Shown here: piece by piece, positions 1 through 35,756 of the stretch
How positions within the stretch are numbered: position 1 is the first letter of the stretch
Layout of the letters: the number at the start of each line of letters is the position of its first letter
NCBI GenBank assembly: GCA_002763115.1
Contig: PFCW01000015.1
Span: forward strand, 11,334-47,089
DNA from: Candidatus Pacearchaeota archaeon CG10_big_fil_rev_8_21_14_0_10_31_59
GTDB taxonomy: Archaea; Nanobdellota; Nanobdellia; Pacearchaeales; CG1-02-31-27
Length of the DNA stretch: 35,756 nt
Reading direction: 5' to 3'
Position numbers and translations under genes: made by a program
The notes under the pieces: model-generated
Told to the model about the DNA's origin: nothing
Database searches by the model: none
The model's input: the letters and a program-made list of their open reading frames with translations, nothing else

Positions 1-93
1 GTTCATTTTTTTATTTTTTTTAATTGGATTTTATTTTCTTGATTACACCCCTAGCACAAAGCTTGAGGCATATACCACTTAACAATGACTACA

Positions 94-122
94 CCTTTAT
101 AAACCTTTCGGTTTTGTTGTTA
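94..122 (-). promoter_or_regulatory. Archaeal BRE/TATA promoter (TAACAACAAAACCGAAAGGTTTATAAAGG on the minus strand) reading out of the window to the left
   Basis: Canonical CCGAAAGG + TTTATAAA BRE/TATA arrangement; 29-nt exact copy at 18038-18066 (+) upstream of another ORF; a minus-strand ATG lies at 6-4 near the left edge. Confidence 0.7.
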
Positions 123-130
123 TGACATAG

Positions 131-162
131 TTACAACAAATATACCCCAACTATTGTTGTAA
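131..162. repeat. Perfect 9-bp inverted repeat TTACAACAA-N14-TTGTTGTAA
   Basis: Arms at 131-139 and 154-162 read directly; intergenic, next to the 94-122 promoter. Confidence 0.7.
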
Positions 163-232
163 TTATCATGTAAAAATGGTATTTAAAACTTTTCTTTTTT
201 CCGTCTTTTAGTCGTGGAATATAGTAATAACA

Positions 233-1306
233 CTAATTTACTACTGTTAATTTAGGAGTAAACTTATTAAAACTAAATGTGAACCATAAATTTGGATAGG
301 TTGTATCTACTTTTAGAGCTTCCTCATAAAAACGATTAAAATAAGATGTATCTTCTTTATTATCTCCATATAATCTTGTAAACCTAACAAAAGGAACTAA
401 TTTTCCGTCTTGATTATTGTATGTAACTGGTAACTGAAATAAAATATCTTTTATTCTACCATTTTCATCCAATTCTATTTTAGTTTTTGGACTGTCTAAA
501 GCATAAGGTTCTGGAGGAGCAATAACTTCTCTCTTAACTACTTTTGATAATTTGTCCCCTAACCCGTCAGGACGTCCTGTTGCACATGAGTTTAAATAAA
601 TCTGACAATCTTCTTCTAAATATTCTCCAAGTTTTTTTAGAGAATCTAAATTTGACACTGAAATTTCCCATATACCTTCATCTGAAAGATTCATTCCATT
701 AGGGTTTCCATGACCCCCTAAAATAAAAAGATCAGGTTTTCCATACTCTTCAGAAAATAATCTGGTTTTTTCTAATAGGTCATTTATAGAGCCAGTCTCA
801 AAAAATATTATATTGTAATTTTCTGTGAATAATCTCCATTTACTTATATTATCAAATGCTGAATTAGATGACTCTTCAGGAAATGTCCAGAAACATAACT
901 TCTTTGCTGGATCAAATGCTTGACCAAAACAATATTGTAGCATCTCTGTTTGATACTCATTATATCCTAGATCAAATTTTTCTGCTATGGTTTTGGCAGA
1001 ATCTTTACTTAAGAAACTTTCCAATTGTGAAATTACTTTTGTTCTGTCAATTTTAGTTATATTATACACTTCACTTGCACTAATCTCTGCTTTATTAGAT
1101 TCAGAATTATATTTTTCTGAATTTAAACAACCAAAAAATATTCCTAATCCTACACTTAAAGTTGCTACCGTCCCAATCACTGCTTTTTTTAATATAGATG
1201 ACAAAAATTCCCGTTTTTTAGGCATAATACATTTTTTTATATGAGTTTCTAAACTAACAGAACTTTCCGGATTTTTCCAATTACCTTTTATTCTTATTTT
1301 TGACAT
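233..1306 (-). CDS. Putative membrane-anchored or lipoprotein-like protein with caspase/CHAT-like HG...SC motifs (alternative start at 1225)
   Basis: ORF track; hydrophobic segment AVIGTVATLSVGLGIFFGC; motifs LFILGGHGNPNG and IYLNSCATGRPDGLG resemble the His/Cys dyad of clan CD peptidases. Confidence 0.7.
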   Translation of the reverse strand: MSKIRIKGNWKNPESSVSLETHIKKCIMPKKREFLSSILKKAVIGTVATLSVGLGIFFGCLNSEKYNSESNKAEISASEVYNITKIDRTKVISQLESFLSKDSAKTIAEKFDLGYNEYQTEMLQYCFGQAFDPAKKLCFWTFPEESSNSAFDNISKWRLFTENYNIIFFETGSINDLLEKTRLFSEEYGKPDLFILGGHGNPNGMNLSDEGIWEISVSNLDSLKKLGEYLEEDCQIYLNSCATGRPDGLGDKLSKVVKREVIAPPEPYALDSPKTKIELDENGRIKDILFQLPVTYNNQDGKLVPFVRFTRLYGDNKEDTSYFNRFYEEALKVDTTYPNLWFTFSFNKFTPKLTVVN

Positions 1307-1379
1307 TCTAACCCAAAATACAAAGAATTCAAACTTAATAAATCTTTCTAATTGTAACTACTTAAAAGAAACAACATAA

Positions 1380-2168
1380 CTAAGAAACAATCCCCCACAG
1401 CTTTTTGCTCTTGACAGAATCTTCTATCGGCTCGGGAGATTCGTTTATAATAGTAGTGTCAATTTTATACTTCTTAATCCAGCTTAGAAGTTCTTTTATT
1501 TCTGCTTCTGGAGTTATAATGTGATTTCTTTCTCCTTTAGCTGTATAATTAATCCCGGAAAAATGTGAGTGTATTTCTTTAACATTATTTTTCCTTAACT
1601 TGTCAAAAATTTCTTTGTAATCTCTTTTTCCATTGTATCTAGCTTTCAAATGCGCGAAATCAACACATAAATGACAGCCAGTTTCTTTTTTTAATTTCAG
1701 CAATTCATCCAAATCTCCAAACTGGCTTGCTTTTCCGGTTGTTTCCGGAGCTAAAACAACATTAAATTTTTTTGCTTTTATTTCAGACTGAATTTTTCCA
1801 ATCTGCTCTTTTATTATTTTGTAAGTTTCTTCTTTTGATAAATTGCCGTAATAACCTGCATGAAAAACAACATATTTTGCTTTCAGATAATGGGCTCTTT
1901 CAGCTGCCTGCAAAATTCTTGTTCTTGAAGCTCCTCTTTTTTGAGATTCATCAGAACTCAGATTGATATAGTAAGGCGCATGCACAGAAGTAATATTAAT
2001 TTTATTTTTCTCAGCAAATTCAGAAACTTTTTTTGCTGTTTCATTAGACATCTTTACACCATAAACAAATTCAACTTCAACGCAATCAAGCCCGGCTTTT
2101 GCAATTACAGGAATTCCTTTATCATAACTTCCTCCAAAACCGGCTGGTCCAAATAATACTTTCACCAT
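1380..2168 (-). CDS. nfo: Endonuclease IV-like AP endonuclease (TIM barrel)
   Basis: SVHAPYYINLSS, VVFHAGYYG, LAPETTGK, CVDFAHLKAR motifs typical of the Nfo family. Confidence 0.88.
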   Translation of the reverse strand: MVKVLFGPAGFGGSYDKGIPVIAKAGLDCVEVEFVYGVKMSNETAKKVSEFAEKNKINITSVHAPYYINLSSDESQKRGASRTRILQAAERAHYLKAKYVVFHAGYYGNLSKEETYKIIKEQIGKIQSEIKAKKFNVVLAPETTGKASQFGDLDELLKLKKETGCHLCVDFAHLKARYNGKRDYKEIFDKLRKNNVKEIHSHFSGINYTAKGERNHIITPEAEIKELLSWIKKYKIDTTIINESPEPIEDSVKSKKLWGIVS

Positions 2169-2241
2169 TTTTGATTATTAAGAAATAGAAATTTAAATAG
2201 TTAACTAAAAATAAAAAAGAAAAAATCGCAAATAATGCGAT

Positions 2242-3462
2242 TTACAAACTTAACAATTTAACATTGCCTTCTTCAGTTACAGCGAAGTTTTTTGCTACGA
2301 TATATTGGATTCCGGCTTTTTCAGCTGTCTTGACTATCGTGTTATTTACAGTTCCGTCAATAACCAAAGCAAACATGTCCTCGTTTCTTCTTTCAAGGTT
2401 GAAAATATTTTTTAACAACTCCTGATAGAAAACTTTTCTTATTCCTTCCATCTCGCTGTTTAATATATAGACTGATTTGCTTCCCATCATATCATAAAGA
2501 ATTTCTTTCAACTTTTCTTTTTCTTCTTTTGTCAATGCTTTCTTCCTTGTTTTTCTTTCAGGTTTTTCTGTTTCTTCCTCGTCTCTGCGTCTTCTTCTTT
2601 CCCTGCTTGTTTTTTTGAAACTGTCTCCATTTTTTCTGTCGAACTCGTAAAAAAATTCTTCAGGTGTAAGTTTATTTCTTAAACAGCTTATAATCTCCTT
2701 CTCAGTTAACTCTTCAACTTCCTTGCCGTCAGGAGCTCTTGCTATAAATTTAATATTGTTATCCATAGCAAGCCCTTTTGCGTTTAAAATTCCTCCACGA
2801 TCTCCGTCGACAAATAAAGTCATATCTTTTTCTTTTGAAAGATCTCTTATAGTATCAGAAATTTTTGCTCCATTCATAGCTATAACGTTCTTTATACCGT
2901 ACCTTAACATGTTTAAGACATCTGCTCTTCCTTCAACTACAATAATTTCGTCGCTTGTTTCTATGTCCGGGCCAGCAGGCAATCTGTCTTTTCCATATTC
3001 AACTATTCTTTCGACTCGTGATGCAGAAACAACAGCTTCCTCCATTTCCTTGGTTTCCATCCTTGCTGTTATATTTCCCATAAGTTTCTTTGCTCTTTCG
3101 ATTATGTATTGTCTTTTAACATCCCTTACGTCTTCAATTTCTTTGACATCAATTTTTACATCTGCTAATCCGATCCTGTCAATAGTTTCTAAAGCAGCTG
3201 CTATAATCGTAGTTTCAGCTTTGTCAAGAGAAGTTGGGATTTCAATAGCTCCGATGGTTTTTCCATTTTCAGTTTCCATCTCGGCGTCTATTCTTCCAAT
3301 CTTTCCTTTTTTCTGTAACTCTCTTAATTCTAATTCTTCGCCAAGTAAACCTTCAGTCTGACCAAATATAGCACCAATTACATCCGGTTTTTCAACTACT
3401 CCTTGAGCCAAAAAACTAGCTCTAATTATGTATTTGGTCGAGATGGGACTAACTTTTCCCAT
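2242..3462 (-). CDS. dnaG: Archaeal DnaG-like primase/exosome subunit (Toprim)
   Basis: N-terminus MGKVSPISTKYIIRASFLAQGVVEKPDVIGAIFGQTEGLLG and Toprim IIVVEGRADVLNMLRYGIKNVIAMNG...LFVDGDRGG; start at 3462 preferred over 3480. Confidence 0.93.
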   Translation of the reverse strand: MGKVSPISTKYIIRASFLAQGVVEKPDVIGAIFGQTEGLLGEELELRELQKKGKIGRIDAEMETENGKTIGAIEIPTSLDKAETTIIAAALETIDRIGLADVKIDVKEIEDVRDVKRQYIIERAKKLMGNITARMETKEMEEAVVSASRVERIVEYGKDRLPAGPDIETSDEIIVVEGRADVLNMLRYGIKNVIAMNGAKISDTIRDLSKEKDMTLFVDGDRGGILNAKGLAMDNNIKFIARAPDGKEVEELTEKEIISCLRNKLTPEEFFYEFDRKNGDSFKKTSRERRRRRDEEETEKPERKTRKKALTKEEKEKLKEILYDMMGSKSVYILNSEMEGIRKVFYQELLKNIFNLERRNEDMFALVIDGTVNNTIVKTAEKAGIQYIVAKNFAVTEEGNVKLLSL

Positions 3463-3638
3463 TGTTACTCCACACAACATTACCTAAAACACATCAGAAA
3501 ATGAATTGAATCTGATAGTTATTTTAGTGATTTGTAATCTGTGATTAAATGATTAATGTTGTGATATATTTTATTTAATAATTCGCCATTTAAGGCTTAA
3601 TGTTATATTAAAACAAAAGAAGTTTATAAATTTTTGCT

Positions 3639-4169
3639 TTATCCTTTTCTCATCTTCTCAGTATATGGATTACCTCTTCCTATCAACGAGAAATAAGCTT
3701 TCAGCTGTTCGACAGCTTCCTTGGTTTCTTCTAGAACTTCAAATTCATAATCTTCCAATCTAGCTCTGATTATAAACCTATCATAAACCGACCTCATAAA
3801 TTTCTTCCATGGTGTTGTCTCCCACTTGTTTTCCCAGTCCCTCACCAAATAACCCTTGAAATCAACTTCATTGCCGCCTTTATTCAGCTTAATTTTTTTC
3901 CCACCTTTTTCAATCTCAACAGTTGTCATGTTAAAAATTTCCCATTTAACCTTAATCTCAAATTTAAAATAATCGCTGATTTTTTTCCAGGCATTCCATT
4001 TAACCTCAACATATTTTCCGCTTTCCCCAACTTTTTCAGTATATTTCTCCTCTTCCAAGACATAATCCTCGTCGATAAACCAGTTGGACAGAAATGTATA
4101 AGCATCTTTAAAATCGAAAATACCCCCGTATTTTACTTTTTCCCTATATTGCTTCTCTTTTTCTACCAT
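3639..4169 (-). CDS. Uncharacterised protein, 176 aa, rich in Lys, Glu and Trp
   Basis: Complete ORF with no better competitor; no recognised family. Confidence 0.75.
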   Translation of the reverse strand: MVEKEKQYREKVKYGGIFDFKDAYTFLSNWFIDEDYVLEEEKYTEKVGESGKYVEVKWNAWKKISDYFKFEIKVKWEIFNMTTVEIEKGGKKIKLNKGGNEVDFKGYLVRDWENKWETTPWKKFMRSVYDRFIIRARLEDYEFEVLEETKEAVEQLKAYFSLIGRGNPYTEKMRKG

Positions 4170-4201
4170 CTTTTTTCAATTAACTAAAAGAAATAATATA
4201 T

Positions 4202-4792
4202 TTAAACTTTGCTTTCTATCTCATCTCTGCAGTTTATACACACATTCTTGCCGTATATTTTGTAAAGCAGTCCAATCCTTCCACATTCTTCACATTCTCC
4301 GTCTTTAAACGGCGCATCCCCCTTCCTCTTTAAATTTTCAATTCTTTTCATTTTTTCATATTCTTCCTTGATGTCCAAATTTCCGACGGCAATATCGAAT
4401 AACGCCGGCTGTACTTTAAGTATGTCTTTTTGTGTTAACAACCCGATTAATCTTTTCTTTCCTTTTTCTTTTGAAATTACAGGAAGCCATCTGATATTTT
4501 TTTTCTTCATTAATTGTAGAGCATCATAAATATCCAGTTCCGGGGAGGTTGTTACAACATTCTTGTTCATAATATCTTCAACTTTTTCATTTTCAACATT
4601 TCTTTTCTTGGTAAAAACCCATAATAAATCCCTGTCTGTAATAATCCCCTTTAATTCATCTTTGTTGACTATAACCAAACTTCCAACCCTCTTAGAAACC
4701 ATTTTTTTTGCGCAGTCCTTTATAGAAGTTGTTGGATTAACCTTTTCCATATTAATGGTCATTATATCACCGACTTTTATCCCAATCTTCAT
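4202..4792 (-). CDS. CBS-domain pair protein with C-terminal zinc-ribbon-like CxxC...CxxC
   Basis: VGDIMTINMEKVNPTTSIKDCAKKMVSKRVGSLVIV...GIITDRDLLW; CEECGRIGLLYKIYGKNVCINC tail; internal start at 4792 avoids overlap with the thermosome promoter. Confidence 0.85.
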   Translation of the reverse strand: MKIGIKVGDIMTINMEKVNPTTSIKDCAKKMVSKRVGSLVIVNKDELKGIITDRDLLWVFTKKRNVENEKVEDIMNKNVVTTSPELDIYDALQLMKKKNIRWLPVISKEKGKKRLIGLLTQKDILKVQPALFDIAVGNLDIKEEYEKMKRIENLKRKGDAPFKDGECEECGRIGLLYKIYGKNVCINCRDEIESKV

Positions 4793-4940
4793 TCTGAATT
4801 TCCCCTTCGCCTGAAAAACATAATATCCTTTAATATTTAAAAGTTGCCTTGCTATTCTAAAATTATAACAAAATCTAAATATATTTTCCATACCATAAAC
4901 TTTAAAAAGAATCAAACTATAAATAATCAAGCAAGGGAAA

Positions 4941-6554
4941 ATGGCAGACAAACAACCAGTTTATATTCTACCGGAAAATGTGCAAAGGATGATGGGAAGA
5001 GATGCACAGAGAAATAATATCCTAGCTGCAAGAATAGTGGCTGAAACAGTCAAGTCTACTTTAGGACCGAAAGGAATGGACAAGATGTTGGTCGATTCAA
5101 CTGGCGATGTTGTTATTACAAACGATGGAGTTACAATTCTTCAGGAAATGGAAATTGAACATCCTGCAGCAAAAATGGTTGTTGAAGTTGCAAAAACCCA
5201 AGACCAGGAAGTTGGCGACGGGACAACAACTGCCGTAATCTTGGCAGGAAAATTACTGGAAAATGCAGAGCAATTATTGGACCAGAAAATTCATTCCACT
5301 ATTATTGTCAAAGGATACAGATTAGCCGAAAAAAAAGCCCAGGAAGTTTTAAATCAGCTTTCTCATATGGTTGATCCTTCAAATGAAGAATTGCTGAAAA
5401 ATATTGCAATGACATCCATGACTGGAAAAGGCGCCGAAGTTGCAAAAGAGTATTTAACTAATTTGATAATAAAAGCAGTAAAACAGATCATGAAAATTTC
5501 TGAGGGAAAATATGAAATTAATTTTGATGATATCAAATTAGAAAAAATGAAAGGAAAAGGTGTTGAAGATTCTGAGTTGCTTCAGGGAATTGTTATTGAC
5601 AAGGAAAGAGTAAATCAGGACATGCCTCAAAAAATAACTAATGCTAGAATTGCTTTGATTGATTCACCATTGGAAATAAAAGGACCGGAAACAGACACAA
5701 AAATTTCTATTTCAAGTCCTGACCAGCTACAATCTTTTTTAGAACAGGAGGAAAAAATCTTAAAAGAAATGGTGGAAAAAGTAAAGAATTCAAAAGCGAA
5801 TGCTGTTTTCTGCCAGAAAGGAATAGATGATGTTGCACAATATTATTTGTCCAAGGAAGGAATTTATGCTGTAAGAAGAGTGAAAAAAGATGATCTTGAA
5901 AGATTATCTAGAGCAACAGGAGCCAGAATTATTTCAAATTTAAAAGAATTGGATGAAAATGTTTTGGGAAAATCTGCTTTGGTTGAGGAAAAAAAAGAAG
6001 GCGATGAAATTTTCACTTACATAACTGGCTGTGAAAATCCAAAGGCAGTTACAATTATAATCAGAGGAGGTACAGAACATGTTGTCGATGAAACCCAAAG
6101 AGCAATTAAAGATGGTATTGGTGTTATTGTTGCATCAATAAAAGACGGAAGAGTTGTTGCAGGAGGAGGTTCATTTGAAATTGAATTATCAAGAAGATTA
6201 AGGGAATATGCTAAAAATTTCTCCGGGAGAGAGCAGTTAGCCATTGAAAAATTTGCTGATGCTTTGGAATCAATTCCAATAACTTTGGCTGAAAATGCCG
6301 GTCTTGATCCTATAGATATTTTAACAGAATTGAAATCAAGACATGAAGCAGGGGAAAATGAAGTTGGCTTGAATTTATTAGTTGGAAAAATTGAAGATAC
6401 TTTTGAGGCTGGTGTTGTCGAACCATTAAAAATAAAAACGCAGGCATTAAAATCAGCAACAGAAGTTGCAACAATGATTTTAAGAATAGATGATGTTATT
6501 GCATCAGGAAAGGGCGCAAGTCCAAATATGCCCCCAATGCAGGGTTATGAGTGA
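4941..6554 (+). CDS. thsA: Thermosome subunit (group II chaperonin)
   Basis: [66 protein letters not shown]. Confidence 0.97.
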
Positions 6555-6599
6555 TTCTAAACAATAATTTTAAATAATCTTTTTCTGTAACATAATCAA

Positions 6600-6673
6600 G
6601 GGCCCATGGTCCAGTGGTCTAAGACGTCTCGTTTACACCGAGAAGGTCGGAGGTTCGAACCCTCCTGGGCCCA
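6600..6673 (+). tRNA. tRNA-Val (TAC anticodon)
   Basis: 7-bp acceptor GGGCCCA/TGGGCCC, anticodon stem TCTCG/CGAGA with loop TTTACAC, T-arm GGAGG-TTCGAAC-CCTCC. Confidence 0.95.
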
Positions 6674-6814
6674 TGAGGAATTTGACTTGCCAATTAAAAA
6701 AATATAAATACTCAAGCTCAATTCCGAACAGCTTTTCCGAACCACTTTTTAGTTTATCACTATAAAGTTAATACTAAACAAAAAGCTTAAAAACCCAAGA
6801 ATAATATTAAGAAT

Positions 6815-7117
6815 ATGGGACAAGAATTCAAATTTGAAATAGTTCACCCTTATGTTGAGAAGATTAATCCGAAACAAGATTTGGTGGATATAAGAGTTAG
6901 ATATAAAGGTAAGGAATACATGTGCTCTGTCACAACAACAGAATATATTAATACTCTAATGGAAAGTTATGAAAAAACTGGAGAAAACAAAGAAGGAGCT
7001 TATTTTTGGATTAAGGGAGGTATGCTTGTTTTGAAAGAAATAACTGAAGCAACTATAAGAACAACGTTAGAAGATTTAGTAGAGAGAGGTGATTTAGAAG
7101 AATTTTTACATTCTTAA
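6815..7117 (+). CDS. Uncharacterised 100-aa protein
   Basis: Complete ORF with upstream A/T-rich promoter (AAACAAAAAGCTTAAAAAC); 4-nt convergent overlap with the next gene. Confidence 0.75.
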   Translation: MGQEFKFEIVHPYVEKINPKQDLVDIRVRYKGKEYMCSVTTTEYINTLMESYEKTGENKEGAYFWIKGGMLVLKEITEATIRTTLEDLVERGDLEEFLHS

Positions 7118-7599
7118 TGATACAATCTTTTTAGACGGTTTATTATTTTAGTTTGAGTTGCTTTATCTGAATATCCCACTATTTCATATTTGTCATCACC
7201 TATTTTCCTGTAATACACCCTGCCTCCATTTCTACCACGTAATTCATAAAGATCAGAAGAAATTGCTTTTGTTCCAATTCCGGGATTAGTGTTTCCGTTG
7301 TTTAATTGTTCAATTAAATGAGTTATATCTCTATAAATTCCATCTTTCTTTTTTTCGATTTCTTCTGCAATCCTCGATAAAAGAGGATCTTCTTTAACTC
7401 TGGAACCAATAACTTTCTTTTCGATTCCACCAACCAAAATTAAAAAGCCTCCGATAAGCAAAAAAGTTATTGATAAAAAACTGAAAAAATTATTTGTTGG
7501 AGAAATCCCGATGACAGCTCCAGTTACAGAAAAATTGGAAAGAAAAATGACTGCTCCTAAAAAACCAAGAATGAATCCGAGTAACCTAATCTTTTTCAT
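7114..7599 (-). CDS. Two-TM membrane protein with C-terminal RelE/ParE-like domain
   Basis: Two hydrophobic N-terminal segments; C-terminus DLYELRGRNGGRVYYRKIGDDKYEIVGYSDKATQTKIINRL resembles RelE/ParE toxins. Confidence 0.7.
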   Translation of the reverse strand: MKKIRLLGFILGFLGAVIFLSNFSVTGAVIGISPTNNFFSFLSITFLLIGGFLILVGGIEKKVIGSRVKEDPLLSRIAEEIEKKKDGIYRDITHLIEQLNNGNTNPGIGTKAISSDLYELRGRNGGRVYYRKIGDDKYEIVGYSDKATQTKIINRLKRLYH

Positions 7600-7664
7600 A
7601 CATAAATATACCTGATAAAGTTTTTAAGCTTTTATGAAAAATAACACGTCATCTATTATCTATA

Positions 7665-7877
7665 TTATTTTCTTAAGCTATTAATTATTCCATAAACAAA
7701 TAATGACACTGCTACAAGAAATGTAAAGAACCCTGTAATGACAATAATTGGATTAAAAGGAGCTATCCATTCAAAATATTGTGTGATTGGTTCAATTATT
7801 ATAACCCCAATAATAACTAATGTTAACAATGTTAATCCAGAAATTATTAATATCGTATTCTTCGTCTTATCTTTCAT
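7665..7877 (-). CDS. Small two-TM membrane protein, 70 aa
   Basis: Two hydrophobic segments; compact neighbourhood. Confidence 0.6.
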   Translation of the reverse strand: MKDKTKNTILIISGLTLLTLVIIGVIIIEPITQYFEWIAPFNPIIVITGFFTFLVAVSLFVYGIINSLRK

Positions 7878-7878
7878 C

Positions 7879-8091
7879 TTATATTGCTAAAAATTGGAAA
7901 GCTTGCAAAACTAGGAATACTGGCCAGACAAGAGATTTTAAGAATCCCAGAACACCCATCCAAAAACTGGTTGCAGTTGAAATATAGTATATCGCTGCTC
8001 CAATAAATCCTAGAAAATAAACTGCTCCACCACATTTACATGAATGGCAAAAATTATGTTTGCACCAATCTTTCTTTATTTTTCTTTTCAT
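7879..8091 (-). CDS. Small conserved membrane protein with Cys cluster, 70 aa
   Basis: CKHNFCHSCKCGGAVYFLGFIGAAIYYISTATSFWMGVLGFLKSLVWPVFLV, similar to widespread uncharacterised small membrane proteins (from memory). Confidence 0.75.
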   Translation of the reverse strand: MKRKIKKDWCKHNFCHSCKCGGAVYFLGFIGAAIYYISTATSFWMGVLGFLKSLVWPVFLVLQAFQFLAI

Positions 8092-8180
8092 TTATTTCAC
8101 CTCTAAGAAATAAATTTTTAAGAGTTTATAAATTTGATGAATTAAAGAAGATTTTTAAATTTAGAAGTTCTTTTATTAAA

Positions 8181-9272
8181 ATGAAAACCCAGAAAGTTCT
8201 TCTTGCAATGTCAGGAGGAGTTGATTCTAGCGTAGCTGCTTATTTATTAAAAAAACAGGGCTATGAAGTTATTGGTGCCTTTATGAAAAATTGGAGCGAT
8301 ACCAAGAACAAATACACTGGAGAATGTGCCTGGCGTGATGAAAGAAGATTCGCTCAACAAATCGCTTTGAAATTAAAAATTCCTTTGATTACTTTGGATT
8401 TTGAAAAACAATACAAAAAAGATGTTGTTGCTGAAATGTTCAAGAAATACAAAAAAGGAATAACTCCAAATCCAGATATAGATTGCAATCAGAAAATAAA
8501 ATTTCCTTTGTTATGGAAAGAAGCGCAAAAAAGAAATATTAATTTGATTGCAACAGGACATTATGCAAGAGTTAAGAAGGAGAAAGGAAAATATTTTTTA
8601 TTTAGGGCAAAAGATGAATCAAAAGACCAGAGTTATTTTCTTTACCGTTTGAATGAAGATGATTTGAAACATATTTTATTTCCTATAGGAGAATTGACAA
8701 AACCTGAAGTTAGAAAGATTGCTAAAAAACTTGGTTTTCCAAATTACAATAAAAAATCTACTGTTGGAATTTGTTTTATAGGAAAAGTTAATTTGAAAGA
8801 TTTTTTGCAAAAGAAAATTAAAGCAAAAAAAGGCAAGATTTTAAGTCCAAATGGAAAAATAATCGGGGAACATGATGGAATTTATTATTATACAATTGGA
8901 CAAAGAATTGGTCCAAGATATGGAATTGAAGTTTCAAAATTAGAAGATGGTAAAAGGCAGTTAAACAGGTGGTATGTTGCAAGAAAAGATGTCAAGAAAA
9001 ATATTATTATCGCAGCTCCAGAAAATCATCCTTTGTTGTTCAGACAAAAAATAATCGTTAAGGATTTTCATTTGATTACAAAAACAAAAATTCCTTCGCG
9101 CGTTTTTACACGAATCAGGCATGTTGGGGAATTATTGCCAAGTGCTTTGAAAAAAGAAAACAAAAAATGGATTGTTAAATTAAACAAGCCGATTACAGGA
9201 GTTTCAGAAGGACAGGCGATTGTTTTGTATGACAAACAAAAAGTTTTGGGCGGGGGAGAAATTTCATTCTAA
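8181..9272 (+). CDS. mnmA: tRNA-specific 2-thiouridylase MnmA
   Basis: PP-loop MSGGVDSSVAAYLLK, both cysteine motifs (NPDIDCNQKIKF, VGICFIGK), DQSYFLYRL; start at 8181. Confidence 0.93.
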   Translation: MKTQKVLLAMSGGVDSSVAAYLLKKQGYEVIGAFMKNWSDTKNKYTGECAWRDERRFAQQIALKLKIPLITLDFEKQYKKDVVAEMFKKYKKGITPNPDIDCNQKIKFPLLWKEAQKRNINLIATGHYARVKKEKGKYFLFRAKDESKDQSYFLYRLNEDDLKHILFPIGELTKPEVRKIAKKLGFPNYNKKSTVGICFIGKVNLKDFLQKKIKAKKGKILSPNGKIIGEHDGIYYYTIGQRIGPRYGIEVSKLEDGKRQLNRWYVARKDVKKNIIIAAPENHPLLFRQKIIVKDFHLITKTKIPSRVFTRIRHVGELLPSALKKENKKWIVKLNKPITGVSEGQAIVLYDKQKVLGGGEISF

Positions 9273-9316
9273 TATATCACAACATTCTTTAAAAATCGAA
9301 AATTTCTAAATCAGTT

Positions 9317-9742
9317 ATGCAAATAAAAATTAAAAAATTGGACAAGAATGTCAAAATACCATCTTATGCCTATAAAGGAGATGCAGGTCTGGATTTGTAT
9401 TCCAACGAAGAAAAAATTTTGATACCGAATTACAGGACAGAAATAAAAACCGGAATAGCGATTGAAATTCCAAAAGATTACGTTGGTTTGGTCTGGGACA
9501 AAGGCAGTTTGCCGTTAAAACACGGAATTAAAACTATGGGAGGAGTTTTTGATTCTGGATTTAGAGGAGAATATAAAATCATCTTAGTCAATTTAAGCTC
9601 AAAACCATTTGAAATAAAAAAGGGAATGAAAATAGCCCAATTATTAATTCAAAAAGTTGAGCATTCAAAAATTATTGAAGCGAAAAAATTAAGTCCAACT
9701 GAAAGAGGAGAGAAAAGATTGGGGAGCAGTGGAAAGTTTTAA
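9317..9742 (+). CDS. dut: dUTP diphosphatase
   Basis: YKGDAGLDLYS, WDKGSLPLKHGIKTMGGVFDSGFRGEYKI, GMKIAQLLIQ, RGEKRLGSSGKF motifs. Confidence 0.93.
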   Translation: MQIKIKKLDKNVKIPSYAYKGDAGLDLYSNEEKILIPNYRTEIKTGIAIEIPKDYVGLVWDKGSLPLKHGIKTMGGVFDSGFRGEYKIILVNLSSKPFEIKKGMKIAQLLIQKVEHSKIIEAKKLSPTERGEKRLGSSGKF

Positions 9743-9781
9743 TAACAAATTTTAAATAACCCTCTTTATTATTTCACGTAT

Positions 9782-9852
9782 GCGCTGGTAGTATAGTGGT
9801 AGTATACATCCCTGCCACGGATGTGACCCGAGTTCGACTCTCGGCTAGCGCA
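9782..9852 (+). tRNA. tRNA-Gly (GCC anticodon)
   Basis: Acceptor GCGCTGG/CTAGCGC (one G-U), anticodon stem ACATCC/GGATGT with loop CTGCCAC, T-arm CCGAG-TTCGACT-CTCGG. Confidence 0.95.
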
Positions 9853-9870
9853 TTCTACAACTTTTCTTTA

Positions 9871-9921
9871 GCAGGGGAAAACAAGGTTTTCCGATGCCCC
9901 CGAAAATCCAAAAGATTTTCG
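9871..9921 (+). other. Two adjacent perfect hairpins downstream of tRNA-Gly; candidate structured RNA or processing/termination element
   Basis: GGAAAAC-AAG-GTTTTCC (9876-9892) and CGAAAATC-CAAAA-GATTTTCG (9901-9921). Confidence 0.5.
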
Positions 9922-9993
9922 TTGGAAAAGAAATGCTCTAGGAAGTCGAAAGAAACTTATATTGTTTTAATATAAATATCTTTAACACTTTCG

Positions 9994-10026
9994 CGATTTT
10001 TCAAAATCGAAACATTTAAATATAAG
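9994..10026 (+). promoter_or_regulatory. Hairpin CGATTTT-TC-AAAATCG merging into BRE/TATA (AATCGAAACATTTAAATATAAG) of the 10051 gene
   Basis: Perfect 7-bp inverted repeat 9994-10009 abutting a TATA-like box. Confidence 0.45.
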
Positions 10027-10050
10027 TGTTACTTTATAGTAATAACAAAT

Positions 10051-10383
10051 ATGGAGTTTAAAATGAAACAAGAACAAATACCGGATTTTGAATCGTGGAA
10101 ACAAAGTGAAGAAGAGAGATTACACTTTCTTGGTATAAATGTAGAATTAAACGAATTTCATTACCTTAAAACTTACAATCCAAACTTTCAAGAATGGGAA
10201 AAGAGAGCTATTGAGAAAACTCCTGAAGAATATTTGTATTCAGAAAAACCACTAATTGATGTTGAACCAACTAAGATTAATCCTATTACAAATCCCGTTT
10301 ATCAGAGACCATCTAGCCCTGTAATTCGTTTGTCACCAGAATTAAAGAATGCTATTAACAATATTGTACATGGAACAAGATGA
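10051..10383 (+). CDS. Uncharacterised 110-aa protein
   Basis: Complete ORF with upstream TATA-like element and AGTAATAACAAAT immediately before the start region. Confidence 0.7.
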   Translation: MEFKMKQEQIPDFESWKQSEEERLHFLGINVELNEFHYLKTYNPNFQEWEKRAIEKTPEEYLYSEKPLIDVEPTKINPITNPVYQRPSSPVIRLSPELKNAINNIVHGTR

Positions 10384-10446
10384 ATAATTAAAAGCACGAA
10401 ATCTTAAATAAAAACCTTTAAAAACTTGCAATCTTTTTTATAGTTT

Positions 10447-12417
10447 ATGGGGAAGAAGAATAATAATGATTCTAAGATACCGAACGTAGCAATACCAAAT
10501 CTCAATATTCCTAATTTTTCAGCCAATATTCCGGAATTGCAAAATCCCGTAATGCAGAAAATGATGGATCAGCAGAAACAAGCTCAGGATATGATGTTGA
10601 AAATGAAAGAAGAGCTTGAGGAATTGAAGAAAAAATTAGAACCAGTCAAAAAACAGCTTATAAAAAAATTTGATTATATTCAGTCAATAAGTATTATCCC
10701 ACAACAGATAAATAATCTTATCAAGGAAGAATTTTTAACAGACCCGGAATATGCATTATTCAAGCCAATAGAAAAAGAGGATGTAAGACATCTTTTAATT
10801 TTAATTCCCGAGGAAAAATTAAAGGAATCTGGCAAAGTTAAAGAAGAGACAATTAAATTAATAGAGCATATAAGACCAAAGTTGTGGATTAGCATAAGAA
10901 CACCAGTAGACATGTGGGAAATTTGTTTTGACAGCAAATATGAATTAACTGAAGCATTGTCAATGTCATTTCCGATTTTTGACAAAGGTTTTCTTGGTTC
11001 ATTAAGAGTTGCAAATGTTCACAAAGGTCTCGTATTAAGAAAATTCGAAAAATATGTTGTTTCTTATGTCATTGCTGGAAGTTTAGTAAGGGGGGATGTA
11101 ACTGAAACTTCCGATGTTGATGTTTATGTTGTTATTGATGATACCGACGTCAAAAGAATGTCCAGATTTGAATTAAAAGAAAGATTAAGAGTTATGATTT
11201 ATAATTACATGGCTCAGGCAGGTGAAATTGCCGGGGTTAAAAACAAATTAAATGTCCAGATTTATATTTTGACAGAATTCTGGGAAGCTGTAAAAGATGC
11301 CCACCCAGTTATATTTACTTTTATCAGGGACGGAGTTCCATTGTATGACAGAGGGGCTTTCATGCCTTGGAAATTGCTTCTGAAAATGGGAAAAATCAAA
11401 CCTTCACCAGAAGCGATAGACATGTTTATGTCAATGGGAGACAAAGTTAATGAAATAGTTAAGAAAAAATTATTGATGATAGCAACAGAAGATATTTATT
11501 GGTCTCTGATAACACCAAGTCAGGCAGCATTGATGTTATATGGACTTGCACCTCCGACACCAAAGGAGATTATAAGAATGATGAAAGAGGTTTTTGTTAC
11601 AAAAGAAAAATTACTCGAGGCAAAATATGTTGATATTCTTGAAAAAGTTGTAAAACTTTACAAAGATTACGAACATCAAAAAGTCAAATCTGTTTCCGGA
11701 AAACAAGTTGACGAGCTTGTAAAAGAATCAAAAGAGTATGTTGACAGACTTAAAAAATTAGTTGAGCAGATTTCCAACAAAAATAAAAAAACAACACTTG
11801 ATGATTTATACAATAATGTTTTTGATTTATTGAAGAAAATTTTTGGAAATGGTTCTGAACAGGTGCTTTTCAAAAAATTTGAAAAAGAGCTGATTAATAA
11901 AGGAAAACTACAAAAAAAGAATTTGAGAGCTTTAAACGATTTGATATGTCTTAAAAATAAACTGGCAAAGGGAATAAAGAAGAAAAAACTTAAAGCAAAA
12001 ACAAAGAAAAAAGAATCAGATAAAGAGCCTGTTGTTGAATGCGACCCAGCAAAACATGAAGTTGAGCTGGTAAGAAAAGATGTTTCTGAACTAATAAACG
12101 GGCTTTTAGATTATATCCAGAGAAAAGAATTGATTGAACTGGAAAAGAAGAGAATAAAAATTCTTTACAAGGAAAAAGATTCTATGAGGGAAGCAGATGT
12201 TTATACATTCGGAGATATTGCGTATATTGTCAAAGACTTGAATTCCGGAGATATTTATTCTATAGATTCCAAAACAGGAACAAAGAAAAAAATAGATGTT
12301 GAGGAATTCACAAAGGTTATTGAGTCAAACAAGGAAAAGAATTTCGAAAAGAAAATTTCAATAGCTGTTCTCGAGAAATTAAGAGAAATGTTCAAAGAAT
12401 TTGATATGACTTTCTAA
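10447..12417 (+). CDS. Nucleotidyltransferase (Pol beta superfamily) with HEPN-like helical domain and C-terminal extension, 656 aa
   Basis: VIAGSLVRGDVTETSDVDVYVVIDD (GS...DxD NTase motif) followed by helical region; paralogous to 19141-20100. Confidence 0.8.
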   Translation: MGKKNNNDSKIPNVAIPNLNIPNFSANIPELQNPVMQKMMDQQKQAQDMMLKMKEELEELKKKLEPVKKQLIKKFDYIQSISIIPQQINNLIKEEFLTDPEYALFKPIEKEDVRHLLILIPEEKLKESGKVKEETIKLIEHIRPKLWISIRTPVDMWEICFDSKYELTEALSMSFPIFDKGFLGSLRVANVHKGLVLRKFEKYVVSYVIAGSLVRGDVTETSDVDVYVVIDDTDVKRMSRFELKERLRVMIYNYMAQAGEIAGVKNKLNVQIYILTEFWEAVKDAHPVIFTFIRDGVPLYDRGAFMPWKLLLKMGKIKPSPEAIDMFMSMGDKVNEIVKKKLLMIATEDIYWSLITPSQAALMLYGLAPPTPKEIIRMMKEVFVTKEKLLEAKYVDILEKVVKLYKDYEHQKVKSVSGKQVDELVKESKEYVDRLKKLVEQISNKNKKTTLDDLYNNVFDLLKKIFGNGSEQVLFKKFEKELINKGKLQKKNLRALNDLICLKNKLAKGIKKKKLKAKTKKKESDKEPVVECDPAKHEVELVRKDVSELINGLLDYIQRKELIELEKKRIKILYKEKDSMREADVYTFGDIAYIVKDLNSGDIYSIDSKTGTKKKIDVEEFTKVIESNKEKNFEKKISIAVLEKLREMFKEFDMTF

Positions 12418-12470
12418 AGTATATACTCAAGTTTAATAATCTTTATAAGAATATTTTTCATAGAAAAAAT

Positions 12471-13253
12471 ATGTCATTAGCAACTTTACCTTTAACACTG
12501 TTTTTGTTTTTTGCACAGCCAAACAGCTCTTTAAATGTTAATGACACTAGCAATACAGTTCATATCGAAGAACAAGATTATTCTAATTATGTTCAAATAG
12601 ACACTTTAGATGTGACTTACACAAATTTACATTTGCAAGAACAATTGAAATATGTAGATATAACTAAAAATTTAGAAAAAAGGATTGGAAGAAGGGGACT
12701 CAGTTTTCCATTATTGGTTTTGTCAGATTCCGTGTATTCTGGTTCGGAAATTTCTGGTTTGGATATGAGTTGTGGATGGATGATATCGATGGCAGGCAAT
12801 TTATCAGTTAAAAATAGATCAATATCTGATGGTTATACGCTATTTTTAACAATGGATGATGAGGAAATAAGATCGAGAACAGCATATAATAAACCATATA
12901 TGATTGCCTGGGAAAAATTTTTGGAAGGTTATTTAGTCTATCCAGGAAATTATTCAGAATTTTACGGAGGGATAGCTTCATCATCTGACAGCGCAAATTT
13001 TATTCCAATAAATTTGATAGCAACAAAAGTTGGTTATGCAGAATATTTTTCTGATAAAGATTCGACATTTGTATACGGTGGAGCAAATACAATTCAATTT
13101 TATGGTGAAATCGGAAATAAGATTTCATTAACACTTAATTTATTTTCCAACAATATACGACTTAGTTCATCAACAAGTTCCGAATCAAAAGATGTTTTTA
13201 TTTCTGGTTGTTACGTTCCTAATTCGTATACAGCAACATTAGAAAGAAAATAA
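12471..13253 (+). CDS. Putative secreted protein, 260 aa
   Basis: Signal-peptide-like N-terminus MSLATLPLTLFLFFAQP; polar Ser/Asn/Thr-rich remainder. Confidence 0.7.
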   Translation: MSLATLPLTLFLFFAQPNSSLNVNDTSNTVHIEEQDYSNYVQIDTLDVTYTNLHLQEQLKYVDITKNLEKRIGRRGLSFPLLVLSDSVYSGSEISGLDMSCGWMISMAGNLSVKNRSISDGYTLFLTMDDEEIRSRTAYNKPYMIAWEKFLEGYLVYPGNYSEFYGGIASSSDSANFIPINLIATKVGYAEYFSDKDSTFVYGGANTIQFYGEIGNKISLTLNLFSNNIRLSSSTSSESKDVFISGCYVPNSYTATLERK

Positions 13254-13333
13254 AGTTTCTTCAGAACCGCCCATCATAAAATCTTCAAAATTCTAATCAA
13301 AACCTTTAAAAATCATATCTTTCTCAATTAATC

Positions 13334-13594
13334 ATGGTAAAAGGAATAATCTGGAATTATAGGCAAGGAAGGCATACTCAAAATAACAAGCATATGATAA
13401 TTATAGTTGATAAGGTAACTAAAAAACAGGATGCAGAAAAATTAAAAGGAAAGGAAGTTGTATGGAAAAGTCCTGCTGGAAAAGAATTGAAAGGAAAAGT
13501 TGCATCTTTCCATGGAAATAAAGGAGCTATCCGTGTTATATTCGAGACAGGATTGCCTGGTCAATCCATAGGAACCGAGGTTGAAATAAAATAA
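13334..13594 (+). CDS. rpl35ae: Large ribosomal subunit protein L35Ae
   Basis: GIIWNYRQGRHTQNNKHMIIIV...VVWKSPAGKELKGKVASFHGNKGAIRVIFETGLPGQSIGTEVEI. Confidence 0.88.
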   Translation: MVKGIIWNYRQGRHTQNNKHMIIIVDKVTKKQDAEKLKGKEVVWKSPAGKELKGKVASFHGNKGAIRVIFETGLPGQSIGTEVEIK

Positions 13595-13595
13595 A

Positions 13596-14129
13596 ATGAC
13601 CCTCAGAAAAGGAAAATGTTATTCAAAATCAAGAGAAGTTCCATATACAAGGAAAAGTAAAGTTAGAACAAAAGGATATATCAAGGCACCGCCACAGACG
13701 AAAATCGTAAAATTCACGATGGGAAATTATCAGAAATATAGGGGAGGTGGTTTTAATTATGTTGTAAAAGTAATATCTCGGGAATATGTGCAAATCAGAG
13801 ATAATGCTCTTGAAGCTTGTCGTTTGCTTGTTCACAGGCATCTTGAAAAAGATTTAGGCAAGATAAATTATATGCTGCAGGTTAATGCATATCCTCATCA
13901 TGTTTTAAGAGAAAATAAAATGTTGACTGGTGCTGGAGCAGACAGAATGAGTACGGGGATGACGCAATCATTCGGAAAAACAATCGGAATTGCTGCAAAA
14001 GTTTATCCTGGAAGCATAATAATGACGGTTGCGACAGACAACAAAGATTTCGTTTTAAAAGTTTTACATATGGTAAAACCTAAACTTCCATGCACAACTT
14101 CCATTGTTGTTGAAGAAAAAAAGAATTGA
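13596..14129 (+). CDS. rpl10e: Large ribosomal subunit protein L10e (uL16)
   Basis: PYTRKSKVRTKGYIKAPPQTKIVKFTMGN, HHVLRENKMLTGAGADRMSTGMTQSFGKTIGIAAKV. Confidence 0.94.
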   Translation: MTLRKGKCYSKSREVPYTRKSKVRTKGYIKAPPQTKIVKFTMGNYQKYRGGGFNYVVKVISREYVQIRDNALEACRLLVHRHLEKDLGKINYMLQVNAYPHHVLRENKMLTGAGADRMSTGMTQSFGKTIGIAAKVYPGSIIMTVATDNKDFVLKVLHMVKPKLPCTTSIVVEEKKN

Positions 14130-14210
14130 AATTTTTTTAGCCTTTAAATTTTATTATGATAACCTTTAAATATTTCTTTTTATTGTTCTTACTGAAAAAA
14201 GAGTGGTTTT

Positions 14211-16547
14211 ATGGCAGAATATGAAAAAATAATCAATGGCACCACCGATATTGTCTGGCTGAAAGATATTGATAAGGAAGATATTTCTATCGGCGGTGGG
14301 AAAGGAGCAAATTTAGCTGAAATGTGGAATGCTGGTTTTCCTGTTCCAGATGCATTCATTGTAACTGCAGGTGCTTTTAGAAATTTTATTGTCGATTCAG
14401 GCTTGGATAAAAAAATTATGGAGATTATAACAAGTATAAATATGGAAGACACTCAGCAAATTGAAGACGATGCAAAATATATTCAAAGATTAGTGGTTAG
14501 TCAGGAAATGCCCGATAAATTAAAACAAAAAATCACTGAAGCCTACAAAAAATTAAGTTTTGACGAAGTTGAGATGGATTCTGTTTCTTCGTCGGTAAGA
14601 CAAATTTTAAAAAATGCCGCAGAGGAGGTTTTTGTTGCTGTAAGAAGCTCTGCAACTGCTGAAGATTTGGCTGGTGCAAGTTTTGCAGGTCAACAGGAAA
14701 CATTTGTGAATATCAGGGGAGAAGAAGATTTGTTGGAAGCTGTAAAAAAATGCTGGGCATCTTTGTTTACAGCAAGGGCAATTTATTATCGAAATAGACA
14801 GGGCTTTGACCAGGAGACAGCATTTATCGCAGTTGTTGTCCAGAAAATGATTAATTCAGACAAGTCAGGTGTGATGTTTACAGCGAATCCTATGACGAGG
14901 GACAGGAATGAAATTGTTATCGAATCGGTTTATGGTCTTGGTGAAGGAATTGTTTCAGGTGCTGTGGAGCCCGACCATTATGTTGTAGATAAACAAACAA
15001 AACAGCTAAAGGGAAAAAGAATAGGAAGCAAGAAAACAGCTTTTATCAGAGACAGCGACGGAAAAAACAAAGTTATTCCTGTAAAAGAAAGCCATCAAAA
15101 AGTCGAATGTTTAAATTTTGATGAGATACGAAGATTGACTGACTTGGCCATTAAAATAGAAAATCATTATGGTAAACCACAGGACATTGAATTTTCTATT
15201 GATTTCAACGCAATTTATATTGTTCAATCAAGACCAATTACTACATTGGAAAAGAAAGCAGAAGAAAAATCTGTTTCCAAAGACGCCAAATTATTATTGG
15301 ATGGGCTTGCAGCATCTCCAGGAATTGGTTCTGGTCCTGTAAAAATTATTGAACGTTATGAAGATTTGCCAAAAATAAAAAAAGGCGATATTCTCGTTAC
15401 AAAAATGACAAATCCGGATATGGTTGTAACAATGCAAAAATGTGCCGGTATAGTTACAGATGAGGGGGGTGCAACAGCCCACGCAGCTATCGTATCAAGA
15501 GAGATAGGAATTCCATGTGTTGTTGGAACAAAAGAAGCAACAAAAAGATTAAAAGACGGACAGATGGTAACAGTTGATGGTTCTAAGGGAGTTGTTTACG
15601 AAGGAAGTTTGTCAGGAGAAATAACAAAAAAAGAGGAAAAAGAAGAATTGCCTTTGGATGTTGAAACACAAACAAAAATTAAAGTTGTTTTAGATTTACC
15701 AAGTTCAGCAGAAAGAGCTGCAAAAACAAATGCTGACGGGGTTGGTTTGCTGAGATTAGAAGGAATTATAGCAGAGTCTGGAAAACATCCGGCGGGTTTT
15801 ATAAATAAAAATAATGCCGAGGGTTATGTCAATATTTTAATGAATGGGATTATAGCGATAGCATCACAATTCAAAAACAAGCCAGTATGGATAAGAACTT
15901 CAGACATAAGGTCAGATGAATACAGGCATTTGGAAGGTGCTGATAAAAATCTAGAATCAAATCCTATGTTAGGTTGGCATGGGATAAGAAGAAGCTTGGA
16001 TGAACCGCAAATTTTAAAGGCAGAATTGGAAGCTATAAAAAGAGTCGTAAAAGAAAATGATGATTTTATAATAGGGATTATGTTTCCACAGATAATTTCA
16101 GTTGAGGAAGTAAGAAAAATAAAGAAAATAGCAAAAGAAGTCGGGATTGTCTTCGGAAAAGGAAAAGGCAAAGTTGAATTCGGAGTTATGATTGAAACTC
16201 CCGCAGCTGTTCAGATTATAAAAGACTTGTGTTATGAAGGAATTGATTTTATAAGTTTCGGAACAAATGACTTAACACAATACACATTAGCTGTAGACAG
16301 AAATAACGAGAAAGTCCAGAAACTTTACAACGAAATGCACCCTGCTGTTCTAAGACAGATTTTCAAAGTTCTAAGAGTTTGCCAAGAAAGAAATGTTGAA
16401 ACATCTATCTGCGGTCAGGCAGGCAGCAAATCGGAGATGATAAGATATTTAGTTAAGGAAGGAATTGACAGCATTTCAGCGAATATCGATGCAGTAAATT
16501 CTGTAAGAAAAATTGTTTATGAAGTTGAAAAGGAATTTGAAAACTAA
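14211..16547 (+). CDS. ppsA: Phosphoenolpyruvate synthase
   Basis: GGKGANLAEMWNAGFPVPDAFIVTAGAF, VRSSATAEDLAGASFAGQQETF, TDEGGATAHAAIVSREIGIPCVVG. Confidence 0.96.
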   Translation: MAEYEKIINGTTDIVWLKDIDKEDISIGGGKGANLAEMWNAGFPVPDAFIVTAGAFRNFIVDSGLDKKIMEIITSINMEDTQQIEDDAKYIQRLVVSQEMPDKLKQKITEAYKKLSFDEVEMDSVSSSVRQILKNAAEEVFVAVRSSATAEDLAGASFAGQQETFVNIRGEEDLLEAVKKCWASLFTARAIYYRNRQGFDQETAFIAVVVQKMINSDKSGVMFTANPMTRDRNEIVIESVYGLGEGIVSGAVEPDHYVVDKQTKQLKGKRIGSKKTAFIRDSDGKNKVIPVKESHQKVECLNFDEIRRLTDLAIKIENHYGKPQDIEFSIDFNAIYIVQSRPITTLEKKAEEKSVSKDAKLLLDGLAASPGIGSGPVKIIERYEDLPKIKKGDILVTKMTNPDMVVTMQKCAGIVTDEGGATAHAAIVSREIGIPCVVGTKEATKRLKDGQMVTVDGSKGVVYEGSLSGEITKKEEKEELPLDVETQTKIKVVLDLPSSAERAAKTNADGVGLLRLEGIIAESGKHPAGFINKNNAEGYVNILMNGIIAIASQFKNKPVWIRTSDIRSDEYRHLEGADKNLESNPMLGWHGIRRSLDEPQILKAELEAIKRVVKENDDFIIGIMFPQIISVEEVRKIKKIAKEVGIVFGKGKGKVEFGVMIETPAAVQIIKDLCYEGIDFISFGTNDLTQYTLAVDRNNEKVQKLYNEMHPAVLRQIFKVLRVCQERNVETSICGQAGSKSEMIRYLVKEGIDSISANIDAVNSVRKIVYEVEKEFEN

Positions 16548-16551
16548 TCTA

Positions 16552-16821
16552 CTACAAAACAAAATAAAATTCTCCCGGTTTTAATTCATCTATTCTTCTT
16601 TTAGCTATTGAAATAGGTAATAATGGGCAAGCAATAAGATAGCCGTCTGGTTTTTCAATATAATTTCCTTCTCCAATTTTTTCTAATAACAAATCTGTAT
16701 CTGGATTTTTCAGAAAAAACCAAAAAGAAACATTATTTTTTAATCCTTCTCCAAAAATTTCTTCCTCAAACTCTTCAATAATATTCTCCGCCGGATCTGT
16801 TATATTAAGCAAATCTTTCAT
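16552..16821 (-). CDS. Uncharacterised 89-aa protein
   Basis: Complete ORF; promoter-like CGTAAAAGATTTAAAAAG upstream on the minus strand. Confidence 0.65.
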   Translation of the reverse strand: MKDLLNITDPAENIIEEFEEEIFGEGLKNNVSFWFFLKNPDTDLLLEKIGEGNYIEKPDGYLIACPLLPISIAKRRIDELKPGEFYFVL

Positions 16822-16896
16822 TTTAATTATTTTTTAAGCATACTACTCTTTTTAAATCTTTTACGACCATATTATATTTATGTTCATCTAATAGTA

Positions 16897-16922
16897 GTAA
16901 CAAAACCAAAAGCTTTATAAAG
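16897..16922 (+). promoter_or_regulatory. GTAACAAAACCAAAAGCTTTATAAAG promoter module
   Basis: Same arrangement as 18038-18066; upstream of the 16952 ORF. Confidence 0.65.
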
Positions 16923-16951
16923 TTCTTTTCATATTGTAATGGATTTGAAAA

Positions 16952-18019
16952 ATGATTCATGAACCTAATATTTTAGAGATTAAAAGAATTGTAAGTATTC
17001 CTTTAGAGAAAGCTCTTAAACTAAATGGAAAAATTCCACCTATTTTAAGGGAATGTGATATCATTACATCAGGTTTCGTTGATTCTTATTTACCACAACT
17101 TGCTTTAGAATATGCTTATGAAAAATTAAAGGCATCATATGGAAACGATTTATATGTTGATACATTAAGAAAGAGAGAGGATACCCCCAATTTAACATTA
17201 ATTCCAAATGGAAATGGTAATCGAATAAATAGTAACGGAAAAAATAAAGTAAGACATATGACAAAACCTGTAAGAGGCAATTATTTTCAATTAAATCTAA
17301 AAGAGATAGAAGAGGAATATGAAACAAAAAGAAAGAGAGCACTAGATACCCTCGAGAATTTAGAATTAATAAATTCTGTAAATGATTTTAGCGAATTTGT
17401 AAATAGGATACAAGAAGAAACTGAAAAAGAACCTGATTTGGATGCTTGTTCTTCAAAATATAAAGAACTTTTAAGAGCAAGAGAGACAATAGATGAAGAA
17501 AATTTAATAAAGCAAGCATTTGTATCATTTGAGGGTTATCTTTTTAGAGAATATAGTGCTAATTATCAAGGTAGAATTCCTCGTCCAACACTTAGAAAAA
17601 ATCATAAAAAAAAGAAATTAGAAGAAAAATTACCGGAAATACCTAAAGTTGATATTTGTTTTATTGCTTATGATGATGGTTCGGAGATATGTAAAGTTAA
17701 TCTATTAACTGAACAGAGATTTAGACCATGTTTGGGATATCGCTTAAGCGGACAAACACCAGACGGACCATTTAGCTTCTTGTTTATAGATTTAAATAGA
17801 ACAATAAAAGAGATTAATCCTTTTGTTAAACCTAAAAAAATTCTGGAAGAAAAAGCAAAAGAAAGTAACTATCCAGAAATAAAATATAGAAAAATAAGAT
17901 TATTTGATGGTATCAAAACATATTTTGTTGGAATTAAAGAAGCTGCAAGAAGAGGCGCAGCCAAGGGAAGAGAAGAAAGAAGAAAAATAAAGGAACGCAA
18001 CGAGGATACTTCTATCTAA
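16952..18019 (+). CDS. Uncharacterised 355-aa protein
   Basis: Complete ORF with clear promoter; no recognised family. Confidence 0.75.
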   Translation: MIHEPNILEIKRIVSIPLEKALKLNGKIPPILRECDIITSGFVDSYLPQLALEYAYEKLKASYGNDLYVDTLRKREDTPNLTLIPNGNGNRINSNGKNKVRHMTKPVRGNYFQLNLKEIEEEYETKRKRALDTLENLELINSVNDFSEFVNRIQEETEKEPDLDACSSKYKELLRARETIDEENLIKQAFVSFEGYLFREYSANYQGRIPRPTLRKNHKKKKLEEKLPEIPKVDICFIAYDDGSEICKVNLLTEQRFRPCLGYRLSGQTPDGPFSFLFIDLNRTIKEINPFVKPKKILEEKAKESNYPEIKYRKIRLFDGIKTYFVGIKEAARRGAAKGREERRKIKERNEDTSI

Positions 18020-18037
18020 AAAGTAATCATTATACAG

Positions 18038-18066
18038 TAACAACAAAACCGAAAGGTTTATAAAGG
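18038..18066 (+). promoter_or_regulatory. TAACAACAAAACCGAAAGGTTTATAAAGG promoter module
   Basis: 29-nt exact match to the reverse complement of 94-122; BRE/TATA upstream of the 18128 ORF. Confidence 0.75.
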
Positions 18067-18127
18067 CGTGATTCCTTTGTAATAGTAACAAAATATATAG
18101 GGCAAAGCCCTAAATCAAAAAAATAAA

Positions 18128-18958
18128 ATGGCAAAAAAAGACACTCAAGAAAAAACTAACTTGGAGACGTTAATAGACTTTGCTCCATTTGGTGCAATAT
18201 TAGAAGGTAATCAAGGTAGGGGCGCAGATGTTCTTACAGCAACTTATTTACTTGAAAAATATTACACTGATTTAATTGGCAAAACTGGATGTAGTCCAGT
18301 AGTATTGCAACAATTAATTGAACCAGCACAAGAATTAGCAGCAACTACAGACCCAAGAAAAGGTCTATCTTTTGTAGAAGCTTTACGTGAAAGAGTTGAT
18401 GGATCTATCAAAGGCGGGTTAGAGAAATATAATGAATTGGCACAAGAAAATCCAGCACAAGCACGATCAATCAGAGCAAACAACCCTTTAGTATACACAT
18501 TTGCAACAATACAAGACAGTGCAAATAAATGGAAAAAAGCTTATTTAGAATCTACAGTTAATGAAATAACTAACTTTGGAATGAAGTTAGTCGGAAATTC
18601 AATTGTCACACCTGAAGAATTGAGAGATATAGGCAAAAGAAAAGTTGGAGATTTAATAGAACTACAATCTAAGTTCAAGTCAGATGGTGAATTTTATGCT
18701 TCAAAGTTAAAACATGCGAAAGAAAGTGGTAACGAGAAAGAAAAAAGGGAAGCAGAACAAGAGATTAAAGAGTTAGAATCTAAAATAGAGAAACATCAAC
18801 CTGAATTGTTCCTTACAGGAACATTAGAAATTTACAAACACCAGGTATTTGAAAGATATGCTCATGATGCTAAAGGTGATGCAATGACAAATCAATATAC
18901 ACAACTATTCCAAGGTAGAAGTGAAGCTTATAAAGAAATGATTAAATCCAAAAAATAA
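18128..18958 (+). CDS. Uncharacterised 276-aa predicted helical protein
   Basis: Complete ORF with clear promoter; charged, probably coiled-coil C-terminal part. Confidence 0.75.
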   Translation: MAKKDTQEKTNLETLIDFAPFGAILEGNQGRGADVLTATYLLEKYYTDLIGKTGCSPVVLQQLIEPAQELAATTDPRKGLSFVEALRERVDGSIKGGLEKYNELAQENPAQARSIRANNPLVYTFATIQDSANKWKKAYLESTVNEITNFGMKLVGNSIVTPEELRDIGKRKVGDLIELQSKFKSDGEFYASKLKHAKESGNEKEKREAEQEIKELESKIEKHQPELFLTGTLEIYKHQVFERYAHDAKGDAMTNQYTQLFQGRSEAYKEMIKSKK

Positions 18959-19025
18959 TTTTAGGGTTAATTTGTTTTTCCCTCAGTTTATTTTTTATTC
19001 GGCTAGATCGAAAAGGAAAAGTAAA

Positions 19026-19124
19026 ATGTCACTACACAGAAATCCAATAGAAGGAAAAACTGTCGAAGAAATTGAAGATAATTTCGATGAGTTTTTCAAA
19101 GAAGAGGATGATTTTCCCTGTTAA
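19026..19124 (+). CDS. Possible small acidic protein, 32 aa (MSLHRNPIEGKTVEEIEDNFDEFFKEEDDFPC)
   Basis: Short ORF below the track cutoff; purine-rich GGAAAAG upstream; balanced polar composition. Confidence 0.4.
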   Translation: MSLHRNPIEGKTVEEIEDNFDEFFKEEDDFPC

Positions 19125-19140
19125 TTTAGCTTGACTTATA

Positions 19141-20100
19141 CTATTCCCCATTCATAGAAATTAATTTTTTAATCAGAGTTGTCATTTCTTCAACGAATTT
19201 GTCAGCTTTTTCATACCAGAATTCAACTTCCTGTGCTTTGATTGTCTTGACATCACCATGCAAAATTCCGTGCGTTAATTCATAAACCTGCTTGTACCAT
19301 TCAAGATATTTTCTGTCTAACATCCTATTTTTTACAAAAACGCTCTCAAGCAAATCTGTTATATATTCTGGGCTTGGAGGAACTTGTTTCGCCGTTATCA
19401 ATGCTGCATGAGCTGAATCAACCATCGCCCAGTAAATCCCCTCCATGGCTCCGAGTATAGAACTTCTTGACCTTGCCAAGTGCAAAGGTGCTCGCTGTAT
19501 AGTTGAAAAAATAGCTTCATTAGTTGCATTTATTTTTCCTTTCTGCAATAAAAATTTCAATGGAGAAAAGAAACCTCCAAAATCAACCAAAGCTTCTCCA
19601 TATCTTATAATATTTGCAATCAATGGTTCACCTCTTAACATTTCCTCCCACCATGTGCTTAATCTTATTGTGTTAATATGCAATGATTTCGAATATCTGT
19701 TCTGGGCTATTATCTTTCCCATTTCTTCCCTGTACCATGAAACCAATTCCTGGTCCCAGTTAATACTGCAATCATCAACCAAAATTATAATATCGACATC
19801 ACTTCCCCTTTTCGTTGCATTTTTCATTACAGAGCCAAAGAGAATTACAGATTTTATAATCATATTAAATCTTTGGTAAACTTTTGTTGCAAAATCCAAT
19901 GCTATCTCTTTTTCAGATTTCAACTGCATTGTAGGTTTTGTTGGATGTATAGAACTTTTTACATCAAATACAATTTTGTCATCTTTTTTTTCAAGAACTG
20001 CCTTGACTTCTTCAGTAATTTTTTTTCTTTTTTCTAAATCTTTACCAGAAATTCTTTTTGTTTGGACTTTTAACTTTCCTCTTTTCCCCTTTTTTGCCAT
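19141..20100 (-). CDS. Nucleotidyltransferase with HEPN-like C-terminal domain
   Basis: VILFGSVMKNATKRGSDVDIIILVDD NTase motif; start MAKKGKRGK at 20100; paralogous to 10447-12417. Confidence 0.82.
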   Translation of the reverse strand: MAKKGKRGKLKVQTKRISGKDLEKRKKITEEVKAVLEKKDDKIVFDVKSSIHPTKPTMQLKSEKEIALDFATKVYQRFNMIIKSVILFGSVMKNATKRGSDVDIIILVDDCSINWDQELVSWYREEMGKIIAQNRYSKSLHINTIRLSTWWEEMLRGEPLIANIIRYGEALVDFGGFFSPLKFLLQKGKINATNEAIFSTIQRAPLHLARSRSSILGAMEGIYWAMVDSAHAALITAKQVPPSPEYITDLLESVFVKNRMLDRKYLEWYKQVYELTHGILHGDVKTIKAQEVEFWYEKADKFVEEMTTLIKKLISMNGE

Positions 20101-20191
20101 AACTATTAAACTCAATATAACTTTTTAAATGTTTTTCTTTTTGATGGTTATTCAGCAAAATCTTTATAAACTTCTTTCTTTTCCAATATCT

Positions 20192-20770
20192 ATGATTCAA
20201 AGAACTTTAGTTTTGATTAAACCTGACGGAGTTCAAAGAGGTCTTGTAGGCGAAATAATAAGACGATTTGAAAGAACAGGGTTAAAAATAGTAGCTATAA
20301 AAATGATTTATACCGACGAAAAAATGGCTGGGAAACATTATGCAGATGATGTAACATGGCTTAAAAGTGTCGGGGCAAAACAAAAAAAATCTTATGAAAA
20401 AAGAGGGATTAGAGTTATTGAATCTGAAGAAAATTTAGGTAGATTAGTAAGAAAAAGATTAATACAATATTTAACTATGAGTCCTTTAATAGCTTTTGTT
20501 CTCGAAGGGCATGATGCTATCGAGCATGTTAGGAAATTAGTGGGACCAACAGCACCTTCTGACGCATTGCCTGGAACAATACGGGGGGATTTTTCATTTG
20601 ACACATATCATCTGGCTGATGATTCAAAAAGACCGATTCAAAATCTTATTCATGCTTCCGATTCTATTGAAACAGCAGAAAAGGAAATAAATCTTTGGTT
20701 CAAAAAAGAAGAAATCCATGTATGGAGAAGAATTGACGAGGATTTATTATATAAAAGATTTGAAGATTAA
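20192..20770 (+). CDS. ndk: Nucleoside diphosphate kinase (long form)
   Basis: RTLVLIKPDGVQRGLVGEIIRRFERTGLKIVAIKM, GTIRGDFSFD, NLIHASDSIETAEKEI (active-site His); start at 20192. Confidence 0.94.
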   Translation: MIQRTLVLIKPDGVQRGLVGEIIRRFERTGLKIVAIKMIYTDEKMAGKHYADDVTWLKSVGAKQKKSYEKRGIRVIESEENLGRLVRKRLIQYLTMSPLIAFVLEGHDAIEHVRKLVGPTAPSDALPGTIRGDFSFDTYHLADDSKRPIQNLIHASDSIETAEKEINLWFKKEEIHVWRRIDEDLLYKRFED

Positions 20771-22714
20771 TTACTGGTTTGGTGTTCCGCTAAATCTGTT
20801 TTTATCATTGGTGACTTCACCGCCCAATTCTCTTGGAAGTTGCATGAAACTGCTTCCATATAAATTGAAATGTTGCTGAGGCAAATAATCTCCAAAACCA
20901 GAAAAATAATTTCCTGCAGACATTGCAATCTGATTCCAGTATGGCGGAGATATAATTTCATATAATGGAGAACCTAAAGCTTCATAATAATATTGTGCTG
21001 GCTGGGCAATTTTGAACTGTTGCATAAAACCACCAGCCTCAACTATTTTCTTTCCTTTGAAACCAGCTTTTTCAAATTCAGCCATCATCTCTTTGATGGG
21101 AACATTTCCCATTCCTGGGACAAGATGTGCATCAAATTTACCAAAATTATCTGTAAGATGAACTTTTTTTGCAAATGGTGCTATTGTTTTCGCTTCTTTT
21201 TTTAATTCCTCTTCATTATAACCTGAAGCTCTCAGCATATTTATGTGTCCCAAATCCCAGGTAGCCCCGATAATTTTATCAGCTGCTTTTTTCGCTTTAT
21301 CCTTGCTTAAACCTTCTTCAATTGCATTTTGAATAAATTTATCTCGTGAAGCTTCAATCAAACCCTTTAAAGAATCAGCTCTTGAAAATGCCATAAATGG
21401 ATAAGAATTTTCCAATGCAATTATTGGAGCCTTGTCACCAAACTTTTTCCATGCTTTGAAAGCAGAATTTCCCACAGTTTCAGATGCTTTCTCCAAAGCA
21501 AAATCTTCAACACTCGCTATCATATTCGGATATGGCATATGAAATAAATTCGTTGCATTACTATCTATCATACCTGACCATTCATTTAATCTTGCTAAAT
21601 TTCCAAAATAATTTTCGTTATATTCTTTATAATGTTCTTTTAAACCTTCCATAGCTTCTCTTTTTCTGTTCATATACTCTTTTAATCTTGGATCTTTTGC
21701 TTCTTTCCATTTATTCCACTCAAAAGCATCTTTATAACTTCTGTCAAAAAAACTTCTCCAGTGCATTTCCATATCTTCATAAAGATGAGCCATTTTCAAT
21801 GCCTCGAGTAGATGATGTGCTTCATTAGGATTTATCTCGATCTCTATTTGTGGACCTTTTCGTTCAGGATATCTTTCATCACCAACTTCAATCCACTTGT
21901 TAAAATTTAGATTGCGATATTTTAGTTTATTTCCTTCCAATACAACATTCCTATAATCAAATCTTCCATCTTTAATTCCTAATCTATTCATAACATGTAT
22001 AACAGTATCCATCATTCCATGGCCTCTATCTTGCAACATTTCATCAGTAACTCTTTTTGTTCTCAAAAAATCTGTTTTTGCCTGGTCCCACTGGGAAAAA
22101 TTAATAGAATCGATTTGCATATCTGGAGTAAATTCTATACTTTTATCAGGATAATTTTTCACCTGGAATTTTAACGGACCCTGAATCATTTCTCTATCCC
22201 GATCAATAATATATACAGCTTCTTTTTCTCCTTCCCTTGATTTTTCCCAGAATATTGATGGCTGATTGCTTGCATGAACTGTAATTGCTGTAGGACCTTT
22301 TGGATTCAATTCACTCAATCTTTCTATCATAATATCAAATTGTCTTTCAGCTTCCTGTCTCCAGGATTCATTAAAAGAATTTTCCTGGAATCCTGCAGGA
22401 TCAATCAAAGGAGCGTGAAATGTTGGTTCCATATTCGTCAATTTTGCCAGTCGTTCAGCTTCTTTCAGATGTTGTTTTGGGATCTGCTCCATAATCTGCG
22501 GATTCAAAGCACCAAGTTCAATTGTTTTTATACCAGCATTAAGAGCTTTTCCGATTTCTTCAATCTGATTTGCTGTCTGCGGATTTGTTGTTGTTCCTAT
22601 ATCCTCAACTTTCGTTCTGTAACCTGTAAAGATATTTATCTCGCTGTATTGAGGATTTAATGGTTTATAGCTGCCCCTATAAACTGGCGCATCAAAAACA
22701 TCTCCGTATCCCAT
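20771..22714 (-). CDS. Large xylose-isomerase-like/AP-endonuclease-2-like TIM-barrel protein, 647 aa
   Basis: EPTFHAPL, IALENSYP, WDLGHINMLR, KVHLTDNFGKFDAHLVPGMGNVPIKEM metal-site-like motifs; long helical insertion. Confidence 0.75.
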   Translation of the reverse strand: MGYGDVFDAPVYRGSYKPLNPQYSEINIFTGYRTKVEDIGTTTNPQTANQIEEIGKALNAGIKTIELGALNPQIMEQIPKQHLKEAERLAKLTNMEPTFHAPLIDPAGFQENSFNESWRQEAERQFDIMIERLSELNPKGPTAITVHASNQPSIFWEKSREGEKEAVYIIDRDREMIQGPLKFQVKNYPDKSIEFTPDMQIDSINFSQWDQAKTDFLRTKRVTDEMLQDRGHGMMDTVIHVMNRLGIKDGRFDYRNVVLEGNKLKYRNLNFNKWIEVGDERYPERKGPQIEIEINPNEAHHLLEALKMAHLYEDMEMHWRSFFDRSYKDAFEWNKWKEAKDPRLKEYMNRKREAMEGLKEHYKEYNENYFGNLARLNEWSGMIDSNATNLFHMPYPNMIASVEDFALEKASETVGNSAFKAWKKFGDKAPIIALENSYPFMAFSRADSLKGLIEASRDKFIQNAIEEGLSKDKAKKAADKIIGATWDLGHINMLRASGYNEEELKKEAKTIAPFAKKVHLTDNFGKFDAHLVPGMGNVPIKEMMAEFEKAGFKGKKIVEAGGFMQQFKIAQPAQYYYEALGSPLYEIISPPYWNQIAMSAGNYFSGFGDYLPQQHFNLYGSSFMQLPRELGGEVTNDKNRFSGTPNQ

Positions 22715-22735
22715 CTTTTTCCTTTATTATAAATA

Positions 22736-23350
22736 TTATCTGTTATTTAAATATTTTTTAATATCTTTCAATCTTGTTAATTCCTGCTCTCCGGAAGCAA
22801 ATAATTCTCCCTCTTCCAAAGGCTTGATTGTTCCGATTGCATTTTTATATTTTTCATCTTCTTCTTTGTCTTTTTCTCCATCATATTTTCTCGCCATAGC
22901 TGTTTGTGTTGAATGTATCATCAAATCCCTATCAGTTCTTATCCCGGAAATTTCATGAATGTTTGTAACGTCATCCTGTCTTGCTTTTTTATCCTCTCTG
23001 ATATATTGCATATCATTTTTTCCCTGTTGGGTATAATCCTGAACTTTTGCTGTTTCTTCTTTTTTCTGCTGTGGCAATGGCTCGGCTGCAACACCTTCTT
23101 CCAAATTAAAAATTCCCTGTTCAGCAAACAAATTCTGTCCGGAATTTTGCGTTTGTTGCAATCTCATGAACATAACTCTGTCAAGCCAGTTTTGACTTTG
23201 AGTTTTTTTATCACCTTTTTCTTTCTCAGCTTTTTCCTGTGCAATCTTGTTTATTTCATTCAACAATTTAAACAAATCAGAAAAATCTTTCTTAGGTTTT
23301 TCTTCTTTTCCTTTAGAATTTTCTTCTTTTTTCTTTGTTTTTGCTTTCAT
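22736..23350 (-). CDS. Uncharacterised charged/disordered protein, 204 aa
   Basis: Start MKAKTKKK at 23350, adjacent to the stop of the upstream gene (23352); low-complexity Lys/Glu/Gln-rich sequence. Confidence 0.72.
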   Translation of the reverse strand: MKAKTKKKEENSKGKEEKPKKDFSDLFKLLNEINKIAQEKAEKEKGDKKTQSQNWLDRVMFMRLQQTQNSGQNLFAEQGIFNLEEGVAAEPLPQQKKEETAKVQDYTQQGKNDMQYIREDKKARQDDVTNIHEISGIRTDRDLMIHSTQTAMARKYDGEKDKEEDEKYKNAIGTIKPLEEGELFASGEQELTRLKDIKKYLNNR

Positions 23351-23351
23351 T

Positions 23352-24842
23352 TTAGAAGAAAGGCCACCATTCAGAAAATACAAGTTGTTCATGCATATCT
23401 TCTACTGAAGGATAACCTCTTGATTTTTTGAAGGTATCATACCATTTGAAGCATGCTTTTGCTGCTTGGAATGCAGAATATCTTCTTAATACTTTTTCAT
23501 ATTCATTATCTTTTCTTAATTTTTCCTCTTTCTTCTCGCTTCTTTTGAAAAAATACCCTAAAATTTTATCTCCAATTTTTTTGGTCTTGCTTTTTTTATT
23601 TTCTTTTTTCTTTTCTTTATCTTTTTTTTCATCTTTTTTATCATAGGCAAATCTGTCCAAATCTTCTTCCAATTCTTTCAAACTTTCCTCAGTAGATCCT
23701 AAAACTAATTTATAAGCATCGTTAATCTGATGTTTCTCAATTTTTTCATTTACTTTTTTCCATTCATCTTCCCTTAATGTATATGCCCACAACTTCAAAT
23801 CAACTCTTCCTCCATGAACAAAATGCTGTTCCTGCCCAATTTGGTATGGAATTCCTCTGAATTCCCAATGAACCAATATAGCCGGATAAACCATCTGCAT
23901 TTTTTTCTTTTCCAGAGCATTATATAATTCGGTCGGTAATAATTTCTCGGCAGCAGCATCCCGAATTTTATTTGGGTTTAATTTAGAACGGCACAGCCAG
24001 ACAATTTCCATTCTTGTTGTATTAAAAGCAGTTACCAAATCAGGACTGTCACTTTCCTTGACTCTTAATTGCTCTGCATATCTTAAATACGGTTTTGCCC
24101 AGCTCATGTATAATTTTAATGAGGAAACCTGACTTTTCAAATAATTTTTTTCAACCGCGAATCTTTTTTCAAGTTCTCTCTGACTTACTTCAACCCAGTC
24201 AAGAAATTCATGCAATCTTGGTTTCAAAATCCTCTTTACCCTATCATTTAAATCAATATCATCCACCTCTTTCAGAGTTTTTGCTTTCATAAAAGCATCT
24301 CTTAATGTTACAAACTGCAAATCATAAGTGAGCATGTTTATAGAACCTCTGCCCCTTTTAATATCGACCTTGTCCATCCATATCTGCTTTAAAGCCAGCA
24401 TCGCAGCTTCTTTTTCATTTGGGTCTTTTGATTCCAAATCTGTATACTCTTTTAATCTAATCTCAAATTCTTTCAAGTCATATATTAAATTTATGATGCT
24501 TCTTAAAACAGCGTTAATCCTCTCCATCATCTGGATACCTTCTTTTTCCATAACAGTTGCTCTTGTTCCCATTGTTGCAAAATGTCCGCTTCCTGGGCTT
24601 GATGAAAAATTATCAATAACTTTGTTTATTTCCCAAGCATAATGCTCTCTTGCGAAATCTAAAATCCAAAAGTAAATTGGTTCTAAACCTTCTCTTGGAC
24701 TGTCAAAAACATGGTAATGATGCCAATGTGGTTTTGCATATTGTCCTTTTCCCTGACTTTCTTTTAATACACTCTCGACTATCGTTTTGGTCTCGTCCAT
24801 GACCTTCATAGCCGATTTTTCCTCTTTTGTATACAATGGCAT
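23352..24842 (-). CDS. Uncharacterised 496-aa predicted helical protein with Lys-rich insert
   Basis: Long complete ORF; HWHHYHVFDSPREGLEPIYFWILDFAREHYAWEINKVID N-terminus; no recognised family. Confidence 0.8.
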   Translation of the reverse strand: MPLYTKEEKSAMKVMDETKTIVESVLKESQGKGQYAKPHWHHYHVFDSPREGLEPIYFWILDFAREHYAWEINKVIDNFSSSPGSGHFATMGTRATVMEKEGIQMMERINAVLRSIINLIYDLKEFEIRLKEYTDLESKDPNEKEAAMLALKQIWMDKVDIKRGRGSINMLTYDLQFVTLRDAFMKAKTLKEVDDIDLNDRVKRILKPRLHEFLDWVEVSQRELEKRFAVEKNYLKSQVSSLKLYMSWAKPYLRYAEQLRVKESDSPDLVTAFNTTRMEIVWLCRSKLNPNKIRDAAAEKLLPTELYNALEKKKMQMVYPAILVHWEFRGIPYQIGQEQHFVHGGRVDLKLWAYTLREDEWKKVNEKIEKHQINDAYKLVLGSTEESLKELEEDLDRFAYDKKDEKKDKEKKKENKKSKTKKIGDKILGYFFKRSEKKEEKLRKDNEYEKVLRRYSAFQAAKACFKWYDTFKKSRGYPSVEDMHEQLVFSEWWPFF

Positions 24843-24899
24843 TTTTCCAAAAGGTATATAAAATTAAAATACTTAGGGCTTTTTATTAGTTTCGATAAC

Positions 24900-25247
24900 A
24901 TGGGAATAAAAGATTTATTCAGGAAAAAAAAGAAGATTTCAGTAATCGATTTAACGCCTCCGATAATAAAAAAAAGAAAAGAGGATGTTAAAGGTGTAAC
25001 TTCAAATACATCGGAAAACGAGGATAGTTCTTTCCTAAGTGATTTCGCATCTTCGGTTGATTCGTCAGAAACATCAAATTATGGATATGGTTCTGAATCT
25101 ACAGCATATGAGCCAAATGATGAAATCAGAATATTAAAAAGAAAAATTTATGATTTGGAGCAGAGAATAGAATTATTGGAGAGAAAAATATCTAAATCAG
25201 AATATAAAAAGAAAGTGGATAAAAATGATGAAGTTGTTGCATATTAA
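24900..25247 (+). CDS. Uncharacterised protein with disordered Ser-rich middle and C-terminal coiled coil
   Basis: MGIKDLFRKKKK...NDEIRILKRKIYDLEQRIELLERKI heptads; overlaps the start of lspA. Confidence 0.72.
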   Translation: MGIKDLFRKKKKISVIDLTPPIIKKRKEDVKGVTSNTSENEDSSFLSDFASSVDSSETSNYGYGSESTAYEPNDEIRILKRKIYDLEQRIELLERKISKSEYKKKVDKNDEVVAY

Positions 25248-25665
25248 AAAGCTAAATTTTCTTCTTATTTTGCTGTGTTTATTTTTGCTGGCGATAGACA
25301 GATTGACAAAATTGATTATTACAAAGAACACATGCAATTTTATTTTCTGTTTTAAACCAACGATAAATGAATTCGCAGTTTTTTCACTGCCAATACCTAT
25401 GATAGTAATCTTAGTTATTTCAATTTTAATTTTAATTGCGACACCGATATTATTCTTCAAAATAAAAGAAATATTGCCTAAAATATCATTTATTTTAATT
25501 TTCTCAGGAACGTTGGGAAATTTAATTGACAGAGTTTTTTACGGACATGTTATAGATTTCTTAACGTTCAGTTTCTGGCAATCTTTTCCAGTTTTCAATT
25601 TTGCAGATGTTTTGAACTTGGCTGGAGTTATTTTGTTGATTATAACTCTGTTCAAGAAAGAGTAA
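25225..25665 (+). CDS. lspA: Signal peptidase II (lipoprotein signal peptidase)
   Basis: Four hydrophobic segments, AIDRLTKLII, GTLGNLIDRVFYGHVIDFL, FPVFNFADVLNLAGVILL with both catalytic Asp contexts. Confidence 0.9.
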   Translation: MMKLLHIKKLNFLLILLCLFLLAIDRLTKLIITKNTCNFIFCFKPTINEFAVFSLPIPMIVILVISILILIATPILFFKIKEILPKISFILIFSGTLGNLIDRVFYGHVIDFLTFSFWQSFPVFNFADVLNLAGVILLIITLFKKE

Positions 25666-25695
25666 TTTTAAAAATCTCAGAATACTATTTTCTTT

Positions 25696-27105
25696 ATGCC
25701 AAAAGAGATTTCCAAAGAAAAAATCAGGGGTTATGCCTTGAAAAATGCAATTGAACATGATGGCAAAGCCCAAGTTGGTTCAGTAATCAGCGGTCTTTTT
25801 TCCGAAGGTCTGAAAAAAGAAAATGTTAAAGATATAATCTCGGATATAAATAAAATTCTGAAAGAGGTCAATGCTTTAAGCTTGGAAAAACAGAAAGACG
25901 AATATGAAAAGTTGGAAGATGTTATCAGTCATCGTGATGTGAGAGAAGAAGGAGAATTACCAGAATTAGAAAATGTTCATGGCAAAGTTATAATGAGGAT
26001 TGCTCCTTATCCTTCAGGACCATTACATATTGGAAATACTAGACAACTTGTTTTAAATGATGAATATGTGAAAAAATATGGTGGAAAATTATTGTTGGTT
26101 ATGGATGATACTATCGGAAGCGAGGAAAAACAAATAATTCCTGAAGCTTACAAATTGATTGAAGAAGGAGCAAAATGGTTGGGTGTTAATTTCTCAGAAA
26201 TTTTTTACAAATCAGACAGGTTGGAAATTTACTATAAATATGCCGAGGAGATAATAAAAAAAGACAAAGCTTATGTCTGTTCCTGCAAACCCGAAGTTTT
26301 AAGAGAAAACAGGGCAAAAGGAAAAGATTGTTCATGCAGAAAACAAAGTGTTGAACAAAATTTAAAATTATGGAAAGAAATGTTCAAAGTAAAAGAAGGT
26401 TCTATGACATTGAGAATAAAAACTTCAATGCAGGATAAAGATCCCGCATTCAGAGACAGGGTTATTTTTAGAATCTCTGAGAGAGAACATCCTAGAATTA
26501 AGAAAAAATACAGAATTTGGCCTTTGTTGGATTTTTCGTGGGCTGTTGATGATTATTTATTGGGAATGACCCATGTTTTACGCGGAAAAGATTTAATGAT
26601 AGAAACAAAAATGGAGGAATACATCTTTGATATATTCAAATGGAAAAAACCAGAATTTATTCACACAGGTCTTTTGCAGATTGAGGGTATAAAACTAAGC
26701 AAGAGCAAAGGACAAAAAGAAATTAAAGAAGGAAAATATTCTGGCTGGGATGATCCTAGAACATGGTCTTTGCAATCTTTGGAGAGACGGGGAATTCAAC
26801 CAGAAGCAATAAGAAAATTTATTATTAGTCAAGGATTGACAAAAAGCGAAACTACAATTCCTATAGATATTCTTTATTCTATAAATAAAGATTTGATAAA
26901 AAACAAATCAATTGTTGCAGATTTTAAAGAAGAAACTAAAACAAAAGCAAATATAAAAATCTTAATGCCGGATGCTTCTGAAATTTTTGGAAAAGCAGAT
27001 ATTAAAATAAAAAAAGGTGATATTGCTTATTTCAAAAATAGTGGATATTCAAAATATCAAGGCGAAGAAAACAAAAAACAGATTTTCTGGTTCTGTCATA
27101 AATAA
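25696..27105 (+). CDS. gltX: Glutamyl-tRNA synthetase, archaeal type, short C-terminus
   Basis: MRIAPYPSGPLHIGNTRQLVLNDEYVKKYGGKLLLVMDDT, GIKLSKSK, DDPRTWSLQSLERRGIQPEAIRKFI. Confidence 0.9.
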   Translation: MPKEISKEKIRGYALKNAIEHDGKAQVGSVISGLFSEGLKKENVKDIISDINKILKEVNALSLEKQKDEYEKLEDVISHRDVREEGELPELENVHGKVIMRIAPYPSGPLHIGNTRQLVLNDEYVKKYGGKLLLVMDDTIGSEEKQIIPEAYKLIEEGAKWLGVNFSEIFYKSDRLEIYYKYAEEIIKKDKAYVCSCKPEVLRENRAKGKDCSCRKQSVEQNLKLWKEMFKVKEGSMTLRIKTSMQDKDPAFRDRVIFRISEREHPRIKKKYRIWPLLDFSWAVDDYLLGMTHVLRGKDLMIETKMEEYIFDIFKWKKPEFIHTGLLQIEGIKLSKSKGQKEIKEGKYSGWDDPRTWSLQSLERRGIQPEAIRKFIISQGLTKSETTIPIDILYSINKDLIKNKSIVADFKEETKTKANIKILMPDASEIFGKADIKIKKGDIAYFKNSGYSKYQGEENKKQIFWFCHK

Positions 27106-27978
27106 TTAAATAAAATGCGGATAAAACCAATATAATCTTGGCAAACGCCCGGGACTCTCAATTTTTCTCTTAGGTTTTTTAACTTCAGTTTGTTCTTCTA
27201 TTTTCCTTTCTCCGAGATTAAAACCAATACTCTCCAATAAAATTATTTTTGAATTAGCTCTTATCCAATAATTAATCACACTAATAGGAACTCTAATCAA
27301 TTCACTTACATCTTCTACTTTATCCCTAAACAAATTATCTCTTAATTCTATATTCATATCTAAAACTGTTTGTGGTCTATATATTTTTTCCCATACAAAA
27401 ATACCATCAGCAATTTCTAAATTAACATCAGAAAAACCAGCATATCTCGAATAATTTGAACTAGCATAGAATCCTGTTTTGTCTAATTTAATCTCTTCAT
27501 TTATTTTTTTATCCAAAGAAACACATCTGCAACCTAATCTTAAACCAACAATTCTCTGTTCATTAGTTGAAGATAAATGAAATACCAAAAAACTTTTCTC
27601 CTTCGTATTTAATACAGAAATATCATTTATATTATAATATAACCTCTGATTTTTATCCATTTTGAAAAATCTTCTTGGATTGTAAGGTTCTGCCAGTTGA
27701 GGGTAAAATAATGCTGTGTTACCTTCACTCCAGATAAGATTAAAGCCCGAATTTGTTATGTTTTTTATAGGGGAATGTTCTTGATTTTCAGGTATTGAAT
27801 AAAGAATAAATAATTCTTCTCCGTCCCTTGAAGCAAAAATACACTGTCTATTCCTAAATGGTCTTTCAACTTTAGTTCTACACCCGAACAATTTTTTATA
27901 TTCTTTTGTTGCTTCAAATCCAACAAAAACCAATCCATATTCTTTTCCCAGCCCAGGTATATTAACTTTTTCCGACAT
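27106..27978 (-). CDS. Uncharacterised 290-aa protein
   Basis: Complete ORF; stop directly abuts the gltX stop. Confidence 0.72.
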   Translation of the reverse strand: MSEKVNIPGLGKEYGLVFVGFEATKEYKKLFGCRTKVERPFRNRQCIFASRDGEELFILYSIPENQEHSPIKNITNSGFNLIWSEGNTALFYPQLAEPYNPRRFFKMDKNQRLYYNINDISVLNTKEKSFLVFHLSSTNEQRIVGLRLGCRCVSLDKKINEEIKLDKTGFYASSNYSRYAGFSDVNLEIADGIFVWEKIYRPQTVLDMNIELRDNLFRDKVEDVSELIRVPISVINYWIRANSKIILLESIGFNLGERKIEEQTEVKKPKRKIESPGRLPRLYWFYPHFI

Positions 27979-28024
27979 TTTTAATCAATAGTTTATAGAT
28001 TTATAAAAATTTGTGTAATAAAAA

Positions 28025-29419
28025 CTATAAACTCTTAGTCATATAAAATTTCTCTAATTCATATCCCAATTTTCTATAATATTCTCTGACACCAATACCA
28101 GAGATAACAGCGATGTTTTTTACTTTTTCTTTTCTGGCAATTTCCTCTGCTTTTTCCATCAATTTTCTTCCAAGACCTTTGTGCTGTCCAAATGAAATAT
28201 TTTTCTGCCCAATATTTATTTCGGAGCCATAAACATGCAATTCTCTTATTATAACAGAATTTTTTAATTCGTCTATAATTGGTTTGTAAGGAATTCTTAA
28301 TCTTAACATCCCGAAAATTAAATTTTGCTTATTTACAATCTGCAAAAAATACTCTTTACCTTTAGATGCCTTGTATTTTATTATTTTTAATCTTAGATTC
28401 TCATCAATTTTTGAGTTTGGATTATCCCTAATAAAAAAACCAATTTCTCTGCATCGAATACATTTACAATCCTTGAATTTTTCACGAACAACTTTTCTCA
28501 TGTCAATTCTTAATGTTCCAGCTACTAAGTATGATGGAGGAATCTCCCTCATAATTCTCATAATTCTACAATATTCTGGAACCAGTTTTTTTATTTCAAT
28601 TAAAACTTTAACTATCTCTTCGTCAGTGTAAGGTTTATACCCCCCTTCTTTATACCATTCTTCCAGTTTAGCACCGGGAATCACCTGACAAGGATAAATT
28701 TTAATCTGATCTGGCTTAAATCTTTCATCAGAAAATATTTTTTTTACATTTGCAATATCTTTTTTTATATTGCTTCCAGGTAAACCAGGCATCAGATGAT
28801 AACCGACCTTGAAACCGGCTTCTTTTAAACGAAAAGTTGCATCAACAACATCTTTTACAGTGTGACATCTGTTTGTTAATTTGTAACTTTTATCATCTAA
28901 GAATTGAACACCAAGTTCAACTCTTGTGCAACCAAACTCCAACATTCTTTTGATATGCTCATTAGAACAAACATCCGGACGAGTTTCTATACATAGAGCA
29001 ACACATCTGTGTTTTCCTAATTCATTAATTCTTTTTGCTTCTTCCAAATCTTTTGAAATTTTTTCGTTTAATCCATCAAAAATACCTTTAATAAATTTAT
29101 ATTGGAAATTGAGAGGGTAATCTAAAAACGTACCCCCCATTATGATTATTTCAATTTTATCAGTTGGATGCTTCATAGCTTTGAATGCTTCAAGACGAAT
29201 TTGTGTCTGTTTTTTTGCGTCGTAATTTACTGATTTAGCTCTTAAAACAACCGGAGATTCAGGAGTATAACTCTGCGGAACATTTAAAGAAGGACAATAA
29301 ACACAAGCTCCATGTTTGCATGGTCTTGGAGGAAGCATAACAGCAATAGGTGTAACACCAGAAATTGTTTTTGTTGGTTTCCTGAATTTGTAATCCTTGG
29401 GATTTGTTGTGAATGTCAT
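28025..29419 (-). CDS. elp3: Elp3-like radical SAM/GNAT tRNA uridine-34 modification enzyme
   Basis: PPRPCKHGACVYCPSLNVPQSYTPESPVVLRA, GGTFLDYP, HLMPGLPGS, C-terminal GNAT motif GQHKGLGRKLMEKAEEIA. Confidence 0.93.
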   Translation of the reverse strand: MTFTTNPKDYKFRKPTKTISGVTPIAVMLPPRPCKHGACVYCPSLNVPQSYTPESPVVLRAKSVNYDAKKQTQIRLEAFKAMKHPTDKIEIIIMGGTFLDYPLNFQYKFIKGIFDGLNEKISKDLEEAKRINELGKHRCVALCIETRPDVCSNEHIKRMLEFGCTRVELGVQFLDDKSYKLTNRCHTVKDVVDATFRLKEAGFKVGYHLMPGLPGSNIKKDIANVKKIFSDERFKPDQIKIYPCQVIPGAKLEEWYKEGGYKPYTDEEIVKVLIEIKKLVPEYCRIMRIMREIPPSYLVAGTLRIDMRKVVREKFKDCKCIRCREIGFFIRDNPNSKIDENLRLKIIKYKASKGKEYFLQIVNKQNLIFGMLRLRIPYKPIIDELKNSVIIRELHVYGSEINIGQKNISFGQHKGLGRKLMEKAEEIARKEKVKNIAVISGIGVREYYRKLGYELEKFYMTKSL

Positions 29420-29461
29420 ATAATTAAAAAAATTTTTAAACTTTTAAATATATTCTTTATT

Positions 29462-30073
29462 ATGTCACAAGAGCAAGTCTGGGATGCAATAGCAGAATCA
29501 TGGAATAATTTCAGACAGAAACCTAAACAATTTGCTGTTGAATACTCTCAAAACTGGAGTAAGGGAAAGATTTTAGATATCGGCTCTGGCAATTGCAGAA
29601 ATCTCTTTCCTTTTGCAGAAAAGGAATTTGATTGCTATGGAATTGATTTTTCAGATGAGGCATTAAAAAAAGCTAAGCAATTTTGCAATAAAAATAAAAT
29701 AAAAGTTAATTTAAAAAAAGCAGATGCTACATCTTTGCCTTTCAAAAACAAATCATTTGATTATGTCTTGGCTATAGCAATTATTCATGTTATAGAAAAA
29801 AAGGAAAACAGAACAAAAGTTTTGAGTGAAATAAAAAGAATTTTAAAAAATAATGGAAGAGCTTTAATTACTTTCTGGAATAAAAATCCAATAAATCTTA
29901 TTTTTTCTAAAGATGAGTATGTTAAATGGGGTAAACAATTAAGATTTTATCATTTCTATTCAATAAATGAAATAAAAAAAGAATGCAAAACAGCGGGATT
30001 GAAGATTGAAAAAATAAAAATAATCAAATACAAAAAAAGCAAATTCAAAGATATTCTGGTTGAAATTTCTTAA
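29462..30073 (+). CDS. SAM-dependent methyltransferase, Trm9-like
   Basis: VWDAIAESWNNFRQKP, ILDIGSGNCRNLFPF, LPFKNKSFDYVLAIAIIHVIEKKENRTKVLSEIKRILKNNGRALITFW; start at 29462; divergent from elp3. Confidence 0.8.
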   Translation: MSQEQVWDAIAESWNNFRQKPKQFAVEYSQNWSKGKILDIGSGNCRNLFPFAEKEFDCYGIDFSDEALKKAKQFCNKNKIKVNLKKADATSLPFKNKSFDYVLAIAIIHVIEKKENRTKVLSEIKRILKNNGRALITFWNKNPINLIFSKDEYVKWGKQLRFYHFYSINEIKKECKTAGLKIEKIKIIKYKKSKFKDILVEIS

Positions 30074-31597
30074 TCATTGATTTATATCTATAACTTTTCT
30101 TGTTGGTTCTGAAGGAATATCTCCAACTAATACTTTATATTCGCCATCTTGCCAACCATCCCCCAACCATAATTTTCTATCGTTCCAGAATCTGTCATTA
30201 ACTTCATATACTAAAGTTAAAGATCTTGAAGAAGCATATGTGACACTAAAATCTGAAAAGTTTGGTTTGTTAACACCCAAATATCTATAAACGTCATCAT
30301 TTGTATCACTAATTCTTTCTAAACCATCACTAGAATTGAAACTTGAATAAATATAAACAGAATTCTTAGAAACTTCTGCTTCATTTTCTATTGCTAAAAA
30401 ATCCATGCTAACCACCATATAGGTTCTGTTATCTAAATCACTCCATCGACTTCTTAACAAAATAACATCATCCCCATATCTTTCTGTTAGTTCATTACTA
30501 GTTAAAGCTTCAGTGCATTTTACAGTATCGCTATGATTCACCAGATATACATTTCTCACGAAATCTAATTTAACGTATCTAAATGAACCAGGGTTACATG
30601 CTAAATTAGAGCTAAATCTATAATAACCTCTATCTTCTAATTCTTCTAATCTTTCTTCAAGTCTTGAATCTTCTTTATCTTGTGCACTAATTACAACTCT
30701 TGTTTCTTGATGAGATTCAGTTCTCTGACTTACATAAACATCTCCTGAAGAGGAAGATTGGGATCCTCTTTTATAGATGCTGATATCTCTTCCAACTTCA
30801 GAATAGGGTAATAAAGTGATATCATGATAGCCACAATAATCAGCAAAATTACTCCATTTTTCCAATGAATCTAAAACAGCTGGATTGCTAATATTCATTT
30901 GATCAACATAATCATCAACTTCTTGATAAGCTGTTGTAACAAGATCGATGAAAATATCTCTCGTATATTCTTCTGGTCTTAAAAATTTTAGCCGTATGTT
31001 CATAAGATATTGACTATCTGGTAAATTATAATAAAACTTTACTTTACCAACTTCGTTATTAGAACCATAAAACAATTGATCATCTACATTACAACTGGCA
31101 GATATCCAATATATAAACGAGTCGTATAAGTCTGATCGATCTTTATGTTTTTGAATCCTCTCGCTATCTGTTAAGCCACTAGTAAGACCCAAGTCCACCG
31201 CTCTAGGACTCCAGATATTATGAAATCCTCCGGTTCTCCAAGTAGTATGAGCATAACATTTTCTATCTTCTTCAATTCTTAGATTATCTATTTCTAATGC
31301 TATAAATTTAGAAAAATCTTCAATATATCCTCTTGAAAAACCAGTTGCTTCTTGAATAGCTGAGGGAATATAAAATTTAATATTGTCCACTTCACTGAAT
31401 GGAGATCCATATCCTTCTAAAACTAATTCATTAAATACCTCTTTTTCTTCAGTCTTTTCTTCTAAAGTTGTATCCACGCTCTGACCTCTAGAAGGTTCTC
31501 CATCGTAATTCCTTCCAGAACCACATGATATTCCTAAACCAGCTGCTATCAAACCAACAGCCAAAATTCCGTATGAAAATAAATTTCTTGACATCAT
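30074..31597 (-). CDS. Putative secreted protein/lipoprotein, 507 aa
   Basis: MMSRNLFSYGILAVGLIAAGLGISCGSGRNYDGE signal-peptide plus Cys; polar extracellular-type remainder. Confidence 0.75.
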   Translation of the reverse strand: MMSRNLFSYGILAVGLIAAGLGISCGSGRNYDGEPSRGQSVDTTLEEKTEEKEVFNELVLEGYGSPFSEVDNIKFYIPSAIQEATGFSRGYIEDFSKFIALEIDNLRIEEDRKCYAHTTWRTGGFHNIWSPRAVDLGLTSGLTDSERIQKHKDRSDLYDSFIYWISASCNVDDQLFYGSNNEVGKVKFYYNLPDSQYLMNIRLKFLRPEEYTRDIFIDLVTTAYQEVDDYVDQMNISNPAVLDSLEKWSNFADYCGYHDITLLPYSEVGRDISIYKRGSQSSSSGDVYVSQRTESHQETRVVISAQDKEDSRLEERLEELEDRGYYRFSSNLACNPGSFRYVKLDFVRNVYLVNHSDTVKCTEALTSNELTERYGDDVILLRSRWSDLDNRTYMVVSMDFLAIENEAEVSKNSVYIYSSFNSSDGLERISDTNDDVYRYLGVNKPNFSDFSVTYASSRSLTLVYEVNDRFWNDRKLWLGDGWQDGEYKVLVGDIPSEPTRKVIDINQ

Positions 31598-31641
31598 TAT
31601 TCAAAAATTTTAGACTTTTTAAATTTTATTATACTAAAATA

Positions 31642-32154
31642 CTATTTTTCTTTTTTTTCTATTCTTACCATATCAAAAAGATTGCTTACTTTGCTTTCCA
31701 GAATTTCTCCGTTGTCAGCATCTACTTTTAATTTGAGCATATTAAAATTATTCAGCATTACCGTTACAATCCATAAGTTTTTATTTTCGTAATTATGCAA
31801 TACAGCAATAATTTTGTTTATTTTCCTGTCTACAACTTTTTTCTCCAATTCTTCATTCATCATAATTTCTATTTTATCAAAATCACATTCTATCCCGTCA
31901 ATAAATTCCAATGGATTTCTTTTGTTTTCAATAATTATCTGGTCTTCAATTCTCAGGAAAATTTCATTTGAAATTGTAAAAGTAGCTATCTTATTTTTGT
32001 GTAGCATAAAAAAGTCAATCTGCCTTGTTTCAATTTTAGCTTCGTTATCTTTTACAAAAAAGCATCCTGACAAAAAAGCATCAGGATTTTCCTGTTTAAA
32101 CAAATTAAACTCAGAACTTTCCTTTAATTTTTTATAATCTTCTGAAAATTTCAT
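31642..32154 (-). CDS. Uncharacterised 170-aa protein
   Basis: Complete ORF overlapping the stop of the upstream Dph6-like gene by 4 nt (operon-like). Confidence 0.72.
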   Translation of the reverse strand: MKFSEDYKKLKESSEFNLFKQENPDAFLSGCFFVKDNEAKIETRQIDFFMLHKNKIATFTISNEIFLRIEDQIIIENKRNPLEFIDGIECDFDKIEIMMNEELEKKVVDRKINKIIAVLHNYENKNLWIVTVMLNNFNMLKLKVDADNGEILESKVSNLFDMVRIEKKEK

Positions 32155-32831
32155 TTTTTCTCCAATTTCATTTTTTTGATTTCAAAGACTCCGGTGTAAT
32201 TTTCGTACTTTATTTGTGAATTTATAACTTTCAGCTTCTTTTTAAACATTGGCATGTCCAAAACAAAAGTTTCAATCTCACCACCCTCGCCAGCAGGATT
32301 TATTCTGAACTTCTTTTGTAACTCTGCTAGCTCTTTAATCGCCTTTTCATCTATTTCCCTGCCAAGCCACTCTTTTCCAAAGGGATAGGCAAAAACTCCA
32401 ACAATTATAGCTTTAAAATTATTTTTTAATAAATCCTTTAGAACATCAATCTGGTCTTTCTGCCATAATGGATTGATGCATTTCAAATTTAGCTTTTCCG
32501 ATATATTTTTAATTCGCGAATATTGATAATTAGAAGCAACAGCTCCGGTTACAACACCTTCAATCTTATATTTTTTAACTGCAGTCTGTATTGCTTTTTC
32601 CAGATCAGCCAATTCCTTTTCCTTTTCACCTTTAGTTTTTTGAATTAATATAGGCAATCCAAGAGCTTTGGATTGTTTTTTCACTAAAGAAATATTAGGG
32701 GTATGAAACATATAACTTTCTTTATTCTCGGAAAAAATTGAAATTAAACAAACAATTTCATTTTCCATTTTAGCTTTGTAAAGAGCTAAGATAGAATCTT
32801 TTCCCCCTGAAAATAAAACTGCGAGTTTCAT
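32151..32831 (-). CDS. dph6: Dph6-like diphthamide synthase (ATP pyrophosphatase)
   Basis: MKLAVLFSGGKDSILALYKA, GVVTGAVASNYQYSRIKNISEKLNLKCINPLWQKDQ, INPAGEGGEIETFVLDMP. Confidence 0.9.
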   Translation of the reverse strand: MKLAVLFSGGKDSILALYKAKMENEIVCLISIFSENKESYMFHTPNISLVKKQSKALGLPILIQKTKGEKEKELADLEKAIQTAVKKYKIEGVVTGAVASNYQYSRIKNISEKLNLKCINPLWQKDQIDVLKDLLKNNFKAIIVGVFAYPFGKEWLGREIDEKAIKELAELQKKFRINPAGEGGEIETFVLDMPMFKKKLKVINSQIKYENYTGVFEIKKMKLEKK

Positions 32832-32861
32832 GTTTATTTTATACAAGAGAACTTTTTAAAA

Positions 32862-33032
32862 TTAAGGTATAAAACTATTCATATAATTGTTTATATAACA
32901 ACAAAAATCGCATAATGGTTTATAAAAAAAATGGTATGCAATATAACTTATACTTAAAATACTAAATACAGCAAACGGAATCCAGATAATGTTTGGAGTT
33001 TCTTTCTTAACTCTATATTCTAATTTTTCCAT
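32862..33032 (-). CDS. Possible small single-TM protein, 56 aa (MEKLEYRVKKETPNIIWIPFAVFSILSISYIAYHFFYKPLCDFCCYINNYMNSFIP)
   Basis: Below the track cutoff; polar N-terminus followed by TM helix; lies just downstream of the 33039-33314 ORF. Confidence 0.45.
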   Translation of the reverse strand: MEKLEYRVKKETPNIIWIPFAVFSILSISYIAYHFFYKPLCDFCCYINNYMNSFIP

Positions 33033-33038
33033 TTTAAA

Positions 33039-33314
33039 TTATAACCTCGGTTGAGTTAGCTCGTAAATTTCAGAAGGAGAAATATTTCCACCATAACCTA
33101 CCCATGACGGAAATGGAGTCGAAATTAATGGAATCACTGAAACTTTGTTTTCTATACCACTCGTTTTTTTAGATTCATTAATTTCAGTACGCATTTTGAA
33201 AGTAGTAGAATATTCTTTCATTTCAATTATAATTTTATACAAAAATTCTTTTATCGAATTCCAAAAAGAACTTCCCTTTACAGGTCTACGATTTAAATCA
33301 TTATATTCTGGCAT
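33039..33314 (-). CDS. Uncharacterised 91-aa protein
   Basis: Complete ORF with minus-strand TATA-like GGAAAGATTTATATAAAA upstream. Confidence 0.6.
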   Translation of the reverse strand: MPEYNDLNRRPVKGSSFWNSIKEFLYKIIIEMKEYSTTFKMRTEINESKKTSGIENKVSVIPLISTPFPSWVGYGGNISPSEIYELTQPRL

Positions 33315-33381
33315 TTTAATTTGATAAGACCTTATTTTATATAAATCTTTCCTGTCTAAAGATTTTTAAAACTACTTTTTA

Positions 33382-33409
33382 ATAGTAACAAATGGAAAGA
33401 TTTATAAAC
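33382..33409 (+). promoter_or_regulatory. ATAGTAACAAATGGAAAGATTTATAAAC promoter module
   Basis: GTAACAA plus BRE/TATA like those at 16897 and 18038, upstream of the 33430 ORF. Confidence 0.65.
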
Positions 33410-33429
33410 ACTATATATTTTAATTGGCT

Positions 33430-33840
33430 ATGGCAAATAAAAAATTAGAACCTGAAAATACAAGATTAGAACAATTAATTACTCAACTATCAACTATGGA
33501 AGTAACTTTAACTGGTTTAGAGAAATCTTCACTCATACCTTTGGATAAATGGGACTATTTTATGCTTAATAATCCTCTAGACCTCCATGATAAAAAATAT
33601 AATCTTATGGAACAAGCCTATAATTTAGTTTCAGATAATACTAGATTTATTTATACACCTATGGGGGTAGAGATTGCTTATGCAACCAGAACATCTTTAG
33701 AGATTGTATCTAAAACTCGTTATGGATTTCGCTTTCTTGATCCAATACCAGATGAACAAGATGTAGGTTTAAATCAATTAGCTTGCCAAATCGAACAAAT
33801 AAATTATAGACTGGAAATACAAAAAAATAAAAAATCTTAA
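33430..33840 (+). CDS. Uncharacterised 136-aa protein
   Basis: ATG at 33430 preferred over TTG at 33424; clear promoter; 4-nt convergent overlap with thrS. Confidence 0.7.
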   Translation: MANKKLEPENTRLEQLITQLSTMEVTLTGLEKSSLIPLDKWDYFMLNNPLDLHDKKYNLMEQAYNLVSDNTRFIYTPMGVEIAYATRTSLEIVSKTRYGFRFLDPIPDEQDVGLNQLACQIEQINYRLEIQKNKKS

Positions 33841-35720
33841 ACAAATCTCACTCGTTTGCTTAAATAGAAATTAACAGGCAATGGCCTGAATGGCATATTG
33901 TTTGTTTCGCTTTTTATTTTCTCGATGAATCTTTTAACAGAAAATTTTTCTATCTTTCCAGTTTGTCTTACTCTTACTGGCAAGTCCTTGGATTTCATCT
34001 CATTTTCTCCGATAACAATCAAATAAGGAACCCATTCCTTTTCAGATTCAAATATCTTTTTCTGGACATGCAAATTTCTGTCATCTAAATCAACTCTTAT
34101 ATTGTTAGCTTCCAATTCCCTGGCTATTCTTTCAGCTTGTTTTAAATGTTTACTGCTTACAGGTGCAACTCTTACCTGGATTGGCTCCAACCACAAAGGC
34201 AATGAAGGTTTTTTATTTTTTAATTCTTCAAATCTTGCCTGTTCCAGCAAAGAAAACATGACTCTTTCTATAGCTCCAGTCGGGGATAAATGTAAAATTA
34301 GTGGTCTTTTCTTCTGACTTTTTTCATCAATATATGAGATATCATATCGTTCCGCATTCTCAACATCAATCTGGTCTGTGTTCAATGCTGTTGCCTTGTT
34401 TAATTCATCAACAAAATTGAATTCGTATTTTAATATAAAATAGAAAAATCTGTCATCCCACATTTCAACCAAAGCCGGCTTTTTCCATAACTTCATCATC
34501 TCTTCGATTAAATCTTTGTTTTTATCGTAAAATTCTTTTGTGAACCTCACAGCTAATTCTAATTTTGACAAATCGACACCGATTTCTTTTAACATTTTCA
34601 TAGCCAATTTAAATCTTATTAAAAATTCTTTTTTTGCCTGTTCCAAATCAAGACAAAAACAATGACAATCAGGCATTGTAAAAGCTCTCAATCTTCTCAG
34701 ACCAGATAATTCCCCACGTTGCTCGACTCTGAAACTGTATCTTGTCAGCTCAAATAATTTTATCGGAAAATCCTTGTAACTTAATTGCGCGTCATGAGCC
34801 ATTAAAAATTGTCCGAAACAAGCTGCAAATCTCAAGAAAGCATTTTTGTTTGGAGTCTCAACTTTGTATTGTCTTGCGGGAAATCTGTGCAGATAGTTTT
34901 TCAGCGAAGGATGTTCAAAATCATACATAATCGGGGTTTCAACTTCCAAAGCACCGTATTTCTGCATTTCTTTTATAACATACTCCTCAATTAATGCTTT
35001 AATCATTCTTCCTTTTGGATAATATCTTAAATTACCGGGGTCAGAACCAGGTTCATGGTCAACCAATTCCAGTTTTTTCATATATCTTATATGAGCCGGT
35101 TCCTTTTCAGCAGCTCTTACTTTCTTCATCTCGTAATGTGCGAATTTTTCCAGATTTTCCGAAAATTTAAAACCAACAACCTTGTCTTTTTCTAATTTAA
35201 TATCATGTAGTTTCCCTTTTTCATCAATAACTTTCCAGTATGACTGGGCTTTTTTTTCAGCCTTTAATGCCTCAGAAACATCCTTGCTTTCTGCTCCTTC
35301 TTTTTCTTCTTTAATTTCTCTTGACAATTCAGCCAGCGGATGTCCCTTGACATGAATCTCAAATTCCTTGTACCAGCCGAATGGAGCTCTGACAACATTA
35401 TAATTATCTTTTTTGAGCAATTGTTCGGCATCTTTCATTATTTTTAATGCCAAATCCGGCTTTGCTAAATTAGAGCTTAAATGTGCATAAGGGTAAAGAA
35501 CAATATTTTTTGTCTTGACTTGTTCTATTATTTCTTCAATATTTTTTACAAGATTTTTTGAAGAATTTTCATTATCTGTAACTTCAACAGCGATGAAAAC
35601 AACAAGACATTCTCTCGATTCAATAAAATCTTTTATCTCCTTTATTTCTTCAGGTTGATTTATCGCTTTTTTTATTGCCCTGAATTTTATATAGTCTGAA
35701 TGCAGACTTAATATCTTCAT
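33837..35720 (-). CDS. thrS: Threonyl-tRNA synthetase, archaeal type with N-terminal editing domain
   Basis: LYPYAHLSSNLAKPDLALKIM, APFGWYKEFEIHVKGHPLAELSR (archaeal N2 domain), class II motifs and C-terminal anticodon-binding domain. Confidence 0.95.
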   Translation of the reverse strand: MKILSLHSDYIKFRAIKKAINQPEEIKEIKDFIESRECLVVFIAVEVTDNENSSKNLVKNIEEIIEQVKTKNIVLYPYAHLSSNLAKPDLALKIMKDAEQLLKKDNYNVVRAPFGWYKEFEIHVKGHPLAELSREIKEEKEGAESKDVSEALKAEKKAQSYWKVIDEKGKLHDIKLEKDKVVGFKFSENLEKFAHYEMKKVRAAEKEPAHIRYMKKLELVDHEPGSDPGNLRYYPKGRMIKALIEEYVIKEMQKYGALEVETPIMYDFEHPSLKNYLHRFPARQYKVETPNKNAFLRFAACFGQFLMAHDAQLSYKDFPIKLFELTRYSFRVEQRGELSGLRRLRAFTMPDCHCFCLDLEQAKKEFLIRFKLAMKMLKEIGVDLSKLELAVRFTKEFYDKNKDLIEEMMKLWKKPALVEMWDDRFFYFILKYEFNFVDELNKATALNTDQIDVENAERYDISYIDEKSQKKRPLILHLSPTGAIERVMFSLLEQARFEELKNKKPSLPLWLEPIQVRVAPVSSKHLKQAERIARELEANNIRVDLDDRNLHVQKKIFESEKEWVPYLIVIGENEMKSKDLPVRVRQTGKIEKFSVKRFIEKIKSETNNMPFRPLPVNFYLSKRVRFV

Positions 35721-35756
35721 ACTCTAAAAAGACATATAATATTTATAAAATTATCT

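Follow-up and report, generated by a model that had tools for sequence, protein, structure and literature searches.

The question raised by this locus is whether an archaeon can possess a signal peptidase II of the bacterial type and, if so, whether the enzyme belongs to a lipoprotein pathway. A 2022 review regards signal peptidase II as still to be found in archaea (PMC7613921), a 2025 review describes archaea as being without known homologues of the components of bacterial lipoprotein biogenesis (PMC12186497), and a 2026 study based on a RefSeq search of February 2021 gives Lgt as absent from archaea (PMC13251419). The stretch of DNA analysed here (35,756 nucleotides, hereafter the window) comes from a 47-kb contig of a genome of 635,659 bases in 16 contigs (89.4% complete, 0.79% contamination), which belongs to the DPANN phylum Nanobdellota/Woesearchaeota. 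It contains an ORF that a first-pass annotation, made from the sequence alone, had proposed to encode LspA; this ORF and the two that flank it are as follows.

24900 to 25247, + strand: ORF of 115 aa from the ORF list, with sub-threshold Pfam matches only; overlaps the start of lspA by 23 bases
25225 to 25665, + strand: lspA, signal peptidase II (Peptidase_A8), 146 aa, identified by PF01252, the match to LspA in the PDB, AlphaFold/Foldseek and conserved columns
25696 to 27105, + strand: archaeal-type glutamyl-tRNA synthetase (GluRS), TIGR00463 gltX_arch 422.5 bits, cut-off 401.75; starts 30 bases after lspA

The proposal was correct as to both the limits and the identity of the gene. Translation of 25225–25665 gives 146 aa with no internal stops, and a search with the Peptidase_A8 HMM (PF01252) matched at 87 bits (cut-off 25, E 1.8e-24) over positions 2–141 of the 142-position profile. 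A sequence search of the PDB returned good scores for LspA entries only (Staphylococcus aureus 6ryo, E 2.2e-12; 5dir, 2e-9), and an AlphaFold model built on a 46-sequence alignment (mean pLDDT 82) had 6ryp, 6ryo and 5dir as its sole significant Foldseek matches, with a probability of 1.0 and TM values of 0.69–0.76, the highest being that with 6ryp. By family and fold, the ORF therefore encodes a genuine bacterial-type signal peptidase II. Its TIGR00077 (lspA) score of 66.4 bits lies below the equivalog cut-off of 73.95, so that we refer to it as a divergent Peptidase_A8 member and not as an equivalog by TIGR00077. The four-helix fold, the catalytic Asp pair and 13 of 14 conserved residues are common to this protein and the LspAs of S. 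aureus (6ryo/6ryp) and Pseudomonas aeruginosa (5dir), from which it differs in having Phe at the motif II Gly, in its archaeal host and in its membership of a separate, divergent clade formed by the order. We consider it very probable, judging from sequence and predicted structure, that the gene is a functional lspA acting in a Sec/Lgt/LspA lipoprotein pathway of the bacterial type in a host-dependent DPANN archaeon.

The catalytic pair D118/D136 and fourteen highly conserved residues have been described for S. aureus LspA (PMC6952399), and their counterparts in the window protein are as follows.

25555 to 25557, + strand: codon of catalytic Asp111 (in VIDF), equivalent to S. aureus D118 by alignment; dyad from PMC6952399
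25606 to 25608, + strand: codon of catalytic Asp128 (in FNFAD), equivalent to S. aureus D136 by alignment; dyad from PMC6952399
Motif residues of the window LspA, comprising 13 of the 14 conserved residues: motif I, D25 and K29; motif II, N48, with F50 in place of Gly; motif III, G95, N99, D102 and R103; V109 and catalytic D111; motif V, F124, N125, A127 and catalytic D128

The assignment of D111 and D128 as the catalytic pair follows from the alignment to S. aureus D118/D136, and both residues are invariant across the 46 aligned LspA sequences. F50 replaces the loop/motif II glycine (S. aureus G54), a position at which the S. aureus enzyme remains active as G54A and is inactive as G54P (PMC6952399). 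The first-pass annotation had taken AIDRLTK and NFAD as the two catalytic contexts. The second does hold D128, but AIDRLTK was ruled out as a catalytic motif by the alignment to S. aureus LspA and the literature (PMC6952399), its D25 being conserved and non-catalytic and the real partner being D111 in VIDF. D102 in GNLIDR is conserved and, in the same alignment, lies outside the catalytic pair. In two LspAs of the same order (L269 and L274) Asn stands at this conserved GN..DR Asp (S. aureus D109); loss of a catalytic Asp was considered for these proteins and dropped, as the catalytic pair sits elsewhere and is intact.

Since both LspA and Lgt belong to families known from bacteria, and their nearest non-archaeal relatives are bacterial homologues, lspA might be ascribed to bacterial contamination or, as the first-pass annotation had allowed, to a contig chimeric with bacterial sequence. 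We rejected this explanation, which we regard as extremely improbable, on several grounds. The immediate surroundings of lspA are archaeal, as the adjoining GluRS gene shows; the window also codes for an archaeal ThrRS and a thermosome subunit, and the contamination estimate for the genome is the low figure given above. The G+C content of lspA is 0.279, compared with 0.317 for the window. Among 380 genomes sampled from the phylum, 247 of them better genomes, LspA was found in 248 (192 of the better genomes), and in four of the genomes (G004, G073, G323 and G348) lspA and lgt lie together on one contig; relatives whose genomes are single contigs have both genes as well. The 115-aa ORF upstream is a probable operon partner of lspA. 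The GluRS is short (469 aa, covering positions 2–400 of the 560-position archaeal model), its C-terminal part being missing or replaced.

A genome search for Lgt had been suggested along with the original annotation. One full-length Lgt is present (PF01790, 189 bits, cut-off 24.9; TIGR00544, 138.9, equivalog cut-off 118.9). Its gene lies on a different contig of the same genome from lspA and overlaps a gene of the DJ-1/PfpI family whose product has the N-terminus MKFLITISLIISIIFIILIAGCK, with a textbook lipobox, LIAGC. We compared the protein with the essential set of E. coli Lgt (Y26, H103, R143, N146, G154 and R239). Equivalents of R143, G154, R239 and also R246 are shared with the E. coli enzyme (5azb), and Y26, H103 and N146 are replaced by W, Y and C, respectively. 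The three replaced residues are reported as essential in E. coli; in other Lgts position 103 may be Y, W or F and position 146 may be C, the reported cases including some bacteria with Y/F at the former and C at the latter (PMC13251419). The substitutions are a feature of the window's order, whose Lgts differ from that of E. coli in having W26, Y/F103 and C146, whereas the main woesearchaeal clade (25 sequences) keeps nearly the whole essential set (R143, N146, G154 and R239 in 25/25, H103 in 21/25). Some genomes of the phylum have several separate PF01790 matches (six in G079, three in G355), which are perhaps Lgt paralogues or fragments. The third step of lipoprotein maturation is catalysed by Lnt, which is not universal in bacteria. 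No match to the LNT_N domain was found in the genome, and the control for this domain was positive in only 7 of 14 control genomes, from which we conclude that Lnt is not a required part of the pathway.

Across the 380 genomes Lgt was detected in 256 (200 of the 247 better genomes), and its occurrence follows that of LspA closely: 234 genomes had both, 14 LspA only, 22 Lgt only and 110 neither (phi 0.79, p 2e-56, with genomes counted without correction for relatedness). Both were present in all nine named archaeal genomes tested. Four archaeal controls (Methanocaldococcus jannaschii, H. volcanii, Sulfolobus acidocaldarius and Methanosarcina acetivorans) were below the cut-off for the LspA and Lgt families. 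The first-pass annotation had held that most archaea lack a recognizable LspA; within this phylum LspA is not rare. Family f2 of the window's order is mostly without both genes. Three of its members (G218, G288 and G374, all of genus g2) have a full-length Lgt of the main-clade type (L279, L276 and L278) with LspA undetected, and lipidation without signal peptidase II is possible there.

The 14 genomes in which LspA was found and Lgt was undetected, together with the existence of AliA/AliB lipidation in Haloferax (PMC12186497), might suggest that LspA processes proteins lipidated by another, AliA/AliB-like system, or unlipidated precursors, and that Lgt is not its partner. The strength of the LspA/Lgt co-occurrence and the retention, in the main clade, of active-site residues of Lgt argue against this, and we think it very unlikely. 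The Haloferax volcanii pathway resembles the one proposed here in that lipobox proteins are made in an archaeon and the lipid is placed on Cys+1, as would also be the case here; it differs in that AliA/AliB are described as non-homologous to the Lgt of bacteria and LspA had not been known in archaea, while the DPANN genomes studied here have both bacterial-type enzymes. The enzymes themselves are of known families, and what is new is their presence in archaea, which contradicts the published statements cited above. We found no earlier report of LspA or Lgt in DPANN, Nanoarchaeota or Woesearchaeota in the literature searched, which did not take in the original AliA/AliB paper, so that the absence of such a report is unproven.

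The two enzymes differ in what their trees reveal. Lgt sequences of the main woesearchaeal group fall into one clade (97/91), which adjoins a sequence from an Atribacteria genome, and those of the window's order are placed apart, among bacterial sequences. A single origin of archaeal Lgt was rejected (AU p 0.003, in a tree with long branches), indicating at least two acquisitions of Lgt from bacteria. The LspA of the window also has a long branch in the trees. The phylogeny of this short protein is poorly resolved, with an AU p of 0.40 for a single archaeal origin, and the gene probably came to these archaea from bacteria. The LspAs of the order, including the present one, nevertheless form one clade (100/99) that extends over three families besides that of the window, with the catalytic pair in all six full-length members, and the gene has thus been kept in the order over several families.

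A working pathway also requires substrates. The first-pass annotation had pointed to two proteins in the window with signal-peptide-like N-termini ending in Cys (LGIFFGC and LGISCGSG) and had suggested a relaxed lipobox.

233 to 1225, − strand: candidate lipoprotein of 330 aa, counted from Met28 of ORF 233–1306 as the likely start, signal peptide ending ...GIFFGC; found by the PS00013-type pattern, not by the strict scan
30074 to 31597, − strand: candidate lipoprotein of 507 aa, N-terminus MMSRNLFSYGILAVGLIAAGLGISCGSG, Cys25; found by the PS00013-type pattern, not by the strict scan

Both N-termini are present and fit a relaxed rule of the PROSITE PS00013 type. Pfam assigned the first protein to no family, and Pfam and a further profile search found none for the second. 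Elsewhere in the genome, most candidates show lipoboxes of the ordinary kind (ISGC, IAGC, LTAC, IVGC and LGGC), so that only these two weaker ones call for a relaxed form. We then compared stretches of six genomes with both enzymes (1.43 Mb) and of three genomes of the same order with neither (0.73 Mb), using a home-made scan that asks for a positively charged start, a hydrophobic stretch free of charged residues, a strict lipobox and polar sequence after it, in which Cys is compared with all other residues at that position, and the expectation is derived from background Cys frequency. A first, looser scan had not clearly separated the genomes with and without the pathway. The strict scan, with stricter filters, more sequence and the background control, gave 23 candidates against 1.98 expected in the genomes with both enzymes (P 4e-17) and 1 against 0.89 in those with neither (Fisher p 8e-4), P values that must be read in the light of the rules having been altered once after the first result. 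The PS00013-type rule, which we take as an outside standard, agreed with the strict scan (36 against 5.2 expected with the pathway, 3 against 1.8 without; p 2e-4). For the genome of the window, of which about 366 kb of 636 kb (about 58%) was scanned, the strict scan gave 6 against 0.46 expected and the PS00013-type rule 10 against 1.5 (P 5e-6), both window candidates included. The signal is uneven, being strong in G000, G004, G073 and G078 and weak in relatives of the same order, with no clear excess in G323 and G348 (0 and 1 by the strict scan). A run of six consecutive lipobox proteins, each about 200 aa long, is encoded on one strand in G078 (L261:2116–7085). In G232, a single-contig genome in which Lgt and LspA are undetectable, lipobox-like proteins occur at L199:17845–19824 and L193:17821–19179; these may be due to chance or to another pathway.

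This unevenness bears on a further explanation, namely that in the window's order LspA and Lgt are decaying or repurposed remnants of weak or altered activity, the pathway being at work in the main woesearchaeal lineages. The long branches, the substitutions at Lgt Y26, H103 and N146 and at LspA G54, the Asp to Asn change in L269 and L274, the scarcity of both genes in family f2 and the few lipoboxes of G323 and G348 could all be read in this way. Set against them are the intact ORFs for both enzymes in the window's own genome, the catalytic dyad of LspA and R143 and R239 of Lgt, the lipobox excess by either rule in that same genome, and the conservation of the LspA clade and its catalytic pair over three further families. 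On balance we consider decay unlikely and favour a functional pathway, as the first-pass annotation had supposed and as the full-length Lgt, the phylum-wide co-occurrence of the enzymes and the lipobox excess suggest.

In such a pathway, proteins that carry both a signal peptide and a lipobox would be exported via Sec, Lgt would take a glyceryl lipid off a membrane phospholipid and attach it to the lipobox cysteine, and LspA, as an intramembrane aspartyl protease using the D111/D128 dyad, would then cut before the lipidated Cys to leave a membrane-anchored protein; as no Lnt was found, N-acylation is not expected. The computations establish what the gene is, its fold and catalytic residues, the archaeal setting, the presence of Lgt, the co-occurrence of the two enzymes among genomes and the excess of lipoboxes; we infer enzymatic activity, the order of the steps and the lipid donor. 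Searches of the genome for GGGP synthase and CarS (CDP-archaeol synthase) were negative, which at 89% completeness suggests that the cell is probably without archaeal phospholipid synthesis of its own and that the lipid donor, probably an archaeal ether phospholipid, is probably derived from the host cell. If the membrane is archaeal, the donor must differ from bacterial phosphatidylglycerol, and if the enzymes are active the lipid that they must use would also be new. We put forward tentatively, and with somewhat less than even confidence, the idea that bacterial Lgt (at least twice) and LspA were captured by DPANN archaea and act on host-derived archaeal ether phospholipids, giving archaeol-anchored lipoproteins in cells with no lipid synthesis of their own, and that W26, Y103 and C146 in the window's order may be adaptations to that donor.

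The finding thus goes further than first proposed: a bacterial-type Lgt/LspA pathway of predicted function is common in one DPANN phylum. The presence of both enzymes in about two thirds of the genomes sampled offers a candidate answer to how lipoproteins are made in part of the Archaea, and opens the question to assays already established for bacteria. A further issue is how a phosphatidylglycerol-binding enzyme of bacterial type would cope with archaeal lipids, in which the glycerol has the opposite stereochemistry, and surface lipoproteins may bear on host contact in these host-dependent cells. In E. coli Lgt, Y26 makes contact with the phospholipid phosphate. Among bacterial Lgts with a residue at this position (n=16) it is Tyr in 15 and Phe in one, and Trp occupies it in the sequences of the window's order and its tree neighbours (L002, L280, L281, L284, L286–L288, L134, L283, L290 and L291), where it is possibly tied to a different donor lipid.
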